Positions 1 through 64,000 of a DNA stretch of 64,000 nucleotides are shown one piece after another. The stretch comes from an uncultured Prolixibacteraceae bacterium (GTDB taxonomy: Bacteria; Bacteroidota; Bacteroidia; Bacteroidales; Prolixibacteraceae): positions 1 to 64,000 of the forward strand of contig CAJXZG010000018.1 in assembly GCA_913063265.1 (NCBI GenBank). Reading direction: 5' to 3'. Numbering within the stretch: position 1 is the stretch's first letter; each line of letters starts with the position of its first letter. Made by a program: the position numbers and the translations under genes. The notes beneath the pieces are model-generated. The model did no database searches and was not told the DNA's origin. It saw nothing but the letters and a program-made list of their open reading frames with translations.

Positions 1-1
1 T

Positions 2-1846
2 TGCGAAGGTACATACACATGGGTATACCTATACACTGATTGTGCAGGACTAACATTTGAATGGACCTATACATATAATATCCAATACAATAGTGGTCTA
101 ACACCACCTAAGGATGCAATTGTAACCGTATCATGTCCTTCTGAAGCAGTTGAACCAACTCCACCAGAAGTAAAAGATGCCTGTGGAAGAATAGCGGATG
201 TTGAGTTAATCAAGGAACCAGAAACCATATTAAAATGGGCAATCATTTGTGAACGTGAAGTCATTTATACCTTCCGTTATACCTCATGCGATGGTTCTAC
301 TGCTGACTGGAAGTTTACTTATATGATAGAATACGAAGACGTAATTATGCCACCAAATGGTTATAAAACCATTTCATGTGCAGACGAACTTTATACTCCA
401 ACTCCTCCCGAAGTTAAAGACAGATGCGGTCATGTATTAGAATATGAAGGACCTTATGTAAGTTCTATCCCGGAATGCGAAGGAGAAGTAACTTACACAT
501 GGGAGTTCATGGATTGTAACAGAAAAGTTTATCAGTGGACTTATACCTTCACGATTAAACTCGAATACAAAAACTGTGAAACTGCATTTGCCAGAGGAAA
601 TATGAATGAATGTTTCCTTGCTGATTCAGATTTGGGAAATAGCAGATGGGGTTGGACCAATAAAATTATACCTTCATCAGAACCATACATTTTGCCACTT
701 TGGAAAGGTGCTCCGGCCTGTGACCCAATATCTGCAGGGAAAGGTGTTCAGGTTGGTAATGCCATAATAAATTACTACAATGGTTCGCTTACTGTTGAGT
801 ATGCTCTATTCGAAAATAATGTAATGGAAGAAGCCCATATTTATGTAGGATGTGAAAAATATCCAACAAAAGATGGTACAAATACTGTAGCTCCCGGACA
901 ATATACTTATGTAGGTGAGAAACTTGACCATCCACAAAACTTAGTTGTTCCATTCACAGATGTTAACGGAGAGGTATATATTGTTGCTCATGCAGTTACT
1001 TGTGAAGAATACTGTGGTTGCGGGCCTGAAAGCGAAACTATTAACCCAATTAGTTTAGGAATTGATTGTACCAATGGTGGTCCAGATGTTGCAATGCTTG
1101 GAAATATGTCAGTTTACGGTTCTACATCAACAAAGGCCAATCGTCGTGCGGTTCCGGTAACTTTCTCTGAAGATGGGGATATTCAAAGTATCAGTATCTT
1201 CCATAATGGTGGTACGGGCAATGTTTTACTGGCTGTTTATGCTGATAATTCCGGTTCTCCTAATTCTCTGCTTGGAACATCTCCTTCTACCCCAATTAAT
1301 GCTTCCGACGGATGGCAGACTGTTTCCTTATCAAGTACTGTTCCGGTAAGCAACGGTGAAACTGTTTGGCTGGCATGGGTATTTGAAAATAACCCGGGAA
1401 TCAGATATACCACCGGTACTCCGGCAAGAGCACAATCTGAGGACACATGGTCAGCTGGTATGCCTGCCACATTTGGCTCGGCTACTATGGCTAATTATAA
1501 GTATTCTGTCTATTGTACTTACACAACGGACGGAACAAAATCCGGATTTATTACCACAGAAGAATTGTCACCTCAATTCAGACCTTCAGAACTCAAAGTA
1601 TATCCAAATCCATTCTCTGATTGGTTGCGATTTGAATTTGTTGCACGTGAAAATGTTAATGCACGAATTGACTTATATGATATGACAGGTAGACTTGTCA
1701 AAAATATATTCGAACAACCGATTGAAGCAGATATATGGTATGAAGCTGAATTCAGACCTGACACTGAAATTAGCGGAATTTATATTTACCGGGTAACTCT
1801 TGGAGATAATATTACCAACGATAAAGTGATATTTAAAAAAGAATAA
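2..1846 (+). CDS. T9SS-sorted surface protein with tandem 81-residue Cys-containing repeats (5' end outside window)
   Basis: The frame is open from base 2, so the first ATG inside the window (323) is not the true start and the protein begins upstream. Repeats recur every 243 bp (81 residues): the motif PTPPEVKD(A/R)CG is encoded at about 155 and again at 398, with Cys and Trp-rich beta strands between (YTW, WTYT). Next come a Cys-containing region (about 580-1070), a jelly-roll-like segment (about 1080-1530), and a C-terminal domain starting at the KVYPNPFSD motif and ending KVIFKKE, which is the type A sorting signal recognised by the type IX secretion system. It is therefore exported across the outer membrane and attached to the surface. 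An adhesin or scaffold role is inferred; no catalytic motif is visible. Confidence 0.85.
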   Translation, partial: CEGTYTWVYLYTDCAGLTFEWTYTYNIQYNSGLTPPKDAIVTVSCPSEAVEPTPPEVKDACGRIADVELIKEPETILKWAIICEREVIYTFRYTSCDGSTADWKFTYMIEYEDVIMPPNGYKTISCADELYTPTPPEVKDRCGHVLEYEGPYVSSIPECEGEVTYTWEFMDCNRKVYQWTYTFTIKLEYKNCETAFARGNMNECFLADSDLGNSRWGWTNKIIPSSEPYILPLWKGAPACDPISAGKGVQVGNAIINYYNGSLTVEYALFENNVMEEAHIYVGCEKYPTKDGTNTVAPGQYTYVGEKLDHPQNLVVPFTDVNGEVYIVAHAVTCEEYCGCGPESETINPISLGIDCTNGGPDVAMLGNMSVYGSTSTKANRRAVPVTFSEDGDIQSISIFHNGGTGNVLLAVYADNSGSPNSLLGTSPSTPINASDGWQTVSLSSTVPVSNGETVWLAWVFENNPGIRYTTGTPARAQSEDTWSAGMPATFGSATMANYKYSVYCTYTTDGTKSGFITTEELSPQFRPSELKVYPNPFSDWLRFEFVARENVNARIDLYDMTGRLVKNIFEQPIEADIWYEAEFRPDTEISGIYIYRVTLGDNITNDKVIFKKE

Positions 1847-1886
1847 TCTGATTACCCCAAAAAGGTAAAAGCTTAATAAAAAGAAT

Positions 1887-1912
1887 GTCCCGGAAACAAT
1901 TGTTTCCGGGAC
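1887..1912. terminator. Bidirectional intrinsic terminator between convergent genes
   Basis: A perfect 26-base palindrome (left half GTCCCGGAAACAA) lies between the stop codons of the two convergent T9SS genes. A-rich sequence precedes it and a T-rich stretch follows, so it can stop transcription from either side. Confidence 0.8.
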
Positions 1913-1956
1913 ATCTTTTATAAGGGGATTATATATTCTTTATTCAAAAGTTGAAA

Positions 1957-4900
1957 CTATTCTTTTACAAATTTTTCATAGCTCACATGACCATCATTTA
2001 CTATCACTACCAAATACATCCCCTTGACAAGACTATTTACTTCAACTCTTGTAATTATATCCGTTATATTTTTTGAAATTAGTTCCTTTCCTCTTAGATC
2101 AAAAATCGTATAATGTGCCCCTGGCTTAACAGAATTTAATTCAATATTTAAAAATTGATTTGTGGGATTAGGATATATTTTTAAGATATCTCTTTTAACA
2201 CTTTCAGATTTGCTTGTCATAATCACCCCAAAAGAAGCCGCTTGATTTTCAAATGAAACCTTATAATCTTCCACTTCACCATAGTAATTATTGTCGCAAG
2301 AAGAAGGTGCTTTTGAATTTCGCATGGCAATTCTCATTCGGGTTGCTTCATTGGCATATGCAGGAATTATAAAACTAGATGTTATTGTTCCTTTTTTATT
2401 ATTTAACGCTAACAGGTTTTCTCCTGAATCCTCAAAATCACCATCATTATTGAAATCTATCCACAACCTCCAAAAATTTCTGTTAGTTCCGTCGGCGGGA
2501 GACAGACTAATATCATAATTTTTCCCCGGGATAAGATAAATTGGAGTTGAATTTAAACTATATCCATTCCCTCCTGCAGAATTGCTAAAACTTCCAAAAG
2601 AAACATTTTTGATATAATCAGAATTACTGTTTATACCAACAGGAAAACAATATTCAGAAATACTCTTTTCATTTATAACGACATAATTTTTCTTTGTTTT
2701 TGTAACAGGTGCAAATCCTGGTTTTGTAACAGTTAATGAAACATCAAATTCACCAACGCTTGAATAACTTACCACCGGATTTCTTGCATTACTAAAAGAA
2801 GGATTCCCACCAGGAAAAGACCATTCCCATTGAGTTGGATCATTTTCTGACAAATCCGTAAATGAAATACTTTCTTCCACTGTTATATTGGTATTATTAG
2901 CTGAAAACTCAGCTACAGGAGCAACAGGAACAGCTTTTTGAAATACAATTGTATAGTCCTCCACTTCTCCCGCAGGGAAAATCTCACATTGTGAAGATGG
3001 TGAATTTTGTTTCATTGAAATCCGCATACGCGTTGAAATATTTAAACCTGAAGGAATTTTAATTTCACCGGTTATTGTTTTTGAACTGGCTTTGCTGGAA
3101 AAAACCAATTCATTGACATCATCAAAATCTTTATCCCCATTGTAATCTATCCATATGTTCCAACAAACCTTTTTACCCGGTCCTGAAAAGCCAGGACTAA
3201 GAATTACTTTCTGCGTTGTATTTTCTTCTATACTAAAAACATGGCCGGTGAAATCCTGATATCCTGATTCTCCGGATGAAGAAGAGGTATTGTTTAGCGA
3301 ACCAAAACCAACAGACGAAATCCACATTCTTGATGCATTGCCCCTTGAAGAACAATAATCCGAAATTTCTTCCTTTACAGTTATAAAATCATTTATCTCC
3401 TTTATTGAAGAACCTGCATCATTAGTAACCATCAATGAAACAGCATATAGTCCTGGCTTTGTGTAAGAAACAATTGGATTTTGCAAATTTGAACTTCCCG
3501 GGTTACCTTCCTCAAAATTCCATAACCAAGTAGTAGGATTATTTAACGACAAATCTTTAAAAGCTATTTCTTCTCCCGGATTTATAATAGTTTTGTCTGT
3601 ACTGAAATTTGCATCAGGCTGGATAACAGACTCTTGTACATTTACAAAATTTAAAAAGGTCTTTGTACTGGTTCCCTGTGCATTTGTTACCTTCAACGTA
3701 ACATCAAATTCTCCAACAGAATTATATGATACTACTGGATTTTTGATTGAGGAAATTGCCGGATTTCCTCCATCAAAAGTCCATTCCCATAAATCAGGAT
3801 TATTTGTTGAATTATCAGTAAAAATAATCTGCTCTCCTGATTCAATATTCGTTTTATTTGCAGAAATAGAAACAACCGGTGCACCATTTAATAAAGTATA
3901 ATTACCATATTCGTCTATTGGGCCAAGTGAAGGATCTGCATCATTTCCGTCAGGAGTATCGGGGCCACCGCAGGTAGCAGGTTTTGGTCCTAAACCCCAC
4001 CAGTAATAGCCATCTCCATCTGCATCTTTAAAAGTCACGTTGTATTCGTTAATTTCACTTACGATAGGAAGTTTTATTGCAATAGTCCATCCTACATTTG
4101 TTATTGGAGTTTCAACATATACATATCCTTCATCTCCAAAATCATATCCCCAACTATTTTTGTAAATCCAAACTGTTTTACCAATTAGAGGATCACCTGT
4201 TTCAACAGTTTTCCAGTTTCTTGTGAGACTTAAATCACGGTAGTAAAATATATCGCCCTCCTTAACCACTTTATATCCTACTAGGACCATTGCATGATTC
4301 CAATCGTAAAGTCCACTGCTTAAAGGGCCCAGATTAATTATCATACTTTTCAAATTATCCTCATTTTTTTCGTAAGGTGAAAATCCAAAATCAATCCGTC
4401 CGCTTATTCTCATTCTTTCCATTGGATTGGACATCTTTTCATTACAATCAACATCATTGGATGTATATATAAATGAGGCTTCATCAACTATCCCTTCATT
4501 CGCAATGTAGTCCAACGCTCTTGCTGGAGACCCTCCAATACAATCGCCAGCACCACTGCAAGACAACAAATCCTGTTCTGACAAGTCAAGGTTCAATTGC
4601 TGATTATAATATAAATTTGTTACTGCTTCAACAGCTCCTGTTGCTGCAAAAGCCCAACATGAGCCACAATTAAGTTGATCCGTTACAGGCGTAATCCAGT
4701 TTTTACCATGTCGATCCCGCCAGTCCCATTCATCAACGTATGGACTGGAACTTGCAGATTTTAATTGTGTATCAGAAGTTGAAGTTGAAATTACACCTCC
4801 CACGTAATACTCAAAGCCTGCCGGGAATTTACTTTGTCCAAACAATTTCTTTTTCTCTTCATAAGAAAGTTCTGAAACACCTGTATGACCAGCAATCCAG

Positions 4901-5445
4901 TTTTTTCCCTTCTCTTTAAGATTTTTATTTATTCGATCTATTTTTTCAGCATTTTGCTGCTTCTTTTTTTCTTTTTTGGTTTTAACGATATCTTTCCCGA
5001 TTCCTACAGATTTATTATAAGTTAATCCTGTGAGATGGATAGAAGCATTTGAAATTTCAATCCTCATAGAATAGGGAGATAAATTATTCAATAAACAAGT
5101 CTCCTCGCATATTTCGTTGATTGTAATATCCCCCATAGTTTCAGCCAGCAAATGGTTGGTTTCATAAACCATATATTCCCTGAAATTTTTTGTTATCAGG
5201 ATTACCCTAACAGAACTGGTTTCGTCAACCAGGTTTATTTTACCGCTAATCGCCAATCCGTATAACTTATTGACTTTCTTTTCAAAAGGAAATATTTCAG
5301 TATTCTCACTGATGAGTTGATCCAATTCAATGGTTTCCGGCTCAGTACCTTCCAGTTTAAATCCATTTCCATTACCTTGTCCAAAACTACACAGCACTCC
5401 AAAAACCATTACTGATACAATGATTAAAAGCGTCCCTTTTTTCAT
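1957..5445 (-). CDS. Secreted papain-family (C1) cysteine protease with PKD and GEVED domains and a T9SS sorting domain
   Basis: This 1162-residue protein begins with a signal peptide (about 1-22). A propeptide-like region precedes a C1 peptidase domain (about 238-460) with oxyanion Gln257 and Cys263 in NCGSCWAF, His384 in WNHAMVLVGY and Asn430 in KNSWG, so the catalytic set is complete. Downstream are PKD domain 1 (about 523-603), PKD 2 (610-692), GEVED 1 (697-836), PKD 3 (843-925), GEVED 2 (930-1066) and a type A T9SS C-terminal domain from KIYPNP (about 1089) to the end. The family cleaves proteins outside the cell; the PKD and GEVED modules usually act as spacers or in binding. Monocistronic, with its own predicted promoter. 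Cell-surface protein degradation is the likely role; substrate unknown. Confidence 0.9.
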   Translation of the reverse strand: MKKGTLLIIVSVMVFGVLCSFGQGNGNGFKLEGTEPETIELDQLISENTEIFPFEKKVNKLYGLAISGKINLVDETSSVRVILITKNFREYMVYETNHLLAETMGDITINEICEETCLLNNLSPYSMRIEISNASIHLTGLTYNKSVGIGKDIVKTKKEKKKQQNAEKIDRINKNLKEKGKNWIAGHTGVSELSYEEKKKLFGQSKFPAGFEYYVGGVISTSTSDTQLKSASSSPYVDEWDWRDRHGKNWITPVTDQLNCGSCWAFAATGAVEAVTNLYYNQQLNLDLSEQDLLSCSGAGDCIGGSPARALDYIANEGIVDEASFIYTSNDVDCNEKMSNPMERMRISGRIDFGFSPYEKNEDNLKSMIINLGPLSSGLYDWNHAMVLVGYKVVKEGDIFYYRDLSLTRNWKTVETGDPLIGKTVWIYKNSWGYDFGDEGYVYVETPITNVGWTIAIKLPIVSEINEYNVTFKDADGDGYYWWGLGPKPATCGGPDTPDGNDADPSLGPIDEYGNYTLLNGAPVVSISANKTNIESGEQIIFTDNSTNNPDLWEWTFDGGNPAISSIKNPVVSYNSVGEFDVTLKVTNAQGTSTKTFLNFVNVQESVIQPDANFSTDKTIINPGEEIAFKDLSLNNPTTWLWNFEEGNPGSSNLQNPIVSYTKPGLYAVSLMVTNDAGSSIKEINDFITVKEEISDYCSSRGNASRMWISSVGFGSLNNTSSSSGESGYQDFTGHVFSIEENTTQKVILSPGFSGPGKKVCWNIWIDYNGDKDFDDVNELVFSSKASSKTITGEIKIPSGLNISTRMRISMKQNSPSSQCEIFPAGEVEDYTIVFQKAVPVAPVAEFSANNTNITVEESISFTDLSENDPTQWEWSFPGGNPSFSNARNPVVSYSSVGEFDVSLTVTKPGFAPVTKTKKNYVVINEKSISEYCFPVGINSNSDYIKNVSFGSFSNSAGGNGYSLNSTPIYLIPGKNYDISLSPADGTNRNFWRLWIDFNNDGDFEDSGENLLALNNKKGTITSSFIIPAYANEATRMRIAMRNSKAPSSCDNNYYGEVEDYKVSFENQAASFGVIMTSKSESVKRDILKIYPNPTNQFLNIELNSVKPGAHYTIFDLRGKELISKNITDIITRVEVNSLVKGMYLVVIVNDGHVSYEKFVKE

Positions 5446-5921
5446 AATATTAATTGTTTAATCCGGTTGTTTATCACAAAATTATATCCAGGTTATAAAC
5501 CAAAACGTCAATAACCTGCTTCTGAAATTTGTTCAATAATAAAATCAAATACATGTGGCCTGTACCACAAATACTTCACTAATTTTTCTAAACCTCTTAT
5601 TGTTTACTAAAACTCAGGAATCTAAAGCGTCACTTCTTTTGTTTTCCATTTAAGGTTTGTCGGTGTAAACTTATGGTTATTTTTATTCTGATTCAATAAT
5701 TTTATTACTCAAATCTCACAAATACAAGCAATTACTGGCACTTTAGGATTTTATTTATAATTAATCAAAATAAGCTGTTTAACTTATTGAAACTTTTTGT
5801 TTACTAAATACAATCTCCTGCAAATAAGAGATTTGGTAGCAATCCTAAATTTGAAGAATAAGCAATTTTAGTTTTTGAACATATTTTAATATTACCTGTT
5901 CAGGTTCTCAAATAATAAACC
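5446..5921. other. 476-bp intergenic region between divergent genes
   Basis: This AT-rich region separates the protease gene from the methyltransferase gene. Apart from the protease promoter, I see one short inverted repeat (TGTGG, 6 bases, CCACA at 5554-5569) that could be an operator. There is no credible ORF, tRNA or repeat family member. Confidence 0.5.
5477..5504 (-). promoter_or_regulatory. Predicted Bacteroidota promoter for the C1 protease
   Basis: Read on the minus strand, TTTG (5504-5501) is followed after 16 bases by TAATTTTG (5484-5477), matching the TAnnTTTG -7 box. It lies about 30 bases upstream of the start codon. Confidence 0.5.
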
Positions 5922-6515
5922 ATGACAGAATTCTGGAACGAAAGATTTGGTGATAAAGAATATGCTTACGGTATAAAACCTAATGAGTTTTATAAAAATC
6001 AAATTCAAAAAATCCCCCCCGGAAAAGTTTTATTTCCTGCAGAAGGTGAAGGAAGAAATGCTGTTTATGCTGCAAAATCAGGTTGGCAGGTTACAGCTTT
6101 CGATCCCAGCATTGTGGGAAAAAGAAAAGCAGAAAATTTAGCTGCCAAAAATGGAGTTGAAATTGAATATTTAATTGATAATTACGAGTCTGTAATTTTG
6201 CCACAAGCGTCATTTGATTGTGTAGTTTTAATATTTGCTCATATGCATCCTATAAAGCGAAACGAATATCATCAAAAACTAATTTCATTTCTTAAACCAG
6301 GAGGAGCACTTATACTTGAAGGTTTTTCAAAAAAACAAATTAATAACGACACAGGTGGTCCTCGGAATATAGACATGTTATTTTCCAAAGAAGAACTGCT
6401 GTCTGACTTTAATAATTTGAGTAATTTAAAAATTGAAGAAAAGGATGTTTTTTTAAATGAAGGAATTTATCATCACGGAGTTGCCTCAACAATAAGAATT
6501 ATTGGAATGAAATAA
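5922..6515 (+). CDS. Class I SAM-dependent methyltransferase, TehB/thiol-methyltransferase-like
   Basis: This is a 197-residue cytosolic protein with a single Rossmann-type methyltransferase domain. The N-terminal FWNERFGDKEYAYG motif is typical of the TehB-like/small-molecule methyltransferase group. Motif I is LFPAEGEGRNAVYAA (about 38-52), in which the acidic residue that binds S-adenosylmethionine is a glutamate; the acidic end of strand beta-2 is at AFDPS, and the FLKPGGALILEGF motif follows. Homologues methylate small thiols, tellurite or similar nucleophiles, but the substrate cannot be read from the sequence. The next gene starts 49 bp downstream on the same strand, so co-transcription is possible. 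Confidence 0.8.
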   Translation: MTEFWNERFGDKEYAYGIKPNEFYKNQIQKIPPGKVLFPAEGEGRNAVYAAKSGWQVTAFDPSIVGKRKAENLAAKNGVEIEYLIDNYESVILPQASFDCVVLIFAHMHPIKRNEYHQKLISFLKPGGALILEGFSKKQINNDTGGPRNIDMLFSKEELLSDFNNLSNLKIEEKDVFLNEGIYHHGVASTIRIIGMK

Positions 6516-6564
6516 CAACGAAATTTTATTACTTTCACCTCCTAAACCAAGATACCTAAATCAA

Positions 6565-8712
6565 TTGAAAAAATTTCAATCCTTAATTCTGTTATACTTT
6601 ATACTCCTCAACTCCGGTTTAGCCCAACCTGTAGTTAAAGCAATAAGAATTGAGAATCCACCAATTATAGATGGCGCAGTCAATGAAAAGCTCTGGGAAA
6701 AGGCTTTTGCAGTTGACGAATTTTATCAAAGAGAACCCTATGAAGGAGAACCTGTCTCTAAAAAGACGGTATTTTTGATTTGTTACGATGCCAATAACAT
6801 TTACATTGCTGTAAAATGCTGGGATGATCCTGATAAAATTACGGCAAAGGAAATGGCCAGAGATGTTAGTTTGGGTAATGATGACCGGGTTCAAATTATT
6901 CTCGACACATATCTTAATAAAAGAAATGCCTACTGGTTTCAAATCGGTCCTCGGGGTTCAATTGGAGATGCATTGATAAGTGAAAATGGTGCAGGATTTA
7001 ACAAACAATGGGATGGCTTATGGACAGGTAAAGCTAAAATATATGACTGGGGGTGGGAAGCCGAAATGGCAATTCCGTTTAAAACAATGGGATTTGATAA
7101 AGAAAATTCGCAATGGGGAATTAAACTTATCAGAAATATTGTGAACAACCTTGAAGCTTCTTACTGGCCTGTTGCAAATTTAAACACTTACCGTTTTCAG
7201 GTTTCGGATGCCGGAATTTTAGACGGAATTGAAAATATCACCCAAGGTATCGGGCTTGATATTTCACCATACCTGTTAACCGGCTTAAACACAAAAAAAG
7301 GAGAAAAAAACGATCCAAAACTTACGGGTGGATTAGATCTTTTTTATCAGATTACGCCAAGCCTAAAATCATCACTTACAATAAATACAGATTTTGCAGA
7401 AACCGAGGTTGACGACAGACAAATCAACTTAACTCGCTTTAGCCTGCATTACCCTGAAAAAAGAGCATTTTTTCTTGATGGAGCCAGTTATTTCAATTTT
7501 GGTATAGATGCCGAAAGCAGAAGCCCTGTTTCAAAATCGATAATTCCGTTTTTTTCCAGAAGAATGGGACTGGACTCCCTGGGAGGACCTATTCCTATAA
7601 ATGTTGGTGCCAGACTTACCGGGCAGGTAGAAAACTGGAATATTGGTATGATGTACATTAACGATGCACGGGAATCAGGAATTAACAACTTTTCTGTTGC
7701 ACGCGTATCCAGGAATGTAGGAAAACAATCATCGGTTGGAATAATTGGAACATATGGAAATACCCTGGCAAATAAAAATAACATGGTAGTTGGTGCAGAC
7801 CTGAAACTCTCAACCTCAACTTTCCAAAAAAATAAAAATGTCTCCATGTTGTTTTTTGGCTTAAAATCGAATACGGAAAATTTAAATGGAAATGATTATT
7901 CATGGGGAACCCAGTTAAATTACCCGAATGACCTCATCGATGCCAGACTCGGATTTCATCAAATAGGAAAAAACTTTGTAGCAGGAATGGGTTTTGTACC
8001 CAGGACCAACATTAATCAAACGTACGGAGAACTGGAGTTTGGCCCGCGCCCTAACAAATGGGGAATTTTACAAATAGAGTTTGGTGGAGAATTTAATTAT
8101 ATTTTAAATGCCGAAAACCATAATCTTGAAACAAGAGAATTTGAAATTAAACCACTGGGAATTCGTTTTCTTTCAGGAGAAGAAATTAGTTATTCTTTAA
8201 TTAGCCAATACGAAGCTTTAAATGAAGACTTTAACATTTTTGAGGATTTTGTAATTCCAAAAGGGACTTATGAATGGTGGCAACAACAAATAAGGGTGGA
8301 AACAAAAGGTGCCAGAAATGTTTGGGGCGATGCAAGTTACCGATTCGGAGATTTTTTTAATGGCAAGAGAAACGATGTAAAACTGGAAGTTAACTGGAAA
8401 GTAGCTGTACCGCTTTTTATTGGAGGCGCCTTAACACAAAATAACATAAGGCTGCCCGAAGGAAATTTCACTGCCAATATTTACCAGTTTAATGCAAATA
8501 TTCTCTTTAGTCCCAATATTACACTATATAATTACCTGCAATACGATAATGCAACTAACAGCGCAGGCTGGCAATCGCGCTTCCGATGGATTATTAAACC
8601 AGGAAATGAAATTATTCTTGCCTGGACTTCGAACTTTAACCGTCCACAGAATGTTTATATCATGAGTGAAAGTGCGGTTAGATTAAAGTTAAAATATAAT
8701 TTAAGATTATAA
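6565..8712 (+). CDS. Outer-membrane protein with N-terminal CBM9-like domain (DUF5916 family)
   Basis: The 715-residue protein starts at a TTG codon. No ATG lies nearby, and TTG gives a clean signal peptide (about 1-20, ending LNSGLAQ). Residues about 27-180 form a carbohydrate-binding family 9-like domain (IENPPIIDGAVNEKLW, then DDRVQIILDTY). The remaining 500 residues are amphipathic beta strands rich in aromatics, ending in RLKLKYNLRL, consistent with a DUF5916 beta-barrel in the outer membrane. In Bacteroidota such proteins often lie near peptidases or polysaccharide genes. The ligand is unknown; carbohydrate binding is inferred from the fold only. Confidence 0.8.
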   Translation: MKKFQSLILLYFILLNSGLAQPVVKAIRIENPPIIDGAVNEKLWEKAFAVDEFYQREPYEGEPVSKKTVFLICYDANNIYIAVKCWDDPDKITAKEMARDVSLGNDDRVQIILDTYLNKRNAYWFQIGPRGSIGDALISENGAGFNKQWDGLWTGKAKIYDWGWEAEMAIPFKTMGFDKENSQWGIKLIRNIVNNLEASYWPVANLNTYRFQVSDAGILDGIENITQGIGLDISPYLLTGLNTKKGEKNDPKLTGGLDLFYQITPSLKSSLTINTDFAETEVDDRQINLTRFSLHYPEKRAFFLDGASYFNFGIDAESRSPVSKSIIPFFSRRMGLDSLGGPIPINVGARLTGQVENWNIGMMYINDARESGINNFSVARVSRNVGKQSSVGIIGTYGNTLANKNNMVVGADLKLSTSTFQKNKNVSMLFFGLKSNTENLNGNDYSWGTQLNYPNDLIDARLGFHQIGKNFVAGMGFVPRTNINQTYGELEFGPRPNKWGILQIEFGGEFNYILNAENHNLETREFEIKPLGIRFLSGEEISYSLISQYEALNEDFNIFEDFVIPKGTYEWWQQQIRVETKGARNVWGDASYRFGDFFNGKRNDVKLEVNWKVAVPLFIGGALTQNNIRLPEGNFTANIYQFNANILFSPNITLYNYLQYDNATNSAGWQSRFRWIIKPGNEIILAWTSNFNRPQNVYIMSESAVRLKLKYNLRL

Positions 8713-8866
8713 ACTTTCTTGTTAAAAATTTCGTATACCTTTTTACTAATTAACTCACGACCTTTTTACTACCACATGTCTTGATCTTTTTTGTATATTT
8801 AATTTTTTAAACAATAAAACTTTAACAATTAACAGGGAAATCTAAAAAAAGAGTTTGTTATTCTTG

Positions 8867-8894
8867 TTTGGTATTAAGTAATTTAATATACTTG
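8867..8894 (+). promoter_or_regulatory. Predicted promoter of rho
   Basis: TTTG at 8867-8870 is followed after 16 bases by TATACTTG at 8887-8894, one base from the TAnnTTTG consensus. It would give an mRNA leader of about 85-90 bases before the rho start codon. Confidence 0.4.
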
Positions 8895-8987
8895 CAGACG
8901 AATTTTAGAAATTCTCACCCCCCACAAAATTGTTCCATACTTTTATTCAACGCAATTATCAAAAGTAAATAGCATAATAATATAACA

Positions 8988-10835
8988 ATGTACGATATTT
9001 TAGAACTGAACAAAAAACTTGTTCCTGAGCTTAGAGAAATTGCCAAAGAACTCAAAATTAAAAAAGTTGATTCTTTAAAAAAGCAAGATCTTATATACAA
9101 GATACTGGATACCCAGGCAATTCAGGAAGCAGAAAAAACAGAACAAAAAAAAGCTGCCAAAGACCAGGCAAAAGAAGAAAAAGCAAAAAAATCTTTTTCA
9201 ATTAAAAAAACATTTTCTCCTGACAAACAAAATACAAAAAAGGAGGAATCAAGGGGCAACCGTCCACGTCGTGAACGTATTGAGCCTGTTACGAAACACG
9301 AAAAAGTGGAAACAGGTAAAAAGAAAAACACAGATCAGGACGGTGGAGTTCAATCCCGGCAAGACCAAATAAAAGCTATCATAAAAGGATTTGGCAGAGA
9401 TAAAGCTGAGATTTCAGAACAGGAAGGTGAACAGGCGGTTCAAAGTGAACAAAAAGCTGAAAAAGAGCAAAAAGGCAAATCACCAAGACCCAGAAAACAA
9501 CAAAAGCCTGAAAAATCAGAACTTGAAAATCAACCTAAAAAAGTTGAAAAACAAGAACCAAAAAAAATTGAAGTGTCAAAGTCCTTGTCTCAGGATGCCA
9601 AAGCACCGGCTACAGAAAGAAAAGAGCAACAAGTGCAAAAACATAAGCACAAACAGGAAAACCAGAACAGGAATCAAAATGGAAATGGCAAACACAGACC
9701 ACGTCAGTTTGAATTCGAAGGAATTATAACGAATACCGGAGTACTTGAAATTCTTGCTGACGGATATGGATTCTTACGTTCTTCGGATTATAATTATTTA
9801 AATTCTCCTGACGATGTATATGTATCTCAGTCTCAAATAAAACTGATGGGACTAAAAACTGGAGATACTGTAAAAGGTAGTATTCGTCCACCAAAAGAAG
9901 GTGAAAAATATTTTCCTCTAATTAAGGTACTCGAAATTAATGGCAGAAGTCCCGATTATATTCGCGATCGTGTTCCATTTGACCATTTGACTCCACTTTT
10001 CCCTAATGAAAAATTCCAGCTAACCGGAAACGGTCATGATAATGTTTCAACAAGAATTGTTGACATGTTTGCTCCGATTGGAAAGGGACAACGTGGTTTG
10101 ATTGTAGCACAACCAAAAACAGGTAAGACTGTTCTTTTAAAGGAAATTGCCAATGCAATAGCAGCAAATCATCCGGAAGTGTACATGATTGTGTTACTGA
10201 TTGATGAGCGACCTGAAGAGGTTACAGATATGGCGAGAAGTGTTAACGGCGAAGTTGTTGCATCTACCTTCGACGAGCCGGCAGAAAAACATGTAAGAGT
10301 AGCAAATATAGTTCTCGAAAAAGCAAAAAGAATGGTGGAATGCGGTCATGATGTTGTAATTCTTCTTGACTCTATAACGCGTTTAGCACGTGCATACAAT
10401 ACCGTTCAACCTGCTTCGGGGAAAGTACTTTCCGGTGGTGTTGATGCAAATGCATTGCACAAACCAAAACGTTTCTTTGGTGCTGCGCGTAATATCGAAG
10501 AAGGTGGCTCACTTACAATTATCGCAACTGCGCTTACCGAAACAGGCTCGAAGATGGATGACGTTATTTTCGAAGAATTTAAAGGTACGGGAAATATGGA
10601 ACTGCAACTCGACAGAAAACTTTCAAACAAACGAATTTTCCCATCTGTGGATATCCCTGCTTCAAGTACCCGTCGCGAAGACTTACTATTCCCAAAACAG
10701 GTTATCGACAAGCTTTGGATTTTACGCCATTACCTTGGAGATATGAATTCTTTGGAAGCTATGGAATTCCTGAAAACAAGATTAATGAGAGCCAATTCGA
10801 TGGAAGAATTTCTTGCCTCGATGAACGATGAATAA
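8988..10835 (+). CDS. rho: Transcription termination factor Rho
   Basis: Rho is the hexameric RNA-dependent ATPase that releases untranslated transcripts. The 615-residue protein has an N-terminal SAP-like Rho_N helical domain (1-45), a very long Lys/Glu/Gln-rich insertion (about 46-240), a cold-shock-like RNA-binding domain (about 243-315, [13 protein letters not shown]) and a RecA-type ATPase domain. The Walker A motif is AQPKTGKT with Lys380, and Walker B is [17 protein letters not shown]. coli Rho has 419 residues, so the surplus is the low-complexity insertion, which is common in Bacteroidota. Monocistronic with its own promoter and a terminator just after the stop. The assignment is secure. 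Confidence 0.97.
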
Positions 10836-10861
10836 AAAATATTCGAATTAAAATATGTAGT

Positions 10862-10888
10862 AAGGGTTTCACTCAAAGTGAAGCCCTT
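10862..10888. terminator. Intrinsic terminator shared by rho and the convergent U32 gene
   Basis: An 11-12 bp stem (AAGGGTTTCACT pairing with AGTGAAGCCCTT, one G-U pair) with a 3-5 base loop sits between the two convergent stop codons. T-rich sequence follows on the plus strand. Confidence 0.75.
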
Positions 10889-10890
10889 AT

Positions 10891-12870
10891 TTATTTTAAT
10901 TCTTTTGAAAAATTAAAAGTTGTGGAAGGTTGAATTTGTTCTGATCGAAGCAAACGGTTTTTTATGGTTTTGGCTTTGTTTTTAGAAACAGTTTCAAAAC
11001 TCAGATCGATTAAAAATCTTGAAAATCCACTTTTCGAAAGTTTATTTTTAAACTGCAACCAGGAAACCGGTTGCTTTGGCACAACCGAGGTTATACCATT
11101 TCTTCTGAATCTCCGCAATTCAATATTGCTGTCATCCGTAAAATTATCTTCCTTACCTACCTGCACCGGCATTCTTGAATGAAATAATTCGGGATAAAAA
11201 TATATAGGAACAATTCCGGTTTTATTGGCAAACGAATTTAACGTTGGATAATCAATTTCCAGTGGATATGTAAAAATGGAAATATTATTTTCTTTTAAAA
11301 CTTTTATCGTTGCATCGTTAAAAACATAAACATTTTCGTTAGTCAGCACTTTACAGTTTGACGGAATCAACTCTATCTGTGACAAATGACTCAACACAAA
11401 ATTCCGAATTCCTGATTTTGTCATTCTTCTAACCAAGGCCTGATAAAATGGAATAGCATCTTCAGCAATAAACTTTGGCAATTCGACAAAAATCTTTCCT
11501 TTATTTTTCTGAATAAATGGCAGCTCGGGATTAAATCTGTTCCAAAGTGTCCTGGATAAGGTAATAAATAAACCATCCATTTCGTTTAAATGAATTTTTC
11601 GCAACCATTCCAATGAATTAATTCGATAATAGATTTCTGTTTTCTTTAAATTACTTTTAGTTGAAAGACTTGTCAAAACCTTTCTTTTAAATCCGGAATG
11701 AATTGGCTTCACTCTTTTCGATTTTACTTCTTTTAATCGGTTAGGAAACTTAATATCGTTAATTCCTGAAAGATATACTTCACTCTTTGGGGAAATTATT
11801 TTTCCATTAGCTTTTATAATGTATTTATCACCTTCATTAATTACCTCCTGAACTTTAATAGTTTCCCTTTGATTGCTGTTATCAGATTGAAAACGTATCC
11901 TAAAACCAGGTACGATTTCCATTTCTGAATTTATGGTAATCCAATCTCCCTTAATTTTTTCAACTTTTCCTAAAAATATTCCGGTAACTGTAGTTTCTGA
12001 AATGGCATTAGAAATATTCCCTCCCAAAAAATAACCGGTTTTGTTTCTTCCAAAATCGAGATCAAGAATCATTTTTGCATCCTTAACTTTTTCGGGATCA
12101 TCTAATGCCATTCTATATGCAGTAGCAACCCTGTAAGTATATTCTCCCGATTTCATCCTGCCCTCTATTTTTAAACTGGATACTCCAAGGCCTGTTAACT
12201 TGTGAATTTGCTCGATTTGCTGATTATCCTTTAAGTTGAATAAAAATTTTTGTTTCTTACTTATTTGGTAAGTACGCCTGCAAGGTTGTGCACAAACTCC
12301 CCGGTTTGCTCCCCATCCGCCGGCATAGCTGCTAAAAAGGCACATTCCTGAAAAGGAATAGCAAAGTGCCCCATGAATAAAAACTTCTGTTTCAGTTTTA
12401 CTTTTCTTACAAATTTGTTCAAGTTCGTTTAAGGTAAGCTCCCTTGCTAAAACAACCCGTTCAAAACCTTTTTTCCCTGCTTGAATTGTTCCTAATGAAT
12501 TATGAATTCCAAGTTGCGTACTTGCATGAATATTCAATTTTGGAAAATATTTTAATGCCAGATAATAAACTCCCCAATCCTGAATAATAATTCCGTCTAC
12601 ATTGGCCTGAGACAAAAAATAAAGAATGTCAATTAATGGTGAGATCTCATTATTCTTAACAACAATATTAAGTGTAACATAAACCTTAACACTATTTTGC
12701 CTGGCCGTTTCAACAATTGAAAGCAACTGGAAGTTATTAAAATTACTAGCCCTTCCACGAGCGTTAAATTGCCTTAATCCGAGATATATAGCGTCTGCTC
12801 CCCCTTTGATTGCAGCATGAAAAGACTCAATGTTTCCTGCGGGTAATAATAACTCAGGTCTATTAATCAT
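10891..12870 (-). CDS. Peptidase U32 family protein (RlhA/collagenase-like)
   Basis: The protein has 659 residues, close to the 653 of E. coli RlhA, the U32 protein needed for hydroxylation of a 23S rRNA cytidine. The N-terminal half is a TIM-barrel-like U32 domain beginning RPELLLPAGN, with the family signature around FIHGALCYSFSGMC and Cys170, Cys177, Cys193 and Cys197 in an arrangement that could bind an iron-sulfur cluster. The C-terminal half is longer than in short U32 proteases and fits the RlhA-type extension. RlhA-like RNA modification is favoured over true peptidase activity, but only by length and layout. A -7-like TAAGTTTG lies on the minus strand at 12904-12897. Confidence 0.8.
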   Translation of the reverse strand: MINRPELLLPAGNIESFHAAIKGGADAIYLGLRQFNARGRASNFNNFQLLSIVETARQNSVKVYVTLNIVVKNNEISPLIDILYFLSQANVDGIIIQDWGVYYLALKYFPKLNIHASTQLGIHNSLGTIQAGKKGFERVVLARELTLNELEQICKKSKTETEVFIHGALCYSFSGMCLFSSYAGGWGANRGVCAQPCRRTYQISKKQKFLFNLKDNQQIEQIHKLTGLGVSSLKIEGRMKSGEYTYRVATAYRMALDDPEKVKDAKMILDLDFGRNKTGYFLGGNISNAISETTVTGIFLGKVEKIKGDWITINSEMEIVPGFRIRFQSDNSNQRETIKVQEVINEGDKYIIKANGKIISPKSEVYLSGINDIKFPNRLKEVKSKRVKPIHSGFKRKVLTSLSTKSNLKKTEIYYRINSLEWLRKIHLNEMDGLFITLSRTLWNRFNPELPFIQKNKGKIFVELPKFIAEDAIPFYQALVRRMTKSGIRNFVLSHLSQIELIPSNCKVLTNENVYVFNDATIKVLKENNISIFTYPLEIDYPTLNSFANKTGIVPIYFYPELFHSRMPVQVGKEDNFTDDSNIELRRFRRNGITSVVPKQPVSWLQFKNKLSKSGFSRFLIDLSFETVSKNKAKTIKNRLLRSEQIQPSTTFNFSKELK

Positions 12871-13042
12871 TCAAGTTATTTTTCTGCAAACTTAATAAAA
12901 TTGAAGAGGGAGCTAAAACAAGTGTTAATTTAATCTAAACTGCTATTTTTATTAGATATAAATTACACCATTTTTGTATTTTTGCTATCTGGGGATTACA
13001 AAAATAAGGCAAATCTGATTATTTTCGCAAAAATTTTTAAAA

Positions 13043-14218
13043 TTGGAGTTTTTTCAAAATACACATAAGTCGCTACTAAAAAGTCGAAAATCCACAATAA
13101 AGAGGGAGCTTTCCAAAAGGATTGATTGGAATCAAAGGCTAATTAATATTAAAGGTTTCAGAGGTGTGGGTAAAACCAATTTTTTACTCGACTATATTCG
13201 TGAAAATTTTAACGACGACAATTCTGTATTATATATCAATCTGAATAATTTCTATTTCACAAAAAGAAAGATCAGCTCCTTTGCTGATGAATTTGCAAAA
13301 AGAGGGGGAAAAGTATTGGTACTTGATCAAATTCAAAAGTACCCTGACTGGTCGGCTGATTTAAGAAAGTGTATTGATGAAATACCGGATATAAAAATAA
13401 TTTTTAGCTCATCACCGGTTCTTCGTATTTCGGAAGGAAATCCTGATTTGATGGGAATTGCCAGTATCAATCATCTGGAAGGGCTTTCATTTAGAGAGTA
13501 TTTAAACTACCAGACCCAAAGTAATTTTAAGTCATATACGCTGGAAGAAATTATTCAGAACCATGTAAAAATTGCAAAGGAAATTGTTTCAAAAGTGAGG
13601 CCATTGGCTTATTTTGATGATTACCTTAAAAATGGTTATTTCCCTTATTTTATCGATGATCCAAACTTTTATATCAATCGTTTGCTGATGCATATCAATT
13701 TGGCTTTGGAAATTGATGTTCCGTACATAAATCAAATTGAATTAAAATATCTTCCAAAACTCAGAAAACTGTTGCACATCATAGCTTCTGAAACGCCATT
13801 CACACCGAATGTTAGTAAATTAGCAGCGGCGGTAAAAACATCTCGTGCAACTGTGATGAATTACCTGAGTTATTTGAAAAATGCAAAATTAATTCATCTT
13901 TTATATTCAAATGGTGAAGATGAACAAATGAAAAAACCGGATAAAGTATATTTACACAATACAAATTTGCTTTATGCTATTGCGCCCAATAATACAGATA
14001 GCTTAAATTTGCGTCAGACATTTTTTTATAATCAGGTAGATTACCTTTATAATGTAAAAAGTTCGCCAGTTGCTGATTTCTGTATCGAAAACAAATATCA
14101 CTTTGTTGTTGGTGGTCGAAAATTAAAACCCGGTTCAGAATATTTTGCTGCATCAGATGTGATAGAAACCGGAGAAGGAAATAAAATCCCACTCTGGCTT
14201 TTTGGTTTCCTTTATTAG
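13043..14218 (+). CDS. AAA family ATPase (AAA_14/DUF4143-like)
   Basis: This 391-residue protein starts at TTG. It has a P-loop, GFRGVGKTN (Lys44), and the second hydrophobic strand VLVLDQIQKYPDW (Asp95). Relatives normally read LDEIHKYP or similar, so the expected catalytic glutamate is Gln96 here. A winged-helix-like segment (about 250-290, KLAAAVKTSRATVMNYL) and a C-terminal region with NTNLLYAI match the layout of this family. These proteins are widespread in Bacteroidota and have no settled function. The gene stands alone, and the GATC-type repeats begin immediately after its stop codon. Confidence 0.75.
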   Translation: MEFFQNTHKSLLKSRKSTIKRELSKRIDWNQRLINIKGFRGVGKTNFLLDYIRENFNDDNSVLYINLNNFYFTKRKISSFADEFAKRGGKVLVLDQIQKYPDWSADLRKCIDEIPDIKIIFSSSPVLRISEGNPDLMGIASINHLEGLSFREYLNYQTQSNFKSYTLEEIIQNHVKIAKEIVSKVRPLAYFDDYLKNGYFPYFIDDPNFYINRLLMHINLALEIDVPYINQIELKYLPKLRKLLHIIASETPFTPNVSKLAAAVKTSRATVMNYLSYLKNAKLIHLLYSNGEDEQMKKPDKVYLHNTNLLYAIAPNNTDSLNLRQTFFYNQVDYLYNVKSSPVADFCIENKYHFVVGGRKLKPGSEYFAASDVIETGEGNKIPLWLFGFLY

Positions 14219-14406
14219 ATACTGGATAATGGATACTGGATAAAATAGATGCTTGATACTTGATAAAATAGATATTAGATAAAGAATAATTAAAATTTAA
14301 AGCAAAGAAAAAACATTATAGGATAAGCAGATTCATATGACGATACCAGAATCGAGGATCGAGGATCCAAGATCGAGTATCAGGTATACAGAATCGAGCA
14401 TCCAAA
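14219..14406 (+). repeat. Short degenerate repeats upstream of the four-helix-bundle gene
   Basis: Two clusters are visible. At 14219-14284 there are iterations of GATACTGGATAA and GATACTTGATAAAATAGAT. At 14343-14406 there are iterations of the form AGAATCGAG(N)ATC and GGATCGAGGATCC. A third cluster of the second type follows the gene at 14832-14884. They are direct, imperfect, about 10-14 bases per unit, and do not look coding. Confidence 0.75.
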
Positions 14407-14417
14407 ATTAAAAAAGA

Positions 14418-14849
14418 ATGTCTTACAAGAAATTAGAAATATGGCAAATTGCGAATGAATTGGTAATAAAAATTCATAAAATGACTTTAACAGAACTTCC
14501 TAAGTTTGAATTATATGAGGAAGGAAGCCAAATAAGACGTTCTTCAAAATCCATTAAATCTTTAATCGTAGAAGGTTATGGAAGAAGATCATACAAACAG
14601 GATTTTATTCGTTTTCTAATAAATTCTTTAGCATCGAATGACGAAACAATTGACCATTTGGAAAACCTATATAACACTGAATCATTAACTAATAAAAAAC
14701 TATTTGCAGAATTACATGAAAAATTAGATGTTTTGGGAAGAAAACTAAATAATTTTATTAGTTCGGTACAAAAACAACATAATGCTTTATTTGAACCTGA
14801 AGAACAATATCATATATCAAATTTTCAAAATCCGGAATCAAATATCTAA
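14418..14849 (+). CDS. Four helix bundle protein (23S rRNA intervening-sequence/S23 family)
   Basis: The 143-residue protein begins [13 protein letters not shown] and carries [19 protein letters not shown], the hallmark of the S23/IVP four-helix-bundle family, which also includes the Avd accessory protein of diversity-generating retroelements. The family forms a pentameric barrel with a basic surface that binds nucleic acid. No reverse transcriptase or template/variable repeat pair is visible here, so this is a free-standing copy. Its last codons (FQNPESNI) are encoded by the downstream repeat cluster, so gene and repeats appear to have moved or evolved together. Function unknown; it lies 102 bp before nifJ. 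Confidence 0.85.
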
Positions 14850-14884
14850 AATCGAGTATCCAGAATCGAGTATCAGGAATACCG
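14832..14884 (+). repeat. GAATCGAGTATC repeats downstream of the four-helix-bundle gene
   Basis: Three to four imperfect iterations of AGAATCGAGTATC overlap the gene's stop codon and continue towards nifJ. They are the same family as the cluster at 14343-14406 and resemble AGAATCAAGAATC at about 19754-19772. Confidence 0.7.
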
Positions 14885-14951
14885 TACTAGTCATAATGAA
14901 AGAATAACGACATAAAAAATAAATAAATTAAAATAAATAAAAACGTAAAAA

Positions 14952-17900
14952 ATGGCAAAACAAAAAAAGATGGTAACATGTGATGGAAATTACGCTGCAG
15001 CGTATATGAGTTACATGTTTAGTGAGGTAGCATGTATCTACCCAATTACTCCTTCGTCAACAATGGCCGAATATGTTGACGAATGGGCAGCGTTTGGACA
15101 GAAAAATATGTTTGGTCGCCCGGTACGCCTTGCAGAAATGCAAAGTGAGGGTGGTGCAGCAGGAGCTGTTCACGGAGCATTACAATCGGGTGCTTTAACT
15201 TCTACATATACAGCATCTCAGGGATTATTATTAATGATTCCCAACATGTATAAAATTGCCGGTGAGTTATTACCAACAGTTTTCCACGTAAGTGCGCGTG
15301 CTATTGCCGGTCATGCCCTTTCAATTTTTGGCGACCACAGTGATGTTTATTCTGCACGTCAAACCGGGTTTGCAATGATAGCTGCCGGTTCTGTTCAGGA
15401 AGAAATGGATTTGGCAGGAGTTGCTCACCTTGCGACTATCAAATCAAGAATTCCTTTCCTTGCTTTCTTCGATGGATTCCGTACTTCACACGAAGTTCAG
15501 AAAATTGAAGCTTTGCAAATGGAAGACATGAAACCTTTGGTTGATATGGAGGCATTACAGGAATTCCGCAACAGGGCATTAAATCCTGAAAATCCTGTAA
15601 CTCGTGGTACTGCGCAGAATCCTGATATTTTCTTTCAGGCAAAAGAATCTGCAAATAAATTTTATGATGCAGTTCCTGCAATAGTAGCAGACTACATGGA
15701 TGAAATCAGTAAGTTGACCGGTAGAAAATACCGTCCGTTTACCTATTATGGTGCTGACGATGCTGAAAACATTATTATTGCAATGGGATCTGTAACTGAG
15801 ACCATTAAAGAAACAATAGATTACCTGAATGCTCAGGGCAAAAAAGTTGGTTTAATTTCAGTACACTTGTTCCGTCCTTTCTCGGCAGAACACTTCGTGG
15901 AAGCATTGCCAAAAACAGTGAAAAGAATTGCTGTACTTGATCGTGCAAAAGAACCGGGAGCTGCCGGTGAACCATTGTACCTGGATATTCGCTCTCATTT
16001 CTACGGAAAAGAAAACGCGCCTCTTATTGTTGGTGGCCGTTATGGTTTAGGTTCAAAAGACACTACTCCCGCTCAGATAGTTTCGGTTTATGAAAACCTT
16101 GAAATGAATGAGCCAAAAGATAAATTCACTATAGGTATTGTTGATGATGTTACATTTACTTCTCTTCCGATGAAAGAAGAAATTGACATGACTCCAAAAG
16201 GAACGTACCAGGCTAAATTTTATGGCTTAGGTTCAGATGGAACTGTAGGTGCAAACAAAAACTCTATTAAAATTATTGGTGATACAACAGATAAATCATG
16301 CCAGGGATATTTCCAATACGATTCAAAAAAATCGGGTGGATTTACATGTTCTCACCTTCGTTTTGGAGATGCGCCAATTCGTTCTACATATTTAGTAACC
16401 ACTCCCGACTTTGTTGCATGTCACGTTCCGGCATATATCAATCTTTATGATGTATTAAAGGGATTGAAAAAAGGTGGTTCATTCTTGTTGAACTCCATCT
16501 GGGATGAAGAAGAAACTAAAAAACGTTTACCAGACCATATGAAAAAATATCTGGCTGAAAACGAGATTAATTTCTATATCATCAATGGAACAAAATTGGG
16601 TGAAGATATTGGTTTGGGAACACGTACCAATACCATTATGCAGTCGGCTTTCTTTAAAATTACTGAGGTAATTCCTTACGATATGGCCGTTGAGCAAATG
16701 AAAACAGCAATTGTAAAATCATATGGTAATAAAGGTGAGCACGTTGTTAATATGAACTTTGCTGCTGTTGATGCCGGAGGTAAAAACGTAGTAAAAGTAG
16801 AGGTACCTAAAGAGTGGAAGAAAATCTCAGTTGGCGAAGAAGAGGTTGACGCTAATCGTCCTGAATATATTGCAAAAGTTGTTGATGTTATCAATGCTCA
16901 AAAAGGTGATGATCTTCCTGTTTCTACATTTGTAGGTTCAGAAGATGGCCAATTCCCGTTAGGGACTGCTCAATACGAAAAACGTGGTATCGCAGTGAAC
17001 GTACCTGAGTGGCAAGCTGATAATTGTATTCAGTGTAACCAATGTGCTTACGTTTGTCCACATGCGGCAATTCGTCCATTCCTTCTGACAGAAGAAGAAG
17101 TGGAAGCAGCTCCTGAAGGAACAGAAGTAAAAACTGCTACTCCTTCAAAAGTATTTGGTGGTTTGAATTTCCGTATTCAGGTTTCACCACTCGACTGTAC
17201 CGGCTGTGGAAACTGTGCCGATATTTGTCCATCGAAAGTAAAATCGTTGGTAATGAAACCACTTGGAACACAGCAGGCAGAAGTAGCTCGCTGGGATTAT
17301 ATGGCAAACGACGTTTCGTTAAAAGAAAACGTGGTTGACAAAAACAAATCGGTTAAAAACTCACAGTTTGCTCAACCATTGTTCGAGTTCTCGGGAGCTT
17401 GTGCAGGTTGTGGTGAAACTCCATATGTAAAATTAATTACTCAATTGTACGGTGAGCGTATGATGATTGCCAACGCAACAGGTTGTTCTTCAATCTATGG
17501 TGGTTCGGCTCCTTCAACTCCTTATTGTAAGCACAAAGATTCAGGTCACGGACCAGCTTGGGCAAACTCTTTATTCGAAGATAATGCTGAATATGGTTTT
17601 GGTTTTGCTGAAGGTGTTACTGCATTACGCGACAGAATTGAAGTGATTATGGAAGGTGCTCTCGGAAATGGTGCAAGCGATGCTGAAAAAGAAGTTTTCG
17701 CTGCATGGATTGAAGCAAAAGACAATTCTGATGCATCGGTTGTTGCTTCTAAAAAAGTTCTTGAAGTTATTGAAAACAGCGATAGCGATTATGCCAAGGA
17801 AATAATGGGATTGAAACAATACCTGATTAAAAAATCTATTTGGGTATTTGGAGGCGACGGTTGGGCTTACGATATCGGTTTTGGTGGACTTGACCATGTA

Positions 17901-18503
17901 ATGGCAAGCGGACAGGATGTTAATGTTCTTGTAATGGATACTGAGGTTTACTCAAACACAGGTGGTCAATCATCAAAAGCTACTCCTGTAGGGGCAGTTG
18001 CAAAATTTGCTGCTTCAGGTAAGCGTATCCGTAAAAAAGACCTTGGGGCTATGATGATGAGTTATGGTTATGTATATGTTGCACAAGTGGCAATGGGTGC
18101 TAATCAATCTCAGTATTTCAAAGCCTTAAAAGAAGCTGAAGCTTATCCAGGACCATCAATAATAATTGCTTATTCTCCATGTATTAACCACGGATTACGT
18201 GCAAGTATGGGTGCTACCCAAACCGAGGAGAAAAAGGCTGTTGAAGCCGGATACTGGAGCTTATTCCGTTTTAATCCGCTTTTGGAAGACGAAGGTAAAA
18301 ATCCATTCCAATTAGACTCAAAAGAACCGGATTGGACTAAATTCCAGGACTTCCTTAACGGTGAGGTACGTTATACTTCATTGAAAAAATCATTCCCTGC
18401 TGCTGCAGACGAGTTATTCTCTGCTGCTGAGGACAATGCCAAATGGCGTCATGAATCTTACAAAAGAATGGCTGCTATGGACTATTCAAACGGTAATGAA
18501 TAA
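14952..18503 (+). CDS. nifJ: Pyruvate:ferredoxin (flavodoxin) oxidoreductase
   Basis: This enzyme converts pyruvate and CoA to acetyl-CoA and CO2 and reduces ferredoxin or flavodoxin, the central oxygen-sensitive step of anaerobic pyruvate use. The 1183-residue single chain has the full fused layout: N-terminal pyruvate-binding domain (YPITPSSTMAEY), gamma domain, two ferredoxin-type 4Fe-4S motifs (CIQCNQCAYVCP from Cys692 and CTGCGNCADICP from Cys749), and a thiamine diphosphate domain with the proximal-cluster motif SGACAGCGETPY (Cys817) and GGDGWAYDIGFGGLDH. Length and order match other homodimeric PFORs. A strong terminator follows. The adjacent IVP element is probably a chance neighbour. 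Confidence 0.97.
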   Translation: MAKQKKMVTCDGNYAAAYMSYMFSEVACIYPITPSSTMAEYVDEWAAFGQKNMFGRPVRLAEMQSEGGAAGAVHGALQSGALTSTYTASQGLLLMIPNMYKIAGELLPTVFHVSARAIAGHALSIFGDHSDVYSARQTGFAMIAAGSVQEEMDLAGVAHLATIKSRIPFLAFFDGFRTSHEVQKIEALQMEDMKPLVDMEALQEFRNRALNPENPVTRGTAQNPDIFFQAKESANKFYDAVPAIVADYMDEISKLTGRKYRPFTYYGADDAENIIIAMGSVTETIKETIDYLNAQGKKVGLISVHLFRPFSAEHFVEALPKTVKRIAVLDRAKEPGAAGEPLYLDIRSHFYGKENAPLIVGGRYGLGSKDTTPAQIVSVYENLEMNEPKDKFTIGIVDDVTFTSLPMKEEIDMTPKGTYQAKFYGLGSDGTVGANKNSIKIIGDTTDKSCQGYFQYDSKKSGGFTCSHLRFGDAPIRSTYLVTTPDFVACHVPAYINLYDVLKGLKKGGSFLLNSIWDEEETKKRLPDHMKKYLAENEINFYIINGTKLGEDIGLGTRTNTIMQSAFFKITEVIPYDMAVEQMKTAIVKSYGNKGEHVVNMNFAAVDAGGKNVVKVEVPKEWKKISVGEEEVDANRPEYIAKVVDVINAQKGDDLPVSTFVGSEDGQFPLGTAQYEKRGIAVNVPEWQADNCIQCNQCAYVCPHAAIRPFLLTEEEVEAAPEGTEVKTATPSKVFGGLNFRIQVSPLDCTGCGNCADICPSKVKSLVMKPLGTQQAEVARWDYMANDVSLKENVVDKNKSVKNSQFAQPLFEFSGACAGCGETPYVKLITQLYGERMMIANATGCSSIYGGSAPSTPYCKHKDSGHGPAWANSLFEDNAEYGFGFAEGVTALRDRIEVIMEGALGNGASDAEKEVFAAWIEAKDNSDASVVASKKVLEVIENSDSDYAKEIMGLKQYLIKKSIWVFGGDGWAYDIGFGGLDHVMASGQDVNVLVMDTEVYSNTGGQSSKATPVGAVAKFAASGKRIRKKDLGAMMMSYGYVYVAQVAMGANQSQYFKALKEAEAYPGPSIIIAYSPCINHGLRASMGATQTEEKKAVEAGYWSLFRFNPLLEDEGKNPFQLDSKEPDWTKFQDFLNGEVRYTSLKKSFPAAADELFSAAEDNAKWRHESYKRMAAMDYSNGNE

Positions 18504-18530
18504 ATAAAAACCAGAGATTATATTTAAAAG

Positions 18531-18562
18531 CGCTCTTCCATTTAGGGAAGGGCGTTTTTTTT
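18531..18562 (+). terminator. Intrinsic terminator of nifJ
   Basis: The stem CGCTCTTCC/GGAAGGGCG (one G-U pair) with a six-base loop is followed by eight T residues. Confidence 0.85.
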
Positions 18563-18606
18563 GGTCTTATATTTAACTAACTTAGTTACCCTCAAAAATA
18601 TCTACA

Positions 18607-19611
18607 ATGAAAAAGCTTCTGTCCTTGTTCTTAACTATAAGTGTTATCCTAAACTGCTATTCTCAAAACCTCAAAAAAGATGCTTTTATTATTATAAAAG
18701 ATAAAAAGCTAAGCGACTTACTGGTTACTGATAAAGCAGAAGAACTTTTGGAAATTCTTGCAGAAGGTTTTGAATGGACAGAAGGCCCACTCTGGCTTGA
18801 ATCGGAGAAAAAATTAATCTTTTCTGATATTCCTAACAACTCGGTTTTTGAATGGTCGGATAAAGATGGATTAAAATTGTACCTGAAACCCGCCGGTTAT
18901 ACAGGATTTATTGAAAGAAAAGGAGAACGCGGATCAAATGGATTACTTTTAAGTCCGGAAAGTGAATTGGTTCTTTGTCAGCATGGCGACCGAAGGATAG
19001 CAAAAATGAATGCAACGCTTTCAAATCCTAAGGCTGAGTATTTTACATTAGCTGACAAATTTCAAGGCCTAAGATTTAACAGCCCTAACGATGCGGCTTA
19101 CCATAAAAACGGTGATTTATATTTTACCGATCCACCTTATGGTTTGGAAAAAAACATGGATGACCCGGCTAAAGAAATTCCATTCCAGGGAGTTTACAGG
19201 CTGAACCAAAAAGGTAATGTTACCCTCTTGACAAAAGAACTTTCCAGACCAAATGGCATTGCATTTTCTCCCGATTTTAAAAAATTATATATAGCTAATT
19301 CGGATCCCCAAAAAGCAATATGGATGGTTTATGATGTTGATGAAAGTGGACTATTAGAAAACGGTAAAGTTTTTTATGATGCTACAGAACTTGTCGGAAA
19401 ATACAAAGGATTACCGGATGGTTTAAAAGTTCATAAAAACGGTTGGATATTTGCCACCGGTCCGGGAGGTGTTTGGATTTTCACTCCGGAAGGTATTCAT
19501 CTTGGAACTATCGGAACCAACGAGGCAACATCAAATTGTGCCTTTAATTCTGATTATTCTTTTCTTTATTTAACTGCTGATGATTATTTATTAAGAATGA
19601 AATTGAAGTGA
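18607..19611 (+). CDS. Secreted SMP-30/gluconolactonase/LRE-family protein
   Basis: The 334-residue protein has a signal peptide (MKKLLSLFLTISVILNCYS). A six-bladed beta-propeller of the SMP-30/gluconolactonase type follows, with EGPLWLESEKKLIFSDI, NSPNDAAYHKNGDLYFTDPPYG, RPNGIAFSPDFKKLYIANS and LPDGLKVHKNGWIFATGPGG; these contain the Glu, Asn and Asp residues that coordinate the divalent metal in the family. It probably hydrolyses a sugar lactone in the periplasm. The transcription unit is isolated between two terminators. Confidence 0.85.
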   Translation: MKKLLSLFLTISVILNCYSQNLKKDAFIIIKDKKLSDLLVTDKAEELLEILAEGFEWTEGPLWLESEKKLIFSDIPNNSVFEWSDKDGLKLYLKPAGYTGFIERKGERGSNGLLLSPESELVLCQHGDRRIAKMNATLSNPKAEYFTLADKFQGLRFNSPNDAAYHKNGDLYFTDPPYGLEKNMDDPAKEIPFQGVYRLNQKGNVTLLTKELSRPNGIAFSPDFKKLYIANSDPQKAIWMVYDVDESGLLENGKVFYDATELVGKYKGLPDGLKVHKNGWIFATGPGGVWIFTPEGIHLGTIGTNEATSNCAFNSDYSFLYLTADDYLLRMKLK

Positions 19612-19636
19612 TTTCAAATTTATCATGCAGTATAGC

Positions 19637-19684
19637 GAACCGTTCTGTCTTAGTTTAAACCCAGGCAGAACGGTTCTCGTTTTT
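19637..19684 (+). terminator. Intrinsic terminator after the SMP-30 gene
   Basis: The 11-bp perfect arms GAACCGTTCTG (19637-19647) and CAGAACGGTTC (19666-19676) are followed by a T run at 19680-19684. Confidence 0.8.
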
Positions 19685-19704
19685 ATATGGATAATTTTAA
19701 GAAC

Positions 19705-19787
19705 GCGTTAAGCGGATCTAACCGCTAAACGCCTAAGATTTTCGTTGATTTCCAGAATCAAGAATCAAGAATCCGGCAACCAGTAAC
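19705..19787. repeat. Hairpin plus GAATCAAGAATC-type repeats
   Basis: GCGTTAAGCGG (19705-19715) pairs with CCGCTAAACGC (19722-19732) with one mismatch. Just beyond it, AGAATCAAGAATCAAGAATC at about 19754-19773 resembles the repeats flanking the four-helix-bundle gene at 14.4 kb. No T tract follows, so this looks like intergenic repeat DNA rather than a terminator. Confidence 0.5.
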
Positions 19788-21349
19788 TAATGCGTCTTCC
19801 ATGCATTCTCAATTTTGTTCGAACTATAAACTATTAGATCGCCTACATCAACCCACATTCCTGGATTGCCGTTTAACATTTTCACTTTTACCTGATGTTT
19901 CCCCTCAGGTAGTTGATATTTCCATGCCAATTCATGCTTACGGGTTTGAAAGGCAACAGGCATTGTGAATCGTTCAGCTTCGTTATTGTCAATAGTAACT
20001 TCAATATCAATTTCTTCATTCCCGGTATTTCCTTTTGCCCAGCCCAGTAATGCAAATCCATTTCCGGTAAATTCAAGTTCAAATTCAGGAGTTTTTGCAT
20101 TAAGGATTTTCCATGTAGGAATACGTTCAACCGGATAATGTCCTTCAAAACCTACTTCAAGTTGCACAGGTTGAATTTCCTGAAATTGAATTTTTATATT
20201 ATCCCCGTCCATTTCAGCACCGTTTTCTTTTAGTATAGCCAGGGAATGTTTGGTTCCCAATTTATAAACATCGTTTAACGACATTGTTGTGTATTTAAAA
20301 TCCATATCTTCAACCGGATAAACCGGTGATTTCCAGAATTCAGGAATATTGGAATAACCCAACATGGTTCCCAGGATTCCACCTGCACTGGCCGGATTAC
20401 AGTCAGAATCCTGTCCGCAACGGGTTGAAATTTCCATGGTTTTGGAATAATCACCTTCCCCATACAACATTCCAATCGCAATGTAGGCCGCATTAATCTT
20501 TGCATCGATATTAAAATCCTTAAACACTCCGTCGGGGCACCCAACATCGGCCGACCATTTTTTCTCAACCTCAAACCAGTTTCGTTTCCAATCATCAGGA
20601 TATTTGTAATACCACTTAATTACATCATTTATACATTGATAAAACTGTGATCCTTGTGGAATTGCCTTTAATGCTTCCACCACTACGGTTTCAACATCGT
20701 CGGTAACAAAGGCCATAGAATACATGGCTGCTACATAAACGCCACCATACCAGCCATCGCCGTAATTCATTATATGACCTACCTTGTCACAAATTTTGGA
20801 GGCAGTATTTACCATTCCGGGGGCCATTAATCCGGCAAAATCGGCCTCTATTTGAAAATCAATATCGTCAGCATGAGGATTATATAACCAGTGACCAGAT
20901 TCCGGAGGCATTATTCCATTTAAAATATTATATCGTGCAGCCTGGTTAGCATGCCATAATTGGTATTCAGCATTGGCAAATGCCAGGGCATGAGATTTGG
21001 CCGGTGCATCCAGTCCTTCTTTTTCAAATACATCTACAAAAGTGAGATCCATATAAACATCATCGTAAAGTCCGGGTGCATTTTCATAATACCACAAACA
21101 ACGGGTATCATCCCATGGAATTGGTTGGTAATCGTTAATCATCCCACCTTTAAACTTAAATTCAGTTGGGCCGCCAAAAGTGCATCCAATCACCTGTCCG
21201 GCCCAGCCACCTTTTATTTTATCCTGAAGATCGGCTTTTGAAATTGTAGTCTTAATTTCAGACTTTTGATAAGTTTTAGTTTGTTTTGAGGATTGTGTAG
21301 TACAAGCTATTAGAAACAGCAATGCAACAAAAAAAGTCAGGTTTTTCAT
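19787..21349 (-). CDS. Lipoprotein ADP-ribosylglycohydrolase family protein
   Basis: I place the start at 21349, where the protein begins MKNLTFFVALLFLIAC with a lipobox cysteine; an ATG nine codons upstream (21376) gives no better leader. The 520-residue product is therefore predicted to be a membrane-anchored lipoprotein. The ADP-ribosylglycohydrolase fold is shown by KIKGGWAGQVIGCTFGG, PWDDTRCLWYYE, HADDIDFQIEADFAGL and CGQDSDCNPASAGGILGTMLGY; the acidic residues are those that bind Mg2+ in the family (the usual DTD is DSD here). A C-terminal beta-sandwich (about 390-520) follows. The family removes ADP-ribose from proteins or acts on related N-glycosidic bonds; an extracytoplasmic target would be unusual. 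Confidence 0.85.
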   Translation of the reverse strand: MKNLTFFVALLFLIACTTQSSKQTKTYQKSEIKTTISKADLQDKIKGGWAGQVIGCTFGGPTEFKFKGGMINDYQPIPWDDTRCLWYYENAPGLYDDVYMDLTFVDVFEKEGLDAPAKSHALAFANAEYQLWHANQAARYNILNGIMPPESGHWLYNPHADDIDFQIEADFAGLMAPGMVNTASKICDKVGHIMNYGDGWYGGVYVAAMYSMAFVTDDVETVVVEALKAIPQGSQFYQCINDVIKWYYKYPDDWKRNWFEVEKKWSADVGCPDGVFKDFNIDAKINAAYIAIGMLYGEGDYSKTMEISTRCGQDSDCNPASAGGILGTMLGYSNIPEFWKSPVYPVEDMDFKYTTMSLNDVYKLGTKHSLAILKENGAEMDGDNIKIQFQEIQPVQLEVGFEGHYPVERIPTWKILNAKTPEFELEFTGNGFALLGWAKGNTGNEEIDIEVTIDNNEAERFTMPVAFQTRKHELAWKYQLPEGKHQVKVKMLNGNPGMWVDVGDLIVYSSNKIENAWKTH

Positions 21350-21366
21350 AGTATTGGTTTTTTGGA

Positions 21367-21430
21367 GACAGGGCATCCCCTGTCTTTTCTGTTTTAGTTC
21401 TTAAGCTGTATAGACAAGGCATGCCTTGTC
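21367..21430. repeat. Pair of REP-like palindromes
   Basis: Two related hairpins lie 28 bases apart between the two minus-strand genes: GACAGGGCATCCCCTGTC (21367-21384) and the perfect palindrome GACAAGGCATGCCTTGTC (21413-21430). The shared core GACA(G/A)GGCAT suggests copies of one repeat family arranged as a doublet. Confidence 0.7.
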
Positions 21431-21451
21431 TCAAATATTACCACTAATTGC

Positions 21452-22228
21452 TCACTCCTCTTTCTTGGCCTCTTCCCAAATCACATCCATCTCTTCCAAC
21501 GACATATCGTGCAGGCTTTTACCCTGAAGCATTGTTTTGCTTTCGAGGTAATTAAAACGTTTGATAAATTTAAGGTTTGTACGTTCAAGGGCTGCTTCAG
21601 GATCAACTCCATATAAACGGGCTGCATTTACCACGGCAAAAAGCAGGTCACCAAATTCGGCTTCGATTTTATCTTTATCTGCCCTGTTAATTTCATCACT
21701 CAATTCGTTTACCTCTTCTTTTACCTTATCCCAAACCTGCTCTTTATATTCCCAGTCGAATCCAACACCACGTACTTTTTCCTGTATACGATTTGCCTTT
21801 ACCAAAGCCGGCATTGCTGCAGGAACTCCTTCCAAAACTCTTTTATTGCCCCCTTTTTCTTTCAGCTTTAATGCTTCCCAGTTTTCAGCAACTTTTTCAG
21901 CCGAGCCATCAACTTCTACATCACCAAAAATATGAGGATGCCTGAACACTAATTTTTTATTGATTCCTTCGAGAACATCAGCGATATCAAACTCTCCTTT
22001 TTCTGCACCTATTTTGGCATAAAAAACAATATGCAACATCAAATCGCCCAGTTCTTTTTTGATTTCCTGTAAATCGTTTTTCAGAATTGCATCACCCAGT
22101 TCGTAGGTTTCTTCGATGGTTAATTTTCTTAATGATTCGAGAGTTTGTTTTTTATCCCACGGACATTTTTCCCTTAGCTCGTCCATTATCTCCAATAACT
22201 CTTTAAAGGCCTCTGTTTTTCTTTCCAT
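21452..22228 (-). CDS. mazG: Nucleoside triphosphate pyrophosphohydrolase MazG
   Basis: MazG hydrolyses nucleoside triphosphates to monophosphates and pyrophosphate and cleans the nucleotide pool. I choose the start at 22228 (MERKTEAFKELLEIMDELR) because the longer ORF adds 21 residues unlike the family; this gives 258 residues, close to E. coli MazG (263). The first MazG domain has the CPWDKKQTLESLR signature and the metal-binding ExxE-ExxD set Glu40, Glu43, Glu59 and Asp62. A second MazG domain follows (KEEVNELSDEI, then EAEFGDLLFAVVNAAR). The gene is not evidently linked to the lipoprotein gene downstream, from which it is separated by REP-like hairpins. Confidence 0.95.
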   Translation of the reverse strand: MERKTEAFKELLEIMDELREKCPWDKKQTLESLRKLTIEETYELGDAILKNDLQEIKKELGDLMLHIVFYAKIGAEKGEFDIADVLEGINKKLVFRHPHIFGDVEVDGSAEKVAENWEALKLKEKGGNKRVLEGVPAAMPALVKANRIQEKVRGVGFDWEYKEQVWDKVKEEVNELSDEINRADKDKIEAEFGDLLFAVVNAARLYGVDPEAALERTNLKFIKRFNYLESKTMLQGKSLHDMSLEEMDVIWEEAKKEE

Positions 22229-22373
22229 GGTAGCTCGTTTACAATGTATCGAAGGTAAATAAATTGTGTAATTTTTATGAATTAAAAACATTTTGTTTAT
22301 TCAAAGTTTTCCACATGAGAAATAAAAAAATAGTGCTATTTTCACAAAACAATTATTAATAAAAACTAAAATT

Positions 22374-22523
22374 ATGATTTTAGGTGTTTGTGCATGGTTA
22401 AGTGAAAAATTGGGTTGGAATGTTACAACAATCCGCGTTATGTTTGTTGTTGGTGTATTTATTTTTGGCGCTGGATTGGGTCTTTACCTTATTCTTTGGT
22501 TGGTAAAAATATTTTCGAAATAA
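22374..22523 (+). CDS. Minimal PspC-domain membrane protein
   Basis: This 49-residue ORF begins MILGVCAWLSEKLGWNVTTI and continues into one long hydrophobic helix (about 23-45) ending LVKIFSK. It matches the core of the PspC family, whose members sit in the inner membrane and signal envelope stress. Most PspC proteins carry extra cytoplasmic segments; here only the domain remains. No partner gene is adjacent. An overlapping ORF at 22415-22615 is in another frame and lacks family features. Confidence 0.7.
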   Translation: MILGVCAWLSEKLGWNVTTIRVMFVVGVFIFGAGLGLYLILWLVKIFSK

Positions 22524-22625
22524 ATGAATTCAGCATTTATCATATAACAATTATCCCAGGTTTATTAACACTTTTACTTTTGAGTTTTAGCGAAACTAAA
22601 ATCGTAAAACAATAATTCAACCCGG

Positions 22626-22655
22626 TTTAAAAGGTGAATTAATTTCGTATTTTTG
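22626..22655 (+). promoter_or_regulatory. Predicted promoter of phoH
   Basis: TATTTTTG at 22648-22655 matches TAnnTTTG. TTTA at 22626-22629, 18 bases upstream, is a weak -33 box. The start codon is 29 bases downstream. Confidence 0.45.
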
Positions 22656-22683
22656 CGCAAAATAAAAAATTAATTTTCAGGCA

Positions 22684-23664
22684 TTGGATAAACAAATACT
22701 TTTAGAAGGAATTGATCCTCTTGAATTTTTCGGGGTAAACAATTCGCATTTAAACCTTATAAAAAAACTCTTTCCTAAAATAATGATCAACGCCCGGGGT
22801 AATTCTTTAATTATTCAGGGTGAGGAAAGCGAACTACAAGTATTTGAAAAAAAATTTGCGCTTATTCTCGATCATTACTTTCAGTTTAATGTTTTAACCG
22901 ACCAGATTATTCTTGAAATCCTGAATTCAGGAATATCTTCAATGGAAGAAAATGGCAGTACAGAAAAGGACATTATTGTTTTTGGGAACAACGGAAAACC
23001 TATTCGTGCTCGTACACCCAATCAACGAAAACTGTATGAAGACAGTGTAATAAACGATTTGCTTTTTGCCATTGGCCCGGCTGGAACGGGTAAAACTTAC
23101 ACTGCCATTGCTCTTGCGGTAAAAGCTTTAAAAAACAAGGAGATTAAAAAAATCATTCTCAGTCGTCCGGCGGTTGAAGCCGGAGAAAATCTGGGTTTTT
23201 TACCGGGTGATTTAAAAGATAAAATAGATCCATATTTGCAACCCCTTTACGATGCTTTGCAAGATATGATTCCGGCGAAAAAGCTGGAAGAGTTTATGAA
23301 AGACGGAACCATACAAATTGCCCCCCTTGCTTTTATGCGGGGACGAACTTTAAGCAATGCATATGTGATTCTCGACGAAGCCCAAAATACCACAATCAAC
23401 CAGTTAAAAATGTTCCTCACCAGAATGGGATTAAATGCAAAGTTTATCGTAACCGGCGATGATACTCAAATAGATCTTCCTAAAAACAGCCCGTCAGGTC
23501 TGATTCATGCTTTAAAAATTTTAAAAAAAATAAAATCAATTTCAATTATAAAATTTGATAATCGCGATATTGTCAGACACCGTTTGGTTCGCGATATTGT
23601 TAATGCCTATGAGAACAATGTGGATAAGAAAGAAAAGAGTATAAAAAAAGATGAACCAAATTAG
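22684..23664 (+). CDS. phoH: PhoH family ATPase
   Basis: This 326-residue protein uses a TTG start, the first start in frame after the predicted promoter. An N-terminal KH-like segment (about 20-85) is followed by the PhoH ATPase domain with Walker A GPAGTGKT (Lys137), LSRPAVEAGENLGFLPGD, and Walker B YVILDEAQNTT. The layout matches the YbeZ/PhoH group, which binds RNA and is linked to ribosome maturation with the YbeY nuclease; YbeY is not in this window. Cytosolic. The gene is 54 bp upstream of purC on the same strand, but no metabolic link is evident. Confidence 0.92.
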   Translation: MDKQILLEGIDPLEFFGVNNSHLNLIKKLFPKIMINARGNSLIIQGEESELQVFEKKFALILDHYFQFNVLTDQIILEILNSGISSMEENGSTEKDIIVFGNNGKPIRARTPNQRKLYEDSVINDLLFAIGPAGTGKTYTAIALAVKALKNKEIKKIILSRPAVEAGENLGFLPGDLKDKIDPYLQPLYDALQDMIPAKKLEEFMKDGTIQIAPLAFMRGRTLSNAYVILDEAQNTTINQLKMFLTRMGLNAKFIVTGDDTQIDLPKNSPSGLIHALKILKKIKSISIIKFDNRDIVRHRLVRDIVNAYENNVDKKEKSIKKDEPN

Positions 23665-23718
23665 GGCAAAATTGTAGAAGTAAGTGATCAAAAAGTATTC
23701 AAAATAAAAATCAATATC

Positions 23719-24672
23719 ATGAGCAACGCACTAACAAAAACAGAATTTAATTTTCCCGGACAAAAAAGTTTATACAAAGGAAAAGTTCGCAATGTATACA
23801 ATATCAACGACGAATTCCTTGTAATGGTGGTTTCGGACCGTATTTCGGCATTTGATGTGGTTTTGCCAAAAGGAATTCCTTACAAAGGACAGGTATTGAA
23901 TCAGATTGCAGCAAAGTTTTTAGATGCCACAGCCGACATTGTTCCTAACTGGAAAATTGCAGTTCCTGATCCAAATGTAACTGTTGGACATTACGTTGAA
24001 ACCTTTCCAGTGGAAATGATTGTTCGAGGTTACCTTACCGGAAGCTCTTGGAGATTATATAAAGGCGGAGGTCGTGAGATTTGTGGTGTGCCGTTACCCG
24101 AAGGTTTAAAAGAACACCAGGCTTTTCCTGAGCCATTATTAACTCCTACAACTAAAGCAGAACAAGGAGCTCACGACGAAAACATTTCGCGTGATGAAAT
24201 TATAAAACAAGGATTGGTTTCGGAAGAAGACTATGTGGAGTTGGAACGTATTTCACTGGAATTATTTAATAGGGGAAGTGAGATTGCCAAAGAAATGGGA
24301 TTAATTCTGGTAGATACAAAATACGAGTTTGGTAAAAAAGATGGCCGGATTTATTTGATTGATGAAATTCACACTCCCGACTCTTCGCGCTATTTCTATG
24401 CCGATGGTTACCAGGAACGTTTTGACAAAGGCGAAAACCAAAAACAACTTTCAAAAGAGTTTGTGCGTGAATGGTTAATGGATAACAATTTCCAGGGACG
24501 CCAGGGTGATGTTCTTCCTGAAATTCCTGATGAATTTGTAAACCAGGTTTCAGAAAGATATATCGAACTCTATGAAAGTATTACGGGCGACAAGTTTGTT
24601 AAATCGGATACTTCAAAAATTCCGGCAAGAATTGAAGCAGCCGTTAACAAGTTTTTAAAAGAAAAAGCATAA
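23719..24672 (+). CDS. purC: Phosphoribosylaminoimidazole-succinocarboxamide synthase
   Basis: PurC ligates aspartate to CAIR using ATP to give SAICAR in purine synthesis. The 317-residue protein has the family hallmarks [29 protein letters not shown] (read as separate motifs GKVRNVY and SDRISAFD), [12 protein letters not shown], and [27 protein letters not shown]. Length fits the longer eukaryote-like/Bacteroidota form (about 300-320) rather than the 237-residue E. coli form. A terminator closes the unit directly after the stop codon. Confidence 0.96.
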
Positions 24673-24698
24673 AAATTCGCTAAATATCTTTATCATTG

Positions 24699-24737
24699 AC
24701 GGGTAAGTAAAGCCATAAGTTTTGCTTACCCGTTTTT
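24699..24737 (+). terminator. Intrinsic terminator of purC
   Basis: ACGGGTAAG (24699-24707) pairs with CTTACCCGT (24725-24733) and is followed by TTTT. It ends 24 bases before the chosen start of the next gene, which is one reason to reject the longer version of that gene. Confidence 0.8.
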
Positions 24738-24760
24738 ATTCATTTTTAAGATTTACTGTT

Positions 24761-25273
24761 TTGAAAAGAAAAGATATTCTTGTATTATTTAGTTTTATTG
24801 TTTTATCGATGTGTGTGATTGCCCAGGATGAAGCAACTTTAGTTAAAATTGGAGATACAGCTCCTGATTTTACTTATGCCACAGAAAATGGAAAAACCAC
24901 CAAACTTTCCGATTTAAAAGGAAAGGTGGTTTGGATTAACTTTTTTGCCACCTGGTGCCCGCCATGCCGAAAAGAATTGCCTCATCTGCAAAAAGAAGTC
25001 TTCGACAAACTTAAAAACAATAAAAATTTTGAGTTGATAATTCTTGGTAGAGAACATAGCTGGGACGAGATTAATAAGTTTGTTTCAGACAACAACTATC
25101 ATATGCCCTTTTATCCTGACGAAGAGAGAAAGGTATTTTCACTTTATGCCAAACAAAATATTCCACGCAATTTTATCATCGACAAGCAGGGTAAAATTGC
25201 TGTTGTTTCAACCGGATTTAACGAAAAAGAATTTCAGGAAATCATTAATAAAGTTGAAAATCTTTTAAAATAG
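24761..25273 (+). CDS. TlpA/ResA-like periplasmic thiol-disulfide oxidoreductase
   Basis: I choose the TTG at 24761, giving MKRKDILVLFSFIVLSMCVIAQ, a good signal peptide; the upstream TTG at 24722 would place the start inside the purC terminator. The 170-residue product has a thioredoxin fold of the AhpC/TSA-TlpA type, with GDTAPDF, and WINFFATWCPPCRKELPHL carrying the redox pair Cys66 and Cys69. The cis-proline region is NIPRNFIIDKQG. Periplasmic disulfide reduction, for example in cytochrome c maturation, is the usual role; the partner is not shown by the context. Confidence 0.88.
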   Translation: MKRKDILVLFSFIVLSMCVIAQDEATLVKIGDTAPDFTYATENGKTTKLSDLKGKVVWINFFATWCPPCRKELPHLQKEVFDKLKNNKNFELIILGREHSWDEINKFVSDNNYHMPFYPDEERKVFSLYAKQNIPRNFIIDKQGKIAVVSTGFNEKEFQEIINKVENLLK

Positions 25274-25338
25274 TATCGAAGATTTTATAATTGTTATTTC
25301 TGAATTTACATTCACTAAACGATAGTTAACATAATTTA

Positions 25339-25378
25339 GAAAATGGGTTTTTATAGTTTCATATGAAAACCCATTTTC
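25339..25378 (+). terminator. Probable terminator after the TlpA-like gene
   Basis: GAAAATGGGTTTT (25339-25351) and AAAACCCATTTTC (25366-25378) form a perfect 13-bp stem followed by TCATTTT. Confidence 0.65.
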
Positions 25379-25509
25379 TCATTTTGAGACAACCTGCCAT
25401 AGAATCAATTGCTTAACGAATATTTCTTTTTAAATCATTGGTATCAAAATATATTTATCTGTATTTTTTCAATGATTTAATAGTACTAAGTAATTTAATT
25501 GATTGATTT

Positions 25510-25857
25510 ATGAAAAAGCTAACTCTACTTTCTTTTATGGTTATGCTTTCCCTGACCGCACTTTGCTCTGATTTCGATCGTCCACAAAAAGAGCAGGCAA
25601 ACAGTGCTGTTTCGCAAAAATCAGCAGTTGAATTGGAAATAAATTCACAAAAAGCGGATAGCGAAAATGTACTGATTGAAAACTGTGTACAGGCAATTGT
25701 GTCTGTAAAAAACACAGAAAAGGACACTAATGTAGGCCAGGCAAAATTGGGTTCGACAAAAATCGACGGGGAAGAACAATGTGGAAGTTACACAGAAGGT
25801 ATTTCCCGGGTTGATTTTATTGAATTTAAACCTGATTTAAGATGGTGGCTTACCTGA
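25510..25857 (+). CDS. Small secreted protein of unknown function
   Basis: The 115-residue product starts with a signal peptide (MKKLTLLSFMVMLSLTALCS). The mature part is polar, with two cysteines (in IENCVQ and EEQCGS) that could form a disulfide, and ends in the aromatic segment DLRWWLT. No family is recognised. A clear signal peptide and a strong terminator downstream support a real gene in its own unit. Confidence 0.6.
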   Translation: MKKLTLLSFMVMLSLTALCSDFDRPQKEQANSAVSQKSAVELEINSQKADSENVLIENCVQAIVSVKNTEKDTNVGQAKLGSTKIDGEEQCGSYTEGISRVDFIEFKPDLRWWLT

Positions 25858-25930
25858 CGCTGTTGACTTGAGTTCAACGTATTACCGGTTTATTATCGCC
25901 GGATAAAAAGATAATAAATAAGGGTCTGAG

Positions 25931-25965
25931 AAGTCCGTTGGTGAAAAAATCAACGGACTTTTTTT
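25931..25965 (+). terminator. Intrinsic terminator after the small secreted protein
   Basis: A perfect 10-bp stem, AAGTCCGTTG/CAACGGACTT, with a 10-base loop is followed by seven T residues (25959-25965). It lies between two convergent genes. Confidence 0.85.
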
Positions 25966-25973
25966 AACCCGGT

Positions 25974-27041
25974 TTAATCTTCTTTTAAAAGTATTTCTGC
26001 AATTTCGTGTAATTCATCCCCTACTTTCGCACGGGTATCATTGGTTATCACTGATATAACCATTTTCTCCTGGGGATAAATTATCAGGTTGCCACAACCT
26101 CCAACCGAACCTCCGCCATGACCATAATAAAACCGTCCATATTTGTCAGTGCCGGTAAAAAATCCCATTCCATATTCGGTTAATTCTCCGTTTTTTAGTT
26201 TTTGAGGGCCAATCAGCATCTGTTTAGTTTTCTCAGAGAACAAATTGTTTTCAAGCAAGGCATTTCCAAATTTCACCAAATCAACAGAACTAGAAATAAA
26301 ACCTCCGCCGGCCCATTTGTAACTGTTATCGACAAAGGGTGCATTAATGGTTTTGCCTCCTGCCATGGAATAATATCCGGCTCTGAATAAAATCAAGGAA
26401 TCCATATATTCAGCACGGGTCTCATTCATTCCTAACGGCTCAAAAACCCTTTTATTTATAAAGTTTAAAAATGGCATTTCTGCGGCTCCCTCAATGGCAG
26501 CACTTAAAAGGTTAAAACCATAACTCGAATAACTGTAAGCTGTACCAGGTTCAAATAACAAAGAGTCATTCATAAAAATATCAAGACCGGAATTCACAGT
26601 TGGATAAAATTCTGATGAGTAAAATTCACCCGGGTTGTAGTGTCTGATTCCAGCCTGGTGTCCGGCAACCTGGCGGGTTGTGATTTTATATTCTTTTTCG
26701 GGAAAATAAGGTGCATATTTTTGTACAGGAGCATCCAGATCAATTTTTTCTTCTTCAATCAAAACTCCCAGTGCAGCGCCCGTAAGCGCTTTTGAAATAC
26801 TTCCAATCCTGAATTTTGTTTTATCCGCATAAACCGGAACCTGTTGTTCGTAATTCCCTAATCCAAACCCTTCGGAGAGAACTGTCTCGCCATTTATAGA
26901 TACAGTCGCCGTCCACCCTACCGATTCGCTTTCTATCCGAAGTTGTTCAATATATTCAAAAACTTCATCAACTTTGCTGCTTTCTTTTTCACATGAAATA
27001 AAAAAAATTGCAAATGCCAGTATAAGGACTAAGTGTTTCAT
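25974..27041 (-). CDS. Serine hydrolase (beta-lactamase/class C family) lipoprotein
   Basis: The 355-residue protein has a lipoprotein signal (MKHLVLILAFAIFFISC, Cys17). The class C serine hydrolase fold is shown by the nucleophile motif SISK (Ser81, Lys84), the tyrosine region YSYSSYGFN and the third motif HGGGSVGG near the C terminus. Members act as D,D-peptidases, esterases or amidases; true beta-lactamase activity should not be assumed. It is divergent from trhO and appears monocistronic. Confidence 0.85.
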   Translation of the reverse strand: MKHLVLILAFAIFFISCEKESSKVDEVFEYIEQLRIESESVGWTATVSINGETVLSEGFGLGNYEQQVPVYADKTKFRIGSISKALTGAALGVLIEEEKIDLDAPVQKYAPYFPEKEYKITTRQVAGHQAGIRHYNPGEFYSSEFYPTVNSGLDIFMNDSLLFEPGTAYSYSSYGFNLLSAAIEGAAEMPFLNFINKRVFEPLGMNETRAEYMDSLILFRAGYYSMAGGKTINAPFVDNSYKWAGGGFISSSVDLVKFGNALLENNLFSEKTKQMLIGPQKLKNGELTEYGMGFFTGTDKYGRFYYGHGGGSVGGCGNLIIYPQEKMVISVITNDTRAKVGDELHEIAEILLKED

Positions 27042-27126
27042 ATGCAGTTGATTTTTGATGTTTGTTAAAGTTAATCGCTTCTTTTCAAAATTACAATGGA
27101 AACCAATTAAAGAATAAACACTCTTT

Positions 27127-27157
27127 TTTGCTCTTTTTGTACAGTTTATTATTTTTG
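27127..27157 (+). promoter_or_regulatory. Strong predicted promoter of trhO
   Basis: TTTG (27127-27130), exactly 19 bases, then TATTTTTG (27150-27157): an ideal match to the Bacteroidota sigma-ABfr consensus. The start codon lies 25 bases downstream. Confidence 0.7.
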
Positions 27158-27182
27158 CCGCGCATTAAAACAGAATAAAAGC

Positions 27183-28211
27183 ATGTTTTTATATAATCGT
27201 GTTAACAAAGAAGAATTAAAGGAGCGTCTTCAAAAAGAAACATTTAAACGTATTACCATTTCGTTTTACAGGTATTACATTCTTGAAAATCCTCAGGAAT
27301 TCAGGGATAATCTTTTTCGCGACTGGTTTCCGCTCGATTGTTTTGGTAGAATTTATGTTGCCCGCGAAGGAATAAACGCACAAATGAGTGTACCCGAACA
27401 TCAATTTGAAACTTTTTTGGAAACCTTGTCGAAATATGAAATTTTATACGACATTCCAATTAAATATGCCATTGAAGACGATGGAAAATCGTTTTATAAA
27501 CTTACTATAAAAGTCAGGCCAAAACTGGTAGCAGACGGATTAGACGATGATTCGTATGATGTAACCAATGTTGGAAAACATTTAAATGGAATCGATTTTC
27601 ATAATCATATTGGCAAAGAAAATACGGTGGTAGTCGACATGCGCAATTATTATGAAAGCGAAGTTGGACATTTTGAAGGAGCCATTTGCCCCGAGGCTGA
27701 TACTTTTAGAGAAGAGCTTGAAATTGTTACCGATTTGCTTGACGATCAGAAAGACAAAAAGGTTTTGTTGTATTGCACGGGAGGAATTCGTTGCGAAAAG
27801 GCAAGTGCCTATTTAAAACACAAAGGATTTAATGATGTTAACCAATTACACGGAGGAATTCTGGAATATGCCCGCCAGATAAAAGCTGAAGGTCTTGAAT
27901 CGAAGTTTGTTGGGAAAAATTTTGTTTTTGATGAAAGGCTGGGTGAAAGTGTAAACGGGCAGGTAATCTCAAAATGTCATCAGTGTGGAAGCACTTGTGA
28001 TACTCATACCAATTGCGAAAATCCGGGCTGTCATATTCTTTTTATCCAATGTACTGAGTGTGCAAAAAAATACCATGGATGTTGTACTCCCGAATGTGCC
28101 GATGAAAAAGTAAGCGGATTAAAACGCCCCATAGAAAAAAGAGCGGGTTTTGGGAATAGCAGGAAGTACAGAAAGAGTTTATCGTTGATGACGTTGGAGA
28201 ATTCCAAATAA
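27183..28211 (+). CDS. trhO: tRNA uridine(34) hydroxylase, rhodanese family
   Basis: TrhO (YceA/UPF0176 family) hydroxylates uridine 34 of certain tRNAs on the way to 5-methoxyuridine-type modifications. The 342-residue protein has an N-terminal acylphosphatase-like domain (about 20-110), a rhodanese domain with the loop CTGGIRCEKA (Cys198), and a C-terminal Cys-rich region (CHQCG, CENPGC, CTECAKKYHGCC) typical of the family. It is followed by a REP-like repeat and then by another tRNA-modifying gene. Confidence 0.93.
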   Translation: MFLYNRVNKEELKERLQKETFKRITISFYRYYILENPQEFRDNLFRDWFPLDCFGRIYVAREGINAQMSVPEHQFETFLETLSKYEILYDIPIKYAIEDDGKSFYKLTIKVRPKLVADGLDDDSYDVTNVGKHLNGIDFHNHIGKENTVVVDMRNYYESEVGHFEGAICPEADTFREELEIVTDLLDDQKDKKVLLYCTGGIRCEKASAYLKHKGFNDVNQLHGGILEYARQIKAEGLESKFVGKNFVFDERLGESVNGQVISKCHQCGSTCDTHTNCENPGCHILFIQCTECAKKYHGCCTPECADEKVSGLKRPIEKRAGFGNSRKYRKSLSLMTLENSK

Positions 28212-28217
28212 ACCAAA

Positions 28218-28270
28218 CCCTTAGACTATGCTCAGGGTAACAGTCAGACTGAGCGTAGTCGAAGTCTGAG
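28218..28270. repeat. REP-like inverted repeat of the GACTACGCTCAG family
   Basis: GACTATGCTCAG (28224-28235) and CTGAGCGTAGTC (28249-28260) are inverted with one mismatch; CTTAGACTATGCTCAGGGTA resembles a repeat seen between genes in many bacterial genomes. It lies between trhO and the dihydrouridine synthase gene. Confidence 0.7.
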
Positions 28271-28324
28271 TACATTTCAAATTGAAATTTGTTTTGTGCA
28301 GTTGAAATTTGATATTTTCGTATA

Positions 28325-29305
28325 ATGAAAAATTTCTGGAGAGAATTTAAAGGCCCCGTTTTTTCGCTTGCCCCAATGGAGGATGTTACCGATACCGTTT
28401 TTCGCGAAATAGTTATGGGCATGTCGGCTCCCGGAAAACTTCATGCGGTTTTTACTGAATTTACATCGGTTGAAGGAATGAATCATCCGGTTGGACGAGA
28501 GCGGGTATCTGAACGGCTAATCGTAAATCAATCTGAACGTGAGATCCTCAAAAAACTAGGGATAAAACTCGTGGCCCAAATCTGGGGAAGAAATCCTGAA
28601 ATTTATCACAACATTGCAAAATACATCAGTGATAATTATGATTTTGATGGGATTGATATTAACATGGGTTGCCCGGTAAAAAAGGTGTTTAAAATTGGTG
28701 CATGCAGTGCATTAATTGGCGAGCCCGATTTGGCCAAAGAAATCATTTTAGCTACAAAAGAAGGAACACATCTTCCGGTAAGTGTAAAAACCCGAACAGG
28801 TATTAAGGAGCATCAAACCGAAGAATGGATTTCTCAATTGCTTGAAGTAAATCCGGCAGCAATAATTTTGCACGGAAGAACCCAACGTATGCAAGGTGAA
28901 GGAGATGCTAATTGGGAAGAAATAAAAAAAGCTGTTGAACTTCGGAATAAAGTAAATCCTGAAATTCCTTTCCATGGAAACGGGGATGTGTTTTCGTATG
29001 AAGATGGTTTGCAAAAAGTTAAAGAAACCGGAGTAGATGGAGTGATGATTGGACGTGGAATTTTTCAAAACCCATGGTTTTTTGATCCTTCAAAAACTGA
29101 AATCTCAAAAAAAGATAGAATTAATAAACTAATTGACCACACGAAACTTTTTGAAAAGACGTGGAGCCCCAATAAAAACTTCAATATTCTAAAAAGATTC
29201 TACAAAATCTACCTCAATAGTTTTGAAGGAGCCGCCAAAATGAGGGCCGATTTAATGATGGTTAAAAGCTACGATGAGGTTTATAAGTACTTTGATTCAA
29301 AATAA
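28325..29305 (+). CDS. tRNA-dihydrouridine synthase
   Basis: Dus enzymes reduce uridines of tRNA to dihydrouridine with FMN and NADPH. The 326-residue TIM-barrel protein has FSLAPMEDVTDTVFREI at the start, the catalytic-cysteine motif DINMGCPVKKV (Cys116), SVKTRTGI, ILHGRTQRMQGEGDANW, and the FMN-phosphate site GDVFSYEDG with GVMIGRGIFQNPWFF. The motif set is close to DusB, but the position modified cannot be told from sequence alone. The gene is preceded by trhO, so two tRNA modification genes adjoin. Confidence 0.93.
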   Translation: MKNFWREFKGPVFSLAPMEDVTDTVFREIVMGMSAPGKLHAVFTEFTSVEGMNHPVGRERVSERLIVNQSEREILKKLGIKLVAQIWGRNPEIYHNIAKYISDNYDFDGIDINMGCPVKKVFKIGACSALIGEPDLAKEIILATKEGTHLPVSVKTRTGIKEHQTEEWISQLLEVNPAAIILHGRTQRMQGEGDANWEEIKKAVELRNKVNPEIPFHGNGDVFSYEDGLQKVKETGVDGVMIGRGIFQNPWFFDPSKTEISKKDRINKLIDHTKLFEKTWSPNKNFNILKRFYKIYLNSFEGAAKMRADLMMVKSYDEVYKYFDSK

Positions 29306-29638
29306 AATTTCATTACTGTCCGAATAATTTAAAAAAGATTCCTCGCTTCGCCACGGAATGACAGGCTTTGTGTGGTGTTTGGTTTGGGGAGAGGGTGCTT
29401 TGGCGGCTGCGCCGCCAAAGCACCCTCTCCCCAAAGCCCCTCTAAAACTTACTTGTTGTCTTTCTGAGTGCAATGTAATGAAGCGAAAGAATCTTTTCCA
29501 TAATTTATTTATTTATCGTACACTAATGATAAAATTTGCAGAAAAATACTAATCCAATTTAGGGGTTTTTAATTTTTAGTTTGTCGTTAAAGTAATGATA
29601 TTCTAATTTTAACTACTAACAATCTAAAAACCATTATC
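29306..29638. other. 333-bp intergenic region holding a composite repeat
   Basis: Most of this gap is taken by the repeat element at about 29331-29500. The remaining 140 bases before the DUF3795 gene are AT-rich with no clear promoter. An ORF at 29358-29552 is a translation of the palindrome and is not credible. Confidence 0.6.
29331..29500. repeat. Composite intergenic repeat (MITE/REPIN-like) with a 24-bp-arm palindrome in the middle
   Basis: The ends are inverted: the left end reads AAAAGATTCCTCGCTTCG and the right end CGAAAGAATCTTTT, with ACGGAATGACAG and TGTCTTTCTGAGTG inside, sequences that resemble widely dispersed bacterial intergenic repeats. In the centre a perfect inverted repeat with 24-bp arms (29383-29406 and 29412-29435, starting TTTGGGGAGAGGGTGCTTTG) encloses a five-base loop. 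It is far more GC-rich than its surroundings. Confidence 0.7.
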
Positions 29639-30118
29639 ATGAAAGCCAAAACTACTCGCCGCCGGTTTATCGGAAAAAGTGCTATAGCAGGTTGTACACT
29701 CCTGGTTTCCGGAAAACTTTTAGCCTTTTCATTTCCTGAAGACGAAATTCCGAATCCTAAAGAATTAAACTATTGTGCTTACAAATGTCCTGAAAATTGT
29801 CAGTTTCTGGAAGCATCGGTTAAAAACGATGCCGAGCTAAAAAAGAAAGCTTATGATACCTGGAAAATCAAAGAAAGATATAGAGTTGAGTTTGACGAAA
29901 ACACAGCATTTTGTTTTGGTTGTAAAAACACAGAAAAACCTGCAGGAGTGGTGATGACAAATTGCACCGTCAGATCGTGTGCCATTGAAAAGAAATTCGA
30001 TTCATGTATTCAATGTAAGAAACTGGAAACCTGCAATAAGGATTTATGGACTCGTTTCCCTGATTTCCACAAATCAGTAATAAAAATGAGAAAAGTTTAT
30101 TGTGAGAATAAAGCCTGA
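29639..30118 (+). CDS. DUF3795 protein with a twin-arginine-type leader
   Basis: The 159-residue protein starts MKAKTTRRRFIGKSAIAGC, a twin-arginine motif with a short hydrophobic stretch; Cys19 could also be a lipidation site. The mature part has the DUF3795 cysteine pattern: CAYKCPENC, CFGCKN, NCTVRSCAIEKK, CIQCKKLETC. That many paired cysteines, together with Tat export (which carries folded proteins), suggests a metal site, perhaps an iron-sulfur cluster, assembled before export. Function is unknown; most DUF3795 proteins I know of lack an export signal. Confidence 0.75.
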   Translation: MKAKTTRRRFIGKSAIAGCTLLVSGKLLAFSFPEDEIPNPKELNYCAYKCPENCQFLEASVKNDAELKKKAYDTWKIKERYRVEFDENTAFCFGCKNTEKPAGVVMTNCTVRSCAIEKKFDSCIQCKKLETCNKDLWTRFPDFHKSVIKMRKVYCENKA

Positions 30119-30496
30119 ATTTTTATTCTAAAAAATACAATATTGCTTTTTAATAAAATGGAATACAAAAGTTTTGATTTTGTATTCCCAACCTTGCAAA
30201 TAAATGGTTGTATTTAATGGCTAATGCCCTTTTTGCGCGGGTCATTTTTACCCCGGGCTTAAGCCCGGGGCTATTCAAAACCCATTACTTAATTGGCTTT
30301 AGCCATTAAACTTCAAACTTGTTTGGGCATCATTATTCTCAATTATTTCTTAACGATTACACGATTACAGAAACAAAAACCAAAACTGGAACTTCCTAAT
30401 TTTACATTGTAATATATTGAATGAGGATATTCATTTTTAGCTTTTTTATCAAAACGAATCAATTATTTTTATGGTCAATAAAACAATCAATCAAAA
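30119..30496. other. 378-bp intergenic region with hairpin and palindromic element
   Basis: From left to right: a perfect 11-bp hairpin (30160-30188, GGAATACAAAA arms) without a T tract, the repeat element at 30214-30309, then about 185 AT-rich bases leading to the GH9 gene. No convincing promoter box or ORF is seen. Confidence 0.6.
30214..30309. repeat. 96-bp palindromic element with terminal inverted repeats
   Basis: The terminal inverted repeats TTAATGGCTAA (30214-30224) and TTAGCCATTAA (30299-30309) are perfect. Inside is the 20-base perfect palindrome CCCCGGGCTTAAGCCCGGGG at 30251-30270. Such a nested arrangement is typical of small non-autonomous intergenic repeats. Confidence 0.7.
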
Positions 30497-32269
30497 ATGG
30501 CTACAAAAATACTCGTTAACCACCTTGGATTTTTATGTAATTCAACTAAAAAAGTAATTATTGAAAGTGATGTTTCCCTGTCGGAATTTACGGTTCAGGA
30601 CATGGCACTGGTGGATAGCGAAAGTTTTGACGAAGATGAAAACTGGCAGACTGTTTATATCGGGAAACTTGAAAAAGTAAAAGAACGGGATGGTGAGTTT
30701 TTTGTAGGCGATTTTTCTGAGATTACACAGGCGGGTGTGTATTCAGTTGTAATTCCGGAAATAAAAAAACGCAGTTACCAGTTTAATATTTCCGATGGTG
30801 CGTTTCATGATTTACCCTGGTTGTTTGTCGATTTTCTTAACAAATGGCGCGGAACCGGTGAATATGCTTTAAAAATAAAAAGCACAACCGACGATGGAAT
30901 TCGTTCTGATAACGGGGAATACCACCACGTAAAATCAGGTTGGTACGATGCAGGCGATTTAAGAAAATGGATGACCCACTCCAACCTGCCGGCGATTGGG
31001 TTTTACGATTTGTTTGAAAAACTAAAGTTGCACAGAAACTATTTCCACGAGCAAAACCTGTTTGATAATGATTTATTGACCGTTTCTGAAGAAGCTGTCA
31101 ATTGTATTTTGGAAATGCAGGATCCTGAAACCGGAAAAATTTTCGAATGCCTGGGAGCAGGTGGTTTTGGGCGCGCCAATGAAAATATGAGTTGGTGGTA
31201 CGAAAATCATTCGGGTTGTTTGGCCGATAATTCTGATAACCGGTTTACCGATAATAAAATCAATTCGGGTGACGAACGTACCATACGGACTGATTACAAT
31301 GCCCTGATTCAGTATACTTCCATTTATATTTTACTACGTGCACTCCCTCACTACCAAAAGCACATTCCGCAAAAAGCAAATGAAATTTTAGCAGCTGTCA
31401 AACGAATTTGGGAAAATTCACTACTCGAAAGTAAAACAGACGATTTTGAAAAACGAACTGCCATTAAATCATGGAAACTGATGGCAGCCAATGAATTGTT
31501 TAAATCAAAAATAATTGGCGAATCGGAGTTGACAGAAATTGCAAAAAGTCTTTTAAACAACTACAATAAAAATATTTCGTTCTGGTGTATGGATGAAAAA
31601 CTTGATGACCCATATCGGGGGATTTTACATTCTGCACAACCAATCATCGCTTTGTTAAAATTTGTTGAGTTAAATATCTCCGGGAAATTTAACAAGGAAA
31701 TTTCCGCCATTATTTCTGATTGCTGGGAAAACTATATCGAGCCACTTAGTAAAACTTCCGTTTTTGAATACATGCCGTACGGAACCTTTTTTCAACCGGC
31801 TACCGAAGAAGATGTGTACACCCCATTTCAAAACGGATTGGTTTACCGGCGATTTATGCCAGATAATTCTAAACAAAAAATTAACCATGGTTTAAACGGC
31901 CACTATTCAAGTTGGGCACATGCTTTGGCCATTATGAGCAAAGCCTTCTCTAATAGTAAAATGTCGGAATTGGCCTGGAAACAGTTTTTCTGGACACTGG
32001 GAGCCAACAATTTCAACGCCTCATTTATTTCGGGAATAGGGTTTAATAATCCGATGCCACACAGTCGTTTTTTAGGAACTGCAGTCGGTGGTTATTTAAT
32101 TGGCTTTATCGGAAAAACAGACGATCGTGCTTTTGTGGATATGAATGCAAAAGCACAATGGAACTCTACCGAATATTGGGTTACTCCAATTGCCAACTTT
32201 TGTATGGCTTTGGCAGATTTGCTTCCGGTTCAAATAAAACCGGAAACAAAACTGGGATATCGATTATAA
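30497..32269 (+). CDS. Glycoside hydrolase family 9 enzyme without a signal peptide
   Basis: The 590-residue protein opens directly with an Ig-like N-terminal domain ([20 protein letters not shown]), typical of cellulase family 9 proteins of the CelD_N type. The (alpha/alpha)6 catalytic domain begins near residue 110 with [12 protein letters not shown], where Asp151 and Asp154 fit the catalytic-base pair; [12 protein letters not shown] near the C terminus holds a plausible acid glutamate. GH9 enzymes cleave beta-1,4-glucans or act as exo-beta-glucosidases or glucosaminidases. Lack of an export signal points to intracellular hydrolysis of imported oligosaccharides. Its stop overlaps that of folE by six bases. 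Confidence 0.82.
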
Positions 32270-32998
32270 ATCGAGATATTTTAAAAACTCTTCGCGGGTT
32301 TCCTTTTGATTAAATTTTCCACTGTATTCTGCCGTAACCGTGCTACTACTTTCGTCCTGAATACCGCGTGATGAAACACACATGTGTTTTGCATCGATCA
32401 CTACCGCCACATCATCGGTTTTGAGAATTGATCTTAATTCATTGGCGATTTGTACAGTTAATCTTTCCTGAACCTGCGGTCGACGTGCGTAATAATCGAC
32501 AATCCGGTTAATCTTACTTAAACCAATTACTTCGCCATTCGAAATGTAGGCCACATGTGCTTTCCCCACAATGGGCAGAAAGTGATGCTCGCAGGTAGAA
32601 TTCATATTGATATTCTTTTCTACCAGCATTTCGTTGTACCTGAATTTGTTTTCGAACACAGAAATTTTTGGCTTGTTTTCAGGATTGAGGCCATAGAAAA
32701 TTTCTTTAATAAACATTTTGGCTACACGATGAGGCGTTCCTCTTAAACTATCATCAGTCAAATCCAGCCCCATAGTTTCCATAATGTCTTTGAATTTACC
32801 TTCGATGATACTCATTTTTTGCTCATCAGTTATATCAAATGCATCTGTACGCATGGGCGTATCTACCGATGTGCTTATGTGGTTATCTCCAAATAGTTCA
32901 AAGTCTTCTATCTCAATTGTACTGTGGCCATTACCGTTTACTTTGGCCGTACCATTTGTTTTACCATTTACTTTTTTAAAAATAATTTCGTCTTGCAT
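32264..32998 (-). CDS. folE: GTP cyclohydrolase I
   Basis: FolE converts GTP to 7,8-dihydroneopterin triphosphate, the first step of folate and pterin synthesis. The 244-residue protein has a poorly conserved, Asn/Gly-rich N-terminal extension (about 1-55) before the catalytic core. Zinc ligands are visible as Cys136 and His139 in STCEHHFLP and Cys207 in [18 protein letters not shown] is the other family signature. The gene is convergent with the GH9 gene, sharing the self-complementary TTATAA in which both stop codons lie. Confidence 0.95.
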
Positions 32999-33174
32999 AG
33001 CTTTCGTATTTTGTTTCCGCCAGCGGAATGTTATTAGTTTTTAAACACAAAAGCATAAACAGACAAAAAAGTATTTTGTTTAAATTATTGCAATAAATAA
33101 TTAAACAAACTTGAATTTGAAGGTAAAATCACTTAGATTATTTTTGAATTGAGAACTTTGAAATGCCTGATTAT

Positions 33175-34680
33175 CTACTCTTTAATAAACTTTACTGTTT
33201 TTGTTTCATCCAAACAATCAATTTGAATAAAATAAATCCCTGAATTATAATCTTCAAGTTCAACATTAAAGTTGCCATGAGCAGAAACTTCTTCAATTAA
33301 TTTCCCTGTAGAATTATATATCCGTGCATCAACATCGGCCTGAACAGTAAATTTTACGAATAATATATTGGATGCCGGATTTGGAAAAACTTCAATTTCA
33401 TGTTTTGAGTTTTCAATTTTGGGTGCATAAACAGGCTGGCTAACATTAAAAGTAATGGTCCTTCTTATACCTGAGCCAGGATGCATCACCCGGACCACTG
33501 AAGAACCTTCTGCTAATCCAATTACTGCTGTACTATCTGAATTGAATTTTAAGATTTCTTTACTCTGAAGCAAAAGCATTGAATATGATTTATCTGCTGC
33601 ATTTACAGGAGCCATGATTACTTCAATCGTAGCAGAATCGCCAATACTCAAATTTGTTGTATTGGTAACCAATTCAAGACCTGTTACCGGAACAATACTA
33701 TCGGTATAAAACGATGCAGGTCTTTCTGAACTTCGCATCAAACTATAGGGATGATCAAAAGCCAAAATTTCAGAATGTACAGTTTCCCAATTACCAAATT
33801 TCCCGTCAGTGGTAACATCCAGATTGGGTTTACAGTGCCCGTTACTCATCATTCCCCACGACCAAATTAACCAACCAATCTCATTTTCCCCACTCACTTT
33901 TAATCCGGTTTTATAATCCAGAATCCTGCATTGCGGATAGGCAGTTGGAGAAGGCCCCTCTCCTATGATTATAGGCATATTATTGTTAACAGACTCGTTG
34001 GCTATTCGCTGATAATTTGCAGGACTTGACCAATAAGAATGTGCCGAAAAAATAACATTTTTTAGTGGATCATATTCCAGTAATTCTTCCCAGGTATCAA
34101 ATAAAACATCCACATTTTGTCCCCAGGTTGGTGCATCAATTACAATGGGTACAGTATACCCCCATCCCCTCAGCGAGTCAATCGCCTTTTTATATCCTGT
34201 TAAAAACATGGCACTGGTTACACTGCCGTTTCCTACTTCGTTTCCGACATTTAAAAGAGTCCATTTTTTGTTTTTTTGAATGGCGTTAAAAATTATCGGA
34301 TTTTTCCAAAACATTATACAATCATCCAATTTGCCCCATTCACCTGTGGCATCATGACATTCAGGCATTGCAATCATTTTATTGGCCACACAATTATCGA
34401 TATTTTTAGCAAGTCTTGAGGCATCGCCATTTATCATCCACATGATTCGTACACAGTTGGCTCCTGTTTTTGCAATTTCCGGATGAGTCCAGCTACCCGC
34501 ATTATCAGAGGACCAAACAAACATTTCATTAACCCCACGTAAAATTACTTTTTCACCGGCTGCGGAATAGATGTGCCGGCCATCCACATACATGGTATCG
34601 CCTTGCGAAAAACTAAATTTAGAGATGAACGAAAGAATAACAAAAAACAGAAAACCTGCCTGGTTAGATTTAGTAATCAT
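33175..34680 (-). CDS. Secreted GH5-family glycoside hydrolase with Ig-like domain and T9SS sorting domain
   Basis: The 501-residue protein has a signal peptide (about 1-26). A cellulase-type TIM barrel (about 30-315) carries the acid/base glutamate Glu148 in LLNVGNEVG and the nucleophile Glu241 in IIIGEGPSP, with HDATGEW and SAHSYW as further active-site strands; this layout resembles GH5 mannanase/endoglucanase groups. A BIG2-like Ig domain (about 333-413) and a type A T9SS C-terminal domain (from EVFPNPASN) follow. It is thus exported to the cell surface or medium to cut beta-mannan or beta-glucan. A TATCTTTG -7 box lies at 34715-34708. Confidence 0.85.
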   Translation of the reverse strand: MITKSNQAGFLFFVILSFISKFSFSQGDTMYVDGRHIYSAAGEKVILRGVNEMFVWSSDNAGSWTHPEIAKTGANCVRIMWMINGDASRLAKNIDNCVANKMIAMPECHDATGEWGKLDDCIMFWKNPIIFNAIQKNKKWTLLNVGNEVGNGSVTSAMFLTGYKKAIDSLRGWGYTVPIVIDAPTWGQNVDVLFDTWEELLEYDPLKNVIFSAHSYWSSPANYQRIANESVNNNMPIIIGEGPSPTAYPQCRILDYKTGLKVSGENEIGWLIWSWGMMSNGHCKPNLDVTTDGKFGNWETVHSEILAFDHPYSLMRSSERPASFYTDSIVPVTGLELVTNTTNLSIGDSATIEVIMAPVNAADKSYSMLLLQSKEILKFNSDSTAVIGLAEGSSVVRVMHPGSGIRRTITFNVSQPVYAPKIENSKHEIEVFPNPASNILFVKFTVQADVDARIYNSTGKLIEEVSAHGNFNVELEDYNSGIYFIQIDCLDETKTVKFIKE

Positions 34681-34788
34681 TTTTAAACTGATTGAGATTT
34701 AGGTAGCCAAAGATAACTTTTATGCCTTTCGAAAATGTGCCCTTTGACAAGAAATCTAAAATTTAGAAAGTTTTTAAAGAAATCAGTC

Positions 34789-35499
34789 TTAATCATCCAA
34801 CTGAAAATCTATAGTAGAAACTACACGAACAATTTTAATCTCGGGAGTATTTGCATCACGATCATTGATAGTAAATAGCCCTTGTCTTGCAACCCGGATT
34901 TTTCCTACTTTGGCATTGGAATCCGTTGCAAACTTTTCAGCAACTTCCCTTGCATTTTTTGTAGCTTCTTCAATCATAGACGGTTTAATTTTGTTTAATC
35001 CTGTAAACATATATTCAATGGGCCGCCACTGGTTTTTCGATCCCAGTAATATTCCTTTGGAAATTAATTCGAGTGATTCTGAAAGTGCATTTTGTAAACG
35101 AGGAATATTCGCTGTTCGAATAGTAAACTCAGATTTAGCCACATATCGGAATTCACGGTTCATACTATTGGAATTGTATCTGTCTGCCTGAACATCAAAA
35201 ATGTTTGTTGTACCTTTTGTTAACTCATTTTCCTTAAATCCCTGTGAAATAAAAAAATTATAAACTTCTTCATTTTGTTTTTCAATCTGATTTTTTAAAG
35301 ATTTTAAATCATTTCCTGCAAAGGATATGTTGATAGGCCAAACCGCTAAATCGGCTTTTACTTCCTTTTCCGACAATCCTTTTACCTGCACATACCTGTC
35401 GTATTTTTTACCTGTTTTATGCATGTTACCGATAAAAAATCCTGCAATTAATATAGCAAGGCTTACAATTATCGTTTTTATCCAGTCTAAGTTTTTCAT
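34789..35499 (-). CDS. SIMPL-domain (DUF541) protein, membrane-anchored
   Basis: The 236-residue protein has one N-terminal transmembrane helix (about 9-27) followed by a periplasmic SIMPL domain: YVQVKGLSEKEVKADLAVWPI at the start, then repeated helix-strand units, ending KIVRVVSTIDFQLDD. SIMPL/DUF541 proteins form oligomeric rings in the envelope (BP26/OMP28 type), with no agreed biochemical function. The gene is divergent from apbE. Confidence 0.85.
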   Translation of the reverse strand: MKNLDWIKTIIVSLAILIAGFFIGNMHKTGKKYDRYVQVKGLSEKEVKADLAVWPINISFAGNDLKSLKNQIEKQNEEVYNFFISQGFKENELTKGTTNIFDVQADRYNSNSMNREFRYVAKSEFTIRTANIPRLQNALSESLELISKGILLGSKNQWRPIEYMFTGLNKIKPSMIEEATKNAREVAEKFATDSNAKVGKIRVARQGLFTINDRDANTPEIKIVRVVSTIDFQLDD

Positions 35500-35678
35500 A
35501 TGATAATGTTATAATCGATTCTACCTGATTTTTTGAAATACAATGGATTAAAGTTACGTAAACAATTTATACAAAACTGAATAATTAGCTTAATAAATAA
35601 TCTGACTTGAATATCCTTTAAAACTTCATTTATCTGCTTTCAATTTTATAATTTCGCTGCAAATTCAATCATATAAAA

Positions 35679-36677
35679 ATGAAACAAGTTTTACTGATAG
35701 TTATATCCTTTTTGATTATTTCTGCCTGTGAAAAATCACCATCAAAATACATATATAACAAAGGTTTTATCTATGGAACAGTTTACAGCATAATTTACGA
35801 AAGTCCGGATGGGAAAGACTTCGAGGACGAGATAAATAAAAAACTTAAAGAATATACCATGATTTTTTCAACTTACGAGAAAGAATCAACCATTTCGAAA
35901 ATTAATAATAATGAAGCTGTAGAAATTGGAGAAGAATTCCTATCCTGTTTTAAACGTTCGATGGAAATTTCAGAAATCACCAATGGTGCTTTCGATATTA
36001 CAGCAGGGCCGATGGTTAATGCCTGGGGTTTTGGACCAGACAAAAAGTTAAAAATGGACCAGGCAAAAGTGGATAGTTTAACTGCAATTACAGGTTACCA
36101 AAAAATTGAAATGGAGAACGGGGAAATAATAAAACAAAACCCGGATATGAAACTTGACATGAGCGCCATTGCCAAAGGATTTACAAGCGATTTAATAGCT
36201 TCTTTTTTAATTGAAAAAGCTTGTGAAAATTATTTGGTTGAAATTGGTGGTGAAGTAGTTGCAAAAGGAGTAAATGAAAGAGGTAATACCTGGACTGTTG
36301 GTATTAGTAAACCCGATGAAGATTTAATGGTTTCAAATTCAGAACTTCAGGCAAAAATAAAACTACCTGATAATGCATTGGCAACTTCCGGGAATTACAG
36401 AAACTTTTACGAGGAGGATGGAAAAAAATATGCTCACACCATCGACCCAAAAACCGGATATCCGGTACAGCATAGTTTGTTAAGTGCAACAGTTTTGGCA
36501 AAAGATTGTATGACAGCCGATGCTTTTGCTACTGCATTTATGGTAATGGGACATGAAACCGGAATTGAACTCGCACGGAGTATTCCTGAAATTGAAGTAT
36601 TGTTTATTTATTCAGATGAAAGGGGAAATAACCAAATTTATATGTCGGAAGGTTTTGAAGAGTTTGTGGTGAATTGA
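35679..36677 (+). CDS. apbE: FAD:protein FMN transferase lipoprotein
   Basis: ApbE transfers FMN from FAD to a threonine or serine of proteins such as NqrB, NqrC or RnfG. The 332-residue protein has a lipoprotein signal (MKQVLLIVISFLIISAC), then GAFDITAGPMVNAWGFG, DMSAIAKGFTSDLIAS, LVEIGGEVVAKG, and the C-terminal HTIDPKTGYPVQH and DCMTADAFATAFMVMG, which contain the Mg2+ and flavin site of the family. It is convergent with a small membrane protein gene that may share its pathway. No Nqr or Rnf gene is in the window. Confidence 0.94.
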   Translation: MKQVLLIVISFLIISACEKSPSKYIYNKGFIYGTVYSIIYESPDGKDFEDEINKKLKEYTMIFSTYEKESTISKINNNEAVEIGEEFLSCFKRSMEISEITNGAFDITAGPMVNAWGFGPDKKLKMDQAKVDSLTAITGYQKIEMENGEIIKQNPDMKLDMSAIAKGFTSDLIASFLIEKACENYLVEIGGEVVAKGVNERGNTWTVGISKPDEDLMVSNSELQAKIKLPDNALATSGNYRNFYEEDGKKYAHTIDPKTGYPVQHSLLSATVLAKDCMTADAFATAFMVMGHETGIELARSIPEIEVLFIYSDERGNNQIYMSEGFEEFVVN

Positions 36678-36744
36678 TTCCGATTTCAAAATACAAAACA
36701 TTCATAATTTCCGGGAATAACCAATATTAATGAAAATGAATTTG

Positions 36745-36830
36745 ACACATCCTTTTTTGACCCCCTTTTATCCCCCAAGGGGGGAAAATTCCTCTCCGGC
36801 CAAATGGCTGAAGGTTGGGTGGGGCCATTA
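36745..36830. repeat. CCCCCAAGGGGG-containing intergenic repeat
   Basis: The segment TTTTTGACCCCCTTTTATCC runs into CCCCCAAGGGGG and then a GC-rich stretch (CTCCGGCCAAATGGCTG, GGTTGGGTGGGGCC). This composition is foreign to the AT-rich surroundings and resembles dispersed repeats known from Bacteroidota. An ORF at 36730-36975 that reads through it is spurious. Confidence 0.5.
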
Positions 36831-36864
36831 TTTGTATCTAAAACAACAGACATTCAGTCACAAA

Positions 36865-36889
36865 AAAACCGGCTATTCACCGGTTTTTA
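36865..36889. terminator. Intrinsic terminator with the stop codon of the minus-strand gene inside its loop
   Basis: AAAACCGG (36865-36872) pairs with CCGGTTTT (36880-36887) around a seven-base loop. On the minus strand it is followed by a run of seven T residues, so it terminates the small membrane protein gene, whose TAG (36873-36875) lies in the loop. It can also act on plus-strand readthrough from apbE. Confidence 0.8.
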
Positions 36890-37121
36890 TATCTGAAGCA
36901 AATTTAAGCTTTTCAAATTGTACTTTTCTCCAGGCCTTTCGTTGTTCAATTTTATCCTGTGTTTGCCAACAATGAACACCCTGACGTTTCAGGTGTTTAT
37001 TCCCGCTTACATGCGTATTTGGGAATTTTCCGCCTTTTTTAATCAACATTCGAATGGCCATGGCAACCATTCCAATCCCCAAAACAACTACCGCCAGTAA
37101 AATAACTTTTAAAATTTCCAT
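36873..37121 (-). CDS. Small single-span membrane protein, possibly NqrM-like
   Basis: The 82-residue protein has one N-terminal transmembrane helix (about 4-27), then IRMLIKKGGKFPNTHVSGN and a single cysteine in GVHCWQTQD, and a basic helical tail. The plan (helix, basic loop with GGKF, cysteine-containing tail) recalls small membrane proteins that lie beside apbE in Bacteroidota and act, or are proposed to act, in maturation of Na+-pumping NADH:quinone reductase (NqrM). Canonical NqrM carries more cysteines, so this identity is a guess from layout and neighbour. Confidence 0.6.
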   Translation of the reverse strand: MEILKVILLAVVVLGIGMVAMAIRMLIKKGGKFPNTHVSGNKHLKRQGVHCWQTQDKIEQRKAWRKVQFEKLKFASDIKTGE

Positions 37122-37286
37122 CTAATCATTGTTTATTGTCCGCAAAAATAATTCTTTTTATAAAGAATCTCTATAAATATAACCCGTTTAACTGCAAAAT
37201 GTTGGAGTTGGTCTAAAAATTAATTTTAAGCTCACAAATACAATATCCTTTTTGTAAATTTATTGCACACCAAAAAAACTGAAACT

Positions 37287-37652
37287 ATGGGAAAACATAT
37301 TAACATCGTTGCTGCACTTCAAATTGGATTTAGCATTTTGGGTTTATTTATCGGAGGTTTAATTTTTGCAACCCTTTACCTTGTAAAAGATTTTGTTGAT
37401 GATAAAGATGCTGAAATGGTCCTGCCAATTGTCGCCAATGTTTTAATGATCCTGTTTTTAATCTTGAGTGTTCCCGGAATAATAGCAGGAATTGGTTTAT
37501 TTAAAAGAAAAGAATGGGCCCGGATTTTAACATTGATTTTATCGGTGCTCGACTTGTTTAATATTCCACTGGGAACTGCTGTAGGTGTTTATTCCATCTG
37601 GGCATTGGTACACCCCGAAGTTGTTGAAGAATTTAAACCAAATCATAAGTAA
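37287..37652 (+). CDS. Small multi-span membrane protein, first gene of a five-gene operon
   Basis: I choose ATG 37287 over TTG 37263 because it starts directly at the first hydrophobic segment. The 121-residue product has three to four membrane helices (about 6-30, 42-70, 84-105) and a basic loop (FKRKEWAR). No known family is recognised. Its TAA overlaps the next ATG by one base (TAATG), so translation of the next gene is probably coupled. Confidence 0.65.
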   Translation: MGKHINIVAALQIGFSILGLFIGGLIFATLYLVKDFVDDKDAEMVLPIVANVLMILFLILSVPGIIAGIGLFKRKEWARILTLILSVLDLFNIPLGTAVGVYSIWALVHPEVVEEFKPNHK

Positions 37653-38296
37653 TGAAATATATTTTATCTGTATTAGGACTTCTCTTTTCCGTTTCAGTTG
37701 TTGCACAAACAGTTTTTCCTGATATAAAAAACAAATCGAAGTTAGATATATTCAACAGGGAGGCAGCGATAATTATGCATGAAGAAAACAATGTTCAGGG
37801 GGTTATTTTTGATGCTAAAAAAAATGATGGATTAGCCATTTTTAAAAATATTGAATTTGAAAACGGAATACTGGAGTTTGATGTAAAAGGGAAAAATGTT
37901 CCAGGTAAAAGTTTTGTTGGTATCGCATTTCACATTCAGGATGAAGAAACTTACAATGCAATATATTTTCGTCCCTTCAATTTTAAAAATCCTGACAAAG
38001 AAAGAAGTGGCCATTCGGTTCAGTACATTTGTCATCCCGATTTTCCATGGCATGTGTTAAGAAAAGAATTCCCTGAACAATTTGAAAATCCGGTAAATCC
38101 TGTACCCAATCCTGAAGATTATTTTCACGCCAAAGTTGTAGTTGAATGGCCGATGGTTTCGGTTTATGTAAACAATGCAAAAGATCCTTCGCTTAATGTA
38201 AAAATGAAAAGTGAATTTAAAAATGGAAAAGTCGGATTTTGGGTAGGAAACGGCTCCGACGGGGATTTTAAAAATCTGGTAGTTAAAAATTTATAA
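37652..38296 (+). CDS. Secreted concanavalin-like (DUF1080/LamG-type) protein
   Basis: The 214-residue protein has a signal peptide ending SVSVVAQ. The remainder reads as a beta-sandwich with the alternating strands of the DUF1080/LamG superfamily: LAIFKNIEFENGILEFDVKG, FVGIAFHIQDEETYNAIYFRPF, and the C-terminal GKVGFWVGNGSDGDFKNLVV. Members bind or hydrolyse sugars; no catalytic residue can be assigned here, so a binding role is equally possible. It is coupled by a one-base overlap to the membrane protein gene upstream. Confidence 0.75.
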   Translation: MKYILSVLGLLFSVSVVAQTVFPDIKNKSKLDIFNREAAIIMHEENNVQGVIFDAKKNDGLAIFKNIEFENGILEFDVKGKNVPGKSFVGIAFHIQDEETYNAIYFRPFNFKNPDKERSGHSVQYICHPDFPWHVLRKEFPEQFENPVNPVPNPEDYFHAKVVVEWPMVSVYVNNAKDPSLNVKMKSEFKNGKVGFWVGNGSDGDFKNLVVKNL

Positions 38297-38327
38297 TCAT
38301 AAAAAAACAGAAAACAATTAGTTTGAA

Positions 38328-39254
38328 ATGAATGAAATATTTCAATTGAAAGAAAAGGCAGAGGAGAAGAAACGACTAGAAGAACAATTGAAAAAAACCT
38401 TATACGAATACAACAAAACCAAAGAAAATTTATCCCGTTTAGCCAATCAACTCAGCAAAGAATCCGACGATGTATCTAAGTTAGAGGAAGGAGGAATTAC
38501 CGCACTTTTTTATTCGGTACTGGGAAATAAAGAAAGTAAACTAAAAAAAGAAAAACAGGAGTTTCTTGCTGCAAAATTAAAACACGAGAACTGTGTAAAT
38601 GAACAGGAAAAATGGGAAATAGAAATTCAAAGAATCAAATCTGAGATTAAGGCTCTGGGTGATCCGCTATCTGAATACAAAACCTTACTTCAGACAAAAG
38701 CGGATAAATTAAAACTTGCCAACGACAAATACTTTAAGGAATTTGAACAACAACTCGAATTTCAGTTAAAACAAAAAACGGAACTTAATGAAGCCATTGA
38801 AGCAGGAGAAACAGCTTTAAATGGTTTACGTTATGCAATACAGGAACTCAGAAAAGCAAAGAACTGGGGAATTTATGACATGGTTGGCGGCGGGCTCATA
38901 GCTACAGCTGTAAAACACTCTAAAATTGATGAAGCTAAAAGTCTGATTCAGGATGTTCAGGTATGGTTAAAGATTTTTAAAAGGGAGCTTTCAGATATTA
39001 AAATCATAGCCTCCAGGGAGTTAACAGTGCAGCTTAATTCTTTTTCTACGTTTGCTGATTATTTTTTCGACAACCTGATTTTTGATTGGATAGTTCAACA
39101 GAAAATAAACCGTTCTTTAGAAGCTTGTGAAGAGGTTTGTCAGAAAGTGCTAAAATTGCTTACAAAACTTAGGATTACCGATGTTGACATGACTGAAAAT
39201 TACAACAAAACAAGAGTTGAATACACCGCTTACATAGAAAAAGCTTTGATATGA
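38328..39254 (+). CDS. Coiled-coil protein of unknown function
   Basis: The 308-residue protein has no signal peptide or membrane helix. Long heptad-rich, Lys/Glu-rich stretches (about 1-45, 70-130 and 140-175) indicate coiled coils; a short glycine-containing hydrophobic patch (WGIYDMVGGGLIATAVKHSK) lies between them and a more globular helical C-terminal part. No family is recognised. The last four bases overlap the start of the acylphosphatase gene (ATGA), a sign of coupled translation. Confidence 0.75.
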   Translation: MNEIFQLKEKAEEKKRLEEQLKKTLYEYNKTKENLSRLANQLSKESDDVSKLEEGGITALFYSVLGNKESKLKKEKQEFLAAKLKHENCVNEQEKWEIEIQRIKSEIKALGDPLSEYKTLLQTKADKLKLANDKYFKEFEQQLEFQLKQKTELNEAIEAGETALNGLRYAIQELRKAKNWGIYDMVGGGLIATAVKHSKIDEAKSLIQDVQVWLKIFKRELSDIKIIASRELTVQLNSFSTFADYFFDNLIFDWIVQQKINRSLEACEEVCQKVLKLLTKLRITDVDMTENYNKTRVEYTAYIEKALI

Positions 39255-39523
39255 CCCAGTACGAAATAAAAATAGAAGGAAAAGTTCAGGGTGTTGGTTT
39301 CAGGTATTTTGTGCGTAGTAAGGCAACCGAAATGGGTATTACCGGTTGGGTGAAAAACACGGTCGATGGTAACGTTTTGGTATTTGCCCAGGGAATTGAA
39401 GCAGAAATCAAAACTTTTATCGGCTTCCTATATATTGGCCCTACCCTTTCGCGGGTAGATAGAATTACAAAAAATAAAATTCATGTTTCGGGGGTTTTTG
39501 ATAATTTTAGCATCAAATATTAA
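39251..39523 (+). CDS. acyP: Acylphosphatase
   Basis: AcyP hydrolyses carboxyl-phosphate mixed anhydrides such as acetyl phosphate or carbamoyl phosphate. The 90-residue length is standard. The catalytic arginine is Arg18 in KVQGVGFRYFV and the water-orienting asparagine is Asn36 in GWVKNTVDG. The gene overlaps the coiled-coil gene by four bases and is 31 bp before the decarboxylase gene. Confidence 0.95.
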   Translation: MTQYEIKIEGKVQGVGFRYFVRSKATEMGITGWVKNTVDGNVLVFAQGIEAEIKTFIGFLYIGPTLSRVDRITKNKIHVSGVFDNFSIKY

Positions 39524-39554
39524 TACACCGAAATTGAAGAATAAAAATTACCAC

Positions 39555-40973
39555 ATGTCCCCCGAGGAGTTTCGTACCGAGGGCAAAAAAATAATCGACT
39601 GGATTGCAGACTATTATGAAAATATTGAAAAATATCCTGTATTGTCACAGGTTAAACCTGGAGAAATAAAATCTTCTTTACCTGAGACACCTCCTGAAAG
39701 AAGCGAATCGCTGGATGAAATAATGCAGGATATAGATGAGAAAATCATGCCGGGAATAACACACTGGCAATCGCCAAATTTCTTTGCTTATTTTAATTCA
39801 AATACTTCTTTCCCTTCAATTTTAGGAGATTTGGTTTCATCGGGACTGGGAGTACAGGGAATGATTTGGGCAACAAGCCCGGCAGCCACTGAACTGGAAA
39901 CACGGGTACTGGACTGGCTGGCAGAAATGACCGGAATGCCGGAAAGTTTCAAATCAACTTCAACAGGAGGTGGAGTAATTCAGGATACCGCATCAACAGC
40001 AGCATTAACGGCAATTATTGCAGCACGGGAAAGAGTCACAAATTTTAAATCCAATGAAAAAGGTATTTCCGGTAATCTTGTAGCTTACATATCAACACAA
40101 ACCCACTCGTCTCTTGAGAAAGGAATCAAAATAGCGGGTATTGGAAAGGCTAATCTTAGGTTAATTGATGTGGATGAAAAATTTGCAATGCGACCTGAAT
40201 TGCTTGAAAAACAAATCAAGGAAGATAAAAAGAATGGACTTATTCCATTTTTTGTTTGTGCAACAGTTGGCTCAACTTCTACAACTGCGATTGATCCGGT
40301 AAGAGAAATAGGAGAAATTAGTCAAAAGGAAAATTGCTGGTATCATATAGATGCTGCAGCATTGGGAACAGCAATGGTTTGTCCTGAATTCAGGCATTAC
40401 ATACAAGGCATTGAATTGGCAGATAGTTACAGCTTTAATCCTCATAAATGGATGTTTACTAATTTTGATTGTAATGTTTTCTGGGTTGCAAACCGCCAGG
40501 AATTAATTAATACGTTTTCCATATTACCCGAATATTTAAGAAATAAAGCTACAGAATCGGGAGAAGTTTTTGATTACCGCGATTGGCATATTCAGCTGGG
40601 AAGACGATTCCGGGCTTTGAAACTGTGGTTTGTAATTCGACATTATGGAGTCGAAGGTTTACAATACCACATTAGGGAACATGTAAGAATAGCCAAGGAA
40701 TTAAAAAACTGGGTGAAAGAATCACCCGATTTTGAATTGGTCGTTGAGCCTCATATGAATCTTATTTGTTTCAGGCATAAAAATGGCGATGATTTTAACA
40801 TGAAACTAATGAACTCAATCAATGAATCGGGAAAGATATTCTTTACACATACGAAACTGAATAACAAAATTGTTCTTCGAATTAATATTGGACAAACCAA
40901 CTTAAAGGAAAAACATGTAAAAGAAGCCTGGATGTTGATTGTAAAAACTGCTGCCAAAATGGCTACTATATAG
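39555..40973 (+). CDS. PLP-dependent aromatic L-amino acid decarboxylase
   Basis: I start at ATG 39555 ([16 protein letters not shown]), which matches the family N terminus; the ORF could run from 39483 but would overlap acyP by 41 bases. The 472-residue product is a group II decarboxylase (DDC type): [20 protein letters not shown], the PLP-stacking His184 in [14 protein letters not shown] with Asp266, and the Schiff-base lysine Lys298 in SFNPHKW. These enzymes decarboxylate tryptophan, tyrosine, DOPA or phenylalanine to amines; substrate cannot be told. Last gene of the operon; its stop overlaps the convergent gene by eight bases. Confidence 0.92.
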
Positions 40974-42081
40974 CACAGGCTTTTTTAGTACAGTTTGGCA
41001 AACCAGTCAATTTATCCGCATATACATATTTTGCTTCCGGACAGGTTGCCGGATCACAGCAGGTATGACATACCCTTTTAAAGGCCTTAAATCCAAGTAT
41101 TTCAATATCTTTGGAGAAAAAACCCTCTTTCATAGGTTCTTCTTTTAAAAGATCGGTACTAAGGTATTTTTTATTGTCATCTGAAAAAATGGTAGCTACT
41201 ATTGTGTCTTCCCCTGTTTCTTCCAGAATTTTTAATGCTCCCAAAAAATTGGCTCCCGAGGATATTCCAACACCTATACCTATTTCCGCCAGCTTTTGTG
41301 CCATAATTATGGAGTCTCCATCGTCAATTTTCACTACTTCATCCAGAAAATCAAGATCTACCAATGCCGGTATAAATTCATCAGAAATACCCTGAATTCT
41401 GTGTTTTCCTACTTTATAACCTGTTGAAAGTGTTGGTGAATTTGAAGGCTCCAGGGGATAGACTTTGATATCTTGATTTTTCTCTTTCAGGAATTTTCCT
41501 ACCCCCATAACGGTTCCTCCGGTTCCAACTCCTGTCACAAATGCGCCCGGTTCAAGGTTGCGGTATTTTAGCTGCCACCATAATTCAACACCCGTTGTTG
41601 TGTAGTGGGCTTCAATATTATCCTTGTTTGAAAATTGCTGTGGTCTGAATCCATTAATTTCATCAGCCAGTTTATCGGCCATTTCAATACTTCCCAGGAA
41701 ACCTCCTTCTTCAGGCCTAACAAGTTTTATTTCTGCACCATAACCTCCAATTAAGTTTATTCTTTCAATGCTCATCCAATCGGGCATAAAAATGGTAACC
41801 GGGTGTCCCAATGCTCTTCCAATTGCAGCAAAAGCAATTCCTGTATTTCCACTTGTTGCTTCAATAATTGGCATTCCCGGTTTTAATTCTCCCGATTCTA
41901 TTGCACTTTTTATAATATGAAAAGCCATTCGATCCTTAATACTACCGGTCATGTTCAAATTTTCAGCCTTTGCATAAATGGTTCGGTTTTTCCCTTTGTA
42001 CAAAAAGTCGATTGCCAAAACCGGCGTATTTCCAATCAAACTGGATAAACCCTGAATACGATTAGACAAATTGTTGCTCAT
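40966..42081 (-). CDS. PLP-dependent cysteine synthase family protein with a Cys-rich C-terminal tail
   Basis: The 371-residue protein has a full fold-type II core: SLIGNTPVL, the Schiff-base lysine Lys49 in [18 protein letters not shown], and the PLP phosphate loop [12 protein letters not shown]. This is the O-acetylserine sulfhydrylase/cystathionine beta-synthase family. Ordinary CysK is about 310 residues; here a C-terminal extension (336-371) adds seven cysteines, C-H-T-C-C, then Cys347, Cys364 and Cys369, that could bind a metal. Catalytic role in cysteine or related synthesis is likely; the job of the tail is unknown. Confidence 0.9.
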
Positions 42082-42176
42082 TCAAATAAACGATTTAAAT
42101 TGGTTAGGCAGTAAATTAAATAAAATCTATTCATATTTAGGGTGATATTTGTCGTCATCTGTGATTCAGATCAATG

Positions 42177-42235
42177 TATATGTGAAATGTGCATATAAAT
42201 TCAAAAAACTAAAAGTGTATATTTGACGCTTTAAA
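42177..42235 (+). promoter_or_regulatory. Promoter box and candidate operator of araA
   Basis: TATATTTG at 42228-42235 is a perfect -7 box (TAnnTTTG); no good -33 box is seen. Upstream, TATATG, nine bases, CATATA (42177-42197) form an inverted repeat of the size of a regulator site, about where an activator would sit. No matching regulator is identified. Confidence 0.4.
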
Positions 42236-42276
42236 AATATTTCCTAAATTAGCATCAAAATTTAAACTCAATAGAA

Positions 42277-43782
42277 ATGACAAATTTTAAACAAATGGAA
42301 GTCTGGTTTGTAACCGGAAGTCAACACTTATACGGACCAAAAACTTTAGCACAGGTAGATAAAGATTCTTCGACAATAGTTGATGAATTAAATAAAACAG
42401 GGAAAATGCCGGTCAAAATAGTTTTTAAACCCGTGGTAAAAACACCCGATGAAATTCTTGATATTTGTGTTCAGGCAAGCGCCGATGCCAATTGTATTGG
42501 TTTAATTACCTGGATGCACACCTTTTCGCCCTCAAAAATGTGGATAGGTGGTTTAAAAGCATTAAGCAAACCATATATGCACTTGCACACACAGTTTAAC
42601 CGCGATCTCCCATGGAGCGAAATCGATATGGATTATATGAACCTTCACCAGAGTGCACATGGCGGTCGTGAATATGGTTTTATAAATGCCCGTATGCGTA
42701 AAAACCGCAAAGTAGTAGTTGGTCACTGGCAAGATGAAAAAGTTCAGGATCAGGTTGCAGTTTGGTGTCGTACAGCCATCGGCTGGGCTGATTCGCAGGG
42801 ATTAAAAGTTGCCCGGTTTGGCGACAATATGCGCGAGGTAGCCGTTACAGAGGGCGATAAAGTAGAAGCTCAGATTAAGTTCGGATGGCAAATTTCAGCA
42901 TATGGAGTTGGCGATTTGGTGGCTTATATTGAAAAGGTTACCGATGAAGAAGTTAATGAACTTTACAAAGAATACGAGACTGAATACGAAGTTGCCGAAA
43001 ACTGCAAACCGGGTCGTGAATTTCATGAAAATGTCCGGGTACAAGCCCGCTATGAGATTGCCATGAAACGTTTTATGGAAGACGGTAATTTTAAAGCTTT
43101 CACAACCAATTTTGAGAACCTGACCGGACTGGATCAATTACCCGGACTGGCTTCACAACGATTAATGGCTGCAGGATATGGTTTTGGTGCCGAAGGCGAC
43201 TGGAAACAGGCAGCAATACTTCGTATTTTGAAAACCATGTCTACAGGAATGAAAGGTGGAAACTCATTCATGGAAGATTATACCTATCACCTCGATCCGG
43301 CTAACGAAGCTGTTCTTGGTGCACACATGCTGGAAATTTGTCCAAGTATTGCGGCGAAAAAACCACGACTTGAGGTTCAGCCACTGGGAATTGGAGGTAA
43401 AGATGCTCCTGCACGTTTAATTTTTGAAAGTGCTACAGGAAATGCCATGAATGTTACTTTAATAGATATGGGTAATCGTTTCCGTCTTATCGTGAATACA
43501 CTTGATGTAATTGCACCACTGGAAAAAATGCCAAAACTTCCTGTTGCTTCAGCATTCTGGAAAGTTCATCCAAACCTGGAAGATGGTGCTGCTGCCTGGA
43601 TTTATGCCGGAGGAACACACCACTCAGCCTACACCCTGGCATTAACACCTGAATACATTGAAACATTTGCAGAATATGCTGACGTTGAATATGTGATAAT
43701 CGATAAAGACACAAAGGTTCCTGAATTCAAAAAAGAATTAAAATGGAACGAAGTTTATTATATGTTGGCAAAAGGATTGTAG
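42277..43782 (+). CDS. araA: L-arabinose isomerase
   Basis: AraA converts L-arabinose to L-ribulose. The 501-residue protein is of standard length and begins EVWFVTGSQHLYG. The Mn2+/catalytic residues fall at the E. coli positions: Glu306 (FGAEGDWK) and Glu333 (SFMEDYTYH), with the histidine pair His448-His449 (GGTHHSAYT). There is no araB or araD beside it, and the gene forms its own unit with a promoter and a terminator. Confidence 0.97.
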   Translation: MTNFKQMEVWFVTGSQHLYGPKTLAQVDKDSSTIVDELNKTGKMPVKIVFKPVVKTPDEILDICVQASADANCIGLITWMHTFSPSKMWIGGLKALSKPYMHLHTQFNRDLPWSEIDMDYMNLHQSAHGGREYGFINARMRKNRKVVVGHWQDEKVQDQVAVWCRTAIGWADSQGLKVARFGDNMREVAVTEGDKVEAQIKFGWQISAYGVGDLVAYIEKVTDEEVNELYKEYETEYEVAENCKPGREFHENVRVQARYEIAMKRFMEDGNFKAFTTNFENLTGLDQLPGLASQRLMAAGYGFGAEGDWKQAAILRILKTMSTGMKGGNSFMEDYTYHLDPANEAVLGAHMLEICPSIAAKKPRLEVQPLGIGGKDAPARLIFESATGNAMNVTLIDMGNRFRLIVNTLDVIAPLEKMPKLPVASAFWKVHPNLEDGAAAWIYAGGTHHSAYTLALTPEYIETFAEYADVEYVIIDKDTKVPEFKKELKWNEVYYMLAKGL

Positions 43783-43808
43783 AATACTATAATTTTTAGG
43801 AAATAAGA

Positions 43809-43844
43809 AATAGAGGTGATACAGTTTTCATCTCTATTTTTTTT
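43809..43844 (+). terminator. Intrinsic terminator of araA
   Basis: AATAGAGGTGA pairs with TCATCTCTATT (one G-U pair) around an eight-base loop, followed by eight T residues. Confidence 0.85.
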
Positions 43845-43981
43845 GCAAACAAATATTACAGCGACTGAATTCTGAAAACCACTAACTTTCTTTAATCTCA
43901 TTCTAAACAACAATAACTTATTTTAAATAAGTTACAATTTGAGTAAATTAGCCATAGTTCAATAAACCAAATCAACCAAAA

Positions 43982-44749
43982 ATGAAACTTAAAGGAATAA
44001 TCCCTCTGATCTTGCTGTTTTTACCTTTATTTTCTTCAGCACAATTTTTTAAAGTATATCCGTATATGACACCTGAAGCAGGCGAAAAAGAGTTGGTTTA
44101 CTGGTTTAGTGCTGTTGGCTCTGACCAAAGTTACGAGTTCTTTGGAAAAGAAGTAAGTCGTGACGGATTAACTGCTCACTCTATTGAGTTTGAATATGGT
44201 ATCAGCAACAAATGGACAGCAGGTTTGTACTTCGATTTTGAACAACCTGTGGGTGAAAATTTAAAGTATATAAAAACCAAAGCATTGATGTTTCATGGAC
44301 GGTTCTGGGAAAAAGGGGAACGTCCTGTTGACCTCGGACTTTATGTAGAATACATCATTCCTAAGAAAGAATATAAAAACAAAGAACAAATTGAGGTTAA
44401 GCTGATAATGGAGAAAGATTTTGGATTTAACACTATTGTTTTGAATCCAACTTTTGAAAAAAATGTTGCCGGGCCAGATGTTGACGAAGGACTTGAATTT
44501 GCTTTAAATGGAGGATGGTATTTCAAAAAATTCTCAGGAATTCAGCCGGCAATTGAATTTTATACAAAGTGGGGAGAATTGGCAGAAATCTCTCCTTTCG
44601 ATCAGTCCAAAACATACATTTTCCCGGCTGTTGATATTATTATGGGAAGGCATGGTCGTATTATATGGCACACCGGTGCAGGCTTTGGCCTGACTAATCC
44701 AGCTGATAATTTTGTGTTTAAATCTATCCTTTCTATCGGATTCTTTTAA
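43982..44749 (+). CDS. Probable outer-membrane beta-barrel protein upstream of a multihaem cytochrome
   Basis: The 255-residue protein has a signal peptide (about 1-20, ending LFSSAQ). The mature part is made of alternating amphipathic strands separated by turns (HSIEFEYGISNKWTAGLYFDF, VDLGLYVEYIIPKKEY, WHTGAGFGLTNPAD) and ends in a hydrophobic strand with C-terminal Phe (SILSIGFF), the usual end of an outer-membrane barrel. Size suggests 10-12 strands. No family name can be given. The cytochrome gene starts 53 bp downstream on the same strand, so the two are probably co-transcribed. Confidence 0.7.
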   Translation: MKLKGIIPLILLFLPLFSSAQFFKVYPYMTPEAGEKELVYWFSAVGSDQSYEFFGKEVSRDGLTAHSIEFEYGISNKWTAGLYFDFEQPVGENLKYIKTKALMFHGRFWEKGERPVDLGLYVEYIIPKKEYKNKEQIEVKLIMEKDFGFNTIVLNPTFEKNVAGPDVDEGLEFALNGGWYFKKFSGIQPAIEFYTKWGELAEISPFDQSKTYIFPAVDIIMGRHGRIIWHTGAGFGLTNPADNFVFKSILSIGFF

Positions 44750-44802
44750 GGATTGGATTTTTAAACAATTAGATTTTAGAATTAAGATAAAGTCAAAAAC
44801 AA

Positions 44803-46173
44803 ATGAAAAAATTTAGTATATACTTCCTGTTGATGTTAATTGCCGGAATTGCAATTACTCAAAACAAAAAAACGTTAAAAGAACAGGCCAAAAACCAAAC
44901 TAAACCCTATCACTTTTTTGAAGATCCAAAAACCTGTGAAGGTTGTCATGTTGAGAAATTTAAGCGTTGGAATGTTTCTCAACATTCAAAAGCATTTACG
45001 GGTGATTTTTTTCAAAAACAGTTTTACGATTTGGTACTTGCATCTGAAAGCTTTGCACCCGAGGTGGCCAATGTTAAAGAGGGTTGTATAGGCTGCCACG
45101 CGCCAAGTGCATTTTTAGCGGGTGAGTTGGTGCCTCCTCGCACTACAAAAATGGATAATTTCTGGAATAAGGGAAATGGTGACAAATCTATGGCAGATCG
45201 AGGTGTTTTTTGCGATTTTTGTCATACCATTTCTCATTTTAAAAATAAACCTCCTTTTAATCACGACTATGTTTCATCCGCCACAGAAGCTATCGATACT
45301 AAATTTGGTGATTTAGAGTTCCCCTGGTCACCACACCACAAAACTGCTACCTCAGAAATATATGAAGATCCGCAAATGTGTTCAAGTTGCCACAACGAAT
45401 TAAATCCATATAATGTCTGGGTCAAACATACCTTCAGCGAATATGAAAACAGTGTTTTTCCAGACCAGGGTATTATTTGTCAAACCTGTCATATGCAACC
45501 TATGGGGGGTAAACCGGCAAAAATGGGAATAGTCCGCCCTGTTAATTCAGATCACTGGTGGGGAGGCGGTTTTAAAGAATTTGTAGAAGGTGCTGCCAGG
45601 GTTGAATTAAAACTGGCATCTGACGAGTTTTCTATGGGCACTAAAGTTGATTTCTCGGTTGATGTGCAGGCAGTGGCAACTGGACATAAGTTCCCTACAG
45701 GTTCTGTAGAAGAACGCGATGTTTGGCTTAGGCTTTCTCTGATTGATAATAATGGAAAGGAACTTTTGCATATTCCGGTACCTGAAAATCCGAACGATCC
45801 AAATGACAAATATTTTATTACCAGCAACGAAAAGGTAGCGTATCCATCACATAGCAAACTTTCCGAACCCTTTGAAAGAGATGCACTTCCTGAAGGTGAC
45901 AGGTTATATCACAGCGCATTTCTCGATAGTGAGGGTAATTTTACCTATGCCCAGTGGTTTTGTGTTGAAGAAATCGAAAACCGTTTAAATCCTCTTGAAA
46001 TCAGAAATGAAAAATATTCTTTTACAGTTCCTTCCAATCTTCCTGATGAAATTTATTTACAGGCAAAACTGAATTATAGAAGAATGCCTGATTCTTTTGC
46101 AGATTTTTTGGAGATTGACAGAAGACCTGTTATTCAGGTTGCAAAAGATGTAAGGAGACTAAGAATTAATTAA
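44803..46173 (+). CDS. Exported pentahaem cytochrome c
   Basis: The 456-residue protein has a signal peptide (about 1-20) and five CXXCH haem-binding motifs: CEGCH (Cys45), CIGCH (Cys95), CDFCH (Cys137), CSSCH (Cys193) and CQTCH (Cys226). The haem region resembles cytochrome c554/NrfB-like multihaem families; extra histidines (SQHSKAF, SPHHKTA, VKHTFSEY) can act as distal ligands. The C-terminal half (about 260-456) has no haem and looks like a beta-sandwich. The role is electron transfer in the periplasm or at the outer membrane. Its last 15 bases overlap the convergent glycosyltransferase gene. Confidence 0.9.
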   Translation: MKKFSIYFLLMLIAGIAITQNKKTLKEQAKNQTKPYHFFEDPKTCEGCHVEKFKRWNVSQHSKAFTGDFFQKQFYDLVLASESFAPEVANVKEGCIGCHAPSAFLAGELVPPRTTKMDNFWNKGNGDKSMADRGVFCDFCHTISHFKNKPPFNHDYVSSATEAIDTKFGDLEFPWSPHHKTATSEIYEDPQMCSSCHNELNPYNVWVKHTFSEYENSVFPDQGIICQTCHMQPMGGKPAKMGIVRPVNSDHWWGGGFKEFVEGAARVELKLASDEFSMGTKVDFSVDVQAVATGHKFPTGSVEERDVWLRLSLIDNNGKELLHIPVPENPNDPNDKYFITSNEKVAYPSHSKLSEPFERDALPEGDRLYHSAFLDSEGNFTYAQWFCVEEIENRLNPLEIRNEKYSFTVPSNLPDEIYLQAKLNYRRMPDSFADFLEIDRRPVIQVAKDVRRLRIN

Positions 46174-47349
46174 AGATTTCTCCAACCTCTCGAATTGGGT
46201 ATCCAGATCCGACTTCTGATAAAATTTTTCATGTGAAAAATTTATAAACTTCAGGATTTTGAATGCATTAAATTTATGAAAAAACCTAAGTTGAAACGTT
46301 TGAAAGGAAGAACAATTTTTATTCAAATCGTCCAGTTCTGTCCAAAAATTATCTTTAATTAAAAACTCAAAAACAGGTTCTGGCAATCTGGCTATTAATT
46401 CTGAATAAGAAGGTTTATCAATCTGAAAAAGATGTTGAACTGAATCAAAAAACATTTTCAAATCAATAAAAGCCTGGAAGTCATAGGTAATTGATAAATC
46501 GGTTTCATCATTCATCCATTTTGATATGGCCGGTCCGGTGCCAAATGGTATTCGGTCTGATGTTCGTGCCGAAGGAAATACTTTTGTGGAATTTATTTCA
46601 CCTACTTTTCCAACTTGTGTAAGGGTTTGTAAAAAATAGAAATCCTCACCGGCCTGTCTTCTGGTCATTCCTCCTCTTTTCACATAAGCTTCAGCAGTAA
46701 CAGTAAATGCAGAGCCTATTGTAAAAATTGGATTTGGATAACGTACATATTCCAAAGCATTACGATAATACAAAAGGAATTTTTCGTACAATAGTATGCC
46801 TTTTAATTGTTTTTCTTCCAATCCTTCTGTTTGGTGTTGAAAAGCAATGGTTGCCCCTGCATCGCCCGGATTACTTTTAAAATGTTTTTCTATTTCTACC
46901 AGGTAATTCTTTTCAACCAGCGTATCTGCGTCTAGAGAAACAATTATACCAAAAGGTTTTTCAATTTGATTAAAACGCAGCACAGCTTCATCCATGGCAC
47001 TTTTTCTGGCAAGTCCAACCCCTGCCCATTTTTTAGGCAATTCAACCGGTCCTAAAACAAAATATCTGAATTTATTATTTTTTTCTTTTTCTAACCAGGC
47101 TTCAATTTTTTCCCTTGTTTTAAAATTGTAATTCTTTATCTCTTCAGAAGCAACTTCAGAATGATTTAGCAATACAATTATTTCTACCTTTTGCTTTGGT
47201 GGAGTACATCTGGATAAAGATTCAAGCGTATTTAAAATATCCGGTTCACGAAAACAGGGAATGAACACAATAATACCACATCCTTTATCCGGAGGTTCAG
47301 TCAGCATAGGTGTTCTGCTATTTTTACGAAGATATTTACTGGCAAACAT
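46159..47349 (-). CDS. Family 2 glycosyltransferase
   Basis: The 396-residue cytosolic protein has a GT-A fold: the N-terminal strand GIIVFIPCFREPD, the nucleotide-sugar/metal motif SLDADTLVE (Asp140, Asp142), KRGGMTRRQAGEDFYFLQ with the ED motif that acts as the base in GT2 enzymes, and a helical C-terminal region. Donor and acceptor are unknown. Downstream of the ompH-like gene on the same strand, but a terminator between them suggests separate units. Confidence 0.85.
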   Translation of the reverse strand: MFASKYLRKNSRTPMLTEPPDKGCGIIVFIPCFREPDILNTLESLSRCTPPKQKVEIIVLLNHSEVASEEIKNYNFKTREKIEAWLEKEKNNKFRYFVLGPVELPKKWAGVGLARKSAMDEAVLRFNQIEKPFGIIVSLDADTLVEKNYLVEIEKHFKSNPGDAGATIAFQHQTEGLEEKQLKGILLYEKFLLYYRNALEYVRYPNPIFTIGSAFTVTAEAYVKRGGMTRRQAGEDFYFLQTLTQVGKVGEINSTKVFPSARTSDRIPFGTGPAISKWMNDETDLSITYDFQAFIDLKMFFDSVQHLFQIDKPSYSELIARLPEPVFEFLIKDNFWTELDDLNKNCSSFQTFQLRFFHKFNAFKILKFINFSHEKFYQKSDLDTQFERLEKSLINS

Positions 47350-47375
47350 GATTTTACAAAGCTACGATTAAATGC

Positions 47376-47403
47376 AAAAAAAATCCGGGCTGTTTACCCG
47401 GAT
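47376..47403 (-). terminator. Intrinsic terminator of the OmpH/Skp-like gene
   Basis: The stem ATCCGGG/CCCGGAT has a seven-base loop. On the minus strand it is followed by a run of eight T residues (A residues at 47376-47383). Confidence 0.85.
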
Positions 47404-47425
47404 ACGAATTATGGATTTTTAGGAA

Positions 47426-48028
47426 TCAGTTCTTTTGTGATTTTTCATATTTTTCATTCATCATCTGCAAAATCTCCGCTGTGATGTTATCACCTTCATT
47501 TCCTATCAGAATACCGGTTGAATTTAAAATATAATCGTAATTTTTCTTCGCATTATAAGCTTCCAGGCAGCTCTCCAAACTATCAAGTACTTGCTGTCCG
47601 TTTGCATTTTGCATCTCACTTAGTTTTGCTGATAATTCCTGGTCCATTTTTAGCACCTCTTGTTCTATTCCTACCAAACGGTCACGTTCTCGAACAGCAC
47701 TTTGCTCACTTAAAAAACCACCTCTTTGCAATTTTTCCTGAAAAGCTGCTGCATCTTTTTCAAACGATTGACGTTTGGTGGCATATTCAGTTGTATAAGC
47801 TTCTTGTTTTTTTGAAAACTCATCATGCAGAATTTCTGCAAGAGTATAATTTAAAATAACAGAATCAGCCTTAACATAAGCAATTTTTAATCCATCTCTG
47901 TTAATTACTTCCTTTTCTCCTGCAGTATTGTTTTCAGCACTTTGACTTCCTCCTGTAAAATGTAAAACATATAATATTACAACTGATATAAACAGTACTA
48001 CACTTACAACCAATGATGTTCCTTTCAT
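47426..48028 (-). CDS. OmpH/Skp-family periplasmic chaperone-like protein
   Basis: The 200-residue protein has an N-terminal hydrophobic segment (about 6-25) that may be an uncleaved anchor. The mature part starts with a short strand (LKIAYVKADSVI) and then two long antiparallel helices rich in Lys, Glu and Gln, the tentacle layout of Skp/OmpH, which holds unfolded outer-membrane proteins in the periplasm. It ends with a helical segment. Bacteroidota usually have several copies. A predicted promoter lies upstream. Confidence 0.85.
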   Translation of the reverse strand: MKGTSLVVSVVLFISVVILYVLHFTGGSQSAENNTAGEKEVINRDGLKIAYVKADSVILNYTLAEILHDEFSKKQEAYTTEYATKRQSFEKDAAAFQEKLQRGGFLSEQSAVRERDRLVGIEQEVLKMDQELSAKLSEMQNANGQQVLDSLESCLEAYNAKKNYDYILNSTGILIGNEGDNITAEILQMMNEKYEKSQKN

Positions 48029-48065
48029 TTATACTCTATTTTAATTATGCTTTTTAAAATTGGCA

Positions 48066-48093
48066 CAAAGATAATTTTTTACTTCAAATCAAA
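48066..48093 (-). promoter_or_regulatory. Predicted promoter of the OmpH/Skp-like gene
   Basis: On the minus strand TTTG (48093-48090), 16 bases, then TATCTTTG (48073-48066), matching TAnnTTTG. It lies 38 bases upstream of the start codon. Confidence 0.5.
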
Positions 48094-48252
48094 TTATTTG
48101 TTTAACACTTTTTTAAACAATTTATAATTCAAATACTTACTATAAAAACCTGCATAAAATCATAATTGTCCCCTGATAAACATCATTGAAAAGAAAGGGT
48201 AACTGCTACTATTTTTACATCCAGTTATTATGGTTACCAACTAAAAAGAATA

Positions 48253-49164
48253 ATGTTGAATAAGTTAATTGCGAATATTTTACCACACATGCCCAAGAAA
48301 CTGGTTTGGGTCTTTTCAAAGCGATATATTGCCGGAGAAACAATTGAAGAAAGTTTACTGGCATCAAAATTACTGAATGAAAAAGATATTGAAGTAACCA
48401 TAGATCTGTTGGGCGAGTTTATTAACACACTTGAAGAGGCAGAATCGAATAAAAACCAGTACCTAGAAATAATAAACCGTTTTACCGAGGAAAAAATAAC
48501 CGGTAATTTTTCGTTGAAACCCACCATGTTTGGCTTGCTTATTGAAAAAGAAAAATGTTACCAGTTTATCAGGGAGATTGTTGCCCTGGCAGCCAAAAAA
48601 AATTCATTTGTAAGAATCGATATGGAAGATTCGCCTTGTGTTGATTTGGAAATTGACATCTTTAAAAGACTCAGAAAAGAATTTCCCAGAAATGTCGGAT
48701 TAGTGCTTCAGGCCTATTTGCGACGCACACTCAATGATTTGAAAATGTTTAACGAATTAAATTCTGAAACAAATCCGATTAACTTCAGGCTTTGTAAAGG
48801 AATTTATGTTGAGCCTGAAAAAATAGCCTACAAAGGATACCAGGAAGTGAGGGATCATTTCTTAGAAGATCTCGAATATATGTTTGTCAATCAAATGTAT
48901 GCCGGCATCGCAACACACGACAGGTATCTGGTTGAGAACTCCTTTAAATTAATTGAAAAGTACAATGTTCCTAAAGATATGTACGAATTTCAAATGCTTT
49001 ACGGAGTAACGCCTGAACTGCGGCAATACATTGTAGATAGCGGCCATAAAATGAGAATTTATGTACCCTTTGGAAAACAATGGTTCAGGTACTCAACAAG
49101 AAGGTTAAAGGAAAATCCCAAAATGGCAAGCGATATTATCAAAGCACTTTTTATTAGAGGATAA
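48253..49164 (+). CDS. Proline dehydrogenase family protein
   Basis: The flavoenzyme oxidises proline to pyrroline-5-carboxylate. The 303-residue stand-alone protein, much shorter than fused PutA, has the TIM-barrel motifs SLKPTMFGLL, FVRIDMEDSP, LVLQAYLRRT, FRLCKGIYVEP and GIATHD, and ends with the substrate-binding signature VPFGKQWFRYSTRRLKENP, which holds the arginine pair that grips the proline carboxylate. No P5C dehydrogenase gene is adjacent. It is closed by a terminator. Confidence 0.9.
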   Translation: MLNKLIANILPHMPKKLVWVFSKRYIAGETIEESLLASKLLNEKDIEVTIDLLGEFINTLEEAESNKNQYLEIINRFTEEKITGNFSLKPTMFGLLIEKEKCYQFIREIVALAAKKNSFVRIDMEDSPCVDLEIDIFKRLRKEFPRNVGLVLQAYLRRTLNDLKMFNELNSETNPINFRLCKGIYVEPEKIAYKGYQEVRDHFLEDLEYMFVNQMYAGIATHDRYLVENSFKLIEKYNVPKDMYEFQMLYGVTPELRQYIVDSGHKMRIYVPFGKQWFRYSTRRLKENPKMASDIIKALFIRG

Positions 49165-49182
49165 TTGAAATATAAGAATGTT

Positions 49183-49210
49183 AAAGGATGGCAGTGCCAT
49201 CCTTTTTTTA
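49183..49210 (+). terminator. Intrinsic terminator of the proline dehydrogenase gene
   Basis: A 10-bp stem AAAGGATGGC/GCCATCCTTT with a three-base loop runs into seven T residues. Confidence 0.85.
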
Positions 49211-49231
49211 TTATCAATTGCAAATTATTTA

Positions 49232-49256
49232 TAGTTTTGTAGAACAGAACAGAACA
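49232..49256 (+). promoter_or_regulatory. Promoter -7 box and AGAAC operator repeat of the GntR regulator gene
   Basis: TAGTTTTG (49232-49239) fits the TAnnTTTG box. It is followed directly by three tandem AGAAC units (49241-49256), so a bound regulator would cover the transcription start and block its own gene. Confidence 0.5.
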
Positions 49257-49279
49257 CCTTTCTATAAACACTTTAAAGA

Positions 49280-50275
49280 ATGAGCAATTTTAGATTTACG
49301 GTAGATAACAATTCAAGCGTTCTCAAATTTCAACAGCTGGTTGATGCCATAATTGATTCGATTAGCCGAGACCAACTTAAAGCAGGAGAAATGTTACCCT
49401 CCGTTAACCAAATAATGAACGAGTGCCAACTTTCCAGGGATACTGTTTTTAAAGCTTATGCAGAATTAAAAAAACGAGGTGTAGTCGAATCAGTGCCAAA
49501 TCGTGGATATTTTGTAGTTCAAAAGATTACCAAAGTTTTTCTTTTCCTTGACACGTTTAAAGCTTATAAGGAAGTATTGTACGGTTCATTTTTGAAAAAT
49601 CTGCCAAAGGATATTGGTGTTGATTTACATTTTCATCATTACAATATCGATGTATTTGAAAAAATTATCACTGACAGCGTAGGGAAATACAGCAAATATA
49701 TTATCATGAATTTTGACCATCCAAAAGTTTCAAAACTCATAAAAAATATTCCCTCTGAACAACTATTGATCATCGATTGGAAAATTAACGCAACAGAAAA
49801 TCAATCTTTCGTCTACCAGGATTTTGGTGAATCAGTGTATAAATGTTTTAAAAATAACCTGGATAGAATTTCAAAATATAAAGAATTAAAATTTTATTAC
49901 CCTGAATTTACATACCACCCCAAAAGTACAATCGAATACTTCCAAAAATTTTGTAACGATTTTGATATTAAATTCAGCGTAATCTATGAAGGAACAAAAT
50001 TTATTATTGAAAAGGGGAATCTGTATTTTCTTGTCAGCGACAGGACACTAGCTAATTTTCTTGATCAATGCCGGGATTTGGGATTTGAACCTGGTCGAGA
50101 GGTTGGTGTAATTTCATACAATGAAACTCCTATGAAAAAATATGTAAAAAATGGTATTACAGTAATTTCAACAGATTTTGAGCTGATGGGTAAAAAAGCA
50201 GCAGAATTTGTTACAACCGGTAAACATATACAGTTTCAGGTTCCTACTACATTAAAACTAAGAGCTTCATTATAA
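49280..50275 (+). CDS. GntR-family transcriptional regulator with LacI-type sensor domain, likely xylose regulator
   Basis: The 331-residue protein has an N-terminal GntR winged helix (about 16-80: PSVNQIMNECQLSRDTVFKAY, and the wing NRGYFVV). The C-terminal two-thirds (about 85-331) look like a periplasmic-binding/LacI effector domain (YKEVLYGSFLKNL, GVISYNETPMKKYVKNGITVIS). Bacteroidota use this architecture to control xylose and arabinose operons. It is upstream of xylB on the same strand, and AGAAC-type repeats occur before both genes; regulation of the xylose unit and of itself is inferred. Confidence 0.85.
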   Translation: MSNFRFTVDNNSSVLKFQQLVDAIIDSISRDQLKAGEMLPSVNQIMNECQLSRDTVFKAYAELKKRGVVESVPNRGYFVVQKITKVFLFLDTFKAYKEVLYGSFLKNLPKDIGVDLHFHHYNIDVFEKIITDSVGKYSKYIIMNFDHPKVSKLIKNIPSEQLLIIDWKINATENQSFVYQDFGESVYKCFKNNLDRISKYKELKFYYPEFTYHPKSTIEYFQKFCNDFDIKFSVIYEGTKFIIEKGNLYFLVSDRTLANFLDQCRDLGFEPGREVGVISYNETPMKKYVKNGITVISTDFELMGKKAAEFVTTGKHIQFQVPTTLKLRASL

Positions 50276-50346
50276 TAATGATTTTAAGCTGATTTTTCAT
50301 AATTCAATGATTATCAAATAAAGCTAATTACTCAATATTTAAAAAC

Positions 50347-50426
50347 ATGTTATAGAACATATTTATTCCGTTTGAAAGCTTATTTTTTGACCTTAATTTT
50401 GACAACATACCAGAACAGAACAGTTC
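50347..50426 (+). promoter_or_regulatory. xylB promoter with two AGAAC-type operators
   Basis: TTTG (50371-50374), exactly 19 bases, then TAATTTTG (50394-50401): an ideal promoter. A 14-base inverted repeat, ATGTT-ATAG-AACAT (50347-50360), containing AGAACA lies upstream of it. AGAACAGAACAGTTC (50412-50426) lies just downstream near the start of transcription. The latter shares tandem AGAAC units with the site before the GntR gene. Confidence 0.6.
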
Positions 50427-50460
50427 GTATTTTTAACAACAACATAAAACACTAAATATC

Positions 50461-51945
50461 ATGCACTTATTAGGATTCGACATTGGAAGTTCTTCTGTAA
50501 AAGTTTCGCTGGTTGAAGGTGAATCGGGCAATTGTATCGCCAGTTCATTTTATCCAAAACAGGAAATGACGATAACCGCCCATCAGGCAGGCTGGGCAGA
50601 GCAAGAGCCGGAATTATGGTGGAAAAATTTAAAGCTGGCTTTGGCCGAAGTATTAAATGAATCAAAGGTTTCACCGGAAGATATTGGTTCGATTGGTATT
50701 TCTTACCAAATGCATGGTTTAGTGATGGTGGATAAAAACCAGGAAGTAATCAGGCCTTCAATCATATGGTGCGACAGCCGTGCAGCAGTTATTGGGGATA
50801 AAGCATTTGACCAGATTGGTGGACAACGTTGTTTATCAAATCTGTTAAACTCTCCCGGAAATTTCACAGCTTCTAAACTTAAATGGGTTAAAGATAACGA
50901 GCCCGAACTTTACGATAAGGTATATAAGATTATGTTGCCGGGAGATTACATAGCAATGAAACTTTCAGGCAATATTCAAACCACAGTCAGTGGATTATCA
51001 GAAGGTATTATGTGGGATTTTAAAGAAAATTCTATTGCCAAACTGTTGTTTGAAAACTATGGGTTTTCACCCGATATTATTCCTGAAATTGTACCAACAT
51101 TTGCAGTTCAAAGTCAAATTTCTGAGGCGGCAGCAAAAGAACTTGGTTTATCTCCAAAAACAACAATTACTTACCGTGCCGGAGATCAACCCAACAATGC
51201 ACTTTCGCTTAATGTTTTAAATCCGGGAGAAATTGCAACCACTGCCGGGACTTCCGGAGTTGTTTATGGAGTAAGTGACGAAATTAAATATGATCCTCAT
51301 TCAAGAGTGAACACCTTTGCCCATGTAAATTATACATCAGAAAATCCACGGTTAGGAGTCTTACTTTGCATCAACGGAACCGGTATTTTAAACGCATGGC
51401 TAAAACGTATGGTGGGTGAAAACTTATCATATGAAGAGATGAACAAACTTGCCTCAAATGTAACAATTGGTTCAGAGGGTCTTTCTATCCTTCCGTTTGG
51501 AAATGGTGCTGAGCGAGTGCTGAACAACAAAAATATTGGTTCAGTGCTAAGTGGTATTAATTTTAATATTCACCAAAAAGGACATTTATTACGTGCAGCA
51601 CAGGAAGGTATAGTTTTCTCTTTTAATTATGGAATGGAAATTATGAAAAACATTGGTATCAATCCATCTGTAATTCGTGCGGGTAAGGCAAATATGTTCC
51701 TTAGCCCAATTTTCAGAGATACTTTGGCAGGAATTTCAGGAGCTACAATAGAGTTATATAACACCGATGGTTCTGTAGGAGCGGCAAGAGGTGCGGGAAT
51801 TGGTTCAGGGTATTATAAATCATCAGCCGAAGCATTTACCAACCTGAAAAAACTCGATACAATTGAACCGGATATTTCAAATAAAGCAGAATATGCAGAG
51901 GCTTATGAAAACTGGAAAAACGGGCTTGAAAAAGCTATCAGATAA
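50461..51945 (+). CDS. xylB: Xylulokinase
   Basis: XylB phosphorylates D-xylulose to xylulose 5-phosphate for the pentose phosphate pathway. The 494-residue FGGY-family kinase begins LLGFDIGSSSVKVSLVE (phosphate loop), with SYQMHGLVMVD, WCDSRA, the catalytic-base Asp242 in YRAGDQPNNAL, TTAGTSGVVYG and RAGKANMFLSPIF. Length matches other xylulokinases. It is the first gene of a four-gene operon (xylB, Gfo/Idh/MocA, xylA, transporter) behind a strong promoter. Confidence 0.95.
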   Translation: MHLLGFDIGSSSVKVSLVEGESGNCIASSFYPKQEMTITAHQAGWAEQEPELWWKNLKLALAEVLNESKVSPEDIGSIGISYQMHGLVMVDKNQEVIRPSIIWCDSRAAVIGDKAFDQIGGQRCLSNLLNSPGNFTASKLKWVKDNEPELYDKVYKIMLPGDYIAMKLSGNIQTTVSGLSEGIMWDFKENSIAKLLFENYGFSPDIIPEIVPTFAVQSQISEAAAKELGLSPKTTITYRAGDQPNNALSLNVLNPGEIATTAGTSGVVYGVSDEIKYDPHSRVNTFAHVNYTSENPRLGVLLCINGTGILNAWLKRMVGENLSYEEMNKLASNVTIGSEGLSILPFGNGAERVLNNKNIGSVLSGINFNIHQKGHLLRAAQEGIVFSFNYGMEIMKNIGINPSVIRAGKANMFLSPIFRDTLAGISGATIELYNTDGSVGAARGAGIGSGYYKSSAEAFTNLKKLDTIEPDISNKAEYAEAYENWKNGLEKAIR

Positions 51946-51987
51946 AACCTATTGAATACCAACAATAACCTATTTAATTAATTAAAA

Positions 51988-53343
51988 ATGAAAAATACTA
52001 CAAGAAGATCATTTCTAAAAACAGCAGCTGCTACAGGCGTGGGAGCTATGATTATCCCGAATTTTATCAGTTGTGCACCAAACCAGAAATTGCGTTTTGC
52101 AATGATTGGGGTAGGTGGCCGCGGACATGCAAGCTGGAGCAATGTTCCCAAAGAGAGTTTGGTTGCCATGTGTGATGTAGATGAAAGAATGACCAAACAG
52201 GCACGGGAAGCAGTACCTGATGCAAAATGGTATAAGGATTTCAGAAAGATGTTTGATGAAATGGGTAAAGAAATTGATGCGGTAATGATATCAACTCCGG
52301 ATCATACTCATTTTCCGGCAGCCATTGCAGCAATGGAATTAGGGAAACATGTTTTTGTAGAAAAACCTTTGGCACATAATATCTGGCAACTGCAAACCTT
52401 AAAAAAAGCAGCAAAATATTATGGTGTAGTTTCTCAAATGGGTAACCAGGGGCATACCACAAACGGTATTCGTTTGGTAAAAGAATGGTACGAAGCCGGC
52501 GTTCTGGGAGAAGTAAAAGAAGTAATTGCCTGGCAGGGGCCGATCAATTTTGAGAAAGATCATTATTTCAAAAAACCGGAAAGCTTCCCGCCACCGGTAC
52601 ACGAAGTTCCTAATGGTTTAGACTGGGAACTCTGGCAGGGGCCGGTTCCTGAAAAACCATTTAACAATTTATATGCTCCCCGCACCTGGAGAGGATTTTA
52701 CGATTATGGAAACGGCAAATTGGGTGACTGGTGTTGTCATACTTTGGATGCACCCTTCTGGGCTCTCGATTTAGGTATGCCACACACTGTTTCGGCCGAA
52801 ATTAAAGACATGGTTCCCGATCACAGTTTTGTTGCTACAGAATCGGTAGTTACCTGGGAGTTTGGCGCAAGAGGCGATAAAGCTCCGGTTACAATGAAAT
52901 GGTACGAAGGGATGGAAAAACCTGCGGTCCGCCCTGAATGGGGAATTGATGAATTACCCGGTGGCGGAATGATTATGATTGGGGATAAAAAAACATTGAT
53001 AACAGGTGGACGCCCTAATAATCCAAGATTACTGGTTTCTAAAGAAGAAATGGAGGAATTTTTGAAAAATGCTCCTGAAAAAACTATTCCCCGTGTTGGA
53101 GAAGAAAAACCGGTTCAGGAATGGGTGGATGCCATAAAAAATGACACTCTTCCGGGATCAAATTTTGATTATGCTGCCAGCCTCATGGAAATGGCTCAAG
53201 TGGGTGTTTTAGCTCAAAGATTTGGAGGAACCATTAAATATGATTCCAAAAATATGAAGGCAATTGGAAGACCAGAACTTGATGATTATATCAAAGAACC
53301 TGTTCGAAAAGGATGGGAATACGGTGAAAATATTTGGAAATAA
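51988..53343 (+). CDS. Exported Gfo/Idh/MocA-family oxidoreductase within the xylose operon
   Basis: The 451-residue protein starts with a twin-arginine leader (TRRSFLKTAAATGVGAMIIP) ending near Cys29, so Tat export and possibly lipidation are predicted. The NAD(P)-binding Rossmann fold follows (RFAMIGVGGRGHASW), with the family EKP motif HVFVEKPLAHN and a C-terminal Gfo/Idh/MocA domain. Members oxidise or epimerise sugars and glycosides, often with tightly bound NAD(H). It sits 42 bp after xylB and 31 bp before xylA, so it is clearly co-transcribed; which pentose or glycoside it acts on is unknown. Confidence 0.88.
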   Translation: MKNTTRRSFLKTAAATGVGAMIIPNFISCAPNQKLRFAMIGVGGRGHASWSNVPKESLVAMCDVDERMTKQAREAVPDAKWYKDFRKMFDEMGKEIDAVMISTPDHTHFPAAIAAMELGKHVFVEKPLAHNIWQLQTLKKAAKYYGVVSQMGNQGHTTNGIRLVKEWYEAGVLGEVKEVIAWQGPINFEKDHYFKKPESFPPPVHEVPNGLDWELWQGPVPEKPFNNLYAPRTWRGFYDYGNGKLGDWCCHTLDAPFWALDLGMPHTVSAEIKDMVPDHSFVATESVVTWEFGARGDKAPVTMKWYEGMEKPAVRPEWGIDELPGGGMIMIGDKKTLITGGRPNNPRLLVSKEEMEEFLKNAPEKTIPRVGEEKPVQEWVDAIKNDTLPGSNFDYAASLMEMAQVGVLAQRFGGTIKYDSKNMKAIGRPELDDYIKEPVRKGWEYGENIWK

Positions 53344-53374
53344 AAAAAGATTATTAATTATTAAAATTTAAAAA

Positions 53375-54700
53375 ATGGAAGTATTAAAGGGTAACAAAGA
53401 GTATTTTAAGGGAATTGATCAGATTAAATATGAAGGTCCCGATTCAAAAAATCCACTGGCTTTTAAGTGGTACGACGAGAATAAAGTAGTTGCAGGAAAA
53501 ACTATGAAAGATCACCTGCGTTTTGCAGTAGCCTACTGGCATACATTCTGCGGAACCGGTGGCGACCCCTTTGGCCCGGGAACTCAGATTTTCCCATGGG
53601 ATGGTGCAACAGACGTTATGGATGCTGCAAAAGAAAGAATGGATGCCGCATTCGAATTCATTACAAAAATGAATATTCCTTACTACTGTTTTCATGATAC
53701 CGACGTTGTTGGCGATGGTTCGGTTTTTGAAATTGAAAAACGTCTTGCAAAAATGGTGGAAATTGCCAAACAAAAACAAGATGCTTCAGGTGTAAAATTA
53801 TTATGGGGAACAGCTAATGTATTCTCTGATCCTCGCTATATGAACGGAGCTTCAACCAATCCTGACTTTAAGGTTCTGGCCAATGCTGCCACCCAGGTTA
53901 AAAATGCCATTGACGCAACTATCGAATTAGGCGGAACAGGATATGTTTTCTGGGGTGGCCGTGAAGGTTACATGAGTTTGCATAATACAGACACAAAACG
54001 CGAACTGGCTCACCTTGGACAATTCCTTCGCACTGCACGCGATTATGGTCGTAAACAAGGTTTCACAGGAACTTATTTTATCGAGCCAAAACCAATGGAG
54101 CCAACAAAACATCAGTACGATTTTGATGCGCAAACAGTTATTGGATTTTTAAGAGCCAACGGACTTGAAAATGATTTCAAATTGAATGTTGAAGTAAACC
54201 ATGCTACATTAGCAGGCCACACTTTTGCTCACGACTTACGCATGGCTGCCGATGCTGGTATGTTAGGATCGATCGACGCCAACAAGGGTGACTACCAAAA
54301 CGGATGGGATACTGACGAATTCCCAACAAGCATTTACGAAATTACAGAAGCAATGCTGGAGATTCTACCTACCGGCGGATTCACTCATGGCGGCATCAAT
54401 TTCGATGCAAAAACAAGAAGAAATTCTACAGATCTGGAGGATATTTTTATAGCACACATTGGTGGAATGGACGTATTTGCGCGTTCACTGGTAATTGCAG
54501 ATAAAATTTTATCAGACTCAGATTACCTGAAAAGGCGTAAAGATCGTTATGCCTCTTACGATTCAGGTAAAGGTGCTGAATTTGAAGCAGGAAAACTTTC
54601 GCTGGAAGATTTACGTGATATTGCTGCTGAAGTTGGAGAACCTGCACAAATTAGCGGAAAACAGGAATTAATTGAGCAATTAATAAACTGGCATATTTAG
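53375..54700 (+). CDS. xylA: Xylose isomerase
   Basis: XylA converts D-xylose to D-xylulose. The 441-residue protein is of the long (class II) type. Metal and substrate residues are visible in [31 protein letters not shown] (Glu237), [37 protein letters not shown] and [13 protein letters not shown]. The gene supplies the step before xylB in the same operon; the transporter gene begins six bases after its stop codon. Confidence 0.97.
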
Positions 54701-54706
54701 TAAGCA

Positions 54707-56086
54707 ATGAAGGAACGCAATACCTTTTACATTGCAACAATTACGCTGGTAGCAACACTTGGCGGACTGTTGTTTGGTTACGATACAGCAGTTATTTCAG
54801 GTGCTGACAAATCAATCCAGGCCTATTTAATTGATGGGCTTGGATTGAGTTCACTGGCTCATGGAGCAACAATTTCCAGTGCACTAATAGGATGTATTAT
54901 CGGCGGGAGTCTCTCCGGATTGTTTTCAACCAATTTTGGAAGAAAAAAAACTTTGTTTATTGCCGCCATATTATTTTTCTTTTCGGCATTGGGTTCAGGT
55001 TATCCTGAATTTCTTTTATTTGAAAAAGGAGAACCTACCATGGGTTTATTATACATGTTCAATTTTTACCGAATAATTGGAGGAATTGGAGTTGGGCTGG
55101 CATCAGCAGTTAGCCCGATGTATATAGGGGAGATTGCTCCGGCCGATATTCGTGGGCGTTTGGTTTCTGTGAACCAGTTTGCCATAATTTTTGGAATGTT
55201 GGTGGTATACTTTGTAAACTGGGGAATTGCCAACGGCCAGAGCCTTGAATGGATAAATACAGTTGGATGGAGACGAATGTTTACTTCAGAAGCAATTCCT
55301 GCCGGATTGTTTGCCTTCCTGTTATTTTTTGTTCCGGAAACACCGCGTTATCTGGCTTTAAATAACCAAAACGACAAAGCGCTGTCAATTTTAACTAAGA
55401 TAAATGGAGTTGAAAGAGCCAAAGCCATCTTTAAGGACATTAAATCCAGTGTTGAACAATCTTCCGAGAATCTGTTTGCCTTTGGGAAAGTGGTGATTAT
55501 TATCGGAATTCTTCTTTCAGTATTTCAGCAGTTTGTTGGTATTAATGTAGCACTGTATTACGCCCCCCGTATTTTTGAAAGTATGGGTGCCGAAAAAGAT
55601 GCCTCTATGTTACAAACCGTGGTAATGGGATTGGTAAATGTAATATTTACAGTTGTTGCCATTGCTACTGTTGACAAATGGGGAAGAAAACCATTATTGA
55701 TGGTGGGTTCGATCGGTATGGCAATTGGTATGATTGCCATTGGAGCTCTATCATTTTTGAAAATCATCGGAATTGGTACGCTTGTATTTATTATCATTTA
55801 CACCGCATCGTTTATGATGTCGTGGGGACCAATTTGCTGGGTGTTAATTTCAGAGTTGTTTCCAAATAAAATTCGTGGCAAAGCCATAGCCATTGCTGTT
55901 GCAGCACAATGGGCAGCCAACTATTTTATTTCATCAACCTATCCGGCAATGATGGAATTTAGCGGTGGGTTAACCTATTGGTTTTATGGATCGATGAGTA
56001 TCCTCTCTTTCTTTTTTGTCTGGAAAATGGTTCCCGAAACCAAGGGAAAAACACTGGAAGAAGTTGAACATTTATGGAAAAAATAG
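54707..56086 (+). CDS. xylE: D-xylose/H+ symporter, sugar porter family of the MFS
   Basis: The 459-residue protein has 12 predicted membrane helices and the sugar-porter signatures: LLFGYDTAVISGA in helix 1, NFGRKKTLF after helix 2, RIIGGIGVGLASAVSPMYIGE, the PETPRYL motif after helix 6, FQQFVGINVALYYAP in helix 7, and VPETKGKTLEEVE at the end. These match the XylE/galactose-proton symporter group. Co-operonic with xylA and xylB, so xylose is the expected substrate. Confidence 0.92.
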   Translation: MKERNTFYIATITLVATLGGLLFGYDTAVISGADKSIQAYLIDGLGLSSLAHGATISSALIGCIIGGSLSGLFSTNFGRKKTLFIAAILFFFSALGSGYPEFLLFEKGEPTMGLLYMFNFYRIIGGIGVGLASAVSPMYIGEIAPADIRGRLVSVNQFAIIFGMLVVYFVNWGIANGQSLEWINTVGWRRMFTSEAIPAGLFAFLLFFVPETPRYLALNNQNDKALSILTKINGVERAKAIFKDIKSSVEQSSENLFAFGKVVIIIGILLSVFQQFVGINVALYYAPRIFESMGAEKDASMLQTVVMGLVNVIFTVVAIATVDKWGRKPLLMVGSIGMAIGMIAIGALSFLKIIGIGTLVFIIIYTASFMMSWGPICWVLISELFPNKIRGKAIAIAVAAQWAANYFISSTYPAMMEFSGGLTYWFYGSMSILSFFFVWKMVPETKGKTLEEVEHLWKK

Positions 56087-56247
56087 TTTTTTTTAAAAAG
56101 ACGTGATCAAAAATGAACCCGTTTTTTTAGCTCCTTGAAAAAAACATAAAAAACAACTCCCTCTTCGTTATTACTTTGATTGCGTTAGGCTATACTTTTT
56201 AGTAATTTAGTATAAGTCTAAGTTTTTTGCAATCAATGTTATAATCT

Positions 56248-57132
56248 ATGATATATCCAATAAAAATAGATTTGATTCCTTTGTTGAAAAACCTGATTGC
56301 GGCACTTCAACCGTATGCCAGGGCAAACAACATTAAACTACAACTGTCATGTTCTTTTAAACAAGTTGAAATTTATCATCATCCCGAAATGATAATTCCT
56401 GATCTGACCAGGTTGGTTTGCCGGATAGTTACATTTACTCCACAGGATTTCAACGTAGAACTGAATTTACCTAATCAGGATATCAACAAACAAGAATATC
56501 TTTTGATTGGCATAAAAAACACAGGTGCCAGTTTGTTAGCCTTAAAGAATCACATTCTGAATGAAATAAAACTCAATAGCAAATTACAGGAAACAGGCAA
56601 GAATGGAACCCAATTCCTAATTCATATCCCTGTCGTCAGTTATCAAGGTTCTGGCGAAGATGACTTAACTCATATGTCAGAATCAAAAAGTGCTGTCTTC
56701 CATTCACCGTTCTATGCAAGTTTAATGGGACATTTAAAAAGTCATTTTAGCAGCATTCGAAACCTTGAAAAGACCGCTGATGCCATGAGTCAACGGGATG
56801 GCATTTTTCTAAAAAAAGTAAATGCCGTTATTATCGCCCATCTCGACATTGAAGGTTTCGATACCGTAAAATTAGGTAGAGCCCTGGCGTTAAGCCGTAC
56901 ACAGCTCTACCGACAATTAAAACCATTAATCGGCTTCTCACCGGCTCATTATATTCGCTACGTGCGGTTAAATAAAGCAAAAGAATTTCTGAACAACGAA
57001 GATCTGACCGTAAGTGAAGTTGCATATAAAACAGGTTTTGCAAGTCCCAGTCATTTTACCCGTGCATTCCGGGAACAATTTGGATTTAATCCTTCAGAGT
57101 TAAGGCAACTTAAAAGCAAATCAAACGTATAA
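56248..57132 (+). CDS. AraC-family regulator with a degenerate histidine-kinase ATPase N-terminal domain
   Basis: The C-terminal 100 residues (about 190-290) are a standard AraC DNA-binding domain (RALALSRTQLYRQLKPLIGF, then VSEVAYKTGFASPSHFTRAFREQFG). The N-terminal 130 residues resemble a HATPase_c fold: FTPQDFNVELNL, YLLIGIKNTGASLL where kinases have DTGxGI, and KNGTQFLIHIP where they have GTxFxxxLP. The N-box asparagine and the ATP-binding aspartate are missing, and no receiver or sensor domain is present. It looks like a decayed descendant of a hybrid two-component regulator. It probably governs the SnoaL-like genes that follow at 39 bp. Confidence 0.8.
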   Translation: MIYPIKIDLIPLLKNLIAALQPYARANNIKLQLSCSFKQVEIYHHPEMIIPDLTRLVCRIVTFTPQDFNVELNLPNQDINKQEYLLIGIKNTGASLLALKNHILNEIKLNSKLQETGKNGTQFLIHIPVVSYQGSGEDDLTHMSESKSAVFHSPFYASLMGHLKSHFSSIRNLEKTADAMSQRDGIFLKKVNAVIIAHLDIEGFDTVKLGRALALSRTQLYRQLKPLIGFSPAHYIRYVRLNKAKEFLNNEDLTVSEVAYKTGFASPSHFTRAFREQFGFNPSELRQLKSKSNV

Positions 57133-57171
57133 CAACACAATAATATCGTTAATTCCAAAAAAACAGTAAGG

Positions 57172-57597
57172 ATGAACACAGCTGAAAAGAACAAACATTT
57201 TATGAAAAAATATTACAGGGAAGTACTGTATGCAAAAAATCACCGACCAGAATCGTTAGTAGAAACTTTTTATCGGTTTATAAAAGACCAAAAACTGGTC
57301 GATCATATTCTGACTTTAAATAAATCTTTTCCAGGATACGATGTAATTGTAAAGGAAATGATTGCCGAAGGTGACCGTGTTTTTGTAAATGTTGATTTTG
57401 TTGGAACTCACAAAGGCATTATTGAAGGTATTCCAGCAACAGCAAAAGAAGTACAGGTTCCTTTTGGACTTTGTTACACAATAAGAGAAGAAAAAATTGT
57501 TGATTTCTGGGCCATCGCCAACGAAATGGAATTCTTTGAACAATTAGGATTAACACGAGAACAGGTTGATGTTCAAAAAGCTTCTGAATCGGAATAA
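57172..57597 (+). CDS. SnoaL-like (ester cyclase/polyketide cyclase fold) protein, copy 1
   Basis: The 141-residue cytosolic protein has the SnoaL-like cone fold: an N-terminal helix (NKHFMKKYYREVLY), VKEMIAEGDRVFVNVDFVGTHKG, the loop GIPATAKEVQVP, and IVDFWAIANEMEFFEQLG at the end. The pattern GxHxG...GIPxT...W is that of ester cyclase homologues, most of which have no demonstrated activity. It is a paralogue of the gene at 57946 and is 39 bp downstream of the AraC gene. Confidence 0.85.
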   Translation: MNTAEKNKHFMKKYYREVLYAKNHRPESLVETFYRFIKDQKLVDHILTLNKSFPGYDVIVKEMIAEGDRVFVNVDFVGTHKGIIEGIPATAKEVQVPFGLCYTIREEKIVDFWAIANEMEFFEQLGLTREQVDVQKASESE

Positions 57598-57945
57598 AGC
57601 AGATTTAGTCGACAACTATCAAAACAATCATTTCCCCATAACTCAAATACCCATATTTATCATTTTATAAAATTTTTAAAAAAGTTAGTCTCTCCACTTC
57701 TCGACATGTACAGATCAGAAAAGATGTATGAAAATTGAAAACTAATTGATCAATCTTATACAATCCACTCACACATTTCAATCTCATTCAATCCACACAA
57801 TTACTTCAACCTGAAATCAGTTGATTTTTTGCTGAACGTGCACAAGCTTTATTATTAGAATGCCAATGTAACAAACAGTCAAGTATCTGGAACAAATGGG
57901 CTAACTCCTGCATTTAAATTGACTTTAACTTTGATTAAAAATCAA
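57598..57945. other. 348-bp intergenic region between the two SnoaL-like genes
   Basis: AT-rich DNA with runs of CA-rich sequence (about 57750-57810) but no recognisable ORF, hairpin with T tract, or TAnnTTTG box of good quality. The upstream TTG at 57919 for the next gene is rejected in favour of ATG 57946. Confidence 0.45.
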
Positions 57946-58356
57946 ATGATGACCAAAAGTGAAAAAAATCGTCAGTTTATCCTTGAGTTTTACAAAGCAA
58001 TTAACGGAAATAAAAAAACAAGGACTTCCCTGGCTCTTTTTATTTCTGACCAAAAACTTACCACTCACTTGTTATTTCTTGAACAACTGTTCCCAAAATT
58101 CAGACTTATACCTGAAGAAATCACCGCAGAACAAGACCGCGTAATTGTGAGGGCTGAATTGACAGGAAAACATACTGGTGAGTTGGAAGGAATTCCACCA
58201 ACTCAAAAGAACATAAATACTGCTTTTGCTATTGGTTATCGAATAGAAAATAATAAGATAATTGATCATTGGTTTATTACCGACCAAATAGAACTGATAA
58301 AACAACTGGGTTTGGCCACCTTGTTGGATGAAATGTTAAAAAGCAATCCGGATTAA
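57946..58356 (+). CDS. SnoaL-like protein, copy 2
   Basis: I start at ATG 57946 (MMTKSEKNRQFILEFYKAI), which aligns with the start of copy 1; TTG 57919 would add nine unmatched residues. The 136-residue protein matches copy 1 along its length, with the same order of motifs: ITAEQDRVIVRAELTGKHTG, EGIPPTQK, IIDHWFITDQIELIKQLG. The pair arose by duplication. The tryptophan-containing pocket is kept, while His replaces Phe before Trp (DFW versus DHW). It is 30 bp before the lipoprotein gene and likely co-transcribed. Confidence 0.85.
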   Translation: MMTKSEKNRQFILEFYKAINGNKKTRTSLALFISDQKLTTHLLFLEQLFPKFRLIPEEITAEQDRVIVRAELTGKHTGELEGIPPTQKNINTAFAIGYRIENNKIIDHWFITDQIELIKQLGLATLLDEMLKSNPD

Positions 58357-58386
58357 ATCATTGTGTTACTCTAAAATTTAAAAATT

Positions 58387-58926
58387 ATGAAAACTACTAG
58401 AATCTTGCTGCTGTTTGTTGCAGCTTTAATGCTCATTTTTTCTTCTTGTCAGGACGACTTGGTTCCTGTTCAGGATAACGACGCTCTTCTGTTAAAAAAA
58501 GGAAAAACCGAAAGAGTTGTTCCCTTTAAGGGCAAGTATACAACCTATCCCGTAATTATTAATGACGAAGGTGGAGTTCTTACTGCAGATATTCCCAGTG
58601 AAGGAAATGCTACTCATTTAGGCTTAAGTACATGGTATTCATTATCTACTGTTTATGCGAATACTGAACCACCATGGGAACAAACCGGGGATATGGTATT
58701 TGAAAGAAAAGGTACTGGTGACCAATTGATTGGTTATTTTGAAGGTATCTCGGAACCCAATCCTCCTGAAAATCCATTCATGGGATCAGGCGAGTATGTT
58801 ATAACCGAAGGAACCGGAAAATTTGAAGGTGTTACCGGTAGTGGAACTTATTACTATTCTGTTACTCCCGATATGATTGGTACTCTTGTTTTTAAAGGTA
58901 CACTGACGTTTCCCAAAAATAAATAA
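58387..58926 (+). CDS. Lipoprotein with allene-oxide-cyclase-like beta-barrel
   Basis: The 179-residue protein has a lipoprotein signal (LLLFVAALMLIFSSC). The mature domain has short beta strands with the pattern GEYVITEGTGKFEGVTGSGTYYY followed by GTLVFKGTLTF (read as separate motifs), which matches the terminal part of allene oxide cyclase-like barrels and related secreted proteins. It is probably anchored in the periplasm or outer membrane. A lipid-like ligand is possible from the fold, but not shown. Confidence 0.7.
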   Translation: MKTTRILLLFVAALMLIFSSCQDDLVPVQDNDALLLKKGKTERVVPFKGKYTTYPVIINDEGGVLTADIPSEGNATHLGLSTWYSLSTVYANTEPPWEQTGDMVFERKGTGDQLIGYFEGISEPNPPENPFMGSGEYVITEGTGKFEGVTGSGTYYYSVTPDMIGTLVFKGTLTFPKNK

Positions 58927-58935
58927 GCTAATTTT

Positions 58936-58971
58936 AAAAAAGGGTTTCAGTTTTTCTGAAACCCTTTTTTT
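58936..58971. terminator. Bidirectional terminator between the lipoprotein gene and the winged-helix gene
   Basis: AAAGGGTTTCAG pairs with CTGAAACCCTTT around five T residues and is flanked by A and T runs. It overlaps the stop codon of the minus-strand gene. Confidence 0.85.
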
Positions 58972-59143
58972 ATTTTGGTTGCCAGTAACAAACTTTAGGT
59001 GAAACAATCATTCCCTCTTTTTTCAGAACTTTCATTGCTTTATCAACCTCTTTTTTATCCATTCCTGCAGCTTCAGCAATTTCACCGGCTTTTAAAGCTT
59101 TACCGGCAGCTTTCATCGTATCCAGAACTTTTTCTACATTCAT
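58970..59143 (-). CDS. 57-residue winged-helix-like protein
   Basis: This small ORF reads [20 protein letters not shown], then [20 protein letters not shown] and [17 protein letters not shown]. The pattern (helix, [25 protein letters not shown]-type helix-turn-helix, beta wing) fits a minimal winged-helix DNA-binding domain, with one cysteine in the wing. Similar free-standing mini regulators occur in many bacteria and archaea. The upstream gene on the same strand starts about 75 bp away, but the targets are unknown. Confidence 0.65.
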
Positions 59144-59218
59144 AAAAATAATTTTAAGAAATAGTTTTAATCAGTAAAACATTTTTGAAATTTAAGTAAA
59201 TATAAATTAAATCGCACT

Positions 59219-60118
59219 TTAAAATTGGACGCTTCCTGCCATCTGCTGAGCGATTTCACTCAACCTTTTCAGTTCCATCGGATAAAGCTCAAGGGTGGCT
59301 CCCATGTCATAGGCCTGATTCTCAGTGTCCATAAGAATACCACCTGTTATTTGAAGACTTAGCATGGGATTGAAAGGACGGCTCAAAAGTCGCATAATAC
59401 GTAGTATCGATAAAGGCACATGATTCTTTTTTGCTGATCGCTGACCAGCTTTCTCAAAAAGCTCAGCAACCTGATTGAAAGTCAGGTTTTCTGGTCCACC
59501 TACCTCAATCACCTGGTTGTGAGCTTTGGTTTCTTTCAGCGCGATCATAGAAAATTTAGCCACATCTTCGGCGCTCACGAAGTTAATGGGATTGTTTCCA
59601 CGGCCAAAGATAGTTGTTTTACCTGTCTTGAGAATTGGTTCACCAACCATAACTGCCCAAAATTCCATGAATGCCGCTGCACGTAAAATAGTGTAACTCA
59701 ATCCACTCATTTGTAGATATTTTTCGGTAGCGTACTTTATACGGAAGAACTCAAGCTTGCTGGTTGATGAAGCACCTAAAATGGAGATATAAACAAAATG
59801 TTGTACCCCGGCGCCTTTAGCGGCATCAATTAGATTGCGGTTGCCAACATCGTCAACAGTGCGGGGGTTGTTATTAGCCTGCCCGGGAGTAAATCCATGC
59901 GCTGCTGCCAACACCTTTTCAATACCTTGACAGGCACGCGCCACAGAGTCCAAATCGCGTAAATCACCCTGCACAACTTCTGCACCCAATTCTTTCAAAT
60001 ATACAGCTTCCGTTTTCGATGGCGTACGGGTCATAGCACGCACCTTTTCCCCCTGTGCAAAAAGTAGAGGAATAAGATACATCCCTACCCTACTGGTAGA
60101 TCCAACAACAAGTATCAT
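59219..60118 (-). CDS. NmrA-like/atypical SDR NAD(P)-binding protein
   Basis: The 299-residue protein has a Rossmann fold starting MILVVGSTSRVGMYLIPLL (glycine motif of the NmrA/atypical SDR group), with VVQGDLRDLDSVARAC, FVYISILGAS and the C-terminal FNQVAELFEKAG. Such proteins act as NAD(P)H-dependent reductases or redox sensors. Its start overlaps the end of sodB by four bases (ATGA type), so the two form an operon with sodB first. GC content looks higher than the neighbours (about 46% in a sampled 120 bp), hinting at transfer. Confidence 0.85.
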   Translation of the reverse strand: MILVVGSTSRVGMYLIPLLFAQGEKVRAMTRTPSKTEAVYLKELGAEVVQGDLRDLDSVARACQGIEKVLAAAHGFTPGQANNNPRTVDDVGNRNLIDAAKGAGVQHFVYISILGASSTSKLEFFRIKYATEKYLQMSGLSYTILRAAAFMEFWAVMVGEPILKTGKTTIFGRGNNPINFVSAEDVAKFSMIALKETKAHNQVIEVGGPENLTFNQVAELFEKAGQRSAKKNHVPLSILRIMRLLSRPFNPMLSLQITGGILMDTENQAYDMGATLELYPMELKRLSEIAQQMAGSVQF

Positions 60119-60705
60119 AATTCGTTATCTCTAAATCTCTCTGAAATTACCTTCCAATCGACTATTTTCCAAAAATCTGCAATATAAGCCGGACGTAAAT
60201 TTTTCTTGTCGATGTAATACGCATGCTCCCACACATCGCAGGTTAGAACAGGAGTCATCCCATCGCGTAATGGATTTCCCGCATTACTGGTTTGAACTAT
60301 CTCCAGTTCTCCATCAACATTTTTGACCAACCAGGCCCAACCTGAGCCAAATAATGTAGCAGCTGCCTTAGTAAAATCTTCCTTAAACTGTTCCACTGAA
60401 CCAAATTTAGCTTCAATTGCTGCTTTTAATTCATCTTTAGGTTCATCACATCCATCAGCACTAAACTGCATAAAATAAAAAGTGTGATTCCAAACCTGAG
60501 CTCCGTTGTTAAAAATTCCACCATCAGCCATTTTTACAATCTCCTCTAATGAAGATTTTTCAGATGCAGTTCCCTGTACGAGATTATTAAGATTATTTAC
60601 ATAAGCCTGATGATGTTTCCCATAATGAAAATCAAGTGTTTTTTCACTAATGTAAGGTTCCAATGCATTTTTTGCATAAGGTAATTCTGGTAATTCGAAT
60701 GTCAT
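60115..60705 (-). CDS. sodB: Superoxide dismutase, Fe-type
   Basis: This enzyme converts superoxide to oxygen and hydrogen peroxide. The 196-residue protein has ligands His27 and His74 and the C-terminal Asp/His pair in CDVWEHAYY. Metal-specificity residues are those of iron enzymes: Gln70 in NNGAQVWNHTFYF and Ala142 in TSNAGNPL. It has no signal peptide, so it acts in the cytoplasm. Translationally coupled to the NmrA-like gene downstream. A second, Mn-type enzyme is encoded at 62.5 kb. Confidence 0.95.
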   Translation of the reverse strand: MTFELPELPYAKNALEPYISEKTLDFHYGKHHQAYVNNLNNLVQGTASEKSSLEEIVKMADGGIFNNGAQVWNHTFYFMQFSADGCDEPKDELKAAIEAKFGSVEQFKEDFTKAAATLFGSGWAWLVKNVDGELEIVQTSNAGNPLRDGMTPVLTCDVWEHAYYIDKKNLRPAYIADFWKIVDWKVISERFRDNEL

Positions 60706-60911
60706 AATTTTTGAATTTAAAGGTGATAAATTTGATTTTGATTTTTACATAAAGTTACAACGTTTTTTGTGTAAAAAGGATTAATCGATTAAATAATTTG
60801 GAGCGATTATAAATAATTAGAAACCCTTAAAAATGAATTCCAATTTGTAGTCACAATTTGTAATAAAATCAAAATTGAAATACTAATTTTTTGAATTCGA
60901 ATTAATTAGCC

Positions 60912-62069
60912 ATGAAAGTTCATCAGCAAAAAATACTGGCTATTATTTTTTCTGTATTAACCCTTTCAATTTGTTCCTGTAAAGAAACAGAACTCATAAT
61001 TCCAGAAAATGGTTATAGCTGGCCTGCTCCGAATCGTGATTATTGGCCTACTAAAGGCTGGAAAATCATGGAATTAGAATCGTTAAATATTAATTCCTCA
61101 AAAATGCAAATTGCTGATGAATTTGCTAAAAACGACCATTTATCCCGGGCATTATTGGTGGTAAAAAACGGATACCTGGTTTTTGAAAAGTATTACGGAG
61201 AAGGAGGCCCAGACAATAGCACAAATTTATGGTCGGTTACCAAAAGTGTTTCTTCGGCAATCATAGGATTGTTGTATGATCAACATGAATTTAGCTCAAT
61301 GCATACAAAGATGACAAGTTTAATGCCTGACTACCCTGAATTTGGAGAAATTACTTTACACCATGTACTGACACAAACAACAGGGTTAAATTGGGTTGAA
61401 GAAGGTCCGCTGTGGGTTCAATGGGCTTTTTCCAATGATTGGGTAAGTGAGGCCCTGTCTCGTGGTTATCAATCCAAACCGGGTGAAAAATTCTTTTACA
61501 GTTCAGCCAACTCTCATTTTCTTACAGCACTGGTTGATTATAAGTCAGATATTTCTGTTGGAGCACTCGCCAAACAAAAATTGTTTGATCCGATGGGAAT
61601 AGAATTTTATGAAGTCGATTCGAATCTTCAGTATAACAACTGGCTAGAGTATACCTATCCGGCATATCAAACCTGGAGAAAAGATCCTAACGGTATTGAA
61701 TGTGCCAGTTTTGGTTTATACTTAAAAGCACGCGATATGGCCAAATTTGGATACCTTTATTTAAACAAAGGATTTTGGGATGGGAAACAATTGATTTCAA
61801 AAGATTGGGTGGAAATCTCGACCAAAGAACATATTCGAAATATATACGGAAGATATAGTTATGGATATCAATGGTATATCACAAAGGTTGGTAGCTACCC
61901 TGCTTTTTTGGCCAGTGGCTTTGGAGGTCAGATCATTGGAGTTGTACCATCCTTGGATTTGGTTGTGGTTTTAAAGTTTGAAGCAGAAAATCCTGTAGAT
62001 CCTAAAACAGGTAGTTCACATGACGATATGCATTTGTTTGAATTGGTGGTAAATGCAGTAAAAGAATAA
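60912..62069 (+). CDS. Serine hydrolase (class C beta-lactamase family) lipoprotein
   Basis: The 385-residue protein has a lipoprotein leader (TLSICSC). The nucleophile motif is SVTK (Ser108, Lys111), followed by HHVLTQTTGLNW, the tyrosine motif FFYSSANSH, and the late ASGFGGQIIGVVPSLDL region in which the usual HGG is not obvious. Family activity ranges from D,D-peptidase to esterase. It lies between the two superoxide dismutase genes on the opposite strand and ends three bases before a convergent gene. Confidence 0.85.
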   Translation: MKVHQQKILAIIFSVLTLSICSCKETELIIPENGYSWPAPNRDYWPTKGWKIMELESLNINSSKMQIADEFAKNDHLSRALLVVKNGYLVFEKYYGEGGPDNSTNLWSVTKSVSSAIIGLLYDQHEFSSMHTKMTSLMPDYPEFGEITLHHVLTQTTGLNWVEEGPLWVQWAFSNDWVSEALSRGYQSKPGEKFFYSSANSHFLTALVDYKSDISVGALAKQKLFDPMGIEFYEVDSNLQYNNWLEYTYPAYQTWRKDPNGIECASFGLYLKARDMAKFGYLYLNKGFWDGKQLISKDWVEISTKEHIRNIYGRYSYGYQWYITKVGSYPAFLASGFGGQIIGVVPSLDLVVVLKFEAENPVDPKTGSSHDDMHLFELVVNAVKE

Positions 62070-62072
62070 TAC

Positions 62073-62417
62073 TTACTTTCTCTCCATTGTAAAAACTCCG
62101 CAAACATTTTCGCTATCATAGGTTGAACCAACCAGTTTATTTTCAGAAACCAGATAAACTTCAAAGTTATTAGGAAGATAGTTTATTTTCTGTCCACCCT
62201 GAATTGCAGTTACTTCCACACTTCTTAGTATGGCTCTCCCATTGGAAATAATCCCTTCAACTTTTTCTACAACATCAATTTTATAGTCATTTTTAACTTC
62301 TTCAGTAAAAGTAAATACGCCTTTTACAAAGTTTCCTTTTTGCTCCAATTCAACCACACCTTCTGAATTTCCGCAATCAAAATCCTCTGTATATTTTCAG
62401 GTTCCTGTAATATTCAT
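62073..62417 (-). pseudogene. Small protein gene interrupted by TGA at codon 7
   Basis: From ATG at 62417 the frame reads MNITGT, then TGA (62399-62397), then KYTEDFDCGNSEGVVELEQK and onward to a stop at 62073. The stop sits where a Trp (TGG) would give the natural start MNITGTWKY. Without it the protein would have 114 residues, mostly beta strands (FVKGVFTFTEEV, ENVCGVFTMERK), without a signal peptide. A shorter product could start at GTG 62357, which would remove the first strand. Either a nonsense mutation, a sequence error, or readthrough. Family unknown. Confidence 0.6.
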
Positions 62418-62490
62418 TGTCAATTTAAATTTTGCGAAAGTACTATAAAAGACTCACATTAATATTAACATAATATTACATTATTAGGCA

Positions 62491-62519
62491 AATAAAACCC
62501 CGGGACCTCTGTCCCGGGG
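62491..62519 (-). terminator. Intrinsic terminator of the Mn-type SOD gene
   Basis: A perfect 9-bp GC-rich stem, CCCCGGGAC/GTCCCGGGG, with a four-base loop lies 17 bases downstream of the SOD stop codon. On the minus strand it is followed by TTTTATT. Confidence 0.85.
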
Positions 62520-62536
62520 AAAAAACCAAAAATCAA

Positions 62537-63136
62537 CTAACCTTTAAACCGCCTGGCGACTTCATCCCAGTTGATGAGATTCCAGAATGCATTCACATAA
62601 TCCGGACGTCTGTTTTGATAATTCAGGTAATATGCATGTTCCCATACATCTATCCCCAGAACAGGGGTACCCTGAACTTCCGCCACATCCATCAATGGAT
62701 TATCCTGATTGGGCGTTGATGAAACCGCCAGCTTATCCTTTTGAAGAACCAACCATGCCCAACCAGATCCAAAGCGCGTTACCGCAGCTTTGACAAAGGC
62801 CTCTTGAAAATTTTGTACTGAACCAAATGAATCATTGATTGCATCGAGCAAAACTCCTTCAGGATTTGGGGATCCTCCCGGAGCCATTATTTCCCAATAC
62901 AAATTGTGGTTATAAAAACCACCTCCATTGTTCCTGACTGCAGCCGACTGACCTGAAATTCCTGAAAGAATCGCTTCAATTGACTTTCCCTCCAAATCAG
63001 TTCCTGCAACTGCATTATTTAAATTATTAGTGTAACCTGCGTGGTGTTTCCCATGATGTAATTCCATTGTTCTTGCATCAATAGCAGGTTCCAGTGCTGT
63101 ATAATCGTATCCTAGTTTTGGTAATTCAAATGCCAT
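62537..63136 (-). CDS. sodA: Superoxide dismutase, Mn-type
   Basis: The 199-residue protein has ligands His27 and His77 and the Asp/His pair in [11 protein letters not shown]. At the two sites that set metal use it has Gly73 in [13 protein letters not shown] and Gln144 in TPNQDNPL, the pattern of manganese enzymes and the reverse of the Fe-type copy at 60.1 kb. No export signal. It is monocistronic with a strong predicted promoter and a terminator. Confidence 0.93.
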
Positions 63137-63177
63137 TTTAAAATAATTAAAGATTTTTATGTATTTAACTCTTCAAA

Positions 63178-63209
63178 CAAAAATAAATGCTATTTAGATT
63201 TAATCCAAA
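63178..63209 (-). promoter_or_regulatory. Predicted promoter of sodA
   Basis: On the minus strand TTTG (63209-63206), 20 bases, then TATTTTTG (63185-63178), an excellent match to the Bacteroidota consensus. It lies about 40 bases before the start codon. Confidence 0.6.
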
Positions 63210-63423
63210 TATTGATAACAAAAAAACATATTGAATTCGTCTATTGTTCATTGACACGATTTATTAATTTTGAAATTATCGAAACAAATCAATTCAACAT
63301 ACTGTATTTAAGAATCTTACACACAATTGATAAATATTACAAAAAGCGAATTATGATGTTTTCACAAGTCAAATTCATGTTGATTACAACGAAAAGGATT
63401 ACTTTTGGCCTTTCAATTTTGTT

Positions 63424-64000
63424 ATGAACAGAAGCATTCTACGATTAGCGATTCCTAATATAATCAGCAATATAACTGTCCCGCTTTTAGGACTTGTCGA
63501 TCTTGCATTGATGGGCCATTTAGGTTCTGAGGTTTATATCGGTGCAATATCGCTTGGTGGGGTTATTTTCAATTTTATATACTGGGGATTTAGTTTTCTT
63601 CGAATGAGCACATCGGGATTTACCGCACAGGCTTATGGGGAAAACCATTTAAAAGAGGCCATAACCATTTTAGCACGTGGACTTGCAATAACTTTTTTTA
63701 TCAGTCTTTTTATCCTTTTTTTACAATCCCCGATTGCATGGGCCAGTTTTAAAATTATTGGCGGAAGTGAAGAAGTGGAAGCACTGGCTGAAGAATACTT
63801 TAGATTAAGGGTTTGGGGTGCACCTGCAGCATTGAGTATTTTTGTTTTTAGCGGTTGGTTCCTGGGCATGCAAAACTCGCGTTTCCCAATGATAATAGCA
63901 ATTTCCGTAAATATTATTAATATCGTTTTAAGTGTGTTTTTTGTCTTTGTACTAAAAATGAAATCCGATGGAGTTGCCCTTGGAACTGCAATTTCTCAGT
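63424..64000 (+). CDS. MATE-family efflux transporter, 3' end outside window
   Basis: The frame starts at ATG 63424 (MNRSILRLAIPNIISNITVP) and stays open to the end of the window (192 codons). It has the MATE start: VPLLGLVDLALMGHLGSEVY, then FLRMSTSGFTAQAYGE, with at least five membrane helices visible. The wording is close to the DinF-like branch. These antiporters export cationic or hydrophobic compounds with Na+ or H+. A spurious ORF at 63212-63427 overlaps its start by four bases. Confidence 0.88.
   Translation, partial: MNRSILRLAIPNIISNITVPLLGLVDLALMGHLGSEVYIGAISLGGVIFNFIYWGFSFLRMSTSGFTAQAYGENHLKEAITILARGLAITFFISLFILFLQSPIAWASFKIIGGSEEVEALAEEYFRLRVWGAPAALSIFVFSGWFLGMQNSRFPMIIAISVNIINIVLSVFFVFVLKMKSDGVALGTAISQ

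Follow-up and report, generated by a model that had tools for sequence, protein, structure and literature searches.

The regulator gene of the window (the whole 64,000-nucleotide stretch of DNA that was analysed, from an uncultured Prolixibacteraceae bacterium) probably, if by no means certainly, encodes a one-component AraC-type regulator that descended from the hybrid two-component proteins (HTCS) of Bacteroidota, takes its input through a histidine-kinase catalytic (CA) domain without the ATP lid, and controls its own SnoaL operon. Sequence and prediction establish four elements of this reading: the fold of the protein, what was deleted, its common descent with HTCS and its pairing with a SnoaL-like gene. 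The features of the regulator and of its partner genes are listed in Table 1.

Table 1. Position of the regulator, its parts and the adjoining SnoaL-like genes in the window.
Feature	Coordinates	Strand	Evidence
Whole regulator, 294 aa	56248..57132	+	ORF; 27 full-length relatives in named records
Lid-less HATPase_c/GHKL domain (predicted), residues 1-132	56248..56643	+	AF2, Foldseek, VIA-align, hhalign
Degenerate N-box, residues 55-65, RLVCRIVTFTP (NLLSNAIKFTP in HTCS L042)	56410..56442	+	Residue counts, 28 members vs 35 HTCS
G1 strand (I-K-N91-T-G) fused to G2 helix, residues 89-104	56512..56559	+	hhalign gap; HTCS gap lengths
Last HATPase strand, GTQFLIHIP, residues 120-128	56605..56631	+	Gly120 24/28, Thr121 26/28, Pro128 24/28
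Variable linker, residues 133-153	56644..56706	+	pLDDT <50 at 133-152; dN/dS
Helices, residues 154-182; from ~158 aligned with the HTCS receiver-HTH stretch	56707..56793	+	Full-length profile
AraC-type DNA-binding domain, residues 183-289	56794..57114	+	Pfam HTH_18; HTH tree
First SnoaL-like gene, 40 bases after the regulator	57172..57597	+	Pfam SnoaL E 8.4e-16; profile E 1.5e-50 (gene itself in profile)
Second SnoaL-like gene	57919..58356	+	Pfam SnoaL E 2.7e-16; profile E 7.9e-56 (gene itself in profile)

The regulator family and its distribution

The regulator gene has a stop-free translation. A single scan of a named genome collection, based on one degenerate peptide pattern and therefore missing members that lack the pattern, found 27 full-length relatives, all in Bacteroidota. 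Their hosts are Prolixibacteraceae and other Bacteroidales, Flavobacteriaceae (Maribacter, Aurantibacter), Ferruginibacter, Flavihumibacter and Saprospiraceae, including Maribacter halichondriae (L065) and Flavihumibacter solisilvae (L084), and the distribution of these relatives over Bacteroidota is patchy. They share 31-46% identity with the window protein and start at approximately the same position; family counts of 28 given below comprise the window protein and these 27 relatives. Since so many full-length relatives have the same N-terminus, a chance ORF or a frame error is ruled out. When residues 1-163 are used as a query against 396 related genomes, a full-length regulator is found in nine (the window's own genome counted, weakest E-value 3.0e-11), and from an E-value of about 5e-7 onwards the matches are HATPase regions of longer kinase-type ORFs.

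According to Pfam, the only domain of the window protein above the cut-off is the AraC HTH (HTH_18, residues 210-287, E 2.2e-23), and the family is therefore easily overlooked in ordinary annotation. The window protein has no Pfam match to AraC_binding (cupin), to a receiver or to HisKA. As for the HATPase family, the N-terminal part gives only chance-level Pfam and NCBIfam matches among the matches listed, which are the best 25 of 52 (Pfam) and the best 25 of 66 (NCBIfam) for the regulator family, and the best 25 of 39 NCBIfam matches for the window protein. At one locus (L064), a fragment of approximately 100 aa with an AraC HTH lies within the 310 bases immediately before the regulator and is perhaps the remnant of a larger regulator gene.

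Fold, deletions and descent of the regulator

The sequence-only reading had assigned the N-terminal 130 residues or so to a decayed HATPase_c domain, and structure prediction agrees. AF2 models the whole regulator with a mean pLDDT of 85 and residues 1-132 alone with a mean pLDDT of 89 and pTM of 0.82. The predicted model contains the alpha/beta sandwich of GHKL/HATPase_c proteins, and its secondary structure elements follow the order E-H-E-E-H-E-E-H-E-E, which we take to be the order expected of a HATPase core without the lid. The best VIA-align row belongs to the CA domain of the ThkA kinase (Z 15.6, rmsd 2.5, 127 residues), with DivL, RetS and AraC-type chains among the other rows. For the N-domain alone, Foldseek reports HK853 at an E-value of 4.2e-09, and the best 50 matches listed are histidine-kinase, DivL, phytochrome or kinase-complex entries. 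Residues 1-132 are thus predicted to have the HATPase_c/GHKL fold rather than an unrelated one.

Profile comparisons point in the same direction. The hhalign probability between the family (28 rows) and 39 HTCS HATPases is 99.7%, a figure that represents the near end of the similarity because these HATPases came from loci already matching the regulator family or its HTH. In whole genomes, the N-terminal profile matches the HATPase regions of HTCS-size ORFs with a best E-value of 1.4e-13. Against PDB sequences, a single-sequence search with the regulator returned nothing useful, and the family profile gave 11 matches, 9 of them histidine kinases, with E-values of 0.03-1.4 only. Fusion of the HTH with an unrelated N-terminal domain was considered as an origin and is ruled out by the predicted fold together with the profile match.

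The alignment of the family with HTCS HATPases has one large gap, 30 residues long, between NTGAS and LLALK of the G1 and G2 boxes. It corresponds to a block of approximately 30 residues (the ATP lid and the F box) missing at about residues 93-96 of the regulator, and because the lid between the two boxes is gone, G1 runs straight into the G2 helix. Several HTCS match the family profile in two HMMER pieces that overlap at model positions ~88-96. Measured from such two-piece matches (35 HTCS passed the filters, 6 of them without a second piece), the gap is exactly 30 residues in 20 of 29 HTCS and 26-37 residues in the other nine.

The remaining deletions lie on both sides of this core. The distance from the end of the HATPase to the HTH is ~51 residues in the regulator family versus 171-195 residues in 28 of 29 HTCS and 274 in one. 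The full-length profile realigns with HTCS L042 and L020 from model position 152 (residue ~158), within the stretch between receiver and HTH; the receiver itself is thus absent, and the post-receiver stretch and the AraC HTH are kept. At the other end, the ORF begins where the first HATPase strand, and with it the CA domain, begins, so that the DHp/H-box and sensor regions are absent as well. Together with the lack of HisKA and receiver matches in Pfam, these lengths bear out the suggestion that the sensor, dimerisation and receiver parts had been lost.

Regarding catalytic residues, the two motifs singled out from the sequence, NTG (residues 91-93) and GTQFLIHIP, are present as described, and the claim that the ATP-binding Asn and Asp had been lost holds for the window protein. 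The G1 Asp position is Asn (Asn91) in all 28 family members, and the window protein has Arg at position 59, the N-box Asn position. The loss of Asn59, however, is not family-wide, since this residue persists in 13 of the 28 members, with Arg in nine including the window protein. Lys62 is found in none of the 28, and Leu96 in every one. Among 35 HTCS, Asn59 is present in all, Lys or Arg at position 62 in 34, and Asp45 in 33; the G1 Asp is found in 33 of 39 aligned HTCS stretches, a count into which G2 stretches are mixed. A divergent relative (L090) has Glu at position 91 according to a hand alignment, so Asn91 is not universal. With Arg59, Asn91 and a deleted lid in place of the N-box Asn, the G1 Asp and the lid/G2 motif, kinase activity of the regulator appears very unlikely.

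The base side of the former pocket is better conserved. Positions 91, 93, 120 and 121 have a conservation of 0.742 versus 0.502 for random N-domain positions (p 0.0007), and the N-box positions 55, 59, 62 and 63 have 0.552, no excess over random positions (p 0.27), both sets having been picked after the conservation table was inspected. The conserved base-side residues may merely hold the fold together. A thiol switch through Cys58, which appeared invariant in 9 sequences, was also considered; the idea was dropped because the residue is not invariant in the 28 sequences (19 Cys, 8 Ser and 1 Thr).

Selection was estimated by counting codon changes in nine pairs. The N-domain gives dN/dS values of 0.08, 0.10, 0.10, 0.11 and 0.26 for the five pairs that allowed the calculation (three of these with dS >1), and the HTH gives 0.01-0.09 in seven pairs. 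Of the five pairs that yielded a value for the linker and for another region, four have their highest value in the linker. These ratios indicate that the N-domain is under purifying selection.

Phylogeny places the regulators among HTCS. The midpoint-rooted HTH tree (64 rows, 107 columns) unites the family and L090 in one clade with support 98/81, and seven HTCS stand beside it on a joint branch (90/84), six of them short ORFs of 720-756 aa. In the HATPase tree, the family lies on one side of a branch (92/90) recovered in 90% of 200 bootstrap trees; the sister group is not separated in this tree, and the bootstrap had not settled. Descent of the regulator family from HTCS is therefore supported by the profile matches, the HTH clade and the co-linear order of the surviving parts, in line with the derivation from a hybrid two-component protein proposed at the outset. 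As a separate observation, proteins of ~375-380 aa at L126 (846-1982) and L127 (reverse strand, from base 1025 of the reverse complement), from two Bacteroidota genomes, join a cyclase-like N-terminal part (assigned by eye) to an HTCS-type AraC HTH, and next to each is a second copy truncated where the stretch ends. They are perhaps another one-component use of the HTCS-type HTH.

The SnoaL-like partner and other neighbouring genes

A SnoaL-like gene lies downstream of the regulator on the same strand in all 28 loci, at a distance of 32-207 bases, measured to where the profile match begins; at L073 the contig ends inside this gene. The window has two SnoaL copies, the second of which, judging from its relatives, likely starts at the in-frame ATG 57949. 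Among solved structures, the first SnoaL-like protein is closest to SnoL and other proteins of polyketide or ester cyclase type. No SnoaL-like gene was found in a control set of 78 loci (median 3.3 kb) that surround HTCS, kinase or AraC hits, a comparison limited by short flanks: an AraC-HTH ORF is present in 69 of them, and the sequence after it extends for at least 400 bases in 57 and at least 587 in 36.

Genome searches with the partner as query lead back to the regulator. SnoaL of the partner type occurs in 9 of 298 related genomes (E ≤ 1e-12), which are the same nine genomes that carry the regulator. It also occurs in 4 of 355 genomes of the class, with two strong matches (the window's genome and G593), both in regulator carriers, and two weak and partial ones (2.8e-14 and 6.2e-14). 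All 12 loci with strong matches (10 genomes) carry the regulator, and three weak matches, one of them a second match in G194, have no regulator within the stretch examined. The pairing therefore points to a two-gene control module that would be undescribed. A shared-word search of the 170 bases upstream for a common operator gave nothing convincing.

A third gene of ~115-200 aa follows SnoaL in seven of the 28 loci (L065, L066, L067, L069, L070, L072 and L074); it is lipoprotein-like by eye in several copies and distantly SnoaL-like by profile in two. Further downstream, the window contains a gene for an NmrA-like NAD(P)-binding protein (59219-60118, by eye), with relatives in the vicinity of the regulator at 5 of the 28 loci, counting the window, and two Fe/Mn superoxide dismutase-like genes (60115-60705 and 62537-63136, by eye) ~3 kb apart.

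Directly upstream of the regulator, on the same strand, positions 49280-56086 hold an apparent xylose catabolic cluster, consisting of genes for a GntR-type regulator, a xylulokinase-like protein, an oxidoreductase, a xylose isomerase-like protein (all four named by eye) and a sugar transporter. Among these genes, the oxidoreductase alone has relatives close to the regulator, at 5 of the 28 loci if the window is counted. A link between the regulator and xylose was rejected because the cluster is not kept in the other loci.

Proposed mechanism, rival readings and known systems

In the proposed course of events, deletions would have removed the sensor, DHp (phospho-histidine) part, ATP lid and receiver of an HTCS ancestor. 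The core of the catalytic domain would have been retained as the N-terminal domain, and the post-receiver stretch with the AraC HTH as the output. The resulting protein presumably cannot phosphorylate and would control the regulator-SnoaL operon, with the remnant CA domain occupying the usual position of the ligand-binding domain in AraC-type proteins and gating DNA binding. The architecture appears to fit signal input and DNA output combined in one protein without phosphotransfer. The signal would most likely be a small molecule connected with the SnoaL-like protein and binding the now-open pocket; the earlier suggestion that the dead pocket senses a ligand may hold in this form. A more specific version is tentative and on present evidence doubtful: a single clean removal of the lid would have turned the CA domain into a ligand sensor that drives transcription without phosphorylation, the base-recognising half of its ATP site (Asn91 and Thr121) would hold a purine-like or other flat ligand made or removed by its own SnoaL-like enzyme, and the two genes would form an obligate module scattered over Bacteroidota.

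The remnant CA domain could instead serve as a protein-docking sensor whose partner is a response regulator, a kinase or the SnoaL-like protein, as phosphorylated DivK is for DivL. We consider this unlikely, although DivL is an example of repurposed kinase catalytic domains in the available part of PMC4211667, structure comparison retrieves both DivL and RetS, and the constant SnoaL pairing would suit a protein partner. DivL, however, has DHp as well as CA according to the same part of that source, and DHp is absent from the regulator; moreover, residues on the base side of the pocket rank among the N-domain positions with the highest conservation. Families were grouped if present in at least four of the 28 loci, and none of those is a kinase or response-regulator family. 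At two of the 28 loci (L063 and L069), HTCS-size ORFs of the same HTH cluster are present within ~6.5 kb, and docking is conceivable there because these large ORFs lie close to the regulator.

Similarly improbable, and placed just below docking, is the view that the N-domain serves only as a scaffold for dimerisation or folding, so that the regulator would be constitutive or governed by its own level. The loss of catalytic residues agrees with it, as does the faster evolution of the N-domain compared with the HTH (dN/dS 0.08-0.26 in five pairs versus 0.01-0.09 in seven). Even so, the N-domain values are well below 1, and the G1 and GT positions vary little or not at all among the 28 members. 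That large HTCS parts are missing might also be expected of a pseudogene fragment decaying in this one genome. This explanation is extremely improbable given purifying selection and the existence of 27 named-record relatives that agree in architecture, start region and neighbour; on the same grounds, a pseudogene or frame-error reading of the regulator is ruled out.

The one-component regulator with a lid-less CA domain can be compared with several known systems. Like it, the HTCS of Bacteroidota have a HATPase core followed by an AraC HTH, and both of these parts, as well as the receiver-HTH stretch, are homologous; unlike it, they possess a sensor, DHp, ATP lid and receiver, in ORFs of ~700-1450 aa versus 294 aa. 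In one-component regulators of the AraC/XylS type, the sensor domain usually precedes the HTH, and the regulator likewise has its AraC HTH after a domain in the sensor position. Their N-terminal domain, however, is a cupin (AraC_binding), whereas that of the regulator is a kinase CA remnant with a predicted GHKL fold. AlbA/Schlafen-type regulators also have a GHKL-like domain together with an HTH, but their domains are different ones and presumably have a separate origin.

One-component regulators are commonly regarded as the ancestors of two-component systems. The regulator is a traceable case of a change from two components to one, with the deletions mapped. It also shows selection preserving a kinase catalytic core that has neither lid nor catalysis nor a phosphotransfer partner, which makes the remaining abilities of such a core testable, and its tight pairing with one SnoaL type offers a concrete target gene and a candidate chemistry. 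The kinds of components are known, and their combination and the constant SnoaL pair appear to be new: judged by titles and abstract openings, the open-access literature searched does not describe such a protein.

In the available part of PMC9491836, a kinase became a pseudokinase in laboratory evolution and still acted with a partner kinase. DivL-type histidine pseudokinases resemble the regulator in that the kinase fold has outlasted catalysis (PMC4211667, in the part available). According to that part, however, DivL keeps DHp and the ATP lid and is wired to a phosphorelay, whereas the regulator has a DNA-binding domain and no DHp.
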